Translations under genes and position numbers: made by a program | From: Cellulomonas sp. JH27-2 | GTDB taxonomy: Bacteria > Actinomycetota > Actinomycetes > Actinomycetales > Cellulomonadaceae | Assembly: GCF_014837175.1 (NCBI RefSeq) | Contig: NZ_JACYFR010000003.1 | Span: 558,001 to 622,000, forward strand | Direction of reading: 5' to 3' | DNA length: 64,000 nucleotides | Shown here: in pieces, positions 1 through 64,000 of the stretch | Position numbering within the stretch: position 1 is the first letter of the stretch | Layout of the letters: each line of letters starts with the position of its first letter | The notes under the pieces: generated by a model | The model's input: only the letters and a program-made list of their open reading frames with translations | The model's database searches: none | Told to the model about the DNA's origin: nothing

Positions 1-1
1 C

Positions 2-3000
2 GGCGGGTTCCCCCAGACCGACCCGTGGTCCTTCCACCGCGCCACGGCACTGACCAAGACGGCGATGGGGACGAACACCGCGGACATCTACGGGTACCCC
101 GACCACGCGGGTCAGGCGCGCCCGGACATCCTGTACTGGTACCCGGACATCAACACCGGCAGCTTCACGGGAAAGAACCAGGGCCCGTGGTCGGTGTCGG
201 GCAGCGGAAAGTATGTCGTCTACGGCGGCGAGTTCACGCGCGTCAACAACGTCAAGCAGCAGGGACTCGTGCGGTTCGCCACGGCGGACGTCGCGCCCAA
301 CTCGCTGACGCCGGTGCTCAAGAGCACGACCTGGCCGCTGGACGCCCGGTCCTACACAGCGGGGCAGGTGCGACTGAGCTGGGGCAGCAACTGGGACCGG
401 GACAACCAGACGCTCACGTACAAGCTCTACCGCCAGAGCACGAACAACGCGCCCATCTACACGACGACGCTCACGACGCCGTTCTGGAAGCCCAAGTCCA
501 TGTCGTTCACCGACACGGGACTGGCACCTGGTTCGACCACGAGGTATCGGGTCGCCGCGGTCGACTCCTTCGGGAACCAATCCCTCTCGGACTGGGTGAG
601 CATCACTGTCAACAGCACCGACACTCTCTCCGCCTATGCGGGCAAGGTGCTCGACGACGGGGCGCTCGACTACTGGCGCCTCGGTGAGGCGAGCGGGCCC
701 ACGGTCGCCGACTGGGCGGGTTCGAGCGACGCGACGGCCGGCTCGGGAGTGACGTTCAACCAGGCTGGTGCGATCGGTGGCGACTCCAACACCGCCGCGT
801 CCTTCAACGGCTCCACCTCGGGCTTCGCCGCCACCTCCGACCTCATCGACGGCCCGCAGACGTTCGGCATCGAAGCATGGTTCAAGACCACCACCACCTC
901 CGGCGGCAAGATCGTCGGGTTCGGCAACGCCAACACGGGCACCAGCTCGAGCTATGACCGCCACGTGTACATGAGCCCGAGCGGCCGCGTGAACTTCGGG
1001 GTCTACCCGGGATCGTCGCAGACCGTCACGTCCAGCAAGGCCTACAACGACGGTCAGTGGCACCAGGTCGTCGCCTCGCTGGGCAGCGACGGCATGAAGC
1101 TGTTCATCGACGGGAAGCGGGTGGCCCAGCGCGGCGACATCACCTCGGCGCAGCCGTACTCGGGCTACTGGCGGATCGGCGGGGACTCCCCGTGGGACGG
1201 CAACGCGTTCTTCAACGGGAGCATCGACGACGTCGCCATCTACGGCGGGCCGCTGACGGCGACCCAGGTCAACTCCCACTGGGTCGCGGCCGGCAACCCG
1301 TCCACCATCCCGACGGCCCCGGCCGACACATACGGCGCTGCCGTGTTCAACCTGTCGCCCGACCTCTACTGGCGCCTGGGCGAGTCCAGCGGGTCTGTGG
1401 CGGCCGACTCCGGACCGCTCGGCAGCACGGGGACGTACGTCAACGGCGTGACGAAGGGGACGAGTGGCGCCCTGAGCGGTGTCTCGAGCTCGGCAGCCAC
1501 CTTCGACGGGTCGAGCGGGCAGGTCGTCAGCACCGTGCAGGTGAACAACCCGACCACGTACTCCGAAGAGCTGTGGTTCAAGACGACCACGACGAACGGC
1601 GGCAAGCTCATCGGCTTCGGGGACTCCACGAGTGGCCTGTCGAACAACTACGACCGGCACGTGTACATGGAGAACGGCGGTCAGCTCACATTCGGCGTCT
1701 GGACGGGCCAGACCAACACCATCACGACGGCGGCGAGCTTCAACGACGGCGCATGGCACCACCTCGTCGCGACGCAGTCCAGCGAAGGCATGAAGCTCTA
1801 CGTCGACGGCACGCTGCGGGGGACGAACTCGCAACCGTCCGCGCAGTCATACAGCGGGTACTGGCGGGTCGGCGGCGACGTGACCTGGGGACCGCAGCCG
1901 TGGTTCGCCGGCTCGCTCGACGAAGTCGCCGTCTACTCGACGGCCCTGACCGCCGCTCAGGTGCAGCAGCACTACCAGCTGGGCACGGGAACGGTCCCCA
2001 ACCAGGATCCGGTGGCGGCGTTCACGACGTCGGCGACCGGGCTCAAGGTGAACGTGGACGCCTCGGGTTCGTCCGACCCGGACGGGTCGATCGCGAGCTA
2101 CGCGTGGACGTTCGAGGGCGGCGGCGCGGCGACGGGTGCGACGGCGTCGTACACGTTCCCCGCGACCGGCACCTACACGATCGGCCTGACGGTGACGGAT
2201 GACGACGGTGCCACCAAGCACCTCGACAAGACAGTCTCGGTGACAGCTCCCAACCAGGATCCTGTGGCGGCGTTCACGACGACCTCGACCAACCTGAAGG
2301 TCGACGTCGACGCGTCGGGATCGTCCGATCCGGACGGGACGATCGCCGAATACGCGTGGACGTTCGAGGGCGGCGGCACGGACACGGGCAAGACCGCGTC
2401 GTACACGTTCCCCGCGGCGGGCACGTACGTGATCGGTCTGACGGTCACCGACGACGACGGCGCCACCAAGCACCTGGACAAGACCGTGACCGTCAGCGCG
2501 GCGAACCAGTCGCCCGTGGCGGCGTTCACCGCGACGGCGACAGGGTTGAAGGTGGACGTCGACGCGTCGGGCGCGTCCGACCCGGACGGGACGATCGCCG
2601 CGTACGCGTGGACGTTCGAGGGCGGCGGCACGGACACGGGCAAGACCGCGTCCTACACCTTCCCCGCGACGGGCACGTACACGATCGGTCTGACGGTCAC
2701 CGACAACGACGGCGCCACCAAGCACCTGGACAAGACGATCTCGGTCACGGCCCCCGCCACCGACCAGCCGCCTGCCAACGCCCTCGCGTGGGACACGTTC
2801 GGGCGGACCGTCGCGAGCGGCTGGGGCAACGCTCAGGTCGGTGGCCCGTGGACGTCGACGGGGACGGCCAGCCGGTTCACGGTCGGCGGTGGACTGGGGC
2901 AGCACATGGTCTCCGCAGGGAGCACCCTGACCTCGTCCCTCGCAACCGTCTCTTCGACGAGCACGGACGTGTCCGTCTCGCTGAGCCCGGACAAGCCCCT

Positions 3001-3400
3001 CACAGGGGGCGGCGCGTGGATCACGCTCCAAGGTCGAACGGTCGGGTCTGAGTCCTACGCTGCCCGGGTCCGCCTGCAGGCGGACGGGACTGTCCAGCTC
3101 CATCTCATGCGGTCGGCTACTGCTCTGCGCGGCGGCACGGTCACTGGCGTGGCCTACGGCGCGGGCGACCAGCTCAACCTCCGTCTCCAGGTGACAGGCA
3201 CATCGCCGACGACCGTCAGTGCGAAGGTCTGGAAGAGTGGCGCAGCTGAGCCCTCTGCGTGGACGTACACCATCGCGGACGCGACGGCGGCACTGCAGGC
3301 CGCCGGTGGGATCGGCATCCAGACGTACATGTTCGGCACGGTGACGAACGGACCCGTGACGGTGCGATACGACGACCTCAAGGCAGTCCCCGCAGGCTGA
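2..3400 (+). CDS. Large secreted LamG/PKD-repeat surface protein, 3' part
   Basis: Open from the left edge, so the true start and any signal peptide lie outside the window; 1132 residues are visible. The first ~100 residues include a GGEFTRVNNV stretch like the beta-propeller-type repeats of actinobacterial PKD proteins. They are followed by a fibronectin-III-like segment (about nt 300-620), two LamG/concanavalin-like domains that each open with YWRLGE (about nt 630-1330 and 1330-1999), three PKD domains (nt 2000-2755) and a final beta-sandwich-like domain to the stop. No catalytic motif or LPXTG anchor is visible in this part. Such proteins are usually exported and bind carbohydrate or other surface ligands. 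The polysaccharide genes that follow suggest a surface role, but this is inference. The exact ligand is unknown. Confidence 0.85.
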   Translation, partial: GGFPQTDPWSFHRATALTKTAMGTNTADIYGYPDHAGQARPDILYWYPDINTGSFTGKNQGPWSVSGSGKYVVYGGEFTRVNNVKQQGLVRFATADVAPNSLTPVLKSTTWPLDARSYTAGQVRLSWGSNWDRDNQTLTYKLYRQSTNNAPIYTTTLTTPFWKPKSMSFTDTGLAPGSTTRYRVAAVDSFGNQSLSDWVSITVNSTDTLSAYAGKVLDDGALDYWRLGEASGPTVADWAGSSDATAGSGVTFNQAGAIGGDSNTAASFNGSTSGFAATSDLIDGPQTFGIEAWFKTTTTSGGKIVGFGNANTGTSSSYDRHVYMSPSGRVNFGVYPGSSQTVTSSKAYNDGQWHQVVASLGSDGMKLFIDGKRVAQRGDITSAQPYSGYWRIGGDSPWDGNAFFNGSIDDVAIYGGPLTATQVNSHWVAAGNPSTIPTAPADTYGAAVFNLSPDLYWRLGESSGSVAADSGPLGSTGTYVNGVTKGTSGALSGVSSSAATFDGSSGQVVSTVQVNNPTTYSEELWFKTTTTNGGKLIGFGDSTSGLSNNYDRHVYMENGGQLTFGVWTGQTNTITTAASFNDGAWHHLVATQSSEGMKLYVDGTLRGTNSQPSAQSYSGYWRVGGDVTWGPQPWFAGSLDEVAVYSTALTAAQVQQHYQLGTGTVPNQDPVAAFTTSATGLKVNVDASGSSDPDGSIASYAWTFEGGGAATGATASYTFPATGTYTIGLTVTDDDGATKHLDKTVSVTAPNQDPVAAFTTTSTNLKVDVDASGSSDPDGTIAEYAWTFEGGGTDTGKTASYTFPAAGTYVIGLTVTDDDGATKHLDKTVTVSAANQSPVAAFTATATGLKVDVDASGASDPDGTIAAYAWTFEGGGTDTGKTASYTFPATGTYTIGLTVTDNDGATKHLDKTISVTAPATDQPPANALAWDTFGRTVASGWGNAQVGGPWTSTGTASRFTVGGGLGQHMVSAGSTLTSSLATVSSTSTDVSVSLSPDKPLTGGGAWITLQGRTVGSESYAARVRLQADGTVQLHLMRSATALRGGTVTGVAYGAGDQLNLRLQVTGTSPTTVSAKVWKSGAAEPSAWTYTIADATAALQAAGGIGIQTYMFGTVTNGPVTVRYDDLKAVPAG
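2000..2755 (+). repeat. Three tandem 252-bp PKD-encoding repeats
   Basis: Three copies of exactly 252 nt (84 codons) begin at 2000, 2252 and 2504, each opening with an AAC codon (Asn-Gln). Each encodes one PKD domain with SDPDG, YAWTFEGGG and GLTVTD motifs. Copies two and three share long identical DNA stretches around AYAWTFEGGGTDTG, implying recent duplication or gene conversion. Confidence 0.9.
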
Positions 3401-3434
3401 CGGGCACGGCCGAGGCGCCGACGAAGGGAGAGAC

Positions 3435-4382
3435 GTGCGTATCACAGTGGTCACGCTCACCTTTCGTCGGCCCCTCGACCTGGCCGACGCGCTCCCGGGG
3501 CTGGTTGAGCACGTCCGAGGAGTTCCGGGTGCCGAGCTGCTCGTCGTCGACAACGACACGATCCCGTCAGCGCGTGACACCGTCGAGTCGTGGTCGGTCG
3601 ACCACCCCGTGCGTTACGTGCACGAACCGGCACCGGGAATCGCTGCGGCCCGCAACCGTGGTCTTGCGGAGGCGGCAGACGCGGACGTCGTCGTGTTCAT
3701 CGACGACGACGAGCGGCCTCGGCAGGGTTGGCTCGAGTCGCTCCTTGCCACCCACGCCCGTGAGAACTGCGCGGCGGTCGCCGGTGCGGTCGTCTCGGTC
3801 TTCGACTCCGAGCCGGAGAAGTGGATCCGGGCGGGGCGTTTCTTCGACCGCCTGCGCCATCCGACCGGAACCGAGCTCGACGTCGTCGCGACGAACAACC
3901 TGCTGCTCGACGCGGCGTTGATCCGGTCCTGGGACCTGACGTTCGACGACGAGTTCGGGTTGACCGGCGGGTCGGACACCGTCTTCTCGCTCGAGCTGCG
4001 CAGGCGTGGCGGCCGGCTCGTCTGGTGCGACGAGGCGGTGGTCGAGGACGTCGTTCCCGCAGCGCGCGCCACCCGTTCGTGGGTGCTCCGACGTGCCTTC
4101 CGCATGGGCAACACGGGGAGCAGGGCCCGGCTGCATGTGGCGCGAGGGCGGTCCGCCCGGTTCAAGCTGCGGGTCGTGCTCGTCGCGCACGGCCTCGTTC
4201 GGTTGGGTGGCGGTGCAGCCGGCGTTGCCTGGGGGGCCGTGTCGGGCTCCCTCGCCCGCAGGGCGAGGGGGAGCCGCACGGTCGTTCGTGGCGCCGGGAT
4301 GATCCTCGGCGCCTTCGGGTACGTGTACTCCGAGTACGCCAGGCCGGTTCCCGCGCCGACCCCTGTGGCCGCTCGTGGCTGA
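3435..4382 (+). CDS. Family 2 glycosyltransferase (ExoM-like)
   Basis: A 315-residue GT-A fold enzyme predicted to transfer a sugar from a nucleotide sugar to a growing surface polysaccharide on the cytoplasmic face of the membrane. The N-terminus shows the nucleotide-binding strand ITVVTLTFRRP, then ELLVVDND, PGIAAARNRGLAEA and the metal-binding DDD in VFIDDDERP (about residue 90). A hydrophobic stretch near the C-terminus (about residues 245-295) may attach it to the membrane. It starts at GTG 3435, preceded by AAGGGAG. Its stop overlaps the next gene by 8 nt, so the two are probably co-translated. Donor and acceptor cannot be read from the sequence. Confidence 0.85.
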   Translation: MRITVVTLTFRRPLDLADALPGLVEHVRGVPGAELLVVDNDTIPSARDTVESWSVDHPVRYVHEPAPGIAAARNRGLAEAADADVVVFIDDDERPRQGWLESLLATHARENCAAVAGAVVSVFDSEPEKWIRAGRFFDRLRHPTGTELDVVATNNLLLDAALIRSWDLTFDDEFGLTGGSDTVFSLELRRRGGRLVWCDEAVVEDVVPAARATRSWVLRRAFRMGNTGSRARLHVARGRSARFKLRVVLVAHGLVRLGGGAAGVAWGAVSGSLARRARGSRTVVRGAGMILGAFGYVYSEYARPVPAPTPVAARG

Positions 4383-5400
4383 GGTGAAGCCGGAGCTGAC
4401 TGTCCTGACCTCCATGGCCGTCGTCCGTGAGACCACCAACCCGTACGTCGTGGACCTGAACCGGCTGCTGGCGCACCGGGTGACCTTGCTGTTGTTCTCG
4501 TGGCGATCCCTGCTGACGGGCCGGTGGGACGTCTTCCACGTCCATTGGCCCGACGCGATGCTGCGACGCTCGGACCCGATCCGGACGCTGGGCGCGTGCC
4601 TGCTCCTCTCCGCAGGCATGCTGCGTGCGCGTTGGACCGGACGTCGTGTTGTCCGGACGCTGCACAACGCCGAGCCGCACGAGCGGCACGGCATCGTCGT
4701 GCGAGCAACGCTGCGCCTCGTCGACCGGACGACGACTGGGTGGATCCGGCTCAACGACCACACACCGGTACCGACGCACGGGTTCGTGGTCACGATCCCG
4801 CACGGCACCTACGCGGACTGGTACGCCGACACGCCCCGTCCCGCACGGCGACCCGGCCGGCTGGCGTACGTCGGGCTCGTCCGACCGTACAAGGGGGTCG
4901 ACGACCTGATCGCGGCTTTCGCACAGCTCGACCTCCCCGACGTGTCGCTTCACGTGAGCGGGCGTCCTGTGGACGCGGAGTACGGCCGGGCGATCGCCCG
5001 CCTCGCGGGCGCCGACCCCCGCGTCGTCGTCGACCTGCGCCATGTCCCCGACGGCGCGATGGCGCGTGAGATCGGCGAGGCGACGCTCGTCGTACTCCCG
5101 TATCGCGAGATGCACAACTCCGGCGCGGCGCTGCTCGCGCTCTCCCTCGGGCGGCCGGTCCTGGTGCCCGCGAACGCGGTCACGGACGACTTGGCGCACG
5201 AGGTGGGTGAGCAGTGGGTCCAGCGCTTCGCGGGCACGTTCGACGCACGAGCACTGAACCGCGCCTTAGGGGCGGTGGAAGGCCTCGACGGGTCGCCCGA
5301 CCTCTCGGCTCGTTCCTGGGAGGCCATCGCCGACCAGCACGTCGTGGCATTTGCGCGGGCAGTGGACATCTGGTCGGAGCATTCCATCGCCGCTCCGTGA
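4375..5400 (+). CDS. GT4-like glycosyltransferase with an in-frame TTA codon
   Basis: A 341-residue GT-B type glycosyltransferase, probably acting in the same glycan pathway as the gene before it. DVFHVHWPD lies in the N-terminal domain. LAYVGLVRPYKGVDDL opens the donor-binding domain, and LPYREMHNSGAALLALSLGRPV is the region that normally binds the nucleotide sugar. It starts at GTG 4375 and overlaps the upstream GT2 gene by 8 nt. The gene carries a TTA leucine codon at 5266-5268, very rare in DNA this GC-rich and the only one I found in the window. It converges on the O-antigen ligase-like gene with only 10 bp between the two stops and no hairpin. Substrate unknown. Confidence 0.8.
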   Translation: MAEVKPELTVLTSMAVVRETTNPYVVDLNRLLAHRVTLLLFSWRSLLTGRWDVFHVHWPDAMLRRSDPIRTLGACLLLSAGMLRARWTGRRVVRTLHNAEPHERHGIVVRATLRLVDRTTTGWIRLNDHTPVPTHGFVVTIPHGTYADWYADTPRPARRPGRLAYVGLVRPYKGVDDLIAAFAQLDLPDVSLHVSGRPVDAEYGRAIARLAGADPRVVVDLRHVPDGAMAREIGEATLVVLPYREMHNSGAALLALSLGRPVLVPANAVTDDLAHEVGEQWVQRFAGTFDARALNRALGAVEGLDGSPDLSARSWEAIADQHVVAFARAVDIWSEHSIAAP

Positions 5401-5410
5401 CGCCCGTCCC

Positions 5411-6703
5411 TCACGCCGCGCGGCTGGGCTCCTGATCCGGGGATCCAGCTGACGGGTCGAGGGCGAAGGCGTCATCGGCGCCTTTGAGCGTGAGCATCAG
5501 AGCCACCGCAGCCACGAGGAGCGTGGACGAAGCGAGGACTGGTCCGAACAGCGCATTCCACAACAGCCGGACCGCCAGGTAGACGAGCAGCGCAGGAGCG
5601 GCCCGTCGTGCGACCAGTCCGACGCACGACCGGCACGAGAGCCAGACGGCCATGACCGTGAACACGAGTCCGAGCACGCCGAACGACGCCCACGTGTCAC
5701 CGATCAGCGAGTGCAGCTCGTACCCGGAGCCGAACATGTACTTGTTGACGTAGCCGTTGTCCGGGTTGTACCCGAGCGAGGCCATGCCCTCCTTGGCGAC
5801 CATGATGTCTTGCAGGCTGCTCATGGTGCCGGAACCGAAGCCCAGCGGGTGGTCCCTCATGAGGGCGACCGTCGCCCCCATCTCAGGGCGTGCTCCCAGC
5901 AGGATGTTGCCGGTGGTCGCGATCTGGACCTCGGTGCGCTCCTGCGCTGACTCGCCGAGGTAGCCGTCGAGGATCAGTCCTTGGCCGATCTGGTAGATGG
6001 CGAAGATCAGCACGGTGCCCAGGGCGACGACCCTGAGACGGGACCCCGCCTTGGTGCGGGCGTGCCCGAGGCTCTGCCAAGCGACCACGGTGGCCGCGAC
6101 GAGGAGCATGGCGAAGGTCGACCGTCCACCTGCGAGGGCGCTTCCTGCGGCGAGCGTGAGTGCGACGACGACCTGTGTCCAGCGCCACCCGAGGTGCCAC
6201 ACGACGGCCAGGGCGAGGACGCTGACAGGTACCGAGTACTGGAAGCGCCAGGCGTGGGCGTCGAACCCCAGACCCCCCAGGGGGACGGCCGCGACCATTC
6301 CCGCGCCGAAGAGCACCGCGACGAGCGACGTCCTCATCGCGGTCCGAGCCCAGAGGACGACAGGGACGCCCACGAGGATGTTGAGCAGGATGAACGTGGT
6401 GGTCATGGTCGAGGCCGTCGAGGTGCGGTGGTCGGTGGCCGCGGTCTCGGTGAGCCAGACACCAGCGACGCCCGCCATGGCGCCGACACTCAGAAGTGGC
6501 CACGCCCCACGGTACCGGGAGACGGCGGGGAACCAGACAGGCGCCAGTGCGAGGCCGAGCACCGTTCCGGCGCTCAGCGTTCGGTACACGGCGTAGTCGG
6601 CCCCGACCAGCATCACGGCGACGCCGGCCACGACCGCAGTCCACGACGGGCTGCCAGCCCCGTACGGGGCCGGGCGAGCCGTCTGCTCGGCCGTGGGCGT
6701 CAT
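5411..6703 (-). CDS. O-antigen ligase/polymerase-like polytopic membrane protein
   Basis: A 430-residue, very hydrophobic protein with roughly 10-12 predicted membrane segments and a large external loop before the last ones (DNGYVNKYMFGSGYELHSL region). This is the layout of Wzy/WaaL-type (O-antigen ligase family) proteins, which polymerise or transfer lipid-linked glycans outside the membrane. The ATG at 6703 was chosen because GGAGGAG precedes it by 4 nt; the frame stays open upstream to 6841 but that stretch is Arg/Ser-rich and lacks hydrophobic character. It lies convergent to the glycosyltransferase pair and divergent from the acyltransferase run. Ligase and polymerase cannot be told apart here. 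Confidence 0.8.
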   Translation of the reverse strand: MTPTAEQTARPAPYGAGSPSWTAVVAGVAVMLVGADYAVYRTLSAGTVLGLALAPVWFPAVSRYRGAWPLLSVGAMAGVAGVWLTETAATDHRTSTASTMTTTFILLNILVGVPVVLWARTAMRTSLVAVLFGAGMVAAVPLGGLGFDAHAWRFQYSVPVSVLALAVVWHLGWRWTQVVVALTLAAGSALAGGRSTFAMLLVAATVVAWQSLGHARTKAGSRLRVVALGTVLIFAIYQIGQGLILDGYLGESAQERTEVQIATTGNILLGARPEMGATVALMRDHPLGFGSGTMSSLQDIMVAKEGMASLGYNPDNGYVNKYMFGSGYELHSLIGDTWASFGVLGLVFTVMAVWLSCRSCVGLVARRAAPALLVYLAVRLLWNALFGPVLASSTLLVAAVALMLTLKGADDAFALDPSAGSPDQEPSRAA

Positions 6704-6819
6704 CGGTCTCCTCCGGCGCGACTCGCGTAGGCAGCCACCATATTCCTTGGTGGTCGCCGGACTTCGCGATCGCACAGATTTCGCCCGCACCGACCCTCGG
6801 TGCGTCGGATACCCCGTCC

Positions 6820-6825
6820 TACGAT
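6820..6825 (+). promoter_or_regulatory. -10 element for leaderless acyltransferase transcript
   Basis: TACGAT ends 6 nt before the GTG at 6832, so transcription should begin at or next to the start codon. No Shine-Dalgarno is present, fitting a leaderless mRNA. Confidence 0.55.
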
Positions 6826-6831
6826 GGGCGG

Positions 6832-7914
6832 GTGTCGACAAAGGTGGATAATTCGGGCGAGCGGCCGGGGCTGCAACGTACCCGACTCGACTGGGTCGAC
6901 GCCGGACGCGGCCTGGCGATCTGCCTGGTCGTGCTGTTCCACTCTGCCAACTGGCTCGGTGCGGCAGGGATCGACACCCGCGGTTGGATCTCGTTCAACC
7001 TGGTCGTCTCGTCCCTGCGCATGCCATTGTTCTTCGCCTTGTCGGGCCTGTTCGCCGGCAAGTGGCTCCTGGTGTCCTGGCGCACGTTGTGGAGCGGCAA
7101 GGTCCGGATGTTCGCTTGGGTCTTCCTCGTGTGGTCGACGATCGGCGCTTGCGCGTTCACGGTCGGCACACGGGTCATGCTCGATCAGGGCTCGCTGCTC
7201 AAGGGCACGCTTCTGCCCATCGTCCTCGCCCCCGCCTATCCGCGGCTCGAGCTCTGGTTCATCTGGGCTCTCGCGCTCTTCTTCTGCCTGGCCAAGCTCA
7301 CGGCGCGTCTCGACCCGCGCCTGCAGCTGGCCGTCGCAGGCGTGGGTTCTGCCGTTGCGCTCAGCGGGTGGGTGACCGCGAGCCCTGGCTGGAACGGAAG
7401 CGTGCGCTACTACTTCTTCTTCCTCGTCGGGCTCCACGCGAGGACGCTCATCATCCGACTCGGGAGTACTCGGCGGATCGGCCTGCTCGCCTCGGGGTTC
7501 GCCGCGTGGCTCGTCGCGTCATTCGCGCTGTGGCACTGGAACCTCCGCGAGGTACCTGGTCTGTACTTCATCAACTGCCTGCTCGGCCTCGTGGCGGGCG
7601 TCGCGTTGAGCAGGGTCGTGAGATGGCGTGCGATCCGCGCCGTCGGCTCGCGGACGCTGCCCATCTACCTGGCGCACACGCCGATCATCCTGCTCGTGTG
7701 CATGGTGATCTCCCTGACGGCGATCTCGCAGGTTCCTGTGACGGCTCAAGTCGCGCCGCCGCTGCTCATGCTCGTCGCGGTGATCGGTGCGCTGCTGCTG
7801 AACCGAGCGGCGCCGCGAGCGGGAGCCGCGTGGTTGTACGAGGCGCCCGGTTGGTTTCCGGGGCGTCCCGAGCAGGGGGCCCCGCGTCCCGAGCCGGCCC
7901 AGGCGTCCTCGTGA
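6832..7914 (+). CDS. Acyltransferase family 3 membrane protein, copy 1
   Basis: A 360-residue polytopic protein of the acyltransferase-3 (OafA/NodX-like) family, which O-acylates sugars of surface polysaccharides using cytoplasmic acyl-CoA. It opens with LDWVDAGRGLAICLVVLFHS, holding the conserved Arg and the membrane-embedded catalytic His. About ten hydrophobic segments follow, then RTLPIYLAHTPIILL near the end. The GTG at 6832 is chosen because a -10 hexamer lies just ahead and the family motif starts about 20 residues in. It overlaps the next acyltransferase gene by 4 nt (GTGA). Substrate unknown. Confidence 0.85.
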   Translation: MSTKVDNSGERPGLQRTRLDWVDAGRGLAICLVVLFHSANWLGAAGIDTRGWISFNLVVSSLRMPLFFALSGLFAGKWLLVSWRTLWSGKVRMFAWVFLVWSTIGACAFTVGTRVMLDQGSLLKGTLLPIVLAPAYPRLELWFIWALALFFCLAKLTARLDPRLQLAVAGVGSAVALSGWVTASPGWNGSVRYYFFFLVGLHARTLIIRLGSTRRIGLLASGFAAWLVASFALWHWNLREVPGLYFINCLLGLVAGVALSRVVRWRAIRAVGSRTLPIYLAHTPIILLVCMVISLTAISQVPVTAQVAPPLLMLVAVIGALLLNRAAPRAGAAWLYEAPGWFPGRPEQGAPRPEPAQASS

Positions 7915-9014
7915 GCCCGGAGCCCTCCGTGATCGAAGCGGTCGGGGAACCGGTCGCCGTCGAGCCGGTACGGGAGCGCCTCGTCTGGGTCGATGCGGCG
8001 CGCGGCTACTGCGTGGCCGCGGTCGTTCTGTTCCACGTCCTTCTGTGGCGGACGTCGTGGGGCGCGCTGACGGACGACCCTGTCGCCTGGGGGTTCTGGG
8101 GCTCCGTCAACCAGGCCCTGGGGAGCGTCAGGATGCCGGTCCTGCTGGCGATCTCTGGTCTGGTCCTCTCCCGCCAGATCCGAGAGGGTCTGCACCGGTC
8201 GACCACGGGTTTCCGCGCCGTGTCGAACTACTACCTCTACGTCGTCTGGCTGGCCGTCTACGCGCTGGTCTCGTTCTTCGTCGCGTCGCCCAGCCTGCAC
8301 CATCGCGTCGATGGTCTGGGCTTCTTCGAGCAGCTGCTCGTGCCTGACACGACGCTCTGGTACATCTACGCGCTCGCGCTCTACATCCCGCTGCTCGCGC
8401 TCGCCAGGCACGTCCCGCCGTGGCTCGTCGTGTCACTTCTCACCGTGCTGGCGGTCGTCGTGCACCTTCACGATGCCGACGCGCTGGCACTGAAGACACC
8501 CGGGCTCTTCGTCTTCTTCGCGGTCGGCGTCTATGGCTCTGATCGCCTTCGTGCTCTGGCGGGGGCCGCCACCTGGTGGCGTCTCGCGGCTGCCGCGGTC
8601 GTCGCCGCGGGCATCGCTGCGCTCGGCGCGCTGACGACGTCAGCAGTCCAGGATGCGGTGCTGTTCGTGCCGCGTGGAGTCGCATTCGCTGTCGTCTGCG
8701 TCGTCGCCGTCGCGATCGCCGTGCGCTGGCGGCCAGTGCGCCGGCTCGGGCTGGCACTGGGACGCAAGACGCTCGGCGTGTACGTCCAGCATCCTCTGTG
8801 GTTGGCGTTGGTGACGGGGATCGCCGCCGCCTTCGGGCGTGAGCTCGTCGCGACCGTTCTCGCCAGTCGCGCCGGTGCCCTGCTGTTCCCGATGGTCGTC
8901 ACCGCGATCGTCGTCGGTCTCAGCATAGGGACTCAGGTGGTCGCCGAGCGGGCCGGGCTGCGGTTCCTCTTCGAGCTGCCCGCGCGGTGGCGACACGCCT
9001 TCGGGCGGACCTGA
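7911..9014 (+). CDS. Acyltransferase family 3 membrane protein, copy 2
   Basis: A 367-residue paralogue of the preceding gene. It opens with LVWVDAARGYCVAAVVLFHV, keeping the Arg and His of the family, then about ten membrane segments including KTLGVYVQHPLWLAL. GTG 7911 overlaps the upstream stop as GTGA, so translation is probably coupled. Sequence divergence from its neighbours suggests a different acyl group or sugar position rather than recent duplication. Expected role: O-acetylation or other acylation of the envelope glycan. Which glycan is not visible. Confidence 0.85.
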   Translation: MSPEPSVIEAVGEPVAVEPVRERLVWVDAARGYCVAAVVLFHVLLWRTSWGALTDDPVAWGFWGSVNQALGSVRMPVLLAISGLVLSRQIREGLHRSTTGFRAVSNYYLYVVWLAVYALVSFFVASPSLHHRVDGLGFFEQLLVPDTTLWYIYALALYIPLLALARHVPPWLVVSLLTVLAVVVHLHDADALALKTPGLFVFFAVGVYGSDRLRALAGAATWWRLAAAAVVAAGIAALGALTTSAVQDAVLFVPRGVAFAVVCVVAVAIAVRWRPVRRLGLALGRKTLGVYVQHPLWLALVTGIAAAFGRELVATVLASRAGALLFPMVVTAIVVGLSIGTQVVAERAGLRFLFELPARWRHAFGRT

Positions 9015-9120
9015 TCGGCGAGCACGCAGCGGGTGAATATCGGTCCGAACCGGACCATTCGGGCACCGGCTGCACTAGCGTTCCGTGCGCAGGCGACGGC
9101 TTGACGAGGGGGGTGGTCAC

Positions 9121-10239
9121 GTGGACGCGGATCCGGGGATCGTGACGATCGAGCGCGCTCGTCTCGCCTGGGTCGACTTCGCCAAGGGGGTCGCCATCGT
9201 GGCGGTCGTCTTCCATCACGCGGTGCAGTTCCTCGATCGAGTCAGCCCGATGCCAGGACTGGTCCTGCACGCAGATCAGCAGATCGCGACCTTCCGGATG
9301 CCGTTGTTCTTCCTGGCCTCGGGCTTCTTCGCGGCCAAGACGCTCCGATCCGGGTGGTCCGCCGTGCTGCACAAGCGCGTCGCGCTGTTCATGTACATCT
9401 ATGCGCTGTGGAACACCATCCAGTTCGTGGTCTCAAGCCTGATGCCACCTGAGCTCGAGCCGCGCGCGACGTTCGGTGACTACCTGCTGAGCTTCATCGC
9501 ACCCGACAGCGTCCTATGGTTCGTCTACGCGCTCGCGGTCTACTCCGTCGTCGCGCGAGCGTGCCTGAGCGTCCCGCCGATCGCGCAGGTGGCGGCCGCG
9601 CTGGTCGTCGCCTTTCTCGTGAGCTCCGACATCGTGCACGTCGAGCAGTACGCCTGGCGCCTGTCGCTGATGAGCTATGTCTTCTTCATCTTCGCGGTGC
9701 ACTACCGAGACCTCGTGGACGGCCTCGCGCGGCGCGCGACGTGGCCCGTGGCGCTCGCGACGTGCGCGACGTACACCCTCTGCGTCTTCGTGGTCGGACA
9801 GGTGTTCCCGGATCGGATGCCGCCAGGCCTCCGGCTGAGCCTGTCCGTGCTGTCGCTCGCTGCCGGGGTCACAGCCTCGGTGGTCGTGGTCGCCGTTCCC
9901 GGGATGCGGGTCGTGGCGTGGCTCGGCACCCGCACCCTGCCGGTGTACGTCGCGCACATGCTCGTCATCCAGGCGTTGGGTCTGGTCCTGTGGAAGGCGG
10001 GATGGACGGCTCAGCCGGTTGCAGAGGCCGCCGCCGTCTCGGTCGCGCTGACGCTCACGGCGATCGTCGTGACGCTTGCACTGCACGGAGGACTGCGTGC
10101 GCTCGGCGCGTCGTGGTTCTACGAGCTCCCACGGCGCTGGGCGTGGCGGCCGCCGCTCGTCGCCACGGAGCCGGCGAAGAGCGAGAGGGAAGCTGCCGCG
10201 CCCGTCCCGGCGCGGCCCCAGAACCGCGTCGCCGGGTAG
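9121..10239 (+). CDS. Acyltransferase family 3 membrane protein, copy 3
   Basis: A 372-residue third acyltransferase-3 protein. LAWVDFAKGVAIVAVVFHHA contains the catalytic His, but the usual Arg before the glycine is Lys here. RTLPVYVAHMLVIQALG lies near the end, followed by a charged tail. GTG 9121 has a GAGGGGGG ribosome site 7-8 nt upstream; an earlier GTG at 9085 is less well placed. A possible -10 (TAGCGT) at 9076-9081 and a small inverted repeat at 9042-9056 suggest it can be transcribed separately from copies 1 and 2. It converges with the glycosyltransferase gene at 10361. Confidence 0.83.
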   Translation: MDADPGIVTIERARLAWVDFAKGVAIVAVVFHHAVQFLDRVSPMPGLVLHADQQIATFRMPLFFLASGFFAAKTLRSGWSAVLHKRVALFMYIYALWNTIQFVVSSLMPPELEPRATFGDYLLSFIAPDSVLWFVYALAVYSVVARACLSVPPIAQVAAALVVAFLVSSDIVHVEQYAWRLSLMSYVFFIFAVHYRDLVDGLARRATWPVALATCATYTLCVFVVGQVFPDRMPPGLRLSLSVLSLAAGVTASVVVVAVPGMRVVAWLGTRTLPVYVAHMLVIQALGLVLWKAGWTAQPVAEAAAVSVALTLTAIVVTLALHGGLRALGASWFYELPRRWAWRPPLVATEPAKSEREAAAPVPARPQNRVAG

Positions 10240-10360
10240 CGGCGCGGGCCGCAGGACGCGTCGGCTCGACGTCGCACCCGCACCGCCGAGCGTGCTGACC
10301 CGGGTTCTTCTTCGCGATGCCTGCGCGCCTGAGGTGCGGTCGGGAGAACCTGACGGAAGG

Positions 10361-11485
10361 TCACTGATCTCTCGGGGCGGCGCTGAACATCCACGCATCC
10401 GCAGCGAGCCGGCCATCGACTGCGGGAAGCTGTGAGCGCACGTCGGAGGGCGGGCGGTGGGCGTCCAGCGCTCCCACGATCGATGCCGCGAGGTCCGCGG
10501 GCGCAACCGACTCGGGCGTGACGTGATGGCCGTGCTCGGAGAGCCATGCAGCGAGGCCCGTCTCCTCGGTCGTCACGACCGTGCAGCCGTGGGCGAGACC
10601 CTCGACGATCGGCAGCCCGACCTGCTCGCGCCACCGGCCCGCGCGACGTGAGGGGAGCGTGAGCACCGCGGCGTGGCGCAGCTCGTCGTGGATGGCCTCC
10701 CGTGGTGGGTCGACGACGAGGCGCACCGTGGGGTCGTTCGCGAGCTCGTGCGCGAGGGGTTCGAGGTCGCCCTTGCCCACTAGCACCAGCTCGGCGTCGG
10801 GCCGCGCGGCGAGCACGTGCCCCCAGGACTCGACGAGCGACCGGAAACCCTTGCGAGCCGTGAACGCACCGAGGAACACGACGCGCGGCGGCCTGCCCTC
10901 GCCGTCGTCGACGCACGGGCAGGCGATCGGCAGAGCCGGGATCACCGTCGTCCGCAGCGGGCGGGGATGGCGTCCGAAGGCCTCCCGGTACGCGTCGCGA
11001 GCGTCGGGGGTACCGAAGGCGATCCGGTCGCACTCGAACCAGACGTACCGCGCGAGGGCGTAATCGAGCCGGAGGGACCAGCGGCTCCGCAGGGTCCCGC
11101 CCTCGGGCGGGACGAAGGGGCTGGAGTTGCCGATCGCGTAGGCCACGACGCGGGGACGCTGGCTCAGCCGGACGAGCGCACGAAGGCGCAACCAGGCGAG
11201 CGCCGCCGCGGTCCGGCGGGCCCCCTCGACAGCGGACGGCTCGTTCACCTCCAGGGTGGTGACTCCCGACCGGCCGAGGATCCGGGCCGACTCGAACGTC
11301 CCGGCCTCGACGGCGCCGACGCGATCGGCCAGGGCCTGGTCGAAGTCGTACCGGCGCTTCTCGAAAAGCAGCAGCGCGGGCGGCAGCTCGGCGGCGCGCT
11401 CGAGGTGGGCCGTCCGCGCGCTCCGGTACAGCCGTGCACGGGTGCCGGCCGTGGGCTCGGCGGGGTCGTGGGCCGTCTGCGTCAT
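10361..11485 (-). CDS. GT4-type glycosyltransferase
   Basis: A 374-residue GT-B glycosyltransferase. The donor-binding half shows PPRVVFLGAFTARKGFRSL, then AELVLVGKGDLEPL, and REQVGLPIVEGLAHG, the Glu-containing motif that holds the nucleotide sugar. The start at 11485 gives an N-terminus MTQTAHDPAEP with a weak AGGAAG upstream; the frame is open further upstream but only as shadow of the next gene. It follows the glycosyltransferase at 11541-12605 on the same strand with a 55-bp gap, so the two probably form one transcript. Acceptor and donor unknown. Confidence 0.82.
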   Translation of the reverse strand: MTQTAHDPAEPTAGTRARLYRSARTAHLERAAELPPALLLFEKRRYDFDQALADRVGAVEAGTFESARILGRSGVTTLEVNEPSAVEGARRTAAALAWLRLRALVRLSQRPRVVAYAIGNSSPFVPPEGGTLRSRWSLRLDYALARYVWFECDRIAFGTPDARDAYREAFGRHPRPLRTTVIPALPIACPCVDDGEGRPPRVVFLGAFTARKGFRSLVESWGHVLAARPDAELVLVGKGDLEPLAHELANDPTVRLVVDPPREAIHDELRHAAVLTLPSRRAGRWREQVGLPIVEGLAHGCTVVTTEETGLAAWLSEHGHHVTPESVAPADLAASIVGALDAHRPPSDVRSQLPAVDGRLAADAWMFSAAPRDQ

Positions 11486-11540
11486 GTCCGGAGCTTCCTG
11501 GTCGGCGAGGTCGGGCGGGTCGAGGGCGACGCGCGTCGCG

Positions 11541-12605
11541 TCAGCCGGGGACCGGGGTCGTCGTCGGAAGGCCGAACGACGCAGCCATCGCCGTGGCCAG
11601 ATGCGTCGTGGTGAATCGTCGCTCGACCTCCTGCCGGGCGCGCCCGCCCATGGCCTGCGCGGCGTCGGGGTCGGCGAGCAGCGCGAGCGCCCTGCGCGCG
11701 ACGTCGTCGGCGTCTCCGACGCGAGCGAGCATCGCGTTCTCGCCGTCGACGAAGTAGTCGTCGACCCCCGGGGTTGCGGTGAGCACCACGGGACGGGCGG
11801 TCGCCATGGCCTCGAGCGAGACGGTGAGCCCGGACATGTGAAGGTTGGGCCGGGTAGCGACCATGACGACGGACGCGCGTCGGTAGAGCGCGCGGAGCTC
11901 GCTGTGGGGCATGGTGGGGACCTTGACGACGCCCGGCGGGGTGGGCGCCTCCGACCGTGACTGGACGATGATCTCCACGGCTGGCACAGCCTCGTGGACC
12001 ATGCGCAACGCCTCGTAGAGGGTGCCGGGATCGCGGTCCCTGTCGCCGCCGAAGCTGACAACGAGCGGCCGTTCCGGGTAGGCGGCGGGCGTGAAGAAGT
12101 CGGCGTCGATGCCGAACGGGAAGTGGTGGGCCGGTGGGCCGGACGGGCCCAGCGCGTCGGCAAGGACGGCGACCTGGGCTCGGCTGTTGACGTACACGCC
12201 GTCCATGGCGCGCAGGACGCGCGTCTGGCTGGCCACCACGGGATCGTGGCGGTCACGGCTGAACGCGTCGGTGAACCAGATGGCGCCCGTGTACATCTCC
12301 GGGCGGGGCGCGAGGGTCAGCATCCTGCGCGCGACGTGCTCGTCCCAGGCGACGCCGATGCGACGGGCCGCGGAGGCGACGGCACGACGGCGGGCGAACC
12401 TGCCTACCCGGGACGCGGCGAGCTGCGTGCGGGAGGGTTCGGGCAGGCTGACTGAGTCGAGCCGGTCACAGAACCGTGCGAGCTTGTCGAGGCCGTAGGG
12501 CCACGCGTCGGGCACCTCGCCTCGGGCGTGGCGGTCGCGCCAGCCCACGGTGTCGATCCTCGAGCCGAACGCGACCGTCACGTGGGCTTCGGGCGCGTCG
12601 GTCAT
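11541..12605 (-). CDS. GT4-like glycosyltransferase
   Basis: A 354-residue GT-B glycosyltransferase, first gene of a two-gene minus-strand unit. LVVSFGGDRDRDPGTLYEAL starts the donor-binding domain and HMSGLTVSLEAMATARPVVL is the expected sugar-nucleotide pocket with its Glu. The C-terminal helix region ARQEVERRF matches this superfamily. ATG 12605 has GAGGGA about 6 nt upstream. It is divergent from the TagD-like gene across about 200 bp. Part of the same surface-glycan region; specificity unknown. Confidence 0.82.
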   Translation of the reverse strand: MTDAPEAHVTVAFGSRIDTVGWRDRHARGEVPDAWPYGLDKLARFCDRLDSVSLPEPSRTQLAASRVGRFARRRAVASAARRIGVAWDEHVARRMLTLAPRPEMYTGAIWFTDAFSRDRHDPVVASQTRVLRAMDGVYVNSRAQVAVLADALGPSGPPAHHFPFGIDADFFTPAAYPERPLVVSFGGDRDRDPGTLYEALRMVHEAVPAVEIIVQSRSEAPTPPGVVKVPTMPHSELRALYRRASVVMVATRPNLHMSGLTVSLEAMATARPVVLTATPGVDDYFVDGENAMLARVGDADDVARRALALLADPDAAQAMGGRARQEVERRFTTTHLATAMAASFGLPTTTPVPG

Positions 12606-12667
12606 CAGTTCCCTCGTGTGCAGGTCGGCGAAGCTCCATCCTGGCCGCCCGTCCCGCGCCGAGTCTC

Positions 12668-12701
12668 TTGTCGTGCGGGTGAAACGGAGCGTTCACGACA
12701 A
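12668..12701. promoter_or_regulatory. Inverted repeat in the divergent promoter region
   Basis: TTGTCGTG at 12668-12675 and CACGACAA at 12694-12701 form a perfect 8-bp dyad with an 18-bp spacer, between the divergent glycosyltransferase and cytidylyltransferase genes. A smaller GTGAA/TTCAC pair overlaps it. It could be an operator; no regulator gene is adjacent. Confidence 0.3.
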
Positions 12702-12804
12702 TTCGCCCCATAGAGGCGTGTCCGATCTAGGTCGGTCTGTCCTACATTGACATCGGCGTCAGCGAGGTCGCCGCCACATCCGCGAAGCTCGAGGGGAGAT
12801 GCAC

Positions 12805-13248
12805 GTGACGACGATCGGGTACGCACCTGGCGCCTACGACCTGTTCCACATCGGGCACCTCAACGTCCTCAAGCATGCCAAGCAGCGCTGCGACTACCTG
12901 ATCGCGGGCGTCGTGAGCGACGAGATGCTCGAGCTGGCGCGGGGCAGGGCACCGATGATCCCGTTGGCCGAGCGCCTGGAGATCGTCCGCAACATCGGGT
13001 TCGTCGACGAGGTCCACGCAGAGGTGGTCCCGGACAAGCTCGACACCTGGGGTGAGCTGCGCTTCCACCGCTTCTTCAAGGGCGACGACTGGCGCGGCAC
13101 GCCCAAGGGCGAGGACCTGGAGCGGAGGTTCGCCGAGGTCGGCGTCGAGGTCATCTACTTCCCGTACACGATGCACACGTCCAGCACGGCGCTGCGGCGC
13201 GCGCTCGCGCTGCTCGAGGGGACCGGCGAGCGGGAAGAGGTCCAGTGA
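12805..13248 (+). CDS. TagD-like cytidylyltransferase/adenylyltransferase family protein
   Basis: A 147-residue nucleotidyltransferase that joins CTP (or ATP) to a phosphorylated small molecule, as glycerol-3-phosphate or ethanolamine-phosphate cytidylyltransferases do. YAPGAYDLFHIGHLNVL carries the HxGH nucleotide-binding motif. DDWRGTPKGEDLE lies mid-protein, and HTSSTALRRAL near the end corresponds to the second catalytic motif. GTG 12805 sits 7 nt after GAGGGGA; an ATG 6 nt earlier is too close to that site. Its stop overlaps the next gene as GTGA. In this setting it may supply a CDP-activated polyol or amino-alcohol for the envelope glycan, which is inference. Confidence 0.8.
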   Translation: MTTIGYAPGAYDLFHIGHLNVLKHAKQRCDYLIAGVVSDEMLELARGRAPMIPLAERLEIVRNIGFVDEVHAEVVPDKLDTWGELRFHRFFKGDDWRGTPKGEDLERRFAEVGVEVIYFPYTMHTSSTALRRALALLEGTGEREEVQ

Positions 13249-14390
13249 CCGCGCCCGACCTCACGGTCGTCGTCCCGACGTTCAACGAGGCTCCCAACGT
13301 CGCCGAGCTCGTCCGGCAGGTCGCGGACGCGCTCGACGGTGTCGACGCGGAGGTGCTGTTCGTCGACGACTCACGCGACGACACACCCGACGTCATCCGC
13401 GAGGTCGCGGCGACGGCGACGATCCCGGTGCGGCTGATCCACCGCGACGAACCGGTCGGCGGCCTGAGCGGTGCGGTGCAGGCGGGGCTCGCGGACTCGG
13501 CGGCGCCCTGGTGCGTCGTCATGGACGGCGACCTGCAGCACCCCCCGGCGCTCATTCCGGCGCTGCTGGCGACCGCGCGTGCCGAGGACGCGGACGTGGT
13601 GGTCGCGTCGCGCTACACCTCCGACGGAAGTGCCGGCGGGCTCGCGAACGCGACGCGACGGATGGTCTCGTCGGTCTCGACGAGCGTCACGCGAGCCATG
13701 TTCCCGGTGCGGCTCGCGGACTGTTCCGACCCGATGACCGGATTCTTCGCGGTGCGGCGCGAGGCCGTGGACCTGGGCCGTCTGCAGCCGCGTGGGTTCA
13801 AGATCCTGCTGGAGATCCTGGCCCGCCACCGCCTGCGGGTCGCGGAGATCCCGTTCGTGTTCGGCGAGCGGTTCGCGGGTGAGTCGAAGGCGTCGTTCGC
13901 GCAGGGGATGCGGTTCCTCGCCCAGCTCGCGGCGCTGCGGTTCGGCCGGATGTCGCGCTTCGCGATCATCGGCGGGTTCGGGGCCCTCGTGAACATTGCG
14001 CTCGTCGCCCTGCTCACGGGGTTCGGTCTGCCGTATCTCGCGGCGGCGATCGTGGCTGCAGAGATCACGATCGTCATGAACTTCTTGCTGCAGGAGCGGT
14101 TCGTCTTCGCCGACCTGCGGCACGAGGGGCGCAGCACGGCACGGCGGTTCGCGGGCTCGTTCGCGTTCAACAACGTCGAGACCGCGGTGCGGATGCCGCT
14201 CCTGGTCCTGCTCGTCAGCTCGGCCCACATCGCTGCGGTGCCGGCGACTGCCGTGACGTTGCTCGTCGCGTTCGTCGCGCGCTTCGTCTTCCATGCGCGG
14301 GTGGTCTACCGGCCGCGCTCGCGGCGGGTGCCGGTGGATGCGTTGGAGGACGTGGGCGTGCTTCCCGACGAGGCGTCGTCGGGCACCTGA
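13245..14390 (+). CDS. GT2 glycosyltransferase fused to a GtrA membrane domain
   Basis: A 381-residue two-domain protein. Residues 1-~230 are a dolichol-phosphate-mannose-synthase-like GT2 (LTVVVPTFNEAPNVAEL, EVLFVDDSRDDTP, CVVMDGDLQHPP, DPMTGFFAVRR). Residues ~235-365 form a four-helix GtrA domain (SRFAIIGGFGALVNIALVAL; MNFLLQERFVF). Such proteins load a sugar onto polyprenyl phosphate and may help flip it for use outside the membrane. GTG 13245 overlaps the cytidylyltransferase stop by 4 nt, with GGGAAGAGG upstream, so the two are translationally coupled. The sugar is unknown. Confidence 0.87.
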   Translation: MTAPDLTVVVPTFNEAPNVAELVRQVADALDGVDAEVLFVDDSRDDTPDVIREVAATATIPVRLIHRDEPVGGLSGAVQAGLADSAAPWCVVMDGDLQHPPALIPALLATARAEDADVVVASRYTSDGSAGGLANATRRMVSSVSTSVTRAMFPVRLADCSDPMTGFFAVRREAVDLGRLQPRGFKILLEILARHRLRVAEIPFVFGERFAGESKASFAQGMRFLAQLAALRFGRMSRFAIIGGFGALVNIALVALLTGFGLPYLAAAIVAAEITIVMNFLLQERFVFADLRHEGRSTARRFAGSFAFNNVETAVRMPLLVLLVSSAHIAAVPATAVTLLVAFVARFVFHARVVYRPRSRRVPVDALEDVGVLPDEASSGT

Positions 14391-14441
14391 CGCACGCGCC
14401 CGGGCCGTGTGTCGGTGCCGGCTCGTAGACTGGCTGACGGC

Positions 14442-14462
14442 CCCGGATCCTCTCGATCCGGG
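14442..14462. terminator. Hairpin between the GT2-GtrA gene and mfd
   Basis: CCCGGATC and GATCCGGG form a perfect 8-bp stem with a 5-nt loop about 50 nt after the GT2-GtrA stop. It lacks a T-run, as is common for terminators in GC-rich actinobacteria. A possible mfd -10 (TAGACT) lies just upstream, so it could instead sit in the mfd leader. Confidence 0.45.
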
Positions 14463-14515
14463 CTCTTCGTGCTGCCCGTCGTGACGCCACGGCGCCGTCT
14501 TCAAGCAAGGACCCC

Positions 14516-18094
<3,579 letters not shown>

Positions 18095-18179
18095 GAGCTC
18101 GGCCCGAACCCGGCCGAAAGCCCAGGTGCAGGCCCTACGATGGCGCCGATCGACGAGCGACGACGCGGGAGGTCCACCG

Positions 18180-18761
18180 GTGACGATGACGACGAAGGCA
18201 CGACGGCTCACGGTGCTGCTCGCCGTAGGCGGCCTGGCCGCGCTCGCGGGGTGCTCGTCGCAGCAGCCGGGCGCCGCCGCGATCGTGGACGGCCGCACGA
18301 TCTCGTCGTCCGAGGTCCGTGACGTCCTGACCGAGCTGACGCCCTACTTCCAGGGCGCGACCACCCCGAACGTGCTGTCGGTGCTCATCCAGGAGCCCGT
18401 GGTCGTGCAGGTCGCCGCCGACCAGGGCGTCGGGGTGTCCGACGAGGACGCGCAGGCGCTGCTCGACCAGTCCGTCGAGTCGTCGGGCGGCAAGGCAGGC
18501 ACGCACTTCTCCGACGCGTCGCTCGACGTCGCGCGCTACTCGGTGGCCTACCAGAACCTCCAGACGAAGGGCGACGCGGCCCTGGCCGAGGTGCAGAAGC
18601 GGCTCGAGGAGCAGAAGGTCACCGTCAACCCGCGGTTCGGCCACCTCGACGACTCCGACGTGCAGGTCAGCGACCCCGTGCCGTGGCCGTGGCTGCACGC
18701 GGCGTCGTCGGACGCGACCCCGGCGCCCACCCCCGAGCCCACCCCGTCCGCGACCCCGTGA
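18180..18761 (+). CDS. SurA-N-like lipoprotein (possible periplasmic chaperone)
   Basis: A 193-residue exported lipoprotein. The N-terminus has basic residues, a hydrophobic stretch and the lipobox LAGC around residue 22, so it should be lipid-anchored outside the membrane. The mature part (AAIVDGRTISSSEVRDVLTEL) resembles the N-terminal chaperone domain of SurA/PrsA-type proteins. No parvulin isomerase domain is present, so catalytic isomerase activity is unlikely. GTG 18180 is set by GGGAGG 7 nt upstream. The tail is Pro/Thr-rich and the stop overlaps mazG by 4 nt (GTGA), linking it to that gene. Confidence 0.78.
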   Translation: MTMTTKARRLTVLLAVGGLAALAGCSSQQPGAAAIVDGRTISSSEVRDVLTELTPYFQGATTPNVLSVLIQEPVVVQVAADQGVGVSDEDAQALLDQSVESSGGKAGTHFSDASLDVARYSVAYQNLQTKGDAALAEVQKRLEEQKVTVNPRFGHLDDSDVQVSDPVPWPWLHAASSDATPAPTPEPTPSATP

Positions 18762-19372
18762 CGTCGCCCGACCCGCTGCGCGAGCTCGTCGCGGTCATGG
18801 ACCGCCTGCGCTCGCCGGGCGGGTGCCCGTGGGACGCCGAGCAGACGCACCGCACGCTTGCGCCGTACGCGATCGAGGAGGCCTACGAGCTCGCGGAGGC
18901 GATCGAGGCCGACGACCGCGCGGGCCTGCGCGAGGAGCTGGGGGACGTGCTGCTGCAGGTGGTGTTCCACGCGCGGCTCGCGCAGGAGGACGCCGACGCG
19001 CCGTTCGACGTCGACGACGTGGCGCGCGACCTCGTAGCCAAGCTGGTGCGCCGGCACCCGCACGTGTTCGCCGACGAGTCCGCCGAGGACCTGCACGCGT
19101 TGTGGGACCGCATCAAGGAGGACGAGAAGCAGCGCGCGTCCGTGTTCGACGGCGTCCCGCTGGCGCTCGGCGCGTTGGCGCGGGCACAGAAGGTGGCGGG
19201 GCGTGCGGAGCGCGCCGGGCTGACGGTGGGTGTGCCCGGCGCCGGCGACGACCTCGGTGCGCGGCTGCTCGCGCTCGTGCAGGAGGCGCGCGCCGCCGGC
19301 CTGGACGCGGAGACCGAGCTGCGCACCACCGTCGCCGCGTGGGAGGCGTCCCTGCGGGCTACCGAGGCCTGA
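18758..19372 (+). CDS. mazG: Nucleoside triphosphate pyrophosphohydrolase MazG
   Basis: A 204-residue all-alpha NTP pyrophosphatase that hydrolyses non-canonical or surplus NTPs to NMP and PPi in the cytoplasm. RSPGGCPWDAEQTH is typical of the family start. The metal-binding motif is seen as EEAYELAEAI followed by REELGDVLLQVVFHARLA. Single-domain length, shorter than the two-domain E. coli protein. GTG 18758 overlaps the upstream lipoprotein stop. Confidence 0.93.
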   Translation: MTSPDPLRELVAVMDRLRSPGGCPWDAEQTHRTLAPYAIEEAYELAEAIEADDRAGLREELGDVLLQVVFHARLAQEDADAPFDVDDVARDLVAKLVRRHPHVFADESAEDLHALWDRIKEDEKQRASVFDGVPLALGALARAQKVAGRAERAGLTVGVPGAGDDLGARLLALVQEARAAGLDAETELRTTVAAWEASLRATEA

Positions 19373-19468
19373 CCGCACCGGCAGACCGTCTCACGATGAG
19401 TCCATGGTCCTGGTCGGTGTCGGGGGTGATCGGTACTGTTCCGGCAATCCACCCACCAGGAGGAATGC

Positions 19469-21127
19469 ATGACGACGATCGGCATCCCGCGCGAGACGCA
19501 GCCGGGTGAGCGTCTGGTCGCGGGCACCCCGGCCACGGTCGCCCGGCTGGTGAAGCTCGGCTACGACGTGGTCGTCGAGGCGGGTGCCGGGCAGGGCGCG
19601 ACGTACGCCGACGACGAGTACGCGGCGGCCGGTGCCGTGATCGTCGACGCCGCCGCGGCATGGGGCGCGGACGTCGTGACGGCCGTGCACGCGCCCGACG
19701 ACGTCTCCGTGCTGGCCGAGGGCGCGACGCTGGTCGCGATGCTCGCACCCGCCGCGCACCCCGAGGTGGTCGAGTCGCTGCGCGAGCGCGGCGGGACCGC
19801 GATGGCCCTCGACGCCGTGCCGCGCATCAGCCGCGCGCAGAGCCTGGACGTGCTCTCGACGCTGTCCAACGTGGCCGGCTACCGGGCCGTCATCGAGGCC
19901 GCGGCCGCGTACGGCGGGATGTTCGGCGGGCAGGTGACGGCGGCGGGCAAGACGGCGCCGGCCACGGTGTTCGTCATCGGCGCCGGGGTCGCGGGGCTCG
20001 CGGCGATCGGCGCGGCCGGGTCGTTGGGGGCGCAGGTGCGCGCGTTCGACGTGCGGCCCGAGGTCGGCGAGCAGATCGAGTCCATGGGCGCGACGTTCGT
20101 GCAGGCCGACGACGCGCAGCAGCAGGTCAGCTCCGACGGGTACGCGAGCGCGCTGAGCGAGGCGCAGGAGCGTGCCTCCGCCGCGGTCTACGCGCGCGAG
20201 TCGGCGTCCGCGGATGTCGTCATCACGACCGCGCTGGTGCGTGGGAGCGCGCCGACCACGATCACGGGGGAGATGGTCGCCGCGATGCGACCCGGCTCGG
20301 TGGTCGTCGACCTGGCCGCGTCGGGCGGCGGCAACTGCGAGGCCACCGTGCCCGGGCAGACGGTCGTGACTGACAACGGCGTGACCGTCGTCGGCTGGAC
20401 CGATCTGCCCGGACGCCTGCCGCGCCACACCTCGCAGCTGTTCGGCACCAACGTGGTGCACCTGATGCAGCTGCTCACGCCCGGCAAGGACGGCGTCCTG
20501 GTCCTGGACCTCGACGACCAGGTGCAGCGCGGGATGACCGTCACCCACGGCCGCAGGACGCTGTGGCCGCCGCCGCCCGTCGCGGTGTCGGCGGCCGCGA
20601 CGTCAGCTCCCGCCGGAGCGGGCGCCTCCTCGGGCGGTGCTGTGGCGGGCGCTGCCTCGTCGGGCGCGCCCGGCGACCTCGCCGACGCCGTCACCGAGGT
20701 GATCCCCGCGGCGCCGTCGCCTGGTGCGAAGGCCGCGAGACCGCCGAAGCCGCCGCGACCGCCGCTCGACCCTGCCCGGGCTGCGCAGCGCAGGACCATG
20801 CTGTACGCGCTCGGCGCGGTGCTGGTCACGCTGGCCATCGCGTTCGCGCCGGCTGCGTTCCTGGGCCACTTCACGGTGTTCGTGCTCGCGGTGTTCGTCG
20901 GCTACTACGTGATCTCCCACGTCACGCACTCGCTGCACACCCCGCTCATGGCCCAGACCAACGCCATCTCCGGGATCATCGTGGTCGGCGCCCTGCTGCA
21001 GATCGGCTCCGACGACTGGCTGGTCACGATCCTCGCGTGCATCGCCGCGGCGCTGGCCAGCATCAACGTCTTCGGCGGGTTCCTGGTGGCCAACCGGATG
21101 ATCCGCATGTTCCGGAAGGACGCCTGA
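19469..21127 (+). CDS. pntA: NAD(P) transhydrogenase subunit alpha (full length)
   Basis: A 552-residue subunit of the membrane proton-translocating transhydrogenase, which uses the proton gradient to reduce NADP+ with NADH. Residues 1-~365 are the NAD-binding domain I ([40 protein letters not shown]). A Pro/Ala-rich linker of about 65 residues leads to four C-terminal membrane segments ([20 protein letters not shown]). It is thus the fused alpha form, not the split alpha1/alpha2 form. ATG 19469 has AGGAGGAA upstream and a possible -10 (TACTGT) about 30 nt ahead. It shares one base with the pntB start. Confidence 0.95.
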
Positions 21128-22530
21128 TGACTCTCGAGAGCCTGGCCCAGGCCGTCTACATCCTGGCGGCGGTGCTGTTCGTGCTGTCGCTGGCGGGGCT
21201 GTCCAAGCAGGAGACCGCCCGGCAGGGCAACGCGCTGGGCATGATCGGGATGGGGCTCGCGCTCGCGGCCACCGTCGTCCTCGCGATCGACCGCTCGGAG
21301 CGCTCGCGCATCGTCACGGCGGTGCTGGTCCTCGCGGTGCTCGTCGTCGGCGCCGTGGTGGGGGTGCGCCGCGCGCGGACCGTCGAGATGACGCAGATGC
21401 CCGAGCTCATCGCGATGCTGCACTCGTTCGTCGGCGGCGCCGCCGTGCTCGTCGGCTACAACTCCTACCTGACCGAGTCGAACGACGCCGTCCACCTGAT
21501 CGAGGTGTTCCTGGGCGTCCTGATCGGGGCCGTGACGCTCACCGGGTCGGTGGTCGCGTACCTCAAGCTGTCGGCGCGGATGTCGTCGGCGCCGCTCGCG
21601 CTGCCCGGGCGCAATCTGATCAACCTGGGCGCGCTGGTCGCTTCCGCGCTGCTCATGTGGTGGTTCCTGGCGTCCGCGTCGGTGATCCCGCTGATCCTCA
21701 TGACGATCGTCGCGCTGGGACTGGGATGGCACCTGGTCGCGTCGATCGGCGGGGGCGACATGCCCGTCGTCGTGTCGATGCTGAACTCGTACTCCGGCTG
21801 GGCGGCGGCCGCGGCCGGCTTCATGCTCGGCAACGACCTGCTGGTCGTCACGGGTGCGCTCGTCGGCGCGTCCGGCGCGATCCTGTCCTACCTCATGTGC
21901 CGCGCCATGAACCGCTCGTTCGTCAGCGTGATCCTGGGCGGGTACGGCACCGCGGAGGGGACCGTCGCGCCCGTCGTCGGTGAGCAGGGCGAGCACCGCG
22001 AGCTGGACCCCGACGACGTCGCGGAGCTGCTGCTCGACGCGCGCTCGGTCGTCATCACCCCCGGGTACGGCATGGCGGTCGCCAAGGCGCAGTACCCGGT
22101 CGCCGAGCTGGTCTCGCGGTTGCGGGCGCGCGGCGTCCAGGTCCGCTTCGGCGTGCACCCCGTGGCCGGCCGGCTGCCCGGCCACATGAACGTGCTGCTC
22201 GCCGAGGCCAAGGTGCCGTACGACATCGTGCTCGAGATGGACGAGATCAACGACGACCTGCCGGACACGGACGTCGTGCTCGTCATCGGCGCCAACGACA
22301 CGGTCAACCCCGCCGCCCTCGAGGACCCGACCTCGCCCATAGCGGGGATGCCGGTGCTCGAGGTGTGGAAGGCGCGCCAGGTGGTCGTGTTCAAGCGGTC
22401 CATGGCGACGGGGTACGCCGGCGTCCAGAACCCGCTGTTCCTCCGGGAGAACACCGCGATGCTCTTCGGGGACGCCAAGGAGCAGACGGAACGCATCGTC
22501 GCGGCGCTCCTGGACCCGGTCGGCGGCTGA
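21127..22530 (+). CDS. pntB: NAD(P) transhydrogenase subunit beta
   Basis: A 467-residue partner of PntA. The N-terminal half has about nine membrane segments (from [19 protein letters not shown]) forming much of the proton channel. The C-terminal ~180 residues are the NADP-binding domain III, with [39 protein letters not shown] and [20 protein letters not shown] overlap with pntA (1 nt) indicates translational coupling and equal stoichiometry. Confidence 0.96.
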
Positions 22531-22592
22531 ACCGTGGTCGCCGGGTGTCCACGGACGGAGGTCCCTGCCCGCCATCCGCCGGACGGCACTAG

Positions 22593-23912
<1,320 letters not shown>

Positions 23913-23919
23913 GTCCCCT

Positions 23920-23957
23920 CCGAAGGCCGGTCGCCCCACGGGGTGGCCGGCCTTCGG
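23920..23957. terminator. Terminator after eno
   Basis: CCGAAGGCCGG pairs with CCGGCCTTCGG (11 bp), and the stem continues with further pairs including two wobbles to a 4-nt loop. It starts 8 nt after the eno stop. Confidence 0.8.
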
Positions 23958-24063
23958 CGTGCCCGCGCCGAGCCGGCGCCGTGTGGGTGGCGCGTGATGG
24001 GGTGACACCCCGAGGTCTGCCCGGGTCCGGAGGAACGCGGGCGATGCGGGGCACAATCGACCC

Positions 24064-24834
24064 ATGCCAACCCCGCGCCGCCCCGCCGACCCGCGCGCCG
24101 CGGGCACCGGATCGGTGCGGCGCCCGTCGCCCGCACGCCCCGGACCTGCGGCGACACCCTCGGCGGGCGCCCCGGCATCGGGCGGGACCTCGGGCCGGTT
24201 GGGTGCACCGCCGTCGTCGGCGGTGCGTCCCTCGTCGTCGCGCCCCGGAACGCGCCCGCGCGGACGCGGCCCCGCGACGCCCGCGCGCGGCACCGCCGCG
24301 GTCGAGCACGTGCGCCCCGGCGTCCCGCGCATGTTCTCGGTGCGCGCCATCGTGTTCGGCCTCGTCATCGTCATGGCCTTCGTGCTCGTCTACCCGACGC
24401 TGAACTCCTACATCCGTGAGCAGGCCGCGCTCGCCGACCTCCGTGCGCAGGTCGAGGCCGCGAAGGCCCGCAACGACGACCTCTCGGCCGACGTGAAGCG
24501 GTGGGACGACCCCGCGTACGTCGTCGCGCAGGCCCGCGAGCGACTCTCGTTCGTCCTGCCCGGGGAGACCCCGTACCGCGTCGTCGACCCGCAGACCGCG
24601 CCGGACGCGCCCGTCGCCGAGGACGGACCCAAGTCCGTGCTCGACGACAGCGCCACCAAGCCCTGGTACGCATCCGTCCTGGACTCCGTCGAGATCGCCG
24701 GCAACCTCCCGGTCGACGCCGGCTCCGGCACCACGACGACCCCGTCGGACGCGACGAAGTCCGCCGACAAGTCGACGAAGGGCTCCACGGACACCTCGAA
24801 GCAGCCCGCCGAGTCTGACCCGGCGAAGGAGTAG
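24064..24834 (+). CDS. DivIC/FtsB-like septum formation initiator
   Basis: A 256-residue bitopic divisome protein that should bridge FtsL and FtsQ at the septum. The first ~90 residues are a Pro/Arg/Ala-rich, probably disordered cytoplasmic tail, long for the family and typical of actinobacteria. One membrane segment (AIVFGLVIVMAFVLVY) is followed by a short coiled coil (EQAALADLRAQVEAAKARND) and the conserved DPAYVVAQARERLSFVLPGE. The tail is Thr/Ser/Lys-rich. It sits between eno and DUF501, the usual actinobacterial place. CACAAT 6 nt before the ATG may be a -10 for a leaderless message. Confidence 0.88.
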   Translation: MPTPRRPADPRAAGTGSVRRPSPARPGPAATPSAGAPASGGTSGRLGAPPSSAVRPSSSRPGTRPRGRGPATPARGTAAVEHVRPGVPRMFSVRAIVFGLVIVMAFVLVYPTLNSYIREQAALADLRAQVEAAKARNDDLSADVKRWDDPAYVVAQARERLSFVLPGETPYRVVDPQTAPDAPVAEDGPKSVLDDSATKPWYASVLDSVEIAGNLPVDAGSGTTTTPSDATKSADKSTKGSTDTSKQPAESDPAKE

Positions 24835-24864
24835 CTCCCGGTCACCGAGTTCGAGTCCTGGCGC

Positions 24865-24894
24865 CGAGATCGAGCCCTGAAACCCTCGATCTCG
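24865..24894. terminator. Hairpin after the DivIC/FtsB-like gene
   Basis: CGAGATCGAG and CTCGATCTCG form a perfect 10-bp stem with a 10-nt loop, about 30 nt after the stop. Further CGAG copies flank it. Confidence 0.6.
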
Positions 24895-25001
24895 CGCGTA
24901 TCCCTCGAGCTCGAGACAGCGTGCGGGCCGGCGTGGGCGAGAATGGGACCGCGCGGGTCGGACGACGATCACCGCGGAGCCCCTCGTCGAACGGAAGCAC
25001 A

Positions 25002-25505
25002 GTGAGCACCACGCCCGGCACGGCCGTGACGGATCGCGACCTCGAGGTGCTGGCCGAGCAGCTCGGTCGGGTGCCGCGCGGGGTCGTCGGGATCGCGGCG
25101 CGGTGCGTGTGCGGGCGCCCGCTCGTCGTGCGGACCGCCCCGCGCCTGGACGACGGGTCGCCGTTCCCCACCACCTACTACCTGACGTGCCCGCCGGCGG
25201 TCGCGGCGGTGAGCACGCTCGAGGCCTCGGGTCTGATGAAGGAGCTCACGGCTCGGTTGGCCGACGACGACGAGCTCGCGGCCGCCTACCAGCGCGCGCA
25301 CGAGGCCTACCTCGCGGACCGCGAGGAGCTGGGGCACGTCGAGGAGATCGCGGGCATCTCGGCGGGCGGGATGCCGACGCGGGTCAAGTGCCTGCACGTC
25401 GTCGTCGGGCACGCGCTGGCCGCCGGCCCCGGCGTGAACCCGATCGGCGACGAGGTCCTGGGCCTGATCCGCGACGAGTGGCGTCCGGACCGCTGCACCT
25501 GCTGA
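25002..25505 (+). CDS. DUF501 domain protein
   Basis: A 167-residue conserved actinobacterial protein of unknown function. Recognisable family landmarks are the CVCGRP motif (about residue 35), TYYLTCPPAV, and near the C-terminus TRVKCLHVVVGHALA followed by NPIGDEV. The Cys/His content could suggest metal binding, which is inference. GTG 25002 has GGAAG upstream. Lies between the divisome gene and ppx, a conserved order. Confidence 0.85.
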   Translation: MSTTPGTAVTDRDLEVLAEQLGRVPRGVVGIAARCVCGRPLVVRTAPRLDDGSPFPTTYYLTCPPAVAAVSTLEASGLMKELTARLADDDELAAAYQRAHEAYLADREELGHVEEIAGISAGGMPTRVKCLHVVVGHALAAGPGVNPIGDEVLGLIRDEWRPDRCTC

Positions 25506-25572
25506 CCCCTGCCCCCGCGGCCGCCGCCGAGACCGGGCGGACTGTGTCGGTGACCGGTGCGAGGATGTGCGC

Positions 25573-26526
25573 GTGACTCGTGTGGCTGCCATCGACTGCG
25601 GGACCAACTCCATCCGACTCCTCGTCGCCGACGTGGACCTGGCGGCGGGCACGCTCGTCGACCTGGACCGCCGCATGGAGGTGGTGCGGCTCGGCCAGGG
25701 GGTCGACCGCACGGGTCGGATCGCGCCCGAGGCGCTCGAGCGCACGCTGGACGCGTCGCGCCGCTACGCCGCGATCTGCGACGACCTGGGCGTCGAGGTG
25801 GTGCGGTTCGTCGCGACGTCGGCGTCGCGCGACGCTGAGAACCGCGACGACTTCGTCCGCGGCGTGCAGGACGCGCTGGGTGTGGAGCCCGAGGTCGTCG
25901 AGGGGACCGAGGAGGCCGCACTGTCGTTCCGCGGCGCCACCGGCGTGCTCGCCGGCGCTCACCCGGGACCGTTCCTGGTGGTCGACCTGGGCGGCGGCTC
26001 CACCGAGGTGGTGCTGGGTTCGGAGTCACCGACCGCCGCCTTCTCGATGGACGTCGGCTGCGTGCGGATGACCGAGCGGCACCTGCTGGGGGACCCGCCG
26101 ACGCGCGAGCAGGTCGCCGCCGCCGTCGCGGACGTGCGCGCCGCGCTCGACGAGGCCGGGTCCGTGGTCCCGTTCGGCCGGGCCGTGACGCTCGTCGGGC
26201 TGGCGGGCTCCGTCACCACCGTCACCGCGCACGCCCTGGGACTGCCCGCCTACGACCCGCACGCCATCGACGGCGCCGTGCTGACCGTCGCCGACACGCT
26301 CGCCGCGTGCGACGACCTGCTGGGCCGCACGCGTGAGCAGCGCGCCGAGCTGGGCTTCATGCACCCCGGCCGCGTCGACGTGATCGGCGCGGGTGCGCTC
26401 GTCTGGCGCGAGGTGGTGACGCGCGTGCGCGACGAGGTCGTCGCCGCGGGCGGCACGCTGGACAGCGTCGTCACGAGCGAGCACGACATCCTCGACGGCA
26501 TCGCCTGGAGTGCCGCCGAGCGCTGA
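25573..26526 (+). CDS. Ppx/GppA family exopolyphosphatase
   Basis: A 317-residue ASKHA-fold phosphatase expected to cleave polyphosphate or pppGpp. The phosphate-1 motif is AAIDCGTNSIRLLVAD and the phosphate-2 motif is FLVVDLGGGSTEVVLG; LVGLAGSVTT follows. It lacks the C-terminal HD domain of E. coli GppA, as short actinobacterial Ppx proteins do. GTG 25573 is preferred over 25567 because GAGGAT ends 6 nt before it and could serve as a -10 for a leaderless message or as a ribosome site. Followed at once by a large perfect hairpin. Confidence 0.88.
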   Translation: MTRVAAIDCGTNSIRLLVADVDLAAGTLVDLDRRMEVVRLGQGVDRTGRIAPEALERTLDASRRYAAICDDLGVEVVRFVATSASRDAENRDDFVRGVQDALGVEPEVVEGTEEAALSFRGATGVLAGAHPGPFLVVDLGGGSTEVVLGSESPTAAFSMDVGCVRMTERHLLGDPPTREQVAAAVADVRAALDEAGSVVPFGRAVTLVGLAGSVTTVTAHALGLPAYDPHAIDGAVLTVADTLAACDDLLGRTREQRAELGFMHPGRVDVIGAGALVWREVVTRVRDEVVAAGGTLDSVVTSEHDILDGIAWSAAER

Positions 26527-26542
26527 CCGGGCTCCTCGACAT

Positions 26543-26595
26543 CGCGATCGCTCTGCGATTGTTCGCGTGAGCCGAACAATCGCAGAGCGATCGCG
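26543..26595. terminator. Perfect 23-bp hairpin after ppx
   Basis: Arms at 26543-26565 and 26573-26595 are perfectly complementary over 23 bp with a 7-nt loop, followed by TTTCT. Each arm holds GCGATCGC. It begins 17 nt after the ppx stop and should work as a strong intrinsic terminator insulating the padR unit. Confidence 0.85.
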
Positions 26596-26641
26596 TTTCT
26601 CGCCCGTCGGAACCCCGGTGCGTGTCGGTGTGTCGGTCTGG

Positions 26642-26668
26642 ACGGTACTGCGCGGTGCGCGGTACCGT
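26642..26668. promoter_or_regulatory. Likely PadR operator upstream of padR
   Basis: A 27-bp dyad with arms ACGGTAC and GTACCGT at the ends and nested GCGC pairs inside; 11 of 13 positions are symmetric. It lies 54 bp ahead of the padR start, where autoregulators of this family usually bind over their own promoter. Operator function is inferred. Confidence 0.5.
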
Positions 26669-26722
26669 GTGCCTCGCGGGAGTCGGAGGGGCTCCCGCCA
26701 CCAGCCACGGAAGGGGGCGGCC

Positions 26723-27052
26723 TTGGACACGACGCAGCTGCTCAAAGGGGTGCTCGACGTCGCGGTCCTCGCGGTCGTCTCGCAGGAGGACGGGTACGGC
26801 TACGACGTCGTGCGACGACTGCGCGCCGCGGGCCTCGAGGAGGTGGGCGACGCATCGGTGTACGGCACGCTGCGCCGCCTGTACTCGTCGGGCGCGCTGA
26901 CGTCGTACGTCGTGCCGAGCGACGAGGGCCCGCACCGCAAGTACTACGGGATCAACGCGCAGGGGCGGGCGATGCTCGACGCGCAGCGCAAGGACTGGCA
27001 GAGCTTCGCGGGCACCATGACGGGCCTGCTCGAGACGGAGGACGCACGATGA
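26723..27052 (+). CDS. PadR family transcriptional regulator
   Basis: A 109-residue winged-helix repressor of the short PadR (subfamily 2) type. LLKGVLDVAVLAVVSQEDGYGYDVV opens it, ASVYGTLRRLYSSGAL holds the recognition helix and GPHRKYYGINAQG forms the wing. A C-terminal helix would dimerise it. TTG 26723 is preceded by AAGGGGG about 10 nt upstream, and DTTQLLKGVLD is the expected N-terminus. Its stop overlaps the next gene as ATGA. A dyad upstream fits autoregulation. The effector is unknown, though PadR/HAAS pairs often respond to membrane or antibiotic stress. Confidence 0.88.
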   Translation: MDTTQLLKGVLDVAVLAVVSQEDGYGYDVVRRLRAAGLEEVGDASVYGTLRRLYSSGALTSYVVPSDEGPHRKYYGINAQGRAMLDAQRKDWQSFAGTMTGLLETEDAR

Positions 27053-28134
27053 GCATGCTCGAAGCCCCCGCCGCGGACGTCGAGGCCTACGCGGCCGCCG
27101 TCCGCCGGGCCCTCGCGGACCTGACCCCGGAGCAGGTCGACGACCTGACCGACGACCTCGAGGTCGCCCTCGCCGACGCCCTGGCCGACGACCACCGCGC
27201 GACGACGGGCGCCGGCCTCGTCGGGCTGTTCGGCACCCCCGAGGCCTATGCCGCCGAGCTGCGCACGGCTGCGGGTCTCGCGACCGGCACGTTCCGCAAG
27301 CGCGGCGGCTCGGTGGGTGATGTCGCCGCCCGGTTCCGGACGTCGCTGCTCGACAGCCTCGCGCCGCTGCGCGCGCAGCCGTGGTGGCCCGGTCTCGCCG
27401 CGTTCGCGCGGTCCCTCGCGCCGCTGTGGTGGGTCGCGCGTGGGTGGGTCTGCTACGCGATCTGCGGCGCGGTGCTCGGCCTCGGGATCCCGCCGCGAGG
27501 GCTGTTCGCATGGGTCGTGCTGCTGGCGTTCGTCGTGGTGAGCGCGCAGTGGGGGCGCGGAATGTGGCTCTCGCACCCGATGCTCCGCGCGGCGAGGTGG
27601 ACGGCGAGCATCGTGGCGATCGTCGTCGCGATCCCCCTGCTCGCGACGTACGGAGGCCCGCAGGTGAGCGGCTCCTCGTACACCGTGTACCCGGCGACCG
27701 GCGTCTGGGTCGACGAGCGGGCCGCTGAGAACCTGTTCGTCTACGACTCCTCCGGGCAGCCCGTCCCGGGCGCGCAGGTCTTCGACGACCGGGGGCAGCC
27801 GGTCCTCGTCGACGAGGGCGGGTACGGCGCGGGCTGGAGCGACGAGAACGGGAACTGGGTCGACGCGGCGCCCGCAGTCTCGGCGGACGGACGGCCGCAC
27901 TGGAACGCCTATCCGTTGCGAGGCGCTGCGGCCGGCGACCCCGACGCGCCGGCCGACGACCCGGCCTCCGTGGCCGAGCCGGCGTGGCCGTTCGCCCAGG
28001 CCGGTGCGGTCCTGCTGCCCTCCGACCTGACTGCTCGCGACCCCGCGCCGTCTGCGTCGCCCGCAGCCTCCTCGCCGGCGGTGTCGGCGCCCGCATCGCC
28101 GGAACCCTCACCTGCAGAGTCGCCTGCAGACTGA
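27049..28134 (+). CDS. HAAS-domain membrane protein partnered with PadR
   Basis: A 361-residue protein. The N-terminal ~80 residues form a HAAS-type alpha-helical domain (YAAAVRRALADLTPEQVDDLTDDLEVAL; LFGTPEAYAAELRTAAGL), the usual partner encoded with PadR regulators. Three to four membrane segments follow (about residues 120-210), then an external-looking region and a long Pro/Ala/Ser tail. The ATG overlaps the padR stop. It may sense the envelope and feed back on PadR; this is by analogy only. Confidence 0.75.
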   Translation: MSMLEAPAADVEAYAAAVRRALADLTPEQVDDLTDDLEVALADALADDHRATTGAGLVGLFGTPEAYAAELRTAAGLATGTFRKRGGSVGDVAARFRTSLLDSLAPLRAQPWWPGLAAFARSLAPLWWVARGWVCYAICGAVLGLGIPPRGLFAWVVLLAFVVVSAQWGRGMWLSHPMLRAARWTASIVAIVVAIPLLATYGGPQVSGSSYTVYPATGVWVDERAAENLFVYDSSGQPVPGAQVFDDRGQPVLVDEGGYGAGWSDENGNWVDAAPAVSADGRPHWNAYPLRGAAAGDPDAPADDPASVAEPAWPFAQAGAVLLPSDLTARDPAPSASPAASSPAVSAPASPEPSPAESPAD

Positions 28135-28143
28135 CGGTCCGGC

Positions 28144-28189
28144 GAACGCCACGCCGTGTGCGCGGGCCCGATCGCTCGGCGTGGCGTTC
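28144..28189. terminator. Terminator after the PadR/HAAS operon
   Basis: GAACGCCACGCCG (28144-28156) and CGGCGTGGCGTTC (28177-28189) form a perfect 13-bp stem with a 20-nt loop, beginning 10 nt after the stop. Confidence 0.7.
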
Positions 28190-28355
28190 ACCGCGATGCA
28201 CCGAGGTCGTGACGTGGAGAGCGCGCGAGGGAGCGGGCGCGAGGTGCGCCGCCGACCCCTGCGGGACGGCCGGAGTCGCGGAACTCACATCCCGATATAG
28301 GGGGATGTGCGCAGTATCACCGTTGTGCGGGGAGGTGTGAACGGAGCCTGCGGAC

Positions 28356-28361
28356 TACCGT
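28356..28361 (+). promoter_or_regulatory. -10 element for leaderless ndh transcript
   Basis: TACCGT lies 6 nt before ATG 28368. The intervening TGAGGT could also act as a weak ribosome site, so leaderless translation is likely but not certain. Confidence 0.45.
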
Positions 28362-28367
28362 TGAGGT

Positions 28368-29843
28368 ATGCCTACGACTGCCTCGACCCAGGTTGACGCC
28401 GCCTCCACGCCGGCCGCCAAGTCCCGCAAGGTTCCGCGCGTCGTCGTCCTCGGCGGCGGCACGGTCGGGCTGTACACGGCCCGACGTCTGCGCAAGCGTC
28501 TCGGCAAGCGCGAGGCGGCCATCGTCGTCGTCGACCCGCGCCCGTACATGACGTACGCGCCCTTCCTGCCCGAGGCCGCGGCCGGCTCGATCGACGCCCG
28601 CAACGTGGTCGCCCCGCACCGCCGCGCGCTCAAGGGCGTCGACGTGCTGCAGGGCAAGGTCAGCAACATCAAGCACGCCGAGCGCACGGTCGAGATCACG
28701 CCCGAGGAGGGCGAGCCGTACTGGATCACGTACGACCACCTCGTCGTCGGCCTCGGTTCCGTGGCGCGCACGCTGCCCATCCCGGGCCTGGCGGAGCAGG
28801 CGATCGGCTTCAAGAACGTCGAAGAGGCCATCGCGGTCCGCAACCACATCCTCAACCGGATCGACATCGCGTCGTCCACGTGGGACCCGGAGCTGCGCAA
28901 GCGCATGCTGACGTTCGTCTTCGTGGGCGGCGGGTTCGCCGGCATCGAGGCGCTCGCCGAGCTCGAGGACATCGCGCGCTACACCGTGCGCCACTACAAG
29001 CAGATCGAGCAGAACGAGCTCCGGTTCGTGCTGGTCGAGGGCAGCCCCCGCATCCTCCCCGAGGTCAGCGAGGAGCTGGGCGGCTACACGCTCGAGCAGC
29101 TGCGCAAGCGCAACATCGAGATCTACCTGTCCACGTTCCTGTCGAGCTGCGTCGACGGCCACGTCGTCCTGTCGAACAAGACGGAGTTCGACGCCGAGAC
29201 CATCGTCTGGACCGCGGGCGTCAAGGCCAACCCGGTGCTGCAGCACTCGGACCTGCCGCTGGACCAGCTGGGCCGCGTCACGGTCAACGCCGCGCTCCAG
29301 GTGATCGACGCCGAGGGCACCGTCGTCCCGGACGCCTACGCCGCCGGTGACTGCGCCGCCGTCCCGGACCTGTACAACCCCGGCAAGTTCTGCCCGCCGA
29401 ACGCCCAGCACGCGCTGCGTGAGGGCAACCACCTGGGCGACAACCTGGCGCGCGTCCTGCGCTCGGCCGAGGTCACCGAGTACAAGCACAAGAACATCGG
29501 CGCCGTCGCCTCGCTCGGCATGTACAAGGGCGTCGCGCAGATGTTCGGCAAGATCAAGGTCCGCGGCTTCCCGGCCTGGGTCCTGCACCGCTCGTACCAC
29601 GTGTTCGCGATGCCGACCGTGAACCGCAAGCTGCGCATCATGGCCGGCTGGACGGGCTCGATCCTGCTGCGTCGCGAGGTGGTCCCGCTGGGTTCGCTGC
29701 ACGACCCGCGCGCCGAGTTCCGCGACGCGTCCGTGCCGCCCAAGCCCAAGCAGGCCGACCCGGCGCTGCCCCCGGCCAAGGAGGAGGCGGGCTCGCCCGC
29801 CAAGGCGGAGTCCGACGCGAAGAAGCCCGCCACCGCCCAGTGA
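28368..29843 (+). CDS. ndh: Type II NADH dehydrogenase (NDH-2)
   Basis: A 491-residue single-subunit flavoprotein that oxidises NADH and reduces quinone at the inner face of the membrane without pumping protons. The FAD-binding motif is VVVLGGGTVGLYTARRL (about residue 25), the NADH-binding motif is FVFVGGGFAGIEALAEL (about residue 185), and FAD contact is in AYAAGDCAAVPD. The ~45-residue C-terminal tail is Lys/Pro/Ala-rich, longer than usual and probably disordered. Its stop overlaps the DUF1990 gene as GTGA. Confidence 0.92.
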   Translation: MPTTASTQVDAASTPAAKSRKVPRVVVLGGGTVGLYTARRLRKRLGKREAAIVVVDPRPYMTYAPFLPEAAAGSIDARNVVAPHRRALKGVDVLQGKVSNIKHAERTVEITPEEGEPYWITYDHLVVGLGSVARTLPIPGLAEQAIGFKNVEEAIAVRNHILNRIDIASSTWDPELRKRMLTFVFVGGGFAGIEALAELEDIARYTVRHYKQIEQNELRFVLVEGSPRILPEVSEELGGYTLEQLRKRNIEIYLSTFLSSCVDGHVVLSNKTEFDAETIVWTAGVKANPVLQHSDLPLDQLGRVTVNAALQVIDAEGTVVPDAYAAGDCAAVPDLYNPGKFCPPNAQHALREGNHLGDNLARVLRSAEVTEYKHKNIGAVASLGMYKGVAQMFGKIKVRGFPAWVLHRSYHVFAMPTVNRKLRIMAGWTGSILLRREVVPLGSLHDPRAEFRDASVPPKPKQADPALPPAKEEAGSPAKAESDAKKPATAQ

Positions 29844-30379
29844 GCCACTTCACGCTCCGGCCCACGCCGGATGCCGTGCTGCGACGAGCCCGTCTCTCGA
29901 CCGAGGTCGAGCAGGCGGGCTCGTTCGCGTCCCCGCCCGCGGGTGCGCACGAGCTGTGGCGGGCTGCCGAGTTCGAGGGGTCGTTCGCGCGCGCGCGCGA
30001 CGGGCTGTTCCGCTGGGACGTGCAGCGCGGCGCGGGGCTCAAGGTCCTGGCCGACGGTCCGGTGCGGGTCGGCGGCACGGTTGTCGTCGGGCTGCACCTC
30101 GGGCCGGTCTGGGCGCTCGCGCCCAGCCGCGTGATCGCGGTGGTTGACGACGACGAGGCCGCCGGGTTCACCTACGCCACGCTGCCCGGCCACCCGGAGC
30201 TCGGGGTCGAGGAGTTCATGCTCACGCGCGTCGGCGACCGCGTGCGCTTCGAGCTCCACGCGGTGAGCACCCAGGCCACGGTTCCGGCGCGGCTCGCGCC
30301 GCCGGTCGCGCGCTGGGTGCAGTCGGTCGTCACGGACCGCTACCTGCGCGCCGCCGCGGACATCGCCGCCGGGCGCTGA
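29840..30379 (+). CDS. DUF1990 family protein
   Basis: A 179-residue conserved bacterial/plant protein of unknown function. GLFRWDVQRGAGLKVLADGPVRVGGTVVV and FTYATLPGHPELGVEEFML are the family landmarks. GTG 29840 overlaps the ndh stop by 4 nt, so the two are co-translated. No signal peptide or membrane segment is evident. A tRNA gene follows 26 nt later on the same strand. Confidence 0.82.
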   Translation: MSHFTLRPTPDAVLRRARLSTEVEQAGSFASPPAGAHELWRAAEFEGSFARARDGLFRWDVQRGAGLKVLADGPVRVGGTVVVGLHLGPVWALAPSRVIAVVDDDEAAGFTYATLPGHPELGVEEFMLTRVGDRVRFELHAVSTQATVPARLAPPVARWVQSVVTDRYLRAAADIAAGR

Positions 30380-30405
30380 CGCCCTGGCAGGATGAGCCTG
30401 CACCA

Positions 30406-30479
30406 GCCCCCGTAGCCCAATCGGCAGAGGCAGTCGGCTTAAACCCGACCCAGTGTGGGTTCGAGTCCCACCGGGGGCA
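30406..30479 (+). tRNA. tRNA with UAA anticodon (tRNA-Leu-like, short variable loop)
   Basis: A complete cloverleaf of 74 nt without an encoded CCA. The acceptor stem is GCCCCCG/CGGGGGC, and the D-arm has a 3-bp stem (GCC/GGC) with an 11-nt loop CAATCGGCAGA. The anticodon stem is GTCGG/CCGAC with loop CTTAAAC, giving anticodon TAA (30440-30442). The T-arm is GTGGG/CCCAC with loop TTCGAGT, and the discriminator base is A. The anticodon reads UUA (Leu), and the D-arm and A73 match leucine tRNAs. However, the variable region is only CCAGT (5 nt) instead of the long arm normal for tRNA-Leu. Charging identity is therefore inferred. Confidence 0.88.
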
Positions 30480-30491
30480 CACCGCAGGAGC

Positions 30492-31040
30492 TCACTGCCG
30501 GGGTGACGCGTGCGCGACGAGCTCGTCGAGCATCAGACCCAGGTCGATGAGCCGGCGCGCGTCGGGGGCGAAGTCGCCGCCCGCGTCGAACTCGGTGAAG
30601 TTCGAGAGCGGGACCTGCGCCCGGATGTCGTGCATCCAGAAGTTGGCGATCACCTGGCGCCACTGCTCCACCGCCCGGATCCCGCTCGTCGAGCCGTACG
30701 AGACGAACGCGACAGCCTTGCCGTTCCACTCCGGCCCCAGCGAGTCGACGGCGTTCTTGAACGCGCCGGGCAGGCCGTGGTTGTACTCCGGCGTCACGAA
30801 GACGTAGGCGTCGCACGCGTCGATCGCCTCGCTCCAGGCGGTGACGGCGGCCGACGCGTACTGCTTCCCGGCCGCCGCGGGGAGCGTGTGCTCGGTCAGC
30901 AGCGGGACGTCGAACGTCCGCAGGTCGACGAGCACGTACTCCGCGTCCCCGCGCTCCTGCCCCGCCGCCAGCACCCAGCGGCCCACCTGGCCGCCGCGGC
31001 GCCCGTCGCGGATCGATCCGACGACGATCCCGATCCTCAT
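30492..31040 (-). CDS. NADPH-dependent FMN reductase family protein
   Basis: A 182-residue flavodoxin-fold reductase using NAD(P)H to reduce FMN or quinone-like substrates. The phosphate-binding loop is IVVGSIRDGRRGGQVGRW at the N-terminus, and VTPEYNHGLPGAFKNAVD is the family signature near residue 80. ATG 31040 has AGGAGCAGCGC upstream; the ORF extends 10 residues further but those lack a ribosome site. It ends 12 nt from the tRNA on the opposite strand and probably follows the siderophore-interacting gene in one transcript (66-bp gap). Confidence 0.88.
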   Translation of the reverse strand: MRIGIVVGSIRDGRRGGQVGRWVLAAGQERGDAEYVLVDLRTFDVPLLTEHTLPAAAGKQYASAAVTAWSEAIDACDAYVFVTPEYNHGLPGAFKNAVDSLGPEWNGKAVAFVSYGSTSGIRAVEQWRQVIANFWMHDIRAQVPLSNFTEFDAGGDFAPDARRLIDLGLMLDELVAHASPRQ

Positions 31041-31106
31041 GCGCTGCTCCTGTCCTCGTGAGACTGCCATCTCATCAGGGGCGCACGGGTCCGGCCACGC
31101 GAACGG

Positions 31107-31955
31107 TCAGACGACAGCGGCCTGCTCGTCGGCCTCCACGGCCTCGTTCCACGCGCGCTTGCCCTCGCGCCAGCCCTCGTCGTCGACGCCCAGGCGCCAG
31201 TAGCCGGACGCGGACAGGTCCTCGCGGGTGAGGCCCCGCTCCAGGCGCAGCCACCGGCGCAGCGTGCGCACGGCTCCGGCCTCGCCGTGGACGAACGCGC
31301 CGATGCGGCCGTCGGGGAGCTCGAGAGCGAGCGCGGTCTCGACGAGCGCGGCGCCGGGGACGCCCTCGCCGGTGTGGACCCAGCGGACGTCGACGCCGGC
31401 GGGTGCGGCCAGGTCGAGCTGGTCGTGCGCGTCGTGCACCTCGATCACGGCCGTGCCGCGCGCGTCGTCGCGCAGCCGCTCGAGCGCCACCGCGATCGCG
31501 GGCAGGGCGCTCGCGTCGCCGAGCAGCAGGTGGTGCTCGACGTCGTCGGACGGCGACCACGCACCGCCGGGGCCCATGATCAGCACCTCGTCGCCGGGCC
31601 GTGCCGTCGCGGCCCACGGGCCGGCCAGTCCTTCGTCGCCGTGCACGACCAGGTCCAGCGTGATCGTGCCCTCGCCGTACTCCCGCACGGTATACGCGCG
31701 CAGGCGCGGCGCCTCGCCCTCGGGCAGGGTCGCCCTGACCGCCTCGAGGTCGAGCCGGCCGTCGGGCAGCAGCGGACGGTCGCCCGCGGGCAGGAACATG
31801 AGCTTGACGTAGGAGTCCGCGTCGTCGCGGGCGACGAATGCGGCCATCCCCGGGCCGCCGACGACCATGCGGACGAGCCCGGGCGTCAGGCGCTCGGTGC
31901 CCAGGACCTGGGCGACGACAGGGCTCGGACGGCGACGGGGTGCGGGTTCGGTCAC
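31107..31955 (-). CDS. Siderophore-interacting FAD-binding protein (ferric reductase)
   Basis: A 282-residue flavoprotein of the ViuB/SIP family that reduces iron in imported ferric-siderophores to free it. The FAD-binding motif RLRAYTVREY is near residue 84, LDLVVHGDEGLAGPWA follows, and HLLLGDASALPAIAVALERL lies in the C-terminal NAD(P)H-binding domain, which ends with SGYWRLG. GTG 31955 is chosen because a -10 (TAGGGT) ends 7 nt upstream, indicating a leaderless message. No siderophore transporter is encoded nearby. The downstream FMN reductase may act with it. Confidence 0.9.
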   Translation of the reverse strand: MTEPAPRRRPSPVVAQVLGTERLTPGLVRMVVGGPGMAAFVARDDADSYVKLMFLPAGDRPLLPDGRLDLEAVRATLPEGEAPRLRAYTVREYGEGTITLDLVVHGDEGLAGPWAATARPGDEVLIMGPGGAWSPSDDVEHHLLLGDASALPAIAVALERLRDDARGTAVIEVHDAHDQLDLAAPAGVDVRWVHTGEGVPGAALVETALALELPDGRIGAFVHGEAGAVRTLRRWLRLERGLTREDLSASGYWRLGVDDEGWREGKRAWNEAVEADEQAAVV

Positions 31956-31962
31956 GAGAAGG

Positions 31963-31968
31963 ACCCTA
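31963..31968 (-). promoter_or_regulatory. -10 element for leaderless siderophore-interacting gene
   Basis: On the minus strand TAGGGT ends 7 nt before the GTG start at 31955. No Shine-Dalgarno is present. Confidence 0.5.
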
Positions 31969-32086
31969 GCCCGCTGGACCGTGCGGGAGGTGTCGGGGGA
32001 GCGCCGTGTGAGACGCCGCCCGACGAGCGCATCCGGCGGACCTTCGGCGCGCGGGGCACCGAACGAGCTCCCGGTGCGAGCAGCGC

Positions 32087-32554
32087 TCAGGCGAGGGCGG
32101 CGTCGGTGGCTCGCGTGTGCGTGTCGAGCGAGTCGTTGAGGCGCGCGAGCAGGTCGGCGAGGTGCTGCTGGTCGTCGGTCGACCAGGTGCCCAGCACGTC
32201 GGAGTAGACGCTGTGCCGCGCGGCGCGCGTGGCGGCGAGGGCCTCGCGGCCGGCGTCGGTCATGGTGATGACGGCGCGGCGGCCGTCGTTCTCGTCGCGG
32301 CTGCGCTCGACGAACCCCGCGGCCTCCATGGCCAGGACCTGGCGGGTGACGGTCGAGGCGTCGAGGCGCAGGTGGTCGGCGATCTCGTTGATGCCGAGCG
32401 GGCCGACGGCCTCGAGCTGCCGCAGGGCCAGGTGGGCGGAGCGCTCGAGGGTGTGCTCGAGGCGCCGGCTGCGGCGGCGGTTGCGGTCGGCGAGGCGCAG
32501 GAGCAGGGCGATCTGCTCCTCGACGGAGGCGACGGGGTCGACATTGGAAGTCAT
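32087..32554 (-). CDS. MarR family transcriptional regulator
   Basis: A 155-residue winged-helix dimer. GINEIADHLRLDASTVTRQVLAM is the helix-turn-helix and RDENDGRRAVITMTDAGREAL the beta wing. It is divergent from an MFS exporter with 75 bp between starts, the classic arrangement of a MarR repressor and the pump it controls. ATG 32554 follows TAGGAT by 6 nt with no ribosome site, so the message is probably leaderless. A dyad around AGTTAACT lies just upstream. Inducer unknown. Confidence 0.9.
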   Translation of the reverse strand: MTSNVDPVASVEEQIALLLRLADRNRRRSRRLEHTLERSAHLALRQLEAVGPLGINEIADHLRLDASTVTRQVLAMEAAGFVERSRDENDGRRAVITMTDAGREALAATRAARHSVYSDVLGTWSTDDQQHLADLLARLNDSLDTHTRATDAALA

Positions 32555-32560
32555 AGGTGT

Positions 32561-32566
32561 ATCCTA
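32561..32566 (-). promoter_or_regulatory. -10 element for leaderless marR
   Basis: On the minus strand TAGGAT ends 6 nt before ATG 32554. The AGTTAACT dyad lies just upstream, in the -35/spacer zone. Confidence 0.5.
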
Positions 32567-32568
32567 CA

Positions 32569-32582
32569 GGTAGTTAACTGCC
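32569..32582. promoter_or_regulatory. Probable MarR operator
   Basis: GGTAGTTAACTGCC is a 14-bp near-perfect dyad (one unmatched pair) centred on AGTTAACT, between marR and the MFS gene. It would let the regulator block both divergent promoters. Function is inferred. Confidence 0.5.
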
Positions 32583-32629
32583 ACATACAGACAGTTGCTC
32601 TTCGGACGGCTTCGACAGACAGGACACTC

Positions 32630-33862
32630 GTGGCGACCCGCAACGAACCCAACAAGACTGCCATCTTCGCGACGACGGTCACCGCCTTCTTCGCGATCGC
32701 GGGCATCGCGATCGTGGACCCGATCCTGCCAGCGATCGGCGCCGACCTGGGCGCGACGACCTGGCAGATCGAACTCCTCTTCACCGCGTACATCGCCGTG
32801 ATGGCGATCGGCATGATCCCGGCCGTGATGCTGACCGGGAAGTTCGGTTACAAGAAGATCCTCGCGGCCGGCGTCTCCGTCGTCGCCGTCGCGGCCATCG
32901 CGGCCTCCTTCACGACGACGATCGGGTCCCTGGCCGCCCTGCGCGGCCTGTGGGGCCTGGGCAACGCGATGTTCTTCGCGACCGCGATGGTGCTGCTCGT
33001 CTCGCTGGCCAACGACCGGGCCTGGGCCGTCGAGCTGTTCGAGACCTGCGTGGGCCTCGGCTTCGCCATCGGCCCGCTGATCGGCGGCCTGCTCGGTCAG
33101 ATCAGCTGGCGCGTGCCCTTCCTGCTGTGCGGCGTGTTCATGATCGTCGCGCTCGTCGTGTCCGTGACGCGCCTCAAGGACCCCGAGGTCATGCCGGCGC
33201 CGCTGCGCCTGGGGCAGGTCTTCTCGACGTTCAAGAAGCCCGCGTTCATCGCCCTGTGCGTCATCACGGCGACCTACAACTTCGTCTTCTTCATCGTGCT
33301 CGGCTACACGCCGGTCTTCCTCGGCCTCGACGTCGTGCCGCTCGGCCTGGTGTTCACCGGCTGGGGTGTCGGCCTGGCGTTCGGCATCCTGTACATCGGC
33401 CACCGCCTGGCCCACCGGTTCGGCGCCGTGCAGACGGTCGGCTTCGCCATCGTCGTGCTGTGCCTGACGCTCGTCGGGCTCGCGACCTCGCACTCGACCT
33501 TCCAGTCGATCGTCTTCCTGGTGATCTCCGGCGTGTGCATGGGCGTCTGCAACGCCAACCTCACCGACCTGGCGCTCGCCACCGGCTCGCCCGACCGCCG
33601 CGTCACCACCGGCGCGTTCAACCTGGTCCGCTGGGGCTTCGCCGCCCCCGCCCCCGTGGTCGCCGGCCTGCTCGCCGAGCACGTCAGCCTCGCCTCGCCC
33701 TTCTGGGTGGGACTGGGCGTCCTGGCGGTCGGCGTCCTGACGTTCCTCGTCTTCGGCCACATGATGGCGCGCAGCGTGGGCGAGCGCGTGCTGTGGTCGC
33801 GCTGGAACAAGCGCGCGCAGGCCGCCGAGTGCAGCCCCGAAGAGGCGCTCGAGCTCATCTGA
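32630..33862 (+). CDS. MFS transporter (drug efflux type)
   Basis: A 410-residue major facilitator with about 12 membrane segments, probably a proton-coupled drug exporter. The N-terminus TAFFAIAGIAIVDPILPAIG and LTGKFGYKKIL (motif A region) match the DHA1-like group, and GFAIGPLIGGLLGQISWR matches motif C of antiporters. GTG 32630 was chosen because the hydrophobic domain starts about 13 residues in; no strong ribosome site precedes it. The divergent marR suggests substrate-induced expression. Ends at a strong hairpin. Confidence 0.87.
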   Translation: MATRNEPNKTAIFATTVTAFFAIAGIAIVDPILPAIGADLGATTWQIELLFTAYIAVMAIGMIPAVMLTGKFGYKKILAAGVSVVAVAAIAASFTTTIGSLAALRGLWGLGNAMFFATAMVLLVSLANDRAWAVELFETCVGLGFAIGPLIGGLLGQISWRVPFLLCGVFMIVALVVSVTRLKDPEVMPAPLRLGQVFSTFKKPAFIALCVITATYNFVFFIVLGYTPVFLGLDVVPLGLVFTGWGVGLAFGILYIGHRLAHRFGAVQTVGFAIVVLCLTLVGLATSHSTFQSIVFLVISGVCMGVCNANLTDLALATGSPDRRVTTGAFNLVRWGFAAPAPVVAGLLAEHVSLASPFWVGLGVLAVGVLTFLVFGHMMARSVGERVLWSRWNKRAQAAECSPEEALELI

Positions 33863-33878
33863 GCGGACCCCCGCAGAC

Positions 33879-33926
33879 CGACAGCGGCCGCACCGCCCCG
33901 TGCCTGGGGCGATGCGGCCGCTGTCG
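33879..33926. terminator. Bidirectional terminator between MFS and ABC genes
   Basis: CGACAGCGGCCGCA pairs perfectly with TGCGGCCGCTGTCG (14 bp), and an inner GCCCC/GGGGC extends the stem. It lies between convergent stops at 33862 and 33936. Confidence 0.85.
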
Positions 33927-33935
33927 TCGTTCGGG

Positions 33936-34787
33936 TCAGGCGTCCTTCCGCTTGAGCCGGAAGGCGGCGATCGCGATGATGACGACGACCCATGCGACGA
34001 GCACGCCGTAGCCCTGCCATGCCGACAGGTTCGGGCCCACGTCCCACTGGTCGTTGATCGTCTGGACGACCGCGTCCGACTGCGTGATGCGCGAACCGGC
34101 CGATCCCGGCAGCAGCGGCGCGACGTAGTGCAGCGGCTCCCACGGGATCGCGTTGAGCACGTTCTCGATGATGAGCAGCAGGCCGAGGACCGTCGCCATG
34201 GCCGCGGCCGAGTGCTTCAGCAGAGCCCCCAGGGCGAACGCGAACAGCGCGATCGTCGTGATGTACAGGACGTTGCCCACCAGGACCCGGACGGTCTCGG
34301 TGTCACCGAGGTCGAGCCCGAAGCCCTTGGGGTCGAGGAACGCGTTGGAGATGAACGCTGAGATCGCGACGGCGACCGCGGAGATGACGAGGATCGAGCC
34401 GCCCAGGACGACCATCTTCGACCAGTAGACCGGCGTGCGCCGAGGGGCGGCCGTCAGGCTGGAGCGGATCATGCCGGTCGTGTACTCGCCGGTGATGGTC
34501 AGCACGCCGAGCACGACGACGGCCAGCTGAGCCAGCTGGGTGGCGGGCAGGAACGGGAGCAGCGCGACAGGTCCGGAGTCCTCGGTCCCGGACAGGTCGT
34601 TGGCCGTGAGCCCGGCGATGAGCGCCACGAGGCCGATCATCACGACGAACATCACGCCGAGCGTCCAGATGGACGAGCGGACGGACCAGAACTTGATCCA
34701 CTCCGAGCGCAGGAGGTGCCCGAACGAGAGGTGCGGGCTGCCGGTGGCGGGAGCGGACGGGCGGGCTGGGGCGGCGACGGCGCTCAT
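33936..34787 (-). CDS. ABC-2 type transporter permease
   Basis: A 283-residue membrane subunit with six predicted membrane segments, partner of the ATPase encoded just upstream. LLRSEWIKFWSVRSSIWTLGVMF is the amphipathic start and first helix typical of ABC-2 permeases. ITGEYTTGMIRSSLTAAPRR is the conserved cytoplasmic coupling segment. ATG 34787 overlaps the ATPase stop (ATGA) with GAGGAGG upstream. Substrate unknown; such pairs often export peptides, lipids or drugs. Confidence 0.9.
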   Translation of the reverse strand: MSAVAAPARPSAPATGSPHLSFGHLLRSEWIKFWSVRSSIWTLGVMFVVMIGLVALIAGLTANDLSGTEDSGPVALLPFLPATQLAQLAVVVLGVLTITGEYTTGMIRSSLTAAPRRTPVYWSKMVVLGGSILVISAVAVAISAFISNAFLDPKGFGLDLGDTETVRVLVGNVLYITTIALFAFALGALLKHSAAAMATVLGLLLIIENVLNAIPWEPLHYVAPLLPGSAGSRITQSDAVVQTINDQWDVGPNLSAWQGYGVLVAWVVVIIAIAAFRLKRKDA

Positions 34788-35773
34788 CGGGCGGCCTCCT
34801 CGGTGGTGCTCGGGGCGGTCGCGGTGCCGAATGCCGCGGCGTCGGGTGGCGTGCCGTCGGGGTGCCCCGGTGCGTCGGAGCGGTACTCGACCTCGTCGGC
34901 CGTCAGGCTCATGTATGCCTCCTCGAGCGACCCGCTCAGCGGCGTGAGCTCGTGCAAGGTCAGGTGCGCCGCCGCGGCGGCGTCACCGATCTGCTCGGCG
35001 GTCGCGCCGGAGACCTGCAGGACACCGGGCTCGGGAGTCCCGACGGTCACGTCGGGTCCGGCGATGGCCGTCGCGAGCTGGTCGGCGTGGGGGCTGCGAA
35101 CCCGCACCGTGGCCTTGGTGCCCTGGTCGATGATCTCCTGCACCGGGCCGTCCGCGATGATGTGCCCGCGGCCGATGACGATGAGGTGGTCGGCCGTCAG
35201 CGCCATCTCGCTCATGAGGTGCGAGGACAGGAAGACGGTCCGCCCCTCGCTCGCCAGGTACTTGACCAGGTTACGGACCCACAGGACACCCTCGGGGTCG
35301 AGGCCGTTGACGGGCTCGTCGAGGATGAGCGTCCTGGGGTCGCCCAGCAGGGCGACCGCGATGCCCAGGCGCTGACCCATGCCGAGAGAGAAGCCCCCGA
35401 CGCGGCGCTTGGCCACCGCGGTGAGGCCGGTCATGTCGATGACCTCGTCGACCCGCTTGTCGCCGATGCCGTGCGTGGCGGCGAGCGCGCGCAGGTGGTT
35501 GCGCGCGCTGCGGCCGGTGTGGACGGCCTTGGCCTCCAGGAGCGCGCCGACCTCCGTCAGCGGCGAGCGGAAGCTCGCGTAGGGGGCGCCGTTGACGGTC
35601 ACCGACCCGGCCGTGGGCCGATCCAGGCCCATGATCATGCGCATCGTCGTCGACTTGCCGGCGCCGTTCGGGCCCAGGAAGCCGGTGACCTTGCCGGGCT
35701 GCACCGTGAACGTGATGCCGTTCACGGCCGTCTTCTCGCCGTATCTCTTCGTCAGGCCCTGGGCCTCGATCAT
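34784..35773 (-). CDS. ABC transporter ATP-binding protein
   Basis: A 329-residue ATPase. Walker A is GFLGPNGAGKSTTM, the signature region is shortened to GGFSLGMGQRLGIAVAL, Walker B is TLILDEPVNGLDP and SSHLMSEM supplies the switch His. These features fit the drug/lantibiotic-type ABC-2 exporters. About 100 C-terminal residues form an extra domain. ATG 35773 with GAGGACGAG upstream. First gene of the two-gene unit. Confidence 0.93.
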   Translation of the reverse strand: MIEAQGLTKRYGEKTAVNGITFTVQPGKVTGFLGPNGAGKSTTMRMIMGLDRPTAGSVTVNGAPYASFRSPLTEVGALLEAKAVHTGRSARNHLRALAATHGIGDKRVDEVIDMTGLTAVAKRRVGGFSLGMGQRLGIAVALLGDPRTLILDEPVNGLDPEGVLWVRNLVKYLASEGRTVFLSSHLMSEMALTADHLIVIGRGHIIADGPVQEIIDQGTKATVRVRSPHADQLATAIAGPDVTVGTPEPGVLQVSGATAEQIGDAAAAAHLTLHELTPLSGSLEEAYMSLTADEVEYRSDAPGHPDGTPPDAAAFGTATAPSTTEEAAR

Positions 35774-35963
35774 CGCTCTCGTCCTCGCGTCGGTGTTGTC
35801 ACGGGTTCGACCCTATGCGCCAGCCATGACGCCTGTCCCTCAGGTTTTCCCCTGATCTTTCCCCGGGGGATCGGCCGAAAGGAGGAGGGAACCATCCGGG
35901 TGTCGGTGGCGTTGGGTACGGTGAGAGCAGCCAGATTTCCGGCCGAGACACCAGGAGCGTCCC

Positions 35964-36806
35964 GTGGCCAACCCCGTCTTCAGCAACAGTCCGATCTTCC
36001 AGGACCCCAACGCGCGCAAGGGCGGCAGCAACGCCCGCACCGCCGCGCCGGAGTCGACGATCGACGCGGTCACGCTCGAGAAGATGTACGCCGGTGCGCC
36101 GGCGACGCCGCGGCAGATGGGCCGTCTGACGTACGACGACGTCATCGTGAAGACCGGCAGCCTGCTGGCGCTGCTCGTCGTGGTGGCGGCGGCCACCTGG
36201 GCCGTGACGCCGCAGGTGCCGTGGCTCTACCTGGTCGGCGCGCTCGTCGGCCTGGTGCTGGGCCTGGTCAACTCGTTCCGCCGCGAGCCGAGCCCGGCGC
36301 TGATCATCGCCTACACGATCGCCGAGGGCGTGTTCGTCGGCGGCATCAGCTACCTCTTCCAGAACTTCGCGGTCGAGGGCACCACGGACGGCACGGCGCA
36401 GCCGATCGTCCTGCAGGCCGTCATCGCGACGATGGTGACGTTCGCCGCGGCGCTGGCGCTGTTCAAGTCCGGCAAGGTCCGCGTCACGCCGAAGTTCACC
36501 AAGTGGCTGCTGATCGCGATGGTCGGCTACCTGGCGTTCTCGCTGGTCAACGTTGTGCTGTGGTTCTTCATGCCGAGCGACGGCTTCGGCCCGCTGCGCA
36601 ACGGCGGCTGGGGCATCGTCGTCGGGCTGTTCGCCGTCGGCCTGGCCGCGGCCTGCCTGATCATGGACTTCGACTCGATCAAGCGCGGTGTTGAGGCCGG
36701 TGCGCCGGCCAAGTTCGCCTGGTCCGCCGCGTTCGGCCTCATCGTGACGCTCGTCTGGCTGTACCTGGAGTTCCTGCGGATCTTCGCGATGTTCACGCGC
36801 AACTAG
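35964..36806 (+). CDS. Bax inhibitor-1/YccA family membrane protein
   Basis: A 280-residue protein with seven predicted membrane segments after a ~70-residue cytoplasmic start. FRREPSPALIIAYTIAEGVFVGGIS is typical of the actinobacterial long form of the TMBIM/YccA family. Bacterial members can act as pH-sensitive calcium leak channels (shown for BsYetJ), though here the role is unproven. GTG 35964 follows CAGGAGCG. Monocistronic, ending at a hairpin. Confidence 0.88.
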   Translation: MANPVFSNSPIFQDPNARKGGSNARTAAPESTIDAVTLEKMYAGAPATPRQMGRLTYDDVIVKTGSLLALLVVVAAATWAVTPQVPWLYLVGALVGLVLGLVNSFRREPSPALIIAYTIAEGVFVGGISYLFQNFAVEGTTDGTAQPIVLQAVIATMVTFAAALALFKSGKVRVTPKFTKWLLIAMVGYLAFSLVNVVLWFFMPSDGFGPLRNGGWGIVVGLFAVGLAAACLIMDFDSIKRGVEAGAPAKFAWSAAFGLIVTLVWLYLEFLRIFAMFTRN

Positions 36807-36849
36807 CTCCTCCAGAGCGGTCCGGCGCCCCCACGCCGGTCCGGTGCTC

Positions 36850-36888
36850 GCCGAAGGCCCTCGGTGTCCTGACCCGGGGGCCTTTGGC
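36850..36888. terminator. Terminator after the Bax-inhibitor-1 gene
   Basis: GCCGAAGGCCC pairs with GGGCCTTTGGC over 11 bp with one G-T wobble and a 17-nt loop, between convergent genes ending at 36806 and 36914. Confidence 0.65.
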
Positions 36889-36913
36889 GTACCCGTGGGC
36901 GGAGGTGGGCGAG

Positions 36914-37489
36914 TCAGGCGGCAGGGTGCGCGGTCAGGCCGGTCGTGAGGTGGGTGATGAGGTAGTCGAAGCTCGTGTCGACGTCCTGCGGCAGGCCGAA
37001 GCCGCCCGCCAGCTCCAGGGTCACGAAGCCGTGCACGGCGGCGCGGACGGCGCGGACGGCGTCGATGCGTCGGTCCGCGGGGACGTCGAGCTCCCCGACG
37101 GCGGCGGACATCTGCTCGACGGCCCGGGCGGCGCGAGCGCGCAGGTCGTCGGCCGCGGGGTCCAGGGGCCAGTCGCCCTGCGCGGCCTGGTAGCGACCGG
37201 GGTGCTCCCGGGCCAGGTCGCGCGTCGCCTGGGCCATGGCCAGCACGGCCGGGGCGCCGACGAGCGTCCCGCGTGCCGCGGTGAGCCGCCCCGTGAGCTC
37301 GTCGACGCAGACGCCCGCGACCTCGCGACGCAGGGCGGGCAGCCCGGCGACGTGCTTGTAGAGGCTGGGCACGGCGACGCCAGCCCTGCTGGCCACTGCC
37401 GCGAGCGTGAGGGCCTCCCAGCCTTCGTCGTCGACGACGTCGAGCGCGAGCGCGACGACCGACGCGCTCGACAGCCCCGCCCTAGGCAC
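36914..37489 (-). CDS. TetR/AcrR family regulator (WHG-type C-terminal domain)
   Basis: A 191-residue repressor. The N-terminal HTH is seen as LTLAAVASRAGVAVPSLYKH. The C-terminal ligand-binding domain contains RAVRAAVHGFVTLELAGGFG, typical of the WHG-domain group. GTG 37489 gives MPRAGLSSASVVALAL and overlaps the hydrolase stop by 8 nt, so it is co-translated as the second gene of the operon. The palindrome ahead of the hydrolase gene is the obvious candidate operator. Ligand unknown. Confidence 0.85.
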   Translation of the reverse strand: MPRAGLSSASVVALALDVVDDEGWEALTLAAVASRAGVAVPSLYKHVAGLPALRREVAGVCVDELTGRLTAARGTLVGAPAVLAMAQATRDLAREHPGRYQAAQGDWPLDPAADDLRARAARAVEQMSAAVGELDVPADRRIDAVRAVRAAVHGFVTLELAGGFGLPQDVDTSFDYLITHLTTGLTAHPAA

Positions 37490-38342
37490 GTGCGCCCGCC
37501 ACCCACGCGCCGGACTCGCCGCGCGGCAGGCCTTCCAGGAATGCCAGAGTCGCCGGCGCGACGACGTCGGGCGCCTGGTGCTGCGGGTAGTGCGCGACGT
37601 CGTCGACCATGACGACCTGTGCCCCGATGGCCTCGCCGATCCACACCCCCTCGGCGACCGGGTCGCTGAAGTCGGGATCGAGGCGACCGACGAAGGCGAG
37701 GGCCGGAGCCTGCACCTCGCCCACCCGCGCCTCGACCGGCGCGTGCGTGAGCTGGCGGCACAGCAGCCGGAACTGGCGCAGGTGCGCTGGGTTGGACATC
37801 GCCGCACGGATCGCTGCGACGTGCTCGTCGTGCCACGTCGCGTGGCGGCCCTTGCTCAGCGCGCCGCCGTAGTATCGCGCCCAGACGCGGGCCCCCCAGG
37901 GGCGGGCGAACAGCGCCGTGTACGACGCGCGGATGATGGCGCGGCCGGCCCGGCTGAGCGTCGGGTCGCGCAGGAAGGGGCCCGTCAGGACAAGGCCCGC
38001 GACGAGGTCGGGGCGTTCCGCCGCCGCCCAGGCTGCCGCGCCGGCACCCATGGAGTTCCCGACGAGCACGGCCGGGCCGCCCAGGTGCTCGACGAGCGCC
38101 AGGACGTCGCCGGCCGTGGCCACGTCGCCGTGCTCGCTGAACGTCGTGTCGGAGTCGCCGTGGCCGCGCAGGTCGGTGGCCGCCACCCGGTACCCCGCGG
38201 CGGTGAGGGCGGCGGCGAGGTCCCGCCACGTGCCGCGGAGGTCACCCATGCCGGGGACGAGGACGACGAGCGGCGCGTCAGCGCGTCCGTCGACGGAGTA
38301 GGCCACGCGGCCCTCGGGCCGTTCGATCGTCTGGGAGGTCAT
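37482..38342 (-). CDS. Alpha/beta-hydrolase family protein
   Basis: A 286-residue serine hydrolase. The oxyanion strand is VVLVPGMGDLRGTWR, the nucleophile elbow is VLVGNSMGAGAAAWAA with Ser in GNSMG, the acid is probably in VGRLDPDFSDP and the catalytic His is in MVDDVAHYPQHQAP. The substrate is unknown. ATG 38342 has no ribosome site; TAGCTT ends 6 nt upstream, so the message is probably leaderless. It is cotranscribed with the tetR gene that should repress it. Confidence 0.85.
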   Translation of the reverse strand: MTSQTIERPEGRVAYSVDGRADAPLVVLVPGMGDLRGTWRDLAAALTAAGYRVAATDLRGHGDSDTTFSEHGDVATAGDVLALVEHLGGPAVLVGNSMGAGAAAWAAAERPDLVAGLVLTGPFLRDPTLSRAGRAIIRASYTALFARPWGARVWARYYGGALSKGRHATWHDEHVAAIRAAMSNPAHLRQFRLLCRQLTHAPVEARVGEVQAPALAFVGRLDPDFSDPVAEGVWIGEAIGAQVVMVDDVAHYPQHQAPDVVAPATLAFLEGLPRGESGAWVAGARA

Positions 38343-38348
38343 AGGGCA

Positions 38349-38354
38349 AAGCTA
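38349..38354 (-). promoter_or_regulatory. -10 element for leaderless hydrolase-tetR operon
   Basis: On the minus strand TAGCTT ends 6 nt before ATG 38342 and overlaps the TetR-type palindrome. Confidence 0.5.
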
Positions 38355-38365
38355 ATGTCATTAGC
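38351..38365. promoter_or_regulatory. TetR operator candidate
   Basis: GCTAATGTCATTAGC is a perfect palindrome with 7-bp arms around one central base. It overlaps the -10 of the hydrolase-tetR operon, the expected place for an autorepressor. TAATG/CATTA half-sites are common for TetR proteins. Confidence 0.65.
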
Positions 38366-38459
38366 CAGTCGTGGCAAGAGTGCGCGCGTGTCGGACCGGT
38401 GCGGCACGATGGGACGTGCACCGCACCCGGTGCGAGAGTCGATCCGAGGAGTCATCCGC

Positions 38460-38867
38460 ATGTCCGCAGCACTGCCCGAGGTCTCGGGTTCCTACGGCAG
38501 CAAGCCCACGCTCGCGTTCCCCGACGGTTCCGCGTCCGACGAGCTCGAGGTGCTGGTCCTGTCCCGCGGCGACGGCGCGCTCGTCGAGGCCGGCGACGAC
38601 ATCGAGGTCCACTACCTGGGCCAGTCGTGGAACGGCGGCGTCTTCGACAACTCGTACGACCGTGGTTCGTCCATCAGCTTCCCCATCGGCGTCGGCGCGG
38701 TCATCGCCGGCTGGGACGAGGGCCTCGTCGGCCAGCAGGTCGGCTCGCGCGTCCTGCTCTCGATCCCGTCACACCTGGGCTACGGCGACCGCGGCGTCCC
38801 GCAGGCCGGCATCAAGGGCGGCGACACGCTCGTCTTCGTCGTTGACATCGTCGGCACCAGCAACTGA
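38460..38867 (+). CDS. FKBP-type peptidyl-prolyl isomerase
   Basis: A 135-residue cytoplasmic single-domain FKBP that speeds proline isomerisation. Conserved active-site stretches are VHYLGQSWNGGVFDNSYDRG, FPIGVGAVIAGWDEGLVGQ and IPSHLGYGDRGVPQAGI, and the ending DTLVFVVDIVG is typical. ATG 38460 has GAGGAG about 9 nt upstream. No signal peptide. Monocistronic, ending at a hairpin shared with the convergent terD unit. Confidence 0.93.
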   Translation: MSAALPEVSGSYGSKPTLAFPDGSASDELEVLVLSRGDGALVEAGDDIEVHYLGQSWNGGVFDNSYDRGSSISFPIGVGAVIAGWDEGLVGQQVGSRVLLSIPSHLGYGDRGVPQAGIKGGDTLVFVVDIVGTSN

Positions 38868-38893
38868 TCGAGCAGCTCCACCAGCACGCACAC

Positions 38894-38925
38894 GAGGCGC
38901 GGTTCCCGTCCGGGAGCCGCGCCTC
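38894..38925. terminator. Bidirectional terminator between FKBP and Ter genes
   Basis: GAGGCGCGGTTCCCG pairs with CGGGAGCCGCGCCTC over 15 bp with one wobble and a 2-nt gap, so about 13 bp close a 4-6 nt loop. Confidence 0.8.
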
Positions 38926-38943
38926 GCCGGTGCGTGGGGTCGG

Positions 38944-39522
38944 TCAGAGGACCTGCGCGACCGCCGGGACCATGTCCTTGATCGTGCGTCCGTTGGTCTT
39001 GACGCCCAGGGCAGTCATGGCCCAGCCGCTGCCGGACCGGGACACCTTCGCCATGATCTGCGCGGTGTGGGGCCCGGAGCCCGACAGGTCGTAGCGCGCG
39101 ATCTCCTGCTCGTTGCTCGAGTCGATCAGGCGGCAGAACGCGTTCTCGATCTGGCTGAACGACTCGCCCGAGTAGCTGTTCACGACGAACACGAGCTGCG
39201 TCACCGCCGGGTTCACGGCGCCGAGGTCCACGACGATCGACTCGTCGTCGCCGTCCCCGCGGCCCGTCAGGTTGTCGCCCAGGTGCTGCAGCGCGCCGTC
39301 TTTGCTGCGCAGCTGGCTGAACCACACCTGGTCCACGAGCTTGCCCGACGCGTCGAACAGCAGGCACGAGGCGTCGAGGTCGACGGCCTTCTCCTTGCTC
39401 CGACCGAAGAGGCCCTTGACCTTCATCGCGTCCCAGCCCAGGCCCATGCGGACCCGCGTGAGGCCGCCCCCGTCGGACTTGGCCAGTGAGACGGTCTGGC
39501 CCTTCTGCAGGCTGATCGACAT
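38944..39522 (-). CDS. TerD family protein (TerZ/TerF-like)
   Basis: A 192-residue calcium-binding stress protein. ISLQKGQTVSLAK starts the domain, GLGWDAMKVKG follows, and the Ca2+ ligands are expected in VDLDASCLLFD and GRGDGDDESIVVDL. SFSQIENAFCRLIDSSNEQEIARYD matches the family, but the C-terminal part (SGSGWAMTALGVKTNGRTIK) differs from the other TerD copies here and looks TerZ-like. ATG 39522 with AAGGAGCAGC upstream. Last gene of the minus arm of the Ter island. Confidence 0.9.
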   Translation of the reverse strand: MSISLQKGQTVSLAKSDGGGLTRVRMGLGWDAMKVKGLFGRSKEKAVDLDASCLLFDASGKLVDQVWFSQLRSKDGALQHLGDNLTGRGDGDDESIVVDLGAVNPAVTQLVFVVNSYSGESFSQIENAFCRLIDSSNEQEIARYDLSGSGPHTAQIMAKVSRSGSGWAMTALGVKTNGRTIKDMVPAVAQVL

Positions 39523-39603
39523 GGGTGCTGCTCCTTCGTCGTCGGAGGTGGTGCTGTGCGGGTGCTGCTGTGCGGCGTGGCGGCGCTCGGACGAGCGCCG
39601 GCA

Positions 39604-40707
39604 TCAGGCGCCGACGTGGACCACGTGCTCCTCGTCGGCGTGCCGCTTGTTGCGCATGATGGACGTGATGAACGCGGCGCCGATGAACGCGACGCCGACC
39701 AGGCCGGTGACGACCTCGTTGACGTGCACACCGATGCTGACCAGCAGGATCACGGCCAGCGCGCCGATCGCCCAGTGCGCGCCGTGCTCCAGGTAGATGT
39801 ACTCGGACAGCGTGCCCTTGCGGACCAGGAACACGGTGATCGAGCGGACGAACATGGCGCCGATGAAGCCGAGGCCCAGCGCGATGATGATGGGGTCGGC
39901 GGTGATCGCGAACGCGCCCACGACGCCGTCGAACGAGAACGACGCGTCGAGGACCTCGAGGTAGAGGAACAGGAAGAACGCCGCCTTGCCGGTCGCCTTC
40001 GCCACCTCGGTGGGGCCGCTGCGGGCCGCGCCCGACACCCCCTCCTCCGACTCCTCGTCCTCGCCACCGGCCGCGTTCTCGAACAGCGACCCGAGCCCGT
40101 TGACCGCGATGTACGTGACCATGCCGAGCACGCCCGCGACCATCACGGTCGCGGCGTCGTCGGCCAGCAGCTCGGCCGTCAGCACCAGCGCGATGCCGGA
40201 GATGACGACCGCGAGCTGGTCGAGCTTGCCGATCTTGGCCAGCGGCTTCTCCAACCACGTGAGCCACGTGATCTCGCGGTCCTCGAAGACGAAGTCGAGG
40301 AACAGCATCAGCAGGAACATGCCACCGAACGCCGCGATCTGCGGGTGCGCCTGGTTGAGCAGGTAGCCGTAGGTGCCGGGGGTCTCCGGGTCGCCCTTCT
40401 CCATCGCGAGCCGGAGGGCTTCGATCGGGCCCAGGTCAGCGGTGATCCCGACGATGAGCAGCGGGAAGATCAGCCGCATGCCGAAGACGGCGATGATGAC
40501 GCCGACCGTCAGGAACATGCGCTGCCAGAAGTCGCTCATGCGCTGCAGCACGGTCGCGTTGATGACCGCGTTGTCGAACGAGAGCGAGACCTCGAGCACG
40601 CCGAGGATCAGGCACAGCGCGAGCGCGTTCCAGCCGCCATAGAAGTAGGCGACCACGAGCGAGGCGAACGTGACGCCGATGGACCAGCCGAAGATTCGAA
40701 GAAGCAA
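39604..40707 (-). CDS. TerC-superfamily DUF475 membrane protein
   Basis: A 367-residue integral membrane protein with about nine membrane segments, the TerC-like partner of TerD proteins. LEVSLSFDNAVINATVLQRM and LEVLDASFSFDGVVGAFAIT are the paired Asp-containing motifs of the TerC superfamily, likely metal-binding within the membrane. A short Glu/Ser-rich cytoplasmic loop lies mid-protein (GGEDEESEEG). It starts at TTG 40707 with GGAACGAG upstream. Members are linked to Mn2+ or other metal handling, though the substrate here is unknown. Confidence 0.88.
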   Translation of the reverse strand: MLLRIFGWSIGVTFASLVVAYFYGGWNALALCLILGVLEVSLSFDNAVINATVLQRMSDFWQRMFLTVGVIIAVFGMRLIFPLLIVGITADLGPIEALRLAMEKGDPETPGTYGYLLNQAHPQIAAFGGMFLLMLFLDFVFEDREITWLTWLEKPLAKIGKLDQLAVVISGIALVLTAELLADDAATVMVAGVLGMVTYIAVNGLGSLFENAAGGEDEESEEGVSGAARSGPTEVAKATGKAAFFLFLYLEVLDASFSFDGVVGAFAITADPIIIALGLGFIGAMFVRSITVFLVRKGTLSEYIYLEHGAHWAIGALAVILLVSIGVHVNEVVTGLVGVAFIGAAFITSIMRNKRHADEEHVVHVGA

Positions 40708-40826
40708 CGCAGTCTCGTTCCGCGGGTTCAGGGAGCGGGACGCCGGGCGGCGACTCCGGACGGGAGTCTAGAGGGAGCGCCGCCAGCGCCGGGGGCGCGG
40801 TCCACAGCTGTGGGCCGCCGGCCGGG

Positions 40827-41405
40827 TCAGCCGACATTGACCCCGAAGTCGCGGACGATGCCGAGCAGCCCGGAGACGTAGCCCTGGCCGACGGCGCGGA
40901 ACTTCCACTCGCCGTTGTACCGGTAGACCTCGCCGAAGATCATGGCCGTCTCCGTGGAGGCGTCCTCGGTGAGGTCGTAGCGGGCGATCTCCTGGCCGTC
41001 GTCGGAGTTGACGATGCGGATGAACGCGTTGCGGACCTGCCCGAACGACTGGTGGCGCGCCTCGGCGTCGTGGATCGAGACCGGGAAGACGATCTTGTCC
41101 ACGTCGGGGGACATCTGCGCCAGGTCCAGCAGCAGCGACTCGTCGTCGCCCTCGCCCTCACCGGTCCGGTTGTCGCCGGTGTGCTCGACGGTCCCGTCGG
41201 GGCTCTTGAGGTTGTTGTAGAAGACGAAGTGCGCGTCGGACAGGACCTTGCCGCTGGGGCCGAGCAGCAGCGCGCTCGCGTCCAGGTCGAAGTCCAGACC
41301 GCTCGTCGTGCGGGCGTCCCAGCCCAGGCCCACCAGAGCCTTGGTGAGGTTAGGGGCCTCCTTGCTCAGCGAGACGTTGCCGCCCTTGGCCAGCGTGATG
41401 CTCAC
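40827..41405 (-). CDS. terD: TerD family calcium-binding protein
   Basis: A 192-residue canonical Ter[25 protein letters not shown] starts the domain; the Ca2+-binding residues are in [11 protein letters not shown] and [28 protein letters not shown] and [19 protein letters not shown] complete the pattern. Paralogue of the next gene upstream, to which it is linked by only 28 bp. GTG 41405 has GGAAGGACAC upstream. Role: stress protein associated with tellurite, oxidative and phage/colicin tolerance in other bacteria; the exact action is unresolved. Confidence 0.93.
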
Positions 41406-41433
41406 GTGCGTGTCCTTCCGGTCCCGTGCGCGA

Positions 41434-42009
41434 TCAGAGGTTCACGCCGAAGTCGCGGGCGATGCCCGCGAGGCCCGACGCGTAGCCCTGACCGACGGCC
41501 CGGAACTTCCACTCGGCGCCGTTGCGGTACAGCTCGCCGAACACCATCGCGGTCTCGGTCGACGCGTCCTCGGACAGGTCGTAGCGCGCGATCTCAGCGC
41601 CACCGGCCGCGTTGACGACGCGGATGAAGGCGTTGCGCACCTGGCCGAAGTTCTGCCCGCGAGAGTCGGCGTCGTAGATGGAGACCGGGAAGACGATCTT
41701 CTGCACCTCGGCCGGCACAGCGGAGAGGTCCACCTTGACCTGCTCGTCGTCGCCCTCACCCTCGCCGGTCAGGTTGTCGCCCAGGTGCTCGACGGAGCCC
41801 TCGGGGCTCTTGAGGTTGTTGAAGAACACGAAGTGCGCGTCCGAGGGCACCTTGCCGGCCGCGTCGAGCAGGATCGCGGACGCGTCGAGGTCGAAGTCCG
41901 CGCCCGTCGTCGTGCGGACGTCCCAGCCCAGGCCGACGACGACACCGGTCAGACCGGGCGCCTCCTTGGTGAGGCTGACGTTTCCACCCTTGCTGAGGCT
42001 GACGGCCAT
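41434..42009 (-). CDS. terD: TerD family calcium-binding protein
   Basis: A 191-residue canonical TerD, first gene of the minus arm and close paralogue of the one downstream. [49 protein letters not shown] and [14 protein letters not shown] are all present, so the Ca2+ sites look intact. ATG 42009 has AGGAGGACCC upstream. It is divergent from telA across a 273-bp region that should hold both promoters (minus-strand TACGGT around 42095 and plus-strand TAGCAT around 42195 are -10 candidates). Confidence 0.94.
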
Positions 42010-42282
42010 GGGTCCTCCTGGTACTCAGCGGCGAGGGGCGTTCCCTCGTCGTCGTGGGGCGCCGCGCGAGGCGTGCGGGCGTGCCTTCCCACCGTATGCA
42101 AGTCCGGGCCGTCGCGGGGGCGTTCGCGGGTGGACTTCGCTCTCAGCGTGCAACCTCGTGGCCGCCCGGCGCACGGAGGGTCGGTGGCTGGCTCTAGCAT
42201 CGAAGCAGGACGCGCGGTCCCGGCCGCGTGCCCGTCGGCGCCCGGAGCTGGGCGCGTCCCTTCGTGCTGCTGGAGGCCACAG

Positions 42283-43509
42283 ATGTCCGAGCTCGACCTC
42301 GGTGCCACCCCGACCGCCCCGTCGACCCCGGCGGCCCCCGCGACCTCGGGGGCGCTCGTGCTGACCCCGCCCGCGCCCGTGGTGGTCGTGGAGGACCAGC
42401 AGGCCGTCGACGCCGTCCCGGTGGACGCCGGCAAGGACGCGGAGCTCAAGGCGAAGGCCGCGGCGTTCGTCACCGAGCTCGCCTCGCTGGACAGCAAGTC
42501 GCCCGCGTTCAGCCAGAAGATCGCGTCGATCACGTCGATGGGCGACCAGGACATCCGCGCGTCCGCGTCGGTCTCCAGCCGCATGCTCGACCGGCCCGCC
42601 AGCCTGGCCAAGGGGGGCAAGGGCAAGGAGGGCGACGCGCAGACGCGCGTCGCGAACACGCTCGTCGACCTGCGCACCACCGTCACGGACCTCGACCCGA
42701 ACCGGGCGGACCTGACGGGCGTCAAGAAGGTCCTCAAGTGGATCCCGGGCGGCAACAAGATCGACGCCTACTTCGCGCGCTACCAGTCCGCGCAGTCGCA
42801 CATCGACGCCATCATCAAGGCGCTCGCCTCCGGCCAGGACGAGCTGCGCAAGGACAACGCCGCGATCGAGACGGAGAAGACCAACCTCTGGACGTCGATG
42901 GGCAAGCTGGCCGAGTACAACTCGCTGGCCGGTGCGCTCGACGAGGCGCTCGTCGGGAAGGTGGCCGAGCTCGAGGCCGCAGGACGTCAGGACGACGCGG
43001 ACGCGCTGCGCTCGGACGCGCTGTTCCCCGTGCGGCAGCGCCGCCAGGACTTCATGACGCAGATGGCCGTGAGCGTGCAGGGCTACATGGCGCTCGACCT
43101 GGTGCGACGCAACAACCTCGAGCTCATCAAGGGCGTCGACCGCGCGCAGACGACGACCATCTCCGCGCTGCGCACCGCCGTCATCGTCAGCCAGGCGCTC
43201 TCGCGGCAGAAGCTGGTGCTCGACCAGATCACGGCCCTGAACACCGTCACGTCCAACCTCATCGAATCGACGTCCGTGCAGCTGCGGCAGCAGGGTGCGG
43301 CCATCAACCAGCAGGCGTCGGAGTCGACGATCGACGTCGAGAAGCTGCAGGCCGCGTTCGACAACGTGTTCGCGACGATGGACGCGCTCGACACGTTCCG
43401 CGCGCAGGCCACCGAGAGCATGGGGGCCACGGTCACCGCGCTCGAGGGGCAGATCCAGCGCGCGCAGCCGTACCTGGAGCGGACGCGTGCGCGCGAGGGC
43501 AGCGAGTGA
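42283..43509 (+). CDS. telA: Toxic anion resistance protein TelA
   Basis: A 408-residue cytoplasmic, mostly helical protein of the TelA/KlaA family. After an Ala/Pro-rich N-terminus (MSELDLGATP...) it shows LKWIPGGNKIDAYFARYQSAQ, VRQRRQDFMTQMAVSVQGYMALD and LVLDQITALNTVTSNLIEST, all family landmarks with coiled-coil character. Members travel with TerD/TerC genes and are implicated in resistance to tellurite and membrane-active agents; the mechanism is unknown. ATG 42283 with GGAGG upstream. First gene of the plus arm. Its N-terminal ELDL matches the LDL motif seen in neighbours. Confidence 0.92.
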   Translation: MSELDLGATPTAPSTPAAPATSGALVLTPPAPVVVVEDQQAVDAVPVDAGKDAELKAKAAAFVTELASLDSKSPAFSQKIASITSMGDQDIRASASVSSRMLDRPASLAKGGKGKEGDAQTRVANTLVDLRTTVTDLDPNRADLTGVKKVLKWIPGGNKIDAYFARYQSAQSHIDAIIKALASGQDELRKDNAAIETEKTNLWTSMGKLAEYNSLAGALDEALVGKVAELEAAGRQDDADALRSDALFPVRQRRQDFMTQMAVSVQGYMALDLVRRNNLELIKGVDRAQTTTISALRTAVIVSQALSRQKLVLDQITALNTVTSNLIESTSVQLRQQGAAINQQASESTIDVEKLQAAFDNVFATMDALDTFRAQATESMGATVTALEGQIQRAQPYLERTRAREGSE

Positions 43510-43578
43510 CGCGTCGCTCGTCACGAGCGAGGGCATGTGACGGGCGGGCACTGATCGGGTACGGGGAAGGGCACTGAC

Positions 43579-44067
43579 GTGAGCTGGTTGGCGCGCCTGC
43601 GCGGCGACGAGGACCCCGTCCCGACCGCACCCGAGCCGGACGACGACGCCCCGGAGGCCCTGCAGGCCGCGATCGACGAGCTGGTCCGGTTCGTCAACGC
43701 GCGAGCCGGCCGCCTTCCCCCGGCCGCGCTGGTCAACGCGCGGCGGCTGACGGACACGCTGACAGAGGTGGTCGACAGCTCGCAGGTCCGCCCGCTCGAC
43801 GTCTACGCGGTCATCAACGTGCGCAGCGTGGTCGGTGACTACCTGCCGACGACGCTGGGCACCTACCTGGCGCTCGAGCCCGACGTGCGCGACGTCCCGC
43901 GGGGCGGCGGCCAGACGCCCACGCAGTCGCTCATGGCGCAGATCGACTCGCTGCAGACGTCGGTCTCCGCCACCCTGGTGGCCACACGTGAGCAGGACGC
44001 GGACGCGCTGCTCACGCAGGGCCGCTTCCTGGCGACCAAGTTCGACCGATCCGACCTCGACCTGTGA
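43579..44067 (+). CDS. Small helical Ter-island protein of unknown function
   Basis: A 162-residue protein I do not recognise beyond its association with telA. The start SWLARLRGDEDPVP is followed by an acidic segment, then helices with VNARAGRLPPAALVNARRLTD and VINVRSVVGDYLPTTLGTYLAL. No membrane segment or signal is present. It ends in DRSDLDL. GTG 43579 with GGGGAAGGG upstream; 69 bp after telA. Probably a TelA partner in the same transcript. Its stop lies within an 18-bp tandem duplication, giving a second in-frame stop downstream. Confidence 0.7.
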   Translation: MSWLARLRGDEDPVPTAPEPDDDAPEALQAAIDELVRFVNARAGRLPPAALVNARRLTDTLTEVVDSSQVRPLDVYAVINVRSVVGDYLPTTLGTYLALEPDVRDVPRGGGQTPTQSLMAQIDSLQTSVSATLVATREQDADALLTQGRFLATKFDRSDLDL

Positions 44068-44083
44068 TCCGACCTCGACCTGT
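44048..44083 (+). repeat. 18-bp tandem duplication across a stop codon
   Basis: GATCCGACCTCGACCTGT occurs twice in a row (44048-44065 and 44066-44083). The first copy encodes the C-terminal SDLDL, and the stop begins in its last base. The second copy keeps frame and repeats the stop. Confidence 0.9.
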
Positions 44084-44096
44084 GACGGAAGCCTGA

Positions 44097-44663
44097 ATGC
44101 CCGCAGCACCCATGAAGCGCGGTTCCAACGCCGCCCTCACCCGCGAGATCCCGAACCTGCACGGGGTCGTCCTCGGGGTCGCGCTCGTCTCGTCCGAGCC
44201 GGTGCTCAACGACAACCTCGTGGTCGCCACGCTGCTGTGCGACGACGACCACCGGGTGCTGTCCGACGAGCACATGGTCTTCTTCAACCAGCTCAGCGAA
44301 CCCACGATGTCGGTCGCGCAGGTGGCCCAGGCAGCCGGGGGCGACCTGGAGCAGATCGAGGTCGACCTCGACGACGTGCCCGCCGCCGTGCATCGCATCG
44401 TCGTCGTCGCCTACCTGAACGAGGGGATGGGCCACCGCCGCACGTTCGGGCAGCTGCGCACCGCGCGCATCCGCGTGCTGAACCTCGACGGGGGCGCCGA
44501 GCTGGTGTCCTCGGAGAACCTCGCCCCGGCGCTCAGCCAGGAGACCGGCCTGATCCTCGGCGAGCTGTACCGGCACGAGGGCGGCTGGAAGTTCAAGGTC
44601 GTCGGGCAGGGGTACCCCGACGGGATCACCGGCATCGCGGCCGACCACGGCATCGGGTTGTGA
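44097..44663 (+). CDS. Divergent TerD-like protein with altered calcium site
   Basis: A 188-residue TerD-fold protein. MKRGSNAALTREIPNLHGVVLGV and RRTFGQLRTARIRVLN match the family, and ETGLILGELYRHEGGWKFKVVGQG is the typical C-terminal motif. The GLGWD and DLDAS segments are replaced and the GDDE ligand run reads GGDLEQIEVDLDD, so Ca2+ binding may be weakened or changed. ATG 44097. The stop overlaps the next gene (TGATG), indicating coupled translation. Confidence 0.85.
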   Translation: MPAAPMKRGSNAALTREIPNLHGVVLGVALVSSEPVLNDNLVVATLLCDDDHRVLSDEHMVFFNQLSEPTMSVAQVAQAAGGDLEQIEVDLDDVPAAVHRIVVVAYLNEGMGHRRTFGQLRTARIRVLNLDGGAELVSSENLAPALSQETGLILGELYRHEGGWKFKVVGQGYPDGITGIAADHGIGL

Positions 44664-45811
44664 TGGTCCTCGACCCCGCCCGCGCGCCGCGACGCTCCGA
44701 CCTGCCGTGGTTGCGTCGGCGGCCGTTGCCGCGGCCGACGACCCCGACGAGCCCGACGAGCACGACGAGCACGACGAGCGCTGCTGCGGGCGCGACGACC
44801 GGGGGCCCTGCGCGGGCGCACTCGATCGACCTGCGGCATCCCGGCCGCCCAGCGCCCGGTTCCAGCGCCCGACCCGCCGGGGTCCAGCCCGTCGCGGCCC
44901 GACCGTCAGCCGAGCCGCCGCCGCCGGGGCCGGCGCAGCGCCCGCCCGCGGCGACGTCGCTCGACCTCTCGTCGTCCTCGTCCACATCGCTGGACCTGTC
45001 TGGATCGACGACAACGGGTGGCGGTTCGGACTCGACGTCGCTCGACCTGTCGTCTTCGGGGTCGACGTCGCTGGACCTGTCGTCGGGTTCGACGTCCCTG
45101 GACCTGTCGCCCGGCGGCGGGTCCGCCGGTGGCTCGTCGGGCGCGGCTCCCGGGACCCCGCAGCCGCGGGCCGCGCGGCGCCGACGCGCGGCGGCGGACG
45201 GGGACGCGGTGCTCGGGTACGAGCCGGAGCGTGTCGTCGTCGGGCGCCCGACGCTGCTGTCGCGCGAGAACCCCACGGTCGCGCTCACGCGCGTGCAGTC
45301 CGGGGTCGGTGTCCTGCGCATCACGGCACGCGTGTCGCGGACGATCGGCGACCTGCGGCTCGCGGCGTTCTGCGCGCTGACGACACCGGACACGTCGGCC
45401 GACCCGACGGCCGTCGACGTGACGCTGCTGGACCACAACCGCGGCATGACGGTTGCGCCCACAGGCTCCCGGCGGCCCGTGGTGCAGGCGCTCGACCAGG
45501 GATTCCTGGTGGACCTGCGCCAGGTGACGAGGGTGCGGCGGCTGGTCGTGCTGGCGTTCTCACCGACCGCGTCCGCGCTGGCGTGGAGCGGTGCCCTGCG
45601 CGTGGAGACGATCGGGGGTGCGCGGGTCGACGTGCCGCTCGAGCACGAGCAGGGTGCGGGGTCGCTGGTCGCGCTGAGCGTGGTCGACGTCGCGGGGGAG
45701 CTGGTGCTGCGGGCCGAGCGCGATCTGGTGCCGGGCGCGCTGCGCGAGGCCGGAGCCGCCTACGGGTTCGACACCCTGACCTGGGTCGACAAGTGGACGC
45801 CCCTGACCTGA
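44663..45811 (+). CDS. Degenerate TerD-like protein with five TSLDLS repeats
   Basis: A 382-residue protein. Residues 1-~185 are low-complexity Pro/Ser/Thr/Gly and probably disordered, with five TSLDLS motifs encoded at about 44952-45109. Residues ~190-382 form a distant TerD-like beta-rich domain (NPTVALTRVQSGVGVLRITARV; LVDLRQVTRVRRLVVLAFS; AAYGFDTLTWVDKW), lacking the usual DLDAS and GDDE ligands. ATG 44663 shares a base with the upstream stop. Possibly a scaffold that uses the repeated motif to recruit partners. I know no named family for the whole protein. Confidence 0.7.
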   Translation: MVLDPARAPRRSDLPWLRRRPLPRPTTPTSPTSTTSTTSAAAGATTGGPARAHSIDLRHPGRPAPGSSARPAGVQPVAARPSAEPPPPGPAQRPPAATSLDLSSSSSTSLDLSGSTTTGGGSDSTSLDLSSSGSTSLDLSSGSTSLDLSPGGGSAGGSSGAAPGTPQPRAARRRRAAADGDAVLGYEPERVVVGRPTLLSRENPTVALTRVQSGVGVLRITARVSRTIGDLRLAAFCALTTPDTSADPTAVDVTLLDHNRGMTVAPTGSRRPVVQALDQGFLVDLRQVTRVRRLVVLAFSPTASALAWSGALRVETIGGARVDVPLEHEQGAGSLVALSVVDVAGELVLRAERDLVPGALREAGAAYGFDTLTWVDKWTPLT

Positions 45812-45876
45812 CCGGGGCCGAGCACCGACCAGCTGATCGCCCGCGACATCGCGCGGGCCTCGACGAAGGAGCCGAG

Positions 45877-46623
45877 ATGGGCATCGACTACACGAAGCGA
45901 CCGAAGAGTGCCCCCGACGCGCCACTGAACGCGTCGTCGGCCACCCAGCCCGTGCCGCAGCCGTCACCGCAGGCCGCACCGCAGCCGCCGGAGCCGCGCG
46001 TCACGCTCGGCAAGGTCACCCTGACGAAGGCCGCGCCGACCGTGTCGCTCTCCAAGGCCGACGCGGCGTCCGGGGTGTTGCGCGTCAACCTCAACTGGAC
46101 GGCGCGGCCGCCGGCGTCGGGCGGCTTCTGGAAGTCCTTGGCCGGTGCGCCTGCCATCGACCTCGACCTCGCGTGCCTGTACGAGTACACGGACGGCTCG
46201 AAGGGCGTGGTGCAGGCGCTCGGCAACGCGTTCCGCGACGAGCACACGTTCGGTCCGGAGCCGATCTGCTGGCTGGACGGCGACGACCGCACGGGGACCC
46301 GGACGGGCGGGGAGAACCTGTTCGTCGACCTGCGCCACATCCAGGCGGTGCGGCGCATCCTCGTGTTCGCGTTCATCTACGAGGGCGTGCCGAACTGGGC
46401 CGCGGCCGACGCCGTGGTGACGCTGTTCCCCCGCTCCGGACCGCAGATCGAGGTGCGGCTCGACGAGTCCGACCCGCAGTCGCCGTCGTGCGCGATCGCC
46501 CTGCTGGAGAACGTGGGCGGGGAGCTGTCCGTGCGGCGCGAGGTGCGGTACGTGCGCGGTGGCCAGTCGGCGGTCGATGCCGCGTACGGCTGGGGGATGC
46601 AGTGGGCGAGGGGTTGCAAGTAG
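45877..46623 (+). CDS. TerD-like protein with repeated VxLxK N-terminal motif
   Basis: A 248-residue TerD-fold protein. A Pro/Ala/Gln-rich start (to ~residue 45) leads into VTLGKVTLTKAAPTVSLSK, three copies of the V-T/S-L-x-K strand that normally occurs once or twice in TerD. IDLDLACLYEYTDGSKG, CWLDGDDRTGT and ENLFVDLRHIQAVRRILVFAF follow, so acidic ligands are partly kept. It ends in an AAYGWGMQW motif shared with the preceding gene. ATG 45877 with AAGGAGCCGAG upstream. Last of the TerD-like run in the plus arm. Confidence 0.82.
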   Translation: MGIDYTKRPKSAPDAPLNASSATQPVPQPSPQAAPQPPEPRVTLGKVTLTKAAPTVSLSKADAASGVLRVNLNWTARPPASGGFWKSLAGAPAIDLDLACLYEYTDGSKGVVQALGNAFRDEHTFGPEPICWLDGDDRTGTRTGGENLFVDLRHIQAVRRILVFAFIYEGVPNWAAADAVVTLFPRSGPQIEVRLDESDPQSPSCAIALLENVGGELSVRREVRYVRGGQSAVDAAYGWGMQWARGCK

Positions 46624-46721
46624 CGCGCCGTCCACAGGTCGCCCTCGCTCGACACGCCACTGTCACCGAGGCGGGTTACGCTCCGGGTGCTCTGCTCGGG
46701 GCCCGCGAGAGTGAGGACGCC

Positions 46722-47876
46722 ATGCGCCATTTCGACCACCTGCCCGACGACGTGCGTCGTCGGCTGTTCTGGCGCGAGCCGGAGCCCTTCACGCGGGAGT
46801 CGGGTCGCGACGTCCTGGCGGTCGCGCTCGGTGCCACGCTCTACATGCCGGGCACCCGCCCACGGCTCGCGCACGACCTGACGCGCCGCGCCGCGAAGGG
46901 TGCCATGAGCTCGGTGGTGTGCCTCGAGGACTCGATCGCCGACGAGGACGTGCCGGCGGCGCAGGCGAACACGATCGCGCAGCTGCGCGACCTGGCGGAG
47001 TCCGGGGGCGGGCCGCTCGTGTTCGTCCGCGTCCGCCAACCGGAGCAGATCGGGCAGATCATCGAGGGCCTGGGTGAGCACGCCGGCGTGCTGAGCGGGT
47101 TCGTGCTGCCCAAGTTCACGCAGACGTCGGGCGCCGCGTTCCTGGACGCGCTCGACGACACGGCCGCGTCCTCCGGTCACCACCTGTGGGCCATGCCCGT
47201 CATGGAGGCGCCGGAGATCATCCACCGCGAGACGCGGGACGACGAGCTGGTCGCGGTCCGTCAGCTCCTCGACAAGCACCGCTCGTCGGTCCTCGCGGTG
47301 CGCACGGGCGCCACGGACCTGTGCGGGTTCTACGGCATCCGGCGTGGCCGCGACCTGAGCATCTACGACGTGCGCCTGGTCGCGGACGTGATCAACCATG
47401 TCGTGAACATCCTGGGCCGAGCCGACGGGACGGGCTTCGTGGTGACCGGGCCCGTCTGGGAGTACTACGGCGGCAACGAGCGCCTGTTCAAGCCGCGCCT
47501 TCGGGAGGCGCCGTTCGAGGCGCACGACGCGGAGGACCTGCGCCACACGCTCATCACCAAGGACCTCGACGGGCTGATCCGCGAGGTCGTGCTGGACACG
47601 GCCAACGGTCTGACCGGCAAGACCGTCATCCACCCCAGCCACGTGGGCGTCGTGCACGCGCTGTCGGTGGTGACGCACGAGGAGTTCGTCGACGCGAGCG
47701 ACGTGCTCGGCACGGATGCCGGCGGGGCGGCCGCGTCGTCCTACCGGAACAAGATGAACGAGTCGCGCCCGCACCGCGCCTGGGCCGAGCGCATCCTGAC
47801 GCGGGCCAAGGTGTTCGGGGTCGCGGAGGCCGACGTCGGCTTCGTCGACCTGCTCGCCGCGGGGGACGGCTGGTGA
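46722..47876 (+). CDS. HpcH/HpaI (citrate lyase beta-like) aldolase of the Ter biosynthetic module
   Basis: A 384-residue TIM-barrel C-C bond lyase/aldolase using a divalent metal and CoA- or pyruvate-type substrates. SSVVCLEDSIADEDV, PLVFVRVRQPEQI, LWAMPVMEAPEIIHRE and GKTVIHPSHVGVVHAL give the barrel and metal-binding Glu/Asp. In Ter operons this family is proposed to help make a nucleoside-like metabolite together with the PRTase, StiP and HAD proteins. ATG 46722 with GAGGACGCC upstream; TTACGCT about 50 nt ahead may be a -10, so the enzyme genes can be expressed apart from the TerD genes. Its stop overlaps the next start (GTGA). Confidence 0.85.
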   Translation: MRHFDHLPDDVRRRLFWREPEPFTRESGRDVLAVALGATLYMPGTRPRLAHDLTRRAAKGAMSSVVCLEDSIADEDVPAAQANTIAQLRDLAESGGGPLVFVRVRQPEQIGQIIEGLGEHAGVLSGFVLPKFTQTSGAAFLDALDDTAASSGHHLWAMPVMEAPEIIHRETRDDELVAVRQLLDKHRSSVLAVRTGATDLCGFYGIRRGRDLSIYDVRLVADVINHVVNILGRADGTGFVVTGPVWEYYGGNERLFKPRLREAPFEAHDAEDLRHTLITKDLDGLIREVVLDTANGLTGKTVIHPSHVGVVHALSVVTHEEFVDASDVLGTDAGGAAASSYRNKMNESRPHRAWAERILTRAKVFGVAEADVGFVDLLAAGDGW

Positions 47877-50479
47877 CGGCGTCCGCGCAGGACCACGCGA
47901 CGTGGGTGGAGGCTGCGCTCGGGGTCGCCCTGCGCACGACGAGCTCCCCGGTGGGGCTCGAGCTGACGGACCTCGTCGGCCTCGCGGTTCGCCGCAACCC
48001 CCGCCGGGCGCACCTGCTGGTGTCCCGTGTGCTCGCCAAGCACGTTCCGACCGATCCGCGGGTGGTGCGGGCGTCCGGGCGTCTGCTCGGCGACCTCGTG
48101 CGCGCACGGCTGACCGGGCAGGCCTTGGTCCACGGTCCCGCGCGGGGCCTCGCGCTGCGGGCCGCGCTCGCCGGCGACGAGGACGCGGCGGCGACGCTCG
48201 TCGGGGGTGCGCCCGACGCCCGTCCGAGCGGGGAGGCCCTCGCTGCGACGGTGCTCGGGTACGCCGAGACGGCGACGGCGCTGGGGGAGCAGGTCGCGGA
48301 CGCCCTGGGGGCGCCGTACCTGCACTCGACGCGCCGCAGCGTGCGCGGGATCGAGCCCGTGGGCGGGTTCGAGGAGGAGCACTCGCACGCGACCAGCCAC
48401 CTGCTGCTGCCCGCCGACCCGGTGATGCTCACCGGGTCCGAGGCCCTGGTGCTGGTCGACGACGAGCTCAGCACCGGCCGCACCGCGCTCAACACCATCG
48501 AGGTCCTGCACGCCACGTCGCCGCGCGCGGTCTACGTGATCGCCGCGCTCGTGGACCTGCGCTCCGCCGCCGACCGCCGCGTCATGGCTGACGTCGCCGC
48601 ACGGCTGGGCGCGTCGATCGACGTCGTCGCGCTCGCGGCAGGTGACGTGGTCCTGCCGGACGCTCTCACCGAGCGGGCTTCCGCGCTGGTGGCGCAGCTC
48701 GAGGACGCCCAGCCCGGCACGCGAGACGCGGCGAGCGGTGAGGTCGTCCGGGTGCCCGTGCCCTGGCCCGCTGACGTCCCGGAGTCAGCGCGGCACGGAC
48801 GCAGCCAGGCCGACGGACGGCGGCTCGCGGACGCCGTGGCGCTCGCGGCGGACGCGGTTGCCGACGCGCTCGGGCGTGAGCGGGCGGAGCGGGTCCTGGT
48901 GCTCGGGACCGAGGAGCTCCTCGACGTCCCGCAGCGCATCGCGTCGGCCCTCTGCGGCCTGCTGGAGACCGCCGTCGTGCGGTTCTCGTCGACCACGCGG
49001 TCCCCGGTCCTGGCGGTCGACGAGGACGGCTACGCCATCCGCTCCGCCCTGCGCTTCCCGGCGCCGGAGGGGTCCGACGGACAGCGGTTCGCCTACAACG
49101 TGGCGGGCGGCGGCTTCGACGCCGTCGTCGTGGTCCTGGACGAACCGGCGGCGGGACCCGCCGCCGACGGCCTGATCCAGGCGCTGGCGCGCGTCGCGCC
49201 AAAGGTCGTCATCGCCACGCTGCCCGACGCGGCCGCCCGCGTCGCACGCGGCCGCTCCACGCCGCCGGCCCTGCACGGGCCAGCCTTCGGCTCGTACGCG
49301 GCCGACGAGGTGTCGTGGCTGCTCACGGACCTGTCGGACGTGCAGCTCGAAGCGCCCGTGGAGGAGCGGGAGGAGGCGATCCAGGCGGGCGGCGCGCACT
49401 ACGCGGAGTCGTTGCCGGTCGAGTACCAGCCCTCGGCGGCGTACGCGGCGCTGTTCGAGGAGGCGCTGGCGGACGCCGCGCAGCGGGTCGCGCTCGCGGT
49501 CGGTGTCGTCACGGAACGTGCGCTCGCGGCTCGGCCCGACGGGCTCACGCTCGTCTCGCTGGCCCGGGCGGGCACGCCGATCGGCATCCTCATGCGCCGG
49601 TGGGCGCAGCACGTGCACGGCGTGGACCTGCCGCACTACGCGGTGTCGATCGTGCGCGGGCGCGGCATCGACCCGGTCGCGCTGCGGTACGTGACCGCGC
49701 ACCACCACCCCGGCTCAGTGCTGTTCGTCGACGGGTGGACGGGCAAGGGAGCGATCGCGCGGGAGCTGTCGGCGGCGCTGGAGGAGTTCCGCGCGCAGAC
49801 GGGCGTCGAGATCCCCGCGGACCTCGCGGTCCTCGCCGACCCCGGGCACTGCGTGCGGCTGTACGGCACGCGCGACGACTTCCTCATCCCGTCCGCCTGC
49901 CTCAACTCGACGGTCTCGGGCCTCGTCTCGCGCACGGTCCTCAACCGCGACCTGCTGACCCCGCAGCAGTTCCACGGCGCCAAGTTCTACGCCGACCTGG
50001 CGTCCGCCGACGTGTCGGGCCGGTTCCTCGACGCCGTCGCGGCCCGGTTCGACGACGTGCGAGCGGCCGTGGCGGCGACACCCGCGGCGCCCGACGAGAC
50101 GCCGGACTGGCGCGGGTGGCGCGCGGTCGAGCGGGTCTCGGCCGAGCAGGGCATCGGCGACGTCAACCTGGTCAAGCCCGGCGTCGGGGAGACCACGCGC
50201 GTGCTGCTGCGCCGGGTGCCCTGGAAGATCCTGGTGCGGGCGCAGGCCGACCCGCGCGACCTGGTGCACATCCGGCACCTGGCCGCGGAGCGCGGCGTGC
50301 CGGTCGAGGCCGTGCCGGACCTGCCGTACAGCTGCATCGGCCTGATCCACCCCGCGTACACGGCGGGGGCGACGGGCGCGTCGGGCACGTCCGCCGCCCG
50401 ACGGGCGGACACCGCCGACGCACCGACGCCGCCGACGGACATGCTGGAGCGTGATCTGCGCCGGCGCGATCTCGTGTGA
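47873..50479 (+). CDS. Fused phosphoribosyltransferase-TRSP and StiP (PRTase-like/cysteine protease) protein
   Basis: An 868-residue fusion. Residues ~20-260 are a PRTase_2 domain with the PRPP loop LVLVDDELSTGRT near residue 200, preceded by ATSHLLLPADP. Residues ~275-465 fit the TRSP domain that follows PRTase_2 in Ter operons. Residues ~465-830 resemble StiP (HYAVSIVRGRGIDPVALRYV; FVDGWTGKGAIARELSAALE; DPGHCVRLYG; IPSACLNSTVSGLVSRTVLN). As I recall the family, these are separate genes in many Ter operons. The fusion suggests the two PRTase-like units work on one substrate. GTG 47873 overlaps the lyase stop by 4 nt. Whether the StiP part is protease, transferase or both is not settled by sequence. 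Confidence 0.82.
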   Translation: MTASAQDHATWVEAALGVALRTTSSPVGLELTDLVGLAVRRNPRRAHLLVSRVLAKHVPTDPRVVRASGRLLGDLVRARLTGQALVHGPARGLALRAALAGDEDAAATLVGGAPDARPSGEALAATVLGYAETATALGEQVADALGAPYLHSTRRSVRGIEPVGGFEEEHSHATSHLLLPADPVMLTGSEALVLVDDELSTGRTALNTIEVLHATSPRAVYVIAALVDLRSAADRRVMADVAARLGASIDVVALAAGDVVLPDALTERASALVAQLEDAQPGTRDAASGEVVRVPVPWPADVPESARHGRSQADGRRLADAVALAADAVADALGRERAERVLVLGTEELLDVPQRIASALCGLLETAVVRFSSTTRSPVLAVDEDGYAIRSALRFPAPEGSDGQRFAYNVAGGGFDAVVVVLDEPAAGPAADGLIQALARVAPKVVIATLPDAAARVARGRSTPPALHGPAFGSYAADEVSWLLTDLSDVQLEAPVEEREEAIQAGGAHYAESLPVEYQPSAAYAALFEEALADAAQRVALAVGVVTERALAARPDGLTLVSLARAGTPIGILMRRWAQHVHGVDLPHYAVSIVRGRGIDPVALRYVTAHHHPGSVLFVDGWTGKGAIARELSAALEEFRAQTGVEIPADLAVLADPGHCVRLYGTRDDFLIPSACLNSTVSGLVSRTVLNRDLLTPQQFHGAKFYADLASADVSGRFLDAVAARFDDVRAAVAATPAAPDETPDWRGWRAVERVSAEQGIGDVNLVKPGVGETTRVLLRRVPWKILVRAQADPRDLVHIRHLAAERGVPVEAVPDLPYSCIGLIHPAYTAGATGASGTSAARRADTADAPTPPTDMLERDLRRRDLV

Positions 50480-50540
50480 GGAGCCCGGCGCCCCTCGCGC
50501 GGGACCAGTGACCGGTGGCCAGACGAACCCGGAGGACCAG

Positions 50541-51581
50541 ATGACCGCCCAGCCCGTGCACGTCGCCCTCGGCTCCGAGGGGGCGACGAGCGCGCCGACG
50601 ACGCCGAACGACCGTCCGGCCGACGGCCCCGCCGGTGCGCGGGTGCTCGCCGCAGCCCTGGCCGCAGGCCTGTCGCCGCGCGTCGCGGACCAGGTCGCAG
50701 CCTTCGCGCGGGCGGAGGGTGTCACCGGCGGCCGGCCGCTCGTCGCGTGCGACCTGGACCGCACGCTCGTGTACTCGTCGGCCGCGTTGGGCCTGACGGT
50801 GCCCGACGACCAGGCGCCGCCGCTCGTCGTCGCGGAGGTCCTGCACGGCGAGCCGCTGTCCTTCCAGACCCGCGCGGCGCAGGACATGCTCGCGGTGCTC
50901 GCGGACGTCGCGACCCTGGTCCCCACCACCACGCGGACGCGCACCCAGTACGCGCGGATCCGGATCCCGGGCCGCCCGCACCCGTACGCGGTCACCACCA
51001 ACGGCGGCCACCTGCTGGTCGACGGGGTGACGTGCCCGGACTGGGCGCGGCACGTGGCCGACGAGCTCGCCCAGGCGGCGCCGCTGGCCGAGGTCGTGGC
51101 GCACCTGACCCGCGTGCGCGACGAGCCCTGGGTGCGCAAGCTGCGCGTGGCGGACGAGATGTTCACGTACCTGGTGATCGAGCGCGGCCAGGTCCCGGTC
51201 GGGTACGTCCCGGACCTGACGGCGTGGTGCGCCCACCGCGGCTGGACGGTGTCCGTGCAGGGGCGCAAGGTGTACTGCGTGCCGGCGACGCTCACCAAGT
51301 CGGCGGCGGTCCGGGAGGTGGCGCGGCGCACGGACGCGGGCGACGTGCTCGCGGCGGGCGACTCGCTGCTGGACGCCGAGCTGCTGTCGTCGGCCGTCCG
51401 CGGCGTACGGCCTGCGCACGGCGAGCTCCACGAGACCGACTGGCGTGCGCCGCACGTCGCCGTCACGACGCGCTCGGGCGTGATGGGCGGCGAGGAGATC
51501 GTCGCGCGCCTGCTCGCGGACGTCCTGTCCGCGTCCGGGGACGGGACGAGGCTGGAGACGCGCCCGCCCGCAAGGGCTTGA
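50541..51581 (+). CDS. HAD-superfamily phosphatase of the Ter biosynthetic module
   Basis: A 346-residue HAD hydrolase, probably dephosphorylating the module's product. Motif I is VACDLDRTLVYSS near residue 70 (nucleophile Asp plus the general acid), a Thr run in VPTTTRTRTQY lies in the motif II area, motif III Lys is in LTKSAAVREVA and motif IV is VLAAGDSLLDAELL. A C2-type cap lies between (TNGGHLLVDGVTCPDW), as in sucrose-phosphate or mannosyl-phosphate phosphatases. ATG 50541 with GGAGGACC upstream, 61 bp after the fusion gene. Confidence 0.88.
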   Translation: MTAQPVHVALGSEGATSAPTTPNDRPADGPAGARVLAAALAAGLSPRVADQVAAFARAEGVTGGRPLVACDLDRTLVYSSAALGLTVPDDQAPPLVVAEVLHGEPLSFQTRAAQDMLAVLADVATLVPTTTRTRTQYARIRIPGRPHPYAVTTNGGHLLVDGVTCPDWARHVADELAQAAPLAEVVAHLTRVRDEPWVRKLRVADEMFTYLVIERGQVPVGYVPDLTAWCAHRGWTVSVQGRKVYCVPATLTKSAAVREVARRTDAGDVLAAGDSLLDAELLSSAVRGVRPAHGELHETDWRAPHVAVTTRSGVMGGEEIVARLLADVLSASGDGTRLETRPPARA

Positions 51582-51611
51582 CGGATCGCCCACGTGCGCC
51601 AAGGTGGTCCC

Positions 51612-51977
51612 ATGGGGGACGACCGCGTGACGATCACGTACTGCACGCAGTGCCGATGGCTGCTGAGAGCCGCCTGGTACGCGCAGGAGCTGTTGACGAC
51701 GTTCCACCGTGAGCTGCGCGAGGTCGCGCTGCGCCCCGCGACGGGTGGGGTCTTCACGGTGGAGGTGGGGGACCGGGTGATCTGGGACCGTGGCGTCGAC
51801 GGCGGGTTCCCGGAGATCACGGTGCTCAAGCGGGCCGTGCGGGACCTGGTCGCGCCGGACAAGCCGTTGGGGCACAGCGACATCGCGCACACGTCCGACG
51901 ACGGGGCCGCGACGCTCGTCGCGAGCGAGGCGCGCAACGGGAACGGGCGCCACGCGCAGGAGCCGGCCGGCAGCTGA
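51612..51977 (+). CDS. SelT/SelW/SelH (Rdx) family redox protein, Cys form
   Basis: A 121-residue thioredoxin-like protein. VTITYCTQCRWLLRAAWYAQEL carries the CxxC redox pair (the second or first Cys replaces selenocysteine of animal homologues), and LRPATGGVFTVEVGDRVIWDR and GGFPEITVLKRAVRDLV are family landmarks. A ~30-residue polar tail is extra. ATG 51612 with AAGGTGG upstream, only 30 bp after the HAD gene on the same strand, so it may be a fourth enzyme-module gene giving a redox function. Confidence 0.85.
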   Translation: MGDDRVTITYCTQCRWLLRAAWYAQELLTTFHRELREVALRPATGGVFTVEVGDRVIWDRGVDGGFPEITVLKRAVRDLVAPDKPLGHSDIAHTSDDGAATLVASEARNGNGRHAQEPAGS

Positions 51978-52163
51978 ACTGGACTGCGGTCCGACGCGCC
52001 GTGGACACACGATCGCCCGAACGGGTGAGGGTCGGTACTTTGTGGACGAACCGGTCAGCACGCGCGTCACGGCGCGTCGAAGCGGTTCATGCGCCGGACG
52101 GCGCCTGGGACGCATCCCGGAGGCCGTCCGACCTGCTCGGGGGTGCCGGTCGGGCGGCGTGGG

Positions 52164-52206
52164 CGGGCGAGCGGTTGGACGTGGGGGTACGTCCGCCGCT
52201 CGCCCG
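52164..52206. terminator. Nested hairpin between the Ter island and msrA
   Basis: CGGGCGAGCGG and CCGCTCGCCCG form an 11-bp outer stem; inside it GGACGT and ACGTCC form a second 6-bp stem. It lies between convergent genes ending at 51977 and 52251. The rest of this 273-bp gap shows nothing I can name. Confidence 0.6.
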
Positions 52207-52250
52207 CTCGTTCGTCGTCCGGCGCGGGGCGCCGCCGACGAACCACCGCG

Positions 52251-52910
52251 TCAGCCGACGCGGCAGGCGACGCCCGTCGAGTGGACGGGGCAGTAGCCGT
52301 TCGGGTTCTTCTCCAGGTACTGCTGGTGGTAGCCCTCGGCGTAGTAGAAGCGGCCCGCCTCGTCGGCCGGGCGCAGCTCGGTGGTGATCTCACCGAACCC
52401 CGCCTCCGTCAGGCGCGGCTGGTACGCGTCGCGCAGCCGGCGGGCCACCTCGGCCTGCTCGTCGGTCGTCGTGAAGACCGCCGAGCGGTACTGCGTGCCG
52501 ACGTCGTTGCCCTGCCGGAAACCCTGCGTCGGGTCGTGCAGCTCGAAGAACTTCGTCAGCAGGGCCTCGTGGGACAGGACGGTCGGGTCGTAGGCCACCA
52601 GCACGGTCTCGGTGTGCCCGGTCTGCCCGGTGCACACCTCCTCGTACGTCGGGAACGGCGTGTAGCCGCCTTGGTACCCGGCGGCCGTCGCCACGACGCC
52701 CGGGGTCTGCCACATCTCCTTCTCGGCACCCCAGAAGCAGCCGAGCGCCAGATACATCACGGCCGTGCCGTCGGGCCACGGGCCCGCCAGGGGGGTCCCC
52801 AGCACGGTGTGCGTCGTGGGCACCGTGTAGGGGTAGTCGTCGCGTCCCGGCAGGGCCCGGTCGGGGGCCACCATCGTGGAGCGCAGTGCGGATCCGAACA
52901 GCCAGCTCAT
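52251..52910 (-). CDS. msrA: Peptide-methionine (S)-S-oxide reductase
   Basis: A 219-residue repair enzyme that reduces methionine-S-sulfoxide. The catalytic motif is ALGCFWGAEKEMW, followed by AAGYQGGYTPFPTYEEVCTGQTGHTE (substrate pocket) and HDPTQGFRQGNDVGTQYRS. Resolving Cys residues are in NGYCPVHSTGVAC at the end. MSWLFGSALRSTMV at ATG 52910 is the usual start of the long form, with AAAGGA upstream; the ORF extends 14 residues more without support. Divergent from the AI-2E transporter gene. Confidence 0.95.
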   Translation of the reverse strand: MSWLFGSALRSTMVAPDRALPGRDDYPYTVPTTHTVLGTPLAGPWPDGTAVMYLALGCFWGAEKEMWQTPGVVATAAGYQGGYTPFPTYEEVCTGQTGHTETVLVAYDPTVLSHEALLTKFFELHDPTQGFRQGNDVGTQYRSAVFTTTDEQAEVARRLRDAYQPRLTEAGFGEITTELRPADEAGRFYYAEGYHQQYLEKNPNGYCPVHSTGVACRVG

Positions 52911-53002
52911 GCCTCTCGTGTCCTTTCTCGGGCGGTTGGGCCCGGCGAGCACAACGGCGCGCGCGGCGCCGATGTTCCCCGGTGCTCCGGGCGTCCAGCA
53001 CC

Positions 53003-53008
53003 TACCCT
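53003..53008 (+). promoter_or_regulatory. -10 element for leaderless AI-2E transporter gene
   Basis: TACCCT ends 6 nt before GTG 53015, with no ribosome site between, fitting a leaderless message. Confidence 0.55.
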
Positions 53009-53014
53009 GAGCAG

Positions 53015-54400
53015 GTGAGCGCTCAGGTGCCGGACCGTCCCGTGACCGACCCGACCTCGACCGTCGCCCGGGAGGGTGTTCCCGACGCCGACGGCACGAG
53101 CCCGACGGCCCCGACGGGCGCCGCTGCGGGCTTCGACGCGTCCCGCTCGGTGGCGCCCTCGGTGCAGCGTGCTGCGGCCTGGTCGTGGCGATTCCTCGTC
53201 ATCGGCGCAGCGCTGGCGGTCGGGCTCTGGCTGATCGCCGTCCTCAAGGTCGTCGTGGTCCCCGTCGCCGTGGCGCTCCTGGTCACGGTGCTGCTCACGC
53301 CGGTCGTGAACTTCTTGCAGCATCGCGTGCACCTGTCCCGGACGCTCGCGTGCGCCATCTCCGTGATCGGCCTCATCGTGCTCGTCATCGGTCTGCTGAG
53401 CCTTGCGGGCGCCTCCGTCGTCCAGGGCATCAGCGACCTGTGGGATCAAGCGCGTGAGGGCATCGACAAGATCAGTCAGTGGCTGGGCGACGGCCCGTTG
53501 CACCTGTCAGACGCCGACATCAAGGAATGGACGAGCAAGATCCAGGACCTGGCGAGCTCGGCGGGGGGCTCGGGGGTCGTCTCGGGTGCGCTCGCCGCGA
53601 CCGTGACGATCGGGCACGTCGCCGCCGGCGCGCTCATCGCGGTCTTCTGCACGTTCTTCTTCCTGCTCGACGGTCGCACCATCTGGTCGTGGGTCGTGGG
53701 CCTTCTCCCGCGCGGCTCGCGTGAGCTCGTGCACCAGGCCGGCCGGCGCGGGCTCGTGACGCTGGGTGCGTACACGCGCACGCAGATCCTCGTCGCAGCC
53801 GTCGACGCCATCGGCATCGGGGTAGGGGCCGCCATCCTTCGGGTGCCGCTGGCGCTGCCGCTCTCCATCCTGGTCTTCCTCGGCTCGTTCATCCCTGTTG
53901 TCGGCGCGGTCCTGACCGGCACCGTCGCCGTCCTGGTCGCGCTCGTGGCGCACGGCCCCGGTACCGCGCTGATCATGCTGCTGGTCGTGCTGGCGGTGCA
54001 GCAGATCGAGGGTCACGTCCTGCAGCCGTTCCTCATGGGCCACGCTGTCTCGCTGCACCCCGTCGCCGTGCTGCTGTCGGTGGCCGCCGGCTCGCTCGTC
54101 GCCGGCATCCTGGGCGCGCTGTTCGCCGTCCCGATCGTCGCCGTCATCAACACCGTGGTGCTGTACCTGCACGGCCACGACAAGTTCCCACAGCTCGGCA
54201 TGGACGACCACGTCGCGGTGCGCGGTCGAGGACACCCGGTGCTCGACCGTGCGATCGCCCAGGTCGCGGAGCGGTCGTCCGAGCGCGAGGCGTCCGACCG
54301 CGAGCTCGGCGCCGACCCGGCGGTCGGCACGGACGCCGCCCAGGTCTCGCCGGTCCAGGGCGATGCAGGCACCGACGAGCAAGGGAGCGGCAAGGCGTGA
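53015..54400 (+). CDS. AI-2E family transporter
   Basis: A 461-residue membrane protein of the PerM/AI-2 exporter family. A ~55-residue polar N-terminus precedes two helices (FLVIGAALAVGLWLIAVLKV; VALLVTVLLTPVVNFL). A large loop with an amphipathic helix follows (LWDQAREGIDKISQWLG), then five to six more helices with FIPVVGAVLTGTVAVLVAL. The tail is acidic. Members include exporters and Na+/H+ antiporters; the substrate here is unknown. GTG 53015 is set by the -10 just upstream. Its stop overlaps ilvA by 4 nt. Confidence 0.88.
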   Translation: MSAQVPDRPVTDPTSTVAREGVPDADGTSPTAPTGAAAGFDASRSVAPSVQRAAAWSWRFLVIGAALAVGLWLIAVLKVVVVPVAVALLVTVLLTPVVNFLQHRVHLSRTLACAISVIGLIVLVIGLLSLAGASVVQGISDLWDQAREGIDKISQWLGDGPLHLSDADIKEWTSKIQDLASSAGGSGVVSGALAATVTIGHVAAGALIAVFCTFFFLLDGRTIWSWVVGLLPRGSRELVHQAGRRGLVTLGAYTRTQILVAAVDAIGIGVGAAILRVPLALPLSILVFLGSFIPVVGAVLTGTVAVLVALVAHGPGTALIMLLVVLAVQQIEGHVLQPFLMGHAVSLHPVAVLLSVAAGSLVAGILGALFAVPIVAVINTVVLYLHGHDKFPQLGMDDHVAVRGRGHPVLDRAIAQVAERSSEREASDRELGADPAVGTDAAQVSPVQGDAGTDEQGSGKA

Positions 54401-55599
54401 CGACCACTCTCGCCGACGTCCGTGCCGCTGCCGAGCTGCTCGACGGGATCGTCGAGCGCACCCCGGTGGAGACGAGCCGGGCGCTCACGGAGATCGCGGG
54501 CACCCCGGTGCTGCTCAAGTGCGAGAACCTGCAGCGCGCGGGCTCGTTCAAGATCCGCGGCGCGTACGTGCGCATGTCCCGGCTGTCCGACGAGGAGAAG
54601 GCGCGGGGCGTGGTCGCCGCCAGCGCGGGCAACCACGCGCAGGGGGTCGCGCTCGCCGCACGGCTCCTGGGCATCGAGGCCATGGTGTTCATGCCTGTCG
54701 AGGTCGCGCTGCCCAAGCTCGCCGCGACACGCGAGTACGGCGCGCGCGTAGAGCTCGTCGGGCACAGCGTCGACGAGGCGCTCGTGCACGCCCGCGCCTA
54801 CGCCGAGCAGACCGGCGCCGTCCTGATCCACCCGTTCGACCACGACGACGTGATCGCCGGTCAGGGCACCATCGCGCTCGAGATCCTCGAGCAGGTGCCC
54901 GACGTGGCCACGATCGTGGTGCCCATCGGCGGCGGTGGCCTCGCCGCGGGCGTCGTCGCGGCCGTCCGCGAGCTGCGCCCGGACGTGCGCGTGGTGGGTG
55001 TGCAGGCCTCGGGGGCGGCGGCCTACCCGGTCTCCCTGGCCGCCGGGGAGCCCGTGCCCGCGGCGGAGATGCGGACCATGGCGGACGGGATCGCCGTCGG
55101 CACACCAGGCGTGGCGCCGTTCCAGATCCTGCACGACGCCGGCGTCGAGGTCCGGACCGTCGCCGAGGAGGACCTCTCACGGGCCGTGCTGCTCGTCGCG
55201 GAGCGGGCCAAGCTGCTCGTCGAGCCGTCGGGTGCCGCTGCCGTCGCGGCGCTCATGGCCGCGCCCGGCGAGCTCGAGGGACCCGTCGTCGCGATCCTGT
55301 CCGGCGGGAACATCGACCCGCAGGTGCTGCTGCGCGTGGTCCGCCACGGGCTCGCGTCGGCCGGGCGGTTCCTGTGGCTGCACCTGCGCATCGACGACCG
55401 CCCGTTCGCTCTCGCGGACCTGCTGCGCGACCTGGCGAGCACCGGTTGCAACGTCATGCACGTCTCCCACGTGCGCACGCAGGTGGAGCTGGCGGTCGAC
55501 GAGGTGGCGATCGAGGTCCAGGTGGAGACGAAGGGCCCCGACCACTGCGCCGCCGTCCTGCACCACCTGCGCACCGCGGGCTACCGCCTCACGGACTGA
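54397..55599 (+). CDS. ilvA: Threonine ammonia-lyase (ACT-domain form)
   Basis: A 400-residue PLP enzyme converting threonine to 2-oxobutanoate, the entry to isoleucine synthesis or threonine catabolism. The PLP lysine is in GSFKIRGAY, the pyrimidine-contact region in ASAGNHAQGVALAARL, and the phosphate loop in VVPIGGGGLAAGV. The last ~75 residues form an ACT-like domain (FLWLHLRIDDRPFALADLLRDLA). The single ACT domain makes it like the short, catabolic-type or actinobacterial enzymes. GTG 54397 overlaps the transporter stop as GTGA. Confidence 0.92.
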   Translation: MTTTLADVRAAAELLDGIVERTPVETSRALTEIAGTPVLLKCENLQRAGSFKIRGAYVRMSRLSDEEKARGVVAASAGNHAQGVALAARLLGIEAMVFMPVEVALPKLAATREYGARVELVGHSVDEALVHARAYAEQTGAVLIHPFDHDDVIAGQGTIALEILEQVPDVATIVVPIGGGGLAAGVVAAVRELRPDVRVVGVQASGAAAYPVSLAAGEPVPAAEMRTMADGIAVGTPGVAPFQILHDAGVEVRTVAEEDLSRAVLLVAERAKLLVEPSGAAAVAALMAAPGELEGPVVAILSGGNIDPQVLLRVVRHGLASAGRFLWLHLRIDDRPFALADLLRDLASTGCNVMHVSHVRTQVELAVDEVAIEVQVETKGPDHCAAVLHHLRTAGYRLTD

Positions 55600-55606
55600 C
55601 CGACGA

Positions 55607-55643
55607 CGACGGCGCCCGGCCCGCGTGGGGCCGGGCGCCGTCG
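55607..55643. terminator. Bidirectional terminator between ilvA and greA
   Basis: CGACGGCGCCCGGCCC pairs perfectly with GGGCCGGGCGCCGTCG (16 bp) around a 5-nt loop, 7 nt after the ilvA stop and shared by convergent greA. Confidence 0.9.
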
Positions 55644-55656
55644 GGCGCGGGAGCGG

Positions 55657-56142
55657 TCAGCCGGCGAAGGGCTTCGCGGCGACGATCTCCACGGGGATCT
55701 GGTTGCCGTTGGGGGCCTCGTAGGAGGTCGTGTCACCCACGGACTTGCCGTTGATGGCCGCGCCCAGCGGTGAGGTGGGGGAGAAGACGTCGATGTCGGA
55801 GGTGCCGGCGATCTCGCGGGAGCCGAGCAGGAACACCATCTCGTCACCGGCGACGACGGCCGTCACCTCCATGCCGGGCTCCACGACGCCGTCGTCGGCG
55901 GGGGTCCCGATCTGGACGTTGCGCAGCTTGGCCTCGAGCTCGCGGATGCGCGCCTCGTGCTTGGCCTGCTCCTCGCGGGCGGCGTGGTAGCCGCCGTTCT
56001 CCTTGAGGTCGCCCTCCTCGCGGGCGGCGGCGATGCGGTCGGTGATCTCTGTGCGGCCCTCGCCCTTGGCGTGGTCGAGCTCGGCGACGAGTCGGTCGTA
56101 GGCCTCTTGCGTCAGCCAGGTGGCTGCAGTCGTGTCGGTCAC
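55657..56142 (-). CDS. greA: Transcription elongation factor GreA
   Basis: A 161-residue RNA-polymerase secondary-channel factor that stimulates cleavage of backtracked RNA. The N-terminal coiled coil has the acidic tip AAAREEGDLKENGGYHAARE (catalytic acidic pair near residue 40), and the C-terminal FKBP-like domain has FSPTSPLGAAINGKSVGD. GTG 56142 (MTDTTAATWLTQEAY) has AAGGAGCGATC upstream. A -10 (TATCCT, minus strand) about 210 nt upstream implies a long 5' leader. Confidence 0.95.
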   Translation of the reverse strand: MTDTTAATWLTQEAYDRLVAELDHAKGEGRTEITDRIAAAREEGDLKENGGYHAAREEQAKHEARIRELEAKLRNVQIGTPADDGVVEPGMEVTAVVAGDEMVFLLGSREIAGTSDIDVFSPTSPLGAAINGKSVGDTTSYEAPNGNQIPVEIVAAKPFAG

Positions 56143-56349
56143 GATCGCTCCTTCCATGCGGTGGACCGGCTGGGGGAGCCGGTCGGGTGGTCTCACGCGC
56201 ACGCTCTGGGCGCCCTTCGGGCCGTGCGCGGTCCCGCCATGTGCTGGGTCACGCCGTGCCTGCCGGTCGCTTCGACCGTGGATGCCGGGCGTGCCTGCGA
56301 CGTGCGGCTGCGACGTGCTGGTCACCTGGCGGCGGCGTGCGAAACAACC

Positions 56350-56355
56350 AGGATA
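56350..56355 (-). promoter_or_regulatory. Possible greA -10 element
   Basis: TATCCT on the minus strand, about 210 nt ahead of greA in an otherwise GC-rich gap of 248 bp. No convincing -35 is seen. I see no other feature in this gap. Confidence 0.35.
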
Positions 56356-56390
56356 GCAACGGGGGCGGAGATCGCCCTGGTCGAGCGAGG

Positions 56391-56792
56391 TCAGTCGACG
56401 ATCTTGCAGTCCTGGACGGTGCCGCTCACGGCCAGCTCGGCGGTGGGGATCGTCACGGTGACACGCTGCGTGTCGGCGTCCGACGGGCCGACCTCCACGG
56501 TCTTGACCCCGACCTCGGCGTAGGACTGCGACAGGGCCCGCACGCGGCAGGACGCCGTCGCGTCCTTCGCCTTCGTCACGTCGAACGTCACATCGGTCGA
56601 CGAGGCGTCGCTCACGTGGAAGCCGACGTCCTTCCACTGCACGGGGTCCTCGAGCGCACCGCCTCCGACCCACCAGACGGCGGCGACGACGAGCGCGACC
56701 AGCGCGCCGATGCCGACGAACGTCCAGGTCCGGGCGTGCGAACGCTCGGGCCCGTAGCGCCCGGCGGGCGGCCGGACGGGGGTCTGCGACAC
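56391..56792 (-). CDS. DUF4307 family membrane protein
   Basis: A 133-residue actinobacterial protein of unknown function. A short Pro/Arg cytoplasmic start ([15 protein letters not shown]) leads to one membrane helix ([20 protein letters not shown]). A ~75-residue external domain follows with [20 protein letters not shown] and two cysteines ([15 protein letters not shown]) that could form a disulfide. GTG 56792 with GGAGGACCC upstream. Divergent from mca, an arrangement conserved in mycothiol-making bacteria as I recall. Confidence 0.83.
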
Positions 56793-56905
56793 GTGGGTCC
56801 TCCGTGGTGTGGTGCACGGGCATGGTCCGCGTGCGCGATCATTGTCTCTCGTCCCCACCACCAACCTGCGCGCCGTGCGCGGCAGCGGACCGACGGGAGC
56901 CAGTT

Positions 56906-57784
56906 GTGAGCGGTGAGCGCCTGCGCCTCATGGCGGTGCACGCACATCCGGACGACGAGTCGAGCAAGGGTGCCGCCACGACGGCGAGGTACGCGGCCGA
57001 AGGCGTCGACGTGCTCGTCGTGAGCTGCACGGGCGGTGAGCGCGGCTCCGTGCTGAACCCGGCGTACGGCGAGTTCGAGGGCGGCCTGGACGAGATGCAC
57101 GCGTTGCGTCGCGTCGAGATGGCGGCCGCGGCGCAGGTGCTGGGCATCCAGCAGGAGTGGCTGGGGTTCGTCGACTCCGGGCTGCCGGAAGGCGATCCGC
57201 TGCCGCCGCTGCCGGAGGGCTGCTTCGCGCTGGTCCCGCTGGAGGAGGCCGCGGCGCCCCTGGTCGAGCTGATCCGGCGGTTCCGCCCCCACGTCGTCAC
57301 CACGTACGACCCGTCGGGCGGCTACCCGCACCCGGACCACATCATGTGCCACCGCGTGTCCGTCGAGGCGTGGGCCGCGGCCGGCGACCCGGAGCGCTAC
57401 CCGGACCGAGGCGAACCGTGGACGCCGCTCAAGCTGTACTACAACGCCGGCTTCTCGCTCCCGCGCATGCGGGCGGTCCACGAGGCGCTGCTCGAGGCCG
57501 GTCGCGAGTCGCCGTTCGGCGAGTGGATCGAGTCGCGCGAGGCCCGCGAGATCCCGCAGCGTGACGTCACGACGCGCATCGAGTGCGCGGAGTACTTCGA
57601 CCAGCGCGACGCGGCCCTGCGCGCGCACGCCACGCAGATCGACCCGGACGGCTTCTTCTTCGCCGTCCCGCGGGAGGTCGAGGTGGCCCGCTGGTCCACC
57701 GAGGAGTACGAGCTCGCGGAGTCGCGGGTGCCGACCAACCTGCCCGAGGACGATCTGTTCGCGGGCATCCGGGAGACCGTCTGA
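56906..57784 (+). CDS. mca: Mycothiol S-conjugate amidase
   Basis: A 292-residue zinc amidase that cleaves mycothiol-toxin conjugates, releasing a mercapturic acid for export and recycling GlcN-Ins. The Zn site is [13 protein letters not shown] and [13 protein letters not shown], with [10 protein letters not shown] between. [13 protein letters not shown] and the DGFFFAVP segment separate Mca from the paralogous deacetylase MshB. GTG 56906 follows CGGGAGCC. It marks the host as a mycothiol-producing actinobacterium. Coupled to the next small gene by a 1-nt overlap. Confidence 0.92.
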
Positions 57785-58026
57785 TGTTCTTCGCCGTCAC
57801 CCCGTCGCCGTACCCGAGCGACATCACGGTCACGCAGTCGACCGGCGGGTCGCCCGGCTTCCTGGGCTTCGTTTTCACGTTCCTGCTGGCCGTGGCCGCG
57901 GTGCTGCTGTTCCTGTCGCTGACCAAGCAGCTGCGCCGGGTGGACCGGCGCGCCAAGCAGCTGGGGCTGGACGACGAGGGCACGGCCGACCACACCCCCG
58001 ACGACGAGCGTCCCGCCTCGTCATGA
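57784..58026 (+). CDS. Small single-helix membrane protein downstream of mca
   Basis: An 80-residue protein with one membrane segment (PGFLGFVFTFLLAVAAVLLFLSL) followed by a basic stretch (KQLRRVDRRAKQ) and a polar acidic tail, so the C-terminus is probably cytoplasmic. ATG 57784 overlaps the mca stop, and its own stop overlaps the nitrilase start, giving a tightly coupled three-gene operon. Function unknown. Confidence 0.75.
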   Translation: MFFAVTPSPYPSDITVTQSTGGSPGFLGFVFTFLLAVAAVLLFLSLTKQLRRVDRRAKQLGLDDEGTADHTPDDERPASS

Positions 58027-58844
58027 CGCGTCCGGAGCCGCCGCAACGGCCGGCCGTCCGGGTCACGGTCGCGCAGATCCAGGGTTCGTCGGACCCGGGC
58101 GCCAACCGGGAGATGGTCGCGGACGCGTTCGCGACGGCCCAGCGCGTGCGCGCGGACCTGGTCGTCTTCCCGGAGTACACGGCGGCCTTCGCGCCCGACG
58201 GCGTGGGCATCGAGCACGCCGAGTCGCTGCAGGGCCCCTTCGTCGGGCGGCTGCGGGAGCTGGCCGCCGCGTCGGGGGTGGCGGCGATCGCGGGCCTGGT
58301 GATCCCGGGGTCCGACGGGCGCGCGTCGAACGCCGTCGTCGCGGTCGACGGCTCCGGCGAGCTCGCCGGCGTCTATCGCAAGGTGCACCTGTACGACGCG
58401 TTCGGGGCGAGCGAGTCCGTCCGGCTCGAGCCCGGCCCGGTCGACGCTCCGCCGCTCGTGCTCGACGTCGGCGGCCTGCGGTTCGGCGTGCTGACCTGCT
58501 ACGACCTGCGCTTCCCGGAGTCGGCACGGCGGCTCGTGGACGCGGGTGCGCAGGTGCTCGTCGTGCCGGCCGCGTGGGCCGACGGCGAGCTCAAGGCGAT
58601 GCACTGGCGCACGCTCGCCGTCGCCCGGGCCATCGAGAACACGTCCGCCGTCGTGGCCGTCGGGATGGCGGGCAAGAGGGTCACCGGTCGCTCGCTCGTG
58701 GTCGGGCCTGACGGCCTCGTCGGCCTGGAGCTCGACGACGAGCCAGCGGTCCGCACGGTCGACATCGACGGCGCCCAGCTGGGCGAGGTCCGCGAGCAGA
58801 ACCCGTCCCTGGCGAACCGCCGCTACCGCGTGATCCCGCGCTGA
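58023..58844 (+). CDS. Carbon-nitrogen hydrolase (nitrilase family)
   Basis: A 273-residue amidase of the nitrilase superfamily. The catalytic triad is visible as Glu in LVVFPEYTAAF, Lys in GVYRKVHLYDAF and Cys in FGVLTCYDLRFPE. The fold ends with NPSLANRRYRV. The closest characterised groups act on omega-amides such as deaminated glutathione or 2-oxoglutaramate. In an operon with mca, a role in thiol-metabolite repair is an attractive guess only. ATG 58023 overlaps the upstream stop (ATGA). Confidence 0.9.
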   Translation: MTRPEPPQRPAVRVTVAQIQGSSDPGANREMVADAFATAQRVRADLVVFPEYTAAFAPDGVGIEHAESLQGPFVGRLRELAAASGVAAIAGLVIPGSDGRASNAVVAVDGSGELAGVYRKVHLYDAFGASESVRLEPGPVDAPPLVLDVGGLRFGVLTCYDLRFPESARRLVDAGAQVLVVPAAWADGELKAMHWRTLAVARAIENTSAVVAVGMAGKRVTGRSLVVGPDGLVGLELDDEPAVRTVDIDGAQLGEVREQNPSLANRRYRVIPR

Positions 58845-58866
58845 GACCTCGAGCGCGCCCGACGGG

Positions 58867-59604
58867 CTACGCCGCCGAGTAGGACGCGATCGAGACCGCC
58901 ACGTAGTGGCACGTGAAGCCGACGACCGTCAGCGCGTGGAAGACCTCGTGGAAGCCGAACCAGCGCGGGCTCGGGTTGGGGCGCTTGAGGCCGTAGACGA
59001 CGGCGCCGAGCGTGTAGGCGAGCCCGCCGGCGATGACGAGCCACATGATCGCGGGGCCGCCGGAGCGGTAGAACTGCGGCAGGAACGCGACCGCGACCCA
59101 GCCCAGCGCGACGTACACGGGGACGTACACCCAGCGCGGCGCACCGAGCCAGAACACCCGCGCCAGCAGCCCGACAAGAGCGCCGCCCCACACGATGACC
59201 AGCAGGATCTCCGCGGTCCGCTTCGGCAGCAGCAGCACCGCGAGCGGCGTGTACGTGCCCGCGATGATGAGGAAGATGTTGGTGTGGTCCAGTCGGCGCA
59301 GGACGGCCGCCGTGCGCGGGGACCAGCGGCCGCGGTGGTAGATCGCGGAGGTCCCGAAGAGCATGACCGCGGACAGCCCGAACACGGCGGTGGACCACTT
59401 CGCGGCCGCCGTCGGGGACAGCACGACGAGCACGATCGACGCGACCAGGACCAGCGGCGCGACCCCGGCGTGGATCCACCCGCGCAGGTGCGGCTTGATC
59501 GTCTCGGCGACCTTCTCGAGGGGGGTCCCGGAGGCGTCTGTGCCGTCGGGGGTGCCCTCGGGTGTTCCGTCCGGCGTCCCGTGGGGCACAGCGGTCGTGC
59601 TCAT
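58867..59604 (-). CDS. Hemolysin III/PAQR family membrane protein (YqfA-like)
   Basis: A 245-residue protein with seven predicted membrane segments. The conserved ligands are in FGTSAIYHRGRW, RRLDHTNIFLIIAGTYTPL and the late FHEVFHALTVVGFTCHY, matching the metal-binding His/Asp set of the PAQR superfamily. The N-terminus carries a GTPDGTPEGTPDGT repeat. ATG 59604 is preferred over one 5 codons upstream as it opens MSTTAVP. A cluster of CGTAGG/CCTACG palindromes lies upstream. Likely linked to membrane lipid state; it is not a proven hemolysin. Confidence 0.88.
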   Translation of the reverse strand: MSTTAVPHGTPDGTPEGTPDGTDASGTPLEKVAETIKPHLRGWIHAGVAPLVLVASIVLVVLSPTAAAKWSTAVFGLSAVMLFGTSAIYHRGRWSPRTAAVLRRLDHTNIFLIIAGTYTPLAVLLLPKRTAEILLVIVWGGALVGLLARVFWLGAPRWVYVPVYVALGWVAVAFLPQFYRSGGPAIMWLVIAGGLAYTLGAVVYGLKRPNPSPRWFGFHEVFHALTVVGFTCHYVAVSIASYSAA

Positions 59605-59628
59605 GCGGCAGCCTCTCACGTCGGCGTC

Positions 59629-59662
59629 AACCTACGACCCCGTAGGTTACGGCACCGTAGGT
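59629..59662. promoter_or_regulatory. Overlapping palindromes upstream of hemolysin III
   Basis: AACCTACG and CGTAGGTT form a perfect 8-bp dyad with a 4-bp gap (59629-59648). It is joined to a second dyad TACGG-CA-CCGTA (59648-59659), so three CGTAGG-type half-sites lie in 34 bp. The look is of a TetR-type operator array. No regulator is encoded beside it. Confidence 0.6.
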
Positions 59663-59751
59663 AGTGGTGTCGAACCACGCGACCCCCGCACGCTAGTAAC
59701 GTGATCGCGTCGCACCCCCGCGCGGCACCCCACCCGATCGAAGGAGCGAGC

Positions 59752-60513
59752 GTGCGCCTGCCCCACCCGCTCTACGGGCTGTATGAACGACGGCTCGCGG
59801 CGTCGGTCCCGCGGGACAAGGCCCCCCGCCACATCGGCGTCATCCTCGACGGCAACCGCCGCTGGGCCCGCAGCATCGGCGAGTCCACCGCCCACGGGCA
59901 CCGGCGGGGCGCGGACAAGATCGCGGACCTGCTGGACTGGAGCGAGGACGTCGGCGTCGAGGTCGTGACGCTCTGGATGCTCTCGACCGACAACCTCGAG
60001 CGGTCGCCCGACGAGCTGGAACCACTGCTGACGATCATCGAGGACGCCGTCAGCGACCTCGCCGCGTCGGGCCGATGGCGCGTGCAGCCCGTCGGCTCGC
60101 TCGAGCTGCTCCCGGACCACACGCGCGAGGCGCTCCTGGCCGCCCAGGCGGCAACCGTCGGCGTCCAGGGCCTGCACGTCAACGTCGCCGTCGGCTACGG
60201 GGGCCGGCGCGAGATCGCCGACGCGGTGCGCTCCTACCTGCGGGCGGGCGCCCAGGCCGGCGCGTCGCTCGAGGAGCTGGCCGAGGCGTTCGACGTCGAG
60301 CACGTCGCCGAGCACCTGTACACGAAGGGTCAGCCCGACCCGGACCTCGTCATCCGCACCTCGGGCGAGCAGCGCCTGGGCGGGTTCCTGCTGTGGCAGA
60401 GCGCGCACTCGGAGTTCTACTTCTGCGAGGCGTACTGGCCCGACTTCCGGCGCGTCGACTTCCTGCGCGCCGTGCGTGCCTACGCCGCGCGCGAGCGCCG
60501 CTTGGGCCGTTGA
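59752..60513 (+). CDS. uppS: Isoprenyl (cis-prenyl) transferase
   Basis: A 253-residue enzyme adding isopentenyl units in cis to make polyprenyl diphosphate carriers for cell-wall and glycan synthesis. HIGVILDGNRRWAR has the catalytic Asp, LWMLSTDNLERSPDELE lies in the hydrophobic tunnel, and LVIRTSGEQRLGGFLLWQS with FYFCEAYWPDF ends the fold. GTG 59752 has AAGGAGCGAG upstream; a GTG at 59701 is possible but lacks a ribosome site. TAGTAA at 59694-59699 is a likely -10. Product chain length cannot be told; actinobacteria have short- and long-chain forms. Confidence 0.92.
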   Translation: MRLPHPLYGLYERRLAASVPRDKAPRHIGVILDGNRRWARSIGESTAHGHRRGADKIADLLDWSEDVGVEVVTLWMLSTDNLERSPDELEPLLTIIEDAVSDLAASGRWRVQPVGSLELLPDHTREALLAAQAATVGVQGLHVNVAVGYGGRREIADAVRSYLRAGAQAGASLEELAEAFDVEHVAEHLYTKGQPDPDLVIRTSGEQRLGGFLLWQSAHSEFYFCEAYWPDFRRVDFLRAVRAYAARERRLGR

Positions 60514-60640
60514 GCGCGCGCTCGTGTGAACACTGCGTGACATCTGACGACACGCGTGTGATTTACACCTCATGGCGACTCCGGCGGGGTTAGTTTCCGG
60601 AACAGAGGACGACACCCCGCCGTCCCCGGGAGGCCAGCCC

Positions 60641-60781
60641 ATGGAGCATCCGCTCCGGGAGGAGGGTCGACCCCGGCCCTGCTCCACCGGGCCCGGTCGC
60701 CCCCACCCCGTCGCCGATCACCGGCACATGGACCTGCTGCGGCAGGTCGCCGGTGACAGGCGCCTTCTGCGGCGCACGTAG
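60641..60781 (+). CDS. Small ORF upstream of PhoH (PhoAT-like position)
   Basis: A 46-codon ORF beginning MEHPLREEGRPRP and ending GDRRLLRRT, strongly basic. ATG 60641 has GGGAGG 8 nt upstream, one of the better ribosome sites nearby. It ends 18 nt before the PIN-PhoH start. Mycobacterial phoH2 genes are preceded by a small co-transcribed gene, phoAT, so the position is suggestive. No sequence similarity was checked. It could also be chance in GC-rich DNA. Confidence 0.4.
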   Translation: MEHPLREEGRPRPCSTGPGRPHPVADHRHMDLLRQVAGDRRLLRRT

Positions 60782-60799
60782 CGCCGGAGGGAGCACGCC

Positions 60800-62161
60800 G
60801 TGGTCAGCAGCGCAACGCAGCACGTCGAGGTCGTAGAGGGTCGCCGGACGCACGTGCTCGATACCTCGGTCCTGCTGTCCGACCCGAAGGCGATCGCCAG
60901 GTTCGCCGAGCACGACGTGGTCCTGCCCGTCGTCGTCATCACGGAGCTCGAGGCCAAGCGGCACCACGCGGAGCTGGGCTACTTCGCCCGGTCCGCGCTG
61001 CGCATGCTCGACGACCTGCGGATCCAGCACGGCGGCCTGGACACCCCCATCCCGATCACGGACGAGGGCGGTTCCCTGCGCGTCGAGCTCAACCACACCG
61101 ACCCGTCCGTCCTGCCGGCCGGGTTCCGGCTGGGCGACAACGACACGCGCATCCTCGCGGTCGCCGCGAACCTGGCCGCGGAGGGGCACGACGTCACGGT
61201 GGTCTCCAAGGACCTGCCGATGCGCGTCAAGGCGTCCGCGGTGGGCCTGCGGGCCGAGGAGTACCGCGCCGAGCTGGCGGTCGACTCCGGCTGGACCGGG
61301 ATGGACGCGCTCGACCTGTCCGAGCAGCAGATGGCGGACCTGTGGGAGAACGAGTCGGTCGCGCTCGCGGACGTCGCCACCGGCGCCGGCTTCGGGACGA
61401 CGACGCCGCAGGACCTGCCCTGCCACACGGGCCTCGTCCTGCACAGCCCCCGCGGCAGCGCGCTGGGGCGCGTGACGGCCGACAAGCACGTGCAGCTGGT
61501 GCGCGGCGACCAGGACGTCTTCGGCCTGCACGGACGCAGCGCGGAGCAGCGCATCGCCATCGACATGCTGCTCGACGAGGAGATCGGGATCGTCTCGCTC
61601 GGAGGCCGTGCCGGCACCGGCAAGTCGGCGCTCGCGCTGTGTGCGGGACTCGAGGCCGTGCTCGAGCGGCGTCAGCACCGCAAGGTCATGGTGTTCCGGC
61701 CGCTGTACGCGGTGGGCGGTCAGGACCTCGGCTACCTGCCCGGCAGCGAGGCCGAGAAGATGAACCCCTGGGCCCAGGCGGTCTTCGACACGCTCGGCGC
61801 GCTGGTCAGCAAGGAGGTCGTCGAGGAGATCATGGACCGGGACATCCTCGAGGTTCTCCCGCTCACCCACATCCGCGGCCGCTCGCTGCACGACGCGTAC
61901 GTGATCGTCGACGAGGCGCAGTCGCTCGAGCGCAACGTCTTGCTGACCGTGCTGTCCCGCATCGGTCAGAGCTCGCGCGTGGTCCTCACGCACGACGTCG
62001 CGCAGCGCGACAACCTGCGCGTGGGCCGGCACGACGGCATCGCCGCGGTGATCGAGGCGCTCAAGGGCCACCCGCTGTTCGGGCACGTGACCCTCACGCG
62101 GTCGGAGCGCTCGCCCGTCGCGGCGCTCGTCACGGAGCTGCTGGAAGGCCTGGACGCATGA
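60800..62161 (+). CDS. PIN-PhoH fusion protein (PhoH2-like RNase/RNA helicase)
   Basis: A 453-residue protein. Residues ~18-150 are a PIN nuclease domain with acidic residues in [23 protein letters not shown] and [13 protein letters not shown]. Residues ~240-450 are a PhoH ATPase with Walker [33 protein letters not shown] (Walker B) and [17 protein letters not shown]. PhoH2 proteins unwind and cut RNA in an ATP-dependent way. GTG 60800 with CGGAGGGAG upstream. A palindrome ACACGCGTGT at 60550-60559 lies in its leader region. Probably with the small ORF just before it. Confidence 0.9.
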
Positions 62162-62270
62162 GTGCCCTGGTCATCGCCCGGACGGCTGGTGACGCGGCCC
62201 GGCGCGTGGCGCTACTCTCGGCGCGCACCGACGTCCGGGCGGCCAGCCGCCCCATCCCGCAGGAGGCCTC

Positions 62271-62558
62271 ATGACATCGCCCGACCCGATCCCGTCCGGC
62301 ACCTACCCGCCCGTCAGCGACGGCCCCTACGGAGCGGCGGGCGAGGTCAGCCCCAAGCTGCTCCTGCCCGCCGTGCTGCTCTGCTTCTTCCTGGGCGGCC
62401 TGGGCATCCACCGGTTCTACGTCGGCAAGGTCGGCACCGGTGTGCTGATGATCCTGACGCTCGGCGGTCTGGGCATCTGGACGCTGATCGACTTCATCGT
62501 GCTGCTCGTCGGTGCGTTCAAGGACAAGGAGGGTCGGGTCCTCAAGCAGTGGACCTGA
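62271..62558 (+). CDS. TM2 domain membrane protein
   Basis: A 95-residue protein with two membrane helices. After a polar Pro/Gly-rich start, [28 protein letters not shown] and [21 protein letters not shown] form the TM2 hairpin with the typical GxHRFYxG turn, then a short KDKEGRVLK tail. Function unknown in bacteria. ATG 62271 follows AGGAGGCCTC. 109 bp after phoH. Ends at a long palindrome. Confidence 0.9.
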
Positions 62559-62567
62559 TCCCGCGCT

Positions 62568-62605
62568 GACGAAGGGGTGACCGCCGCGGCGGTCACCCCT
62601 TCGTC
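62568..62605. terminator. Perfect 38-nt palindromic bidirectional terminator
   Basis: The two 19-nt halves are perfect reverse complements, giving a 17-bp stem with a CGCG tetraloop. It lies between convergent TM2 and ABC genes. Confidence 0.9.
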
Positions 62606-62618
62606 GCATCAGGACCCG

Positions 62619-63332
62619 TCAGGCGTCGACGAGCCGCCCGTCGGCGAGCCGCACGACGCGGTCCGCCAGCGCCATCATGAGCGGGTCGTGGGTCGACACG
62701 AGCGCGGTCATGCCCTCGGCTTCGACGACCGCGCGCAGCAGCGCCATCACGGCGGTGCCGGTCTCGGTGTCGAGCTGGCCGGTCGGCTCGTCGGCGATGA
62801 GCAGCCGCGGCGACGTCGCGAGCGCGCGGGCGATGGCCACACGCTGCTGCTGGCCGCCGGACATCTCGCCGGGCCGCTGCTGCGCGTGCCCGGACAGCCC
62901 GACCAGCTCCAGCAGCAGGGCCACGCGCGCCTCGCGCTGGGGTGTGGGCGTGCGACGAAGACGCAGGGGGACGCCGACGTTCTCCGCGGCGGACAGCACC
63001 GGCACCAGGCCGAACGTCTGGAAGACGAACGACACGACGTCGCGCCGCAGCTCGACCAGGCCGGCCTCGTCGAGCGAGGACACCTCGCGGCCGTCGATCA
63101 CCACGCGTCCCTCGTCGGGCCGGTCCAGGCCGCCGATGCAGTTGAGCAGCGTCGTCTTGCCCGACCCGGACCGCCCCACGAGCGCGACCAGCTCACCCGG
63201 CGCGATCTCGAACGAGACGTCCTGCAGCGCGTGGACCGCCGCGCTGCCGTGGCCATAGACGCGCGAGACGCGGTCGACGACGACCGCGGGCCGCGTCGCG
63301 GTCGCCGCGGCGGCCGGTGCCTGCTCGGTCAT
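62619..63332 (-). CDS. ABC transporter ATPase (MacB/LolD type)
   Basis: A 237-residue ATPase. Walker A is LVALVGRSGSGKTTLLN, the signature MSGGQQQRVAIARAL, Walker B LLIADEPTGQLD and the switch His is in VSTHDP. The YxFQTFxLxPxLSAxENV segment places it with MacB/LolD-type exporters that pair with FtsX-like permeases. ATG 63332 overlaps the stop of the next upstream ATPase (ATGA). No permease is in the window; it is probably upstream, off the edge. Confidence 0.93.
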   Translation of the reverse strand: MTEQAPAAAATATRPAVVVDRVSRVYGHGSAAVHALQDVSFEIAPGELVALVGRSGSGKTTLLNCIGGLDRPDEGRVVIDGREVSSLDEAGLVELRRDVVSFVFQTFGLVPVLSAAENVGVPLRLRRTPTPQREARVALLLELVGLSGHAQQRPGEMSGGQQQRVAIARALATSPRLLIADEPTGQLDTETGTAVMALLRAVVEAEGMTALVSTHDPLMMALADRVVRLADGRLVDA

Positions 63333-64000
63333 GACTGCTCCTCCCGGTCGCGCGCAGCACCCGAGGCCGAGCGGACGGACACCTGCGACTCCTCGAGCGC
63401 CAGGCGCACGCGGCCCACGAGGTTCAGCGCCTCGCGGAACTCCTTGGGCAGCTGCACGCGCCCGGCGCGGTCCAGCACCGCGAGCTCCTCGGCCACCACG
63501 TGCTCCGTGCCGTCCTCGCGGGTGTGCGTGCGGCGGACGACCTCCGACGACGTGCGACCGTCGCGGATGGCGACGGTGCGCTGCACGTGCTCGGAGACAC
63601 CCGCGTCGTGCGTGACGACGACGATGGTGGTCCCCAGCTCGCGGTTGGCGGTGCGCAGGCTCTCGAGCACGACGTGCGACGTGGCGGTGTCGAGCTCGCC
63701 CGTCGGCTCGTCGGCGAACAGCACCTGCGGGTCGTTGACGAGTCCCACCGCGATGGCGACGCGCTGCTGCTCACCGCCGGACATCTCGCCGGGACGGCGG
63801 TCGGCGCAGTACCCGATCTCGAACATCTCCAGCAGGTCGGCCGCCCGGCGAGCCCGCTCCTTCGCCTTGACGCCCGCGAGCTGCAGCGGGAACGCGACGT
63901 TCTCGGCCGCCGTCAGGTAGGGGACCAGGTTGCGGGCCGTCTGCTGCCAGACGAACCCGACCATCGAGCGTCGGTACTCGACCCGTTGCCGCGTCGTCAT
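63329..64000 (-). CDS. ABC transporter ATPase, N-terminus beyond window
   Basis: At least 223 residues of a second MacB/LolD-type ATPase. The visible part begins just before the Q-loop (MVGFVWQQTARNLVPYLTA) and includes the signature MSGGEQQRVAIAVGL, Walker B QVLFADEPTGELDT and the His switch VVTHDAG, followed by a C-terminal ~70-residue extension ending at a possible regulatory domain. Walker A is missing, so the gene continues beyond position 64000. Overlaps the next ATPase by 4 nt; the pair may form a heterodimer or serve two permeases. Confidence 0.88.
   Translation of the reverse strand: MTTRQRVEYRRSMVGFVWQQTARNLVPYLTAAENVAFPLQLAGVKAKERARRAADLLEMFEIGYCADRRPGEMSGGEQQRVAIAVGLVNDPQVLFADEPTGELDTATSHVVLESLRTANRELGTTIVVVTHDAGVSEHVQRTVAIRDGRTSSEVVRRTHTREDGTEHVVAEELAVLDRAGRVQLPKEFREALNLVGRVRLALEESQVSVRSASGAARDREEQS

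Follow-up and report, generated by a model that had tools for sequence, protein, structure and literature searches.

In textbooks, and in tRNA tools as well, a bacterial tRNA-Leu is defined in part by its long variable arm. What the synthetase looks for appears to lie elsewhere: in Escherichia coli the leucine determinants are A73, the A15-U48 pair, G18G19, A20a and contacts between the D- and T-loops; the arm is unnecessary for leucine identity, and truncated tRNA-Leu is still active (PMC9976931). Human mitochondrial LeuRS charges a tRNA-Leu(UUR) from which the long arm is missing (PMC9976931). Among actinobacteria, mycobacteria have been described with a cluster-encoded tRNALeu(TAG) whose variable loop is short (PMC6582537), and long variable loops have been reported in tRNALeu-2, 3 and 5 of M. 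tuberculosis—which implies that the other tRNALeu of that organism lack them (PMC11541572). In the open-access literature (subscription papers lay outside the search) we found no paper devoted to short bacterial tRNA-Leu, and no aminoacylation or tRNA-seq results for such tRNAs; an earlier description is quite possible.

The window—the whole stretch of 64,000 nucleotides from Cellulomonas sp. JH27-2 that we analyzed, 71.7% GC—contains a single tRNA gene, called by ARAGORN as tRNA-Leu(taa), at 30406-30480 on the + strand. It is very probably the cell's sole tRNA-Leu(UAA), class-I-shaped, charged with leucine by LeuRS, and a replacement for the class II form in reading UUR codons.

Structure of the gene

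The features of the locus are collected in Table 1. The parse accounts for the gene in full, as GCCCCCG-TA-GCC-CAATCGGCAGA-GGC-A-GTCGG-CT TAA AC-CCGAC-CCAGT-GTGGG-TTCGAGT-CCCAC-CGGGGGC-A. All seven pairs of the acceptor stem (GCCCCCG/CGGGGGC) form, followed by U8 and A9; the D-arm is followed by A26; the anticodon stem (GTCGG/CCGAC) carries the loop CTTAAAC, and the T-stem (GTGGG/CCCAC) the loop TTCGAGT. CCA is not gene-encoded. With its 7/5 acceptor/T stems and a variable region within the 4–5 nt of class I tRNAs, the molecule has class I shape; the variable region of class II, a stem-loop of ~10 or more nt, is not found in it. Rfam RF00005 matches 30406-30479 well above its cut-off (58.5 bits versus 29; E 4.7e-10). 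The initial annotation had described a complete cloverleaf, with UAA as its anticodon, A73, 3 bp in the D-stem, 11 nt in the D-loop and a variable region of 5 nt, and ARAGORN, Rfam and the parse bear this description out.

Table 1. Features of the tRNA-Leu(UAA) locus, in window coordinates
Feature	Position	Strand	Evidence
tRNA-Leu(UAA) gene, short (class-I-shaped) variable region	30406..30479	+	ARAGORN; Rfam RF00005, 58.5 bits; pair covariation in relatives
D-arm, 3-bp stem GCC/GGC (30415-30417 with 30429-30431)	30415..30431	+	Two-sided changes at 2/3 pairs in relatives, 100% paired
D-loop CAATCGGCAGA, 11 nt: C13, A14, A15, G18G19, extra A (20a)	30418..30428	+	Parse; layout as in class II tRNA-Leu CAG and GAG of Cellulomonas sp. 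JH27-2
Anticodon TAA (UAA; UUA, plus UUG by wobble)	30440..30442	+	ARAGORN and parse
Variable region CCAGT, 5 nt; final base is U48, partner of A15	30450..30454	+	Parse
Discriminator base A73	30479..30479	+	A73 in all parsed bacterial and phage short Leu(YAA) tRNAs
Upstream gene, 179 aa, no NCBIfam family; stop 26 bases before the tRNA	29840..30379	+	Gene prediction

The pattern specific for this family matches once in the window and not at all in 100 shuffles, and the tRNA strand folds better than shuffles do (z -2.6). A gap-free alignment of 27 related sequences contains 112 two-sided pair changes, with 99.1% of cells paired, a result that none of 500 shuffles came near; compensatory changes occur in every stem of the family, the 3-bp D-stem included. 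The covariation rules out a chance fold, and the intact stems, together with conservation of the family across the phylum, rule out a decayed pseudogene. A motif search at the locus recognized no sigma-70-like promoter or terminator around the gene, although a consensus match is hardly to be expected at 72% GC. Because the tRNA starts so soon after the upstream stop codon, and no consensus promoter was seen, we assume that it would be co-transcribed with the upstream gene or transcribed from a non-consensus promoter.

Leucine tRNAs, LeuRS and the meaning of UUR

In the genome as a whole, 3.73 Mb long and 99.97% complete, there are 45 tRNAs, and ARAGORN, applied to all of them, assigns five to leucine. 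Three are long-armed—CAG (84 nt), GAG (84 nt) and UAG (86 nt)—and two, UAA and CAA, are short, with bodies of only 74 nt. The short tRNA-Leu(CAA) (L038, contig C2, 674519-674592) is 86.5% identical to the UAA tRNA and is its nearest relative in the genome. No class II tRNA-Leu(UAA) or (CAA) occurs in this set of 45, and the two short tRNAs are the only ones that read UUR; since the full set holds no other UAA tRNA, the one in the window is the sole tRNA for UUA. The initial annotation had suggested a ‘second, structurally reduced tRNA-Leu(UAA)’, and had advised a search of the genome for a normal class II counterpart. ‘Reduced’ is apt; ‘second’ is not, for the search, once run, returned the window copy and no class II form, and across the phylum, as described below, the short and long forms are mutually exclusive.

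The UAA anticodon matches a leucine codon (ARAGORN), and the codon columns of Mfd and LeuRS show that the codons it reads mean leucine in this organism. UUR codons are scarce: the window's predicted genes contain 68 TTG and 3 TTA among ~19,000 codons. In Mfd (14516-18094), TTG605 and TTG973 fall in columns that are invariantly Leu (29 and 28 aligned sequences, respectively), and TTG364 falls in a variable one. When relatives are pooled—and it is mainly in relatives that UUA itself was tested, TTA being so rare in the window—TTG and TTA at columns conserved to 80% or more face Leu in 85 of 97 cells, no worse than CTG. In the LeuRS of genomes with the short UAA tRNA, every TTG cell (25/25) and both TTA cells at such conserved columns (>=80%) are Leu.

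The bases that confer leucine identity in E. coli are all present in the UAA tRNA: A73, A14, A15-U48, G18G19 and the extra A in the D-loop. In 30 parsed tRNAs, whose selection did not depend on these bases, A73 and A14 occur without exception, as do AGA in the D-loop and C13 opposite A22; A15-U48 occurs in 28, the other two (L080 and L081) having G15-C48 instead. Among distinct relatives, U48 is found in 34 of 36 and C48 in the same two, both with G15, so that the Levitt pair has changed in a compensatory way. For loci collected by pattern, A14, A15 and U48 were fixed by the pattern itself and so were left uncounted, and A73 was free to vary.

LeuRS would recognize the short tRNA by A73 and by the elbow—A14, A15-U48, G18G19 and the extra A of the 11-nt D-loop—and for none of these elements would it need the long arm. 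The leucine-charged tRNA would then read UUA, and would share UUG with tRNA-Leu(CAA), which is just as short. CUN codons would stay with class II tRNAs, as we checked in Cellulomonas sp. JH27-2. The short scaffold would in this way stand in for class II tRNA-Leu at UUA, UUG or both in much of the Actinomycetota. The initial annotation had allowed that a short arm might be the rule in this family, with normal charging by LeuRS; the former has proved correct, and the latter, along with expression of the tRNA, we infer.

One LeuRS gene scores above the family cut-off in Cellulomonas sp. JH27-2, and one gene is found in 29 of the 30 genomes searched, the thirtieth having no match at the strict cut-off. 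The enzymes are of two kinds, one matching the query over nearly its full length, the other over the core only. We considered whether one kind might be dedicated to the short tRNA and rejected the idea: no link was seen, the full-length kind occurring in 6 of 14 genomes with short UAA and in 6 of 15 without. One genome of the window's order, G008, has a LeuRS that matches over the core only (50% identity, residues 243-708), unlike those of G000, G060, G082 and G133 of the order, a contrast that suggests replacement of its LeuRS gene.

Short forms in bacteria, phages and plasmids

A pattern for short Leu(YAA) matched in 52 of 197 Actinomycetota genomes, and the same pattern reversed, our control, gave only 2 hits; at least one of the short-pattern matches (L082) is not tRNA-like in appearance. 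A pattern for long Leu(YAA), which misses some long variants, was run on the same 197 genomes. For UAA, 39 genomes have the short form, 59 the long, and none both (Fisher p 9e-8); for CAA the figures are 18, 90 and none (Fisher p 6e-6), exclusion being tested among detected forms, and genomes with neither form detected being common (95 for UAA). Both anticodons are short in 6 genomes, short UAA accompanies long CAA in 19, and short CAA accompanies long UAA in 5. Genera with the short form include Mycobacterium, Nocardia, Rhodococcus, Gordonia, Corynebacterium, Bifidobacterium, Streptomyces, Cellulomonas and Geodermatophilus. In the window's own order the short-form pattern matched in 141 of 149 genomes, at least two single hits being due to chance, in genomes that also hold a real one.

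Short CAA with long UAA is found in Streptomyces lincolnensis, where the long UAA is of the bldA type, and in Bifidobacterium stellenboschense; Nocardia australiensis has the reverse swap, short UAA with long CAA. Because L102, L153, G023, G104 and G182 (S. lincolnensis and genomes of one genus) combine a bldA-type long UAA with a short CAA, UUA and UUG are read in them by tRNAs of different shapes. Outside the Actinomycetota the short form is rare: there are 3 real hits among 145 genomes of a deltaproteobacterial MAG's class, and single MAGs labelled Chthonomonadales and Rokuibacteriota carry it too. The deltaproteobacterial and Chthonomonadales MAGs pair short UAA with long CAA. The Rokuibacteriota MAG (L110/G222) has short and long UAA together, the only such genome seen, and contamination or a mobile element could account for its two forms.

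Phages have these tRNAs as well. BLAST found relatives in 148 phage records, many of them already annotated as tRNA-Leu, and in those we fetched—from Streptomyces, Mycobacterium, Gordonia, Erwinia, Pseudomonas, Enterococcus and Lactobacillus phages, and from a cyanophage—the variable regions are short. The hosts of phages with the short form belong to several phyla. In the fetched viral contigs ARAGORN found short forms with UAA (94), CAA (42), UAG (24), GAG (5) and CAG (1) anticodons, counts that are not frequencies, the loci having been chosen by the short UAA/CAA pattern. Since the short form is common in actinobacteria and phages alike, leucine is almost certainly read by it as usual. Some individual loci deserve mention. 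A cluster of 15 tRNAs on a bacterial contig (L194:6870-7127) includes short tRNA-Leu with GAG, CAG, UAA and CAA anticodons, as in phages. On a plasmid of Tsukamurella tyrosinosolvens (L045:4001-5280) the end of an integrase gene directly adjoins a short tRNA-Leu(CAA), an arrangement suggestive of integration at this tRNA. And in Mycobacterium phage MalagasyRose (NC_073465.1, 503-528) the last 26 bases of an annotated tRNA-Pyl, which may be a suppressor tRNA built on a similar body, are identical to those of the window tRNA.

Whether the scaffold derives from a class II or a class I tRNA was judged from pairwise similarity, since a tree of such short molecules would be unreliable, and similarity appears to favor a class I body. 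A class I tRNA might, then, have been rebuilt with a leucine-type D-loop to found a mobile tRNA-Leu lineage that phages and plasmids spread, and that repeatedly displaced class II tRNA-Leu for UUR in the Actinomycetota and, rarely, in other phyla. We offer this history tentatively, and are inclined to doubt it.

Other readings and known systems

Could the tRNA be charged with some other amino acid, and so recode or misread UUA, as the initial annotation had also proposed? Its class I shape would fit, and over alignable bases it is closer to the genome's own class I tRNAs (83.6% for Asn, 84.1% for Thr) than to class II Leu (70-74%). Its nearest relative in the genome is nonetheless the short Leu(CAA), and its leucine identity set is complete, down to the extra D-loop base that Asn, Lys and Thr tRNAs lack. 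It is, moreover, the only UAA tRNA of a genome that uses UUR at conserved Leu positions and has no other tRNA to read UUR as leucine. The proposal is highly improbable. An auxiliary or regulatory second tRNA-Leu(UAA), perhaps phage-derived, working beside a normal class II copy, is equally hard to credit: the scaffold does occur on phages, and beside the integrase gene of the Tsukamurella plasmid, but the class II copy is missing from a nearly complete genome, and the short-form pattern matches almost throughout the order. As for a pseudogene or a non-translational tRNA-like RNA, the want of a recognizable promoter or terminator speaks for it; yet all the stems are intact and covary, and the cell would be left with no tRNA for UUA, and we regard this, too, as very unlikely.

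If, as we favor, the gene specifies a class-I-shaped tRNA-Leu charged by LeuRS, then a form that is ordinary for the window's order goes against the rule by which bacterial tRNA-Leu belongs to class II, and does so with almost no discussion that we could find. UUA or UUG would be read by leucine tRNAs lacking the long arm in many actinobacteria, among them species of Mycobacterium, Corynebacterium and Streptomyces. Such tRNAs would be natural evidence that LeuRS can do without the arm, and they would bear on which tRNAs are recognized by enzymes and toxins that read it.

With bacterial class II tRNA-Leu (UAA/CAA), such as bldA of Streptomyces, the short form has in common the codons read, A73, A14 and A15-U48, the 3-bp D-stem, the 10–11-nt D-loop with its extra A, and the same place in the tRNA set. 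It differs in having 5 nt where class II has a stem-loop, and in having A9, C13 and, mostly, A26 where the class II Leu CAG and GAG of this genome have G9, G13 and G26. It would be a bacterial counterpart of mitochondrial tRNA-Leu(UUR), which reads UUR, is charged by LeuRS without a long arm, and owes its identity mainly to A73 and A14 (PMC9976931). The resemblance is one of mechanism only. The window tRNA differs in being bacterial, with rigid G+C-rich stems and the complete bacterial identity elbow. Phage short tRNA-Leu (of Streptomyces, Mycobacterium, Gordonia, Erwinia and Pseudomonas phages, and cyanophage P-RSM6) share both the scaffold and the signature CAAnnGGCAGAG...CAGTG, with the difference that in phages the scaffold also bears UAG, GAG and CAG anticodons. 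The cluster-encoded tRNALeu(TAG) of the Mycobacterium mucogenicum clade (PMC6582537) is likewise a short-loop tRNA-Leu in an actinobacterium; there it is supernumerary, encoded in a tRNA cluster in addition to a long-loop isoacceptor of the normal type, whereas in Cellulomonas sp. JH27-2 the short form is the only one.

Follow-up and report, generated by a model that had tools for sequence, protein, structure and literature searches.

A short motif with the core L-D-L recurs on flexible ends and linkers of three neighbouring proteins in the window (the whole 64,000-nucleotide stretch of Cellulomonas sp. JH27-2 DNA that was analysed), and the best explanation as a whole, to which we assign a probability of about 0.6, is that it acts as a docking motif for a TelA-centred assembly, joining these flexible segments to a common partner. 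The repeated form, TSLDLS, is very probably a functional short linear docking motif, judging from sequence comparison. The motif lies in flexible regions, as indicated by low pLDDT for TelA residues 1–23 and for the tail of the small TelA-partner protein, and by composition, not by folding, for the linker of the repeat protein (rep); its core is conserved above its surroundings and above the expectation from composition.

On the plus strand, telA is followed by the gene for the small protein, a terD gene, rep, a gene for a second TerD-like protein (TerD-like 2) and the Ter metabolite genes, and a divergent terD/terC block lies upstream of telA (Table 1). The co-location of TerC, TerD, TelA and metabolite genes identifies the locus as a Ter system. 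The ATG of rep overlaps the stop codon of the terD gene just before it. Searches of NCBIfam gave nothing useful for the locus proteins, and PADLOC returned weak coiled-coil matches for TelA (E 5e-4 and 4e-3) and none for the other four. The small protein matched no described family in Pfam, NCBIfam or the solved structures; fold searches with TelA and with the small protein gave no match at E 0.001 or better, and neither had a sequence relative in the PDB. Rep had no Pfam family up to E 1, the TerD cut-off included, and no NCBIfam match. The initial annotation had called rep TerD-like, in agreement with a profile match of its C-terminal domain to the TerD-like 2 family (probability 99.8); that family in turn matched TerD (95.1), whereas direct comparison of rep with canonical TerD was weak (probability 16.4, E 0.0016). 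Because the link runs via TerD-like 2 and the direct match is weak, the domain is TerD-like by profile comparison and not TerD by Pfam's test.

Table 1 Features of the locus, with positions counted from the first nucleotide of the window
Feature	Position	Strand	Remark
Divergent terD-terC(DUF475)-terD-terD block	38944..42009	-	Upstream of telA
TelA, 408 aa	42283..43509	+	PF05816, E 2.8e-89
MSELDLG, TelA N-terminal motif	42283..42303	+	Region pLDDT below 50
LVLTPPAPV, conserved second LxL element of TelA	42355..42381	+	Adjoins folded domain
Small TelA-partner protein, 162 aa	43579..44067	+	Predicted five-helix bundle and flexible tail
RSDLDL, C-terminal motif of small protein	44047..44064	+	Stop codon 44065-44067
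TerD-family protein	44097..44663	+	PF02342, E 2.8e-45
Repeat protein (rep), 382 aa	44663..45811	+	Linker and TerD-like domain
RSDLPWLRRR, N-terminal in rep	44693..44722	+	Second conserved short motif of rep orthologues
SIDL, sixth, weaker motif-like site in rep	44822..44833	+	
TSLDLS copy 1	44954..44971	+	Residue 98 of rep
TSLDLS copy 2	44984..45001	+	Residue 108 of rep
TSLDLS copy 3	45035..45052	+	Residue 125 of rep
TSLDLS copy 4	45065..45082	+	Residue 135 of rep
TSLDLS copy 5	45092..45109	+	Residue 144 of rep
TerD-like C-terminal domain of rep	45194..45808	+	hhalign against TerD-like 2 family, E 2e-28
Divergent TerD-like protein 2	45877..46623	+	Pfam TerD E 0.081 (below family cut-off); hhalign to TerD 95.1
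Ter metabolite genes: C-C_Bond_Lyase; PRTase_2-TRSP-StiP-PELOTA_1 fusion	46722..50479	+	

Five TSLDLS motifs were observed in the window's rep linker, compared with a mean of 0.04 after shuffling. The initial annotation had listed the same five copies, which are in frame from 44954 to 45109; only its start at 44952 fell out of frame. Codon differences between the copies are synonymous only, and three of the five lie in a 27-bp tandem repeat (83% matches), pointing to local duplication as part of the origin of the array. A DNA pattern for SLDLS matched seven times in the 3.73-Mb genome, five of them in rep, and the reversed control gave none. Counts in 21 other genomes of the genus ranged from 0 to 6, and the two highest, G007 (6) and G030 (5), both belong to genomes with a rep orthologue; the count in G020 was 0, although a rep orthologue with a single SLDLT is present.

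Analysis of rep orthologues revealed that the core motif is kept while the linkers around it diverge. Orthologues of the rep domain were found in 3 of 57 other relatives (E < 1e-50), and single-sequence profile matches among all fetched loci provided 33 rep ORFs. The strict motif pattern occurred in 28 of these 33 linkers and any LDL in 31, with 1–8 copies per linker, compared with a shuffled expectation of 0.01–0.16 motifs per linker; in L039, L040 and L041 an LDL is present but was missed by the strict pattern or the domain boundary, and the exceptions are L044, which has LSL, and L042, whose short linker has no motif. The 118 LxL instances in 31 distinct linkers gave the consensus [S/T]-S-L-D-L-[S/G]-x-P, with Asp at the central position in 117 (counted among L[D/N/T/H]L matches). 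Across 29 linkers (2962 residues), LDL accounts for 198 of 253 Leu and 99 of 168 Asp, and other hydrophobic residues are scarce (Trp 1, Met 0, Ile 13). Pairwise alignments retained 68% of LDL residues versus 41% of other linker residues, a difference to which aligners contribute by favouring such matches. Rep orthologues also carry a second short N-terminal motif, RxDL[P/T/G/V][W/F/Y][L/M], of an RxDLPWLRxR-like form. Frankia-like loci encode a fusion of TerD with a second TerD-like domain, with SPLDLSG or SALDLGG copies between the two domains.

Similar cores had been annotated at the start of TelA (MSELDLG at 42283) and at the end of the small protein (RSDLDL before the stop codon), and both are present as described. 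Among Ter-type loci, the TelA N-terminus reads M-S-x-LDL-[G/S] in 25 of 26 from the class census and in 33 of 36 from a named-organism set, where one of the three misses (L049) has LDLS beyond the reach of the pattern; truncated TelA matches and those with <25 residues upstream were dropped. The two sets overlap in loci, and their counts are not additive. The TelA profile was built from 37 of 38 prepared sequences (L047 left out). The predicted TelA model was of middling confidence overall (pLDDT 71), with residues 1–23 flexible. An LVLTPPAPV-like element precedes the folded domain in nearly all TelA proteins examined, and confidence rises there (block mean 58, then 79); that it occupies the same groove as the motif is a guess.

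The small protein was found in 59 of 394 genomes by a class-wide search with a profile of 43 of 48 sequences (L021, L047, one L050 copy, L054 and L057 left out), and the tail of its predicted model is flexible (block means 65 and 51). All 74 matches other than the window's own were fetched and three without a recognisable tail were set aside. [LIM][DNTQ]L was present in 46 of the remaining 71 tails, compared with a mean of 2.9 and a maximum of 10 in 1000 shuffles, and Thr, Asn or Gln replaces Asp in 14 of the 46. The misses include 15 Frankia-like proteins ending in RSDLD, or in RSDLD followed by S, A, T or G, in which the last Leu is missing; others have LEI (three), LEL (two) or ISL (one), and several have lost the tail. 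Tail conservation in the named-organism set, which was found partly with the pattern KFxRSDLDL, is non-independent and was not used. An exact 18-bp tandem duplication (44048-44085) ends the small gene in the window and places a second SDLDL-stop directly after the first. Kineococcus contains tandem small paralogues, both ending in DLDL or ELDL; in three loci (L045, L051, L053) the gene after the first starts with GVDLG or SIDLR and a further neighbour with TLDLQL or TLDVQL, and these neighbours are possible extra motif carriers.

Clustering of called genes separated three types of TelA/small locus. Type A has TerD/TerC genes (Ter-type); type B consists of a membrane or lipoprotein, TelA, an SBP-vWA protein and the small protein; and type C contains TelA, the small protein, an AAA ATPase, a membrane protein, an SBP_bac_3 lipoprotein, another protein and a PknG-type kinase with PknG rubredoxin and TPR domains. 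The class census (n = 74) comprised 27 type A, 32 type B and 10 type C loci, with 5 unassigned, and TelA and the small protein are the usual genes common to all three types, although a small protein without an adjoining TelA was found in some type B loci (L130, L135, L150-L152, L154-L159). Type C TelA lacked the N-terminal motif in all ten loci and had a C-terminal one in all ten (TLDIG, SLDLSS and similar); the N-terminal motif was likewise absent from type B TelA (0/17), and the type B small tail usually carries the motif. In G020, TelA is lost from the Ter locus, where one SLDL remains in rep, and a second, type C-like TelA elsewhere ends in SPLDIG. The motif thus moves between termini with its core kept and behaves like a linear motif, not a fold element.

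Two type B small proteins (L176, L175) have N-terminal hydrophobic stretches resembling membrane helices, unlike the small protein in the window. TelA and the small protein lie beside a PknG-type kinase, an SBP_bac_3 lipoprotein and an AAA ATPase in L119, L126, L132, L133, L136 and L138-L141; glnX-glnH-pknG is a similar, glutamate-sensing operon. In an open-access library we found no paper on the TelA family with PknG, or on the LDL motif by name. Neither TelA nor the small protein of a Curtobacterium plasmid has a terminal motif, and among four non-actinobacterial TelA loci examined, the two with a small-like gene, both proteobacterial (Sphaerotilus and Variovorax), lack the tail motif; on this little sampling, the motif looks like an actinobacterial feature.

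The initial annotation had proposed that three neighbouring proteins share an LDL-type motif that docks a common partner and could hold a Ter complex together. The motif is indeed shared, and since for all three proteins it recurs in orthologues and exceeds the expectation from composition, a docking-type short linear motif is well supported. A Ter complex proved too narrow a scope, because the motif is kept in loci without a TerD gene nearby and in genomes without a Pfam TerD; we would rather assign it to TelA-small-protein assemblies, among which the Ter cluster is one variant. The relevant comparison covered 31 genomes, a chosen subset of the 59 with the small protein (mainly type B or C, plus G020): 18 contained no Pfam TerD, and 14 of these (G267, G141, G348, G417, G308, G204, G109, G356, G324, G187, G263, G100, G391 and G102) kept the small-tail motif. 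The motif was also found on small and TelA tails in loci without a nearby TerD gene.

The partner itself is tentatively placed in the folded helical domain of TelA, a reading that we hold at somewhat less than even chances; TelA is favoured because it and the small protein are the genes that the loci usually have in common and because conservation is high in the TelA body (100 columns at 93% or more in 97 sequences) and not in the small-protein body (10 such columns in 118 sequences). According to this model, the L-D-L core, preceded by Ser, Thr or Pro and followed by Ser or Gly, would plug flexible ends and linkers into the common partner; the TelA tail, the small tail and the rep copies would bind grooves on TelA subunits, and rep, as a multivalent linker, would cross-link several subunits and bring its TerD-like domain to them. 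Two loci that have lost the small-tail motif (L137, L161) have a TelA changed at columns that are invariant or nearly invariant in the 97 other sequences, Y163, F164, Q171 and A358 (numbering = alignment + 70), of which Y, F and Q belong to YFxxYQSAQ. These residues are a possible groove, a suggestion drawn from the two loci.

Other receptors are less probable. The helical bundle of the small protein could bind the TelA tail and the rep repeats, with the small tail self-associating, and the small protein occurs in every census locus, including type B loci without an adjoining TelA, though this holds by construction. We consider this unlikely, since the type B small tail is usually the sole terminal motif and would have to bind its own copy, and the body shows the poor conservation noted above. 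The motif might instead be read by a product of a gene outside the locus, for example a protease adaptor or a protein of replication or division, given that terminal motifs can serve as degradation or recruitment tags and that no receptor is proved; the strong restriction of the motif to TelA-linked proteins, the several internal copies in rep, unusual for a terminal degradation tag, and an F after LxL in only 1 of 118 instances, against a sliding-clamp motif, make this distinctly unlikely. An improbable receptor is the TerD beta-sandwich, to which the motif would add an extra strand like the TerD VSLSK/VSLTK strands: the LxL alternation fits a strand, the locus is surrounded by TerD genes and a comparable V-S-L pattern is seen at TerD N-termini, but the 14 of 18 genomes that keep the small-tail motif without a Pfam TerD argue against canonical TerD as sole receptor, with the proviso that TerD-like proteins as divergent as rep escape Pfam.

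Readings without docking fare worse. Neutral tandem duplication in a low-complexity linker, with coincidental matches in the neighbours, would account for the 27-bp repeat and for the 18-bp duplication that ends the small gene; it is highly improbable in view of the conservation across genera and the synonymous-only changes between copies, and the 68% versus 41% retention, favoured as it is by aligners, points the same way. Direct metal binding by the repeats fits the near-invariant Asp in rep and is hardly credible, because each motif has one Asp with hydrophobic neighbours and the small tails often replace it. We also rejected a metal-dependent vWA receptor reading the Asp, as type C tails have Thr or Asn in its place and no vWA gene occurs in Ter-type loci among the families named, and an FHA phospho-Thr site, as no more than 38 of 118 instances have Thr at -2.

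A wider extension of the docking reading is speculative and, on balance, doubtful: an LDL plug code might organise a TelA-small-protein scaffold that is general in Actinobacteria and is connected to one sensor or another (TerD/TerC, solute-binding-vWA proteins or the PknG-type kinase locus), and in the Ter version rep, with up to eight plugs, might cross-link TelA so that a network or condensate forms on the membrane side, the response being set by its valency.

The locus has the same gene content as Ter-dependent stress response systems (TerC/DUF475, TerD, TelA, C-C_Bond_Lyase and PRTase_2-TRSP-StiP-PELOTA). According to a review, TelA forms sub-membrane structures and TerD senses ligands (PMC7824862); these passages mention no linear motif. 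The joint action of TelA and TerD proteins has long been poorly understood, and a motif that marks the members of the assembly and can be abolished by changing two residues opens it to direct testing. Through the motif, Ter clusters are also connected to two further TelA locus types, one of them adjoining a PknG-type kinase. No listed motif class is known to us that combines this core with such a range of families. The sliding-clamp motif QLxLF, which needs an aromatic residue after LxL, likewise places an LxL core on flexible tails; it was rejected, as the aromatic is missing in 117 of 118 rep instances and no replication proteins are encoded here. Short linear docking motifs also occur on disordered multivalent scaffolds, which the LDL motif resembles in its short conserved core, variable spacers, repeated copies and switching between termini.
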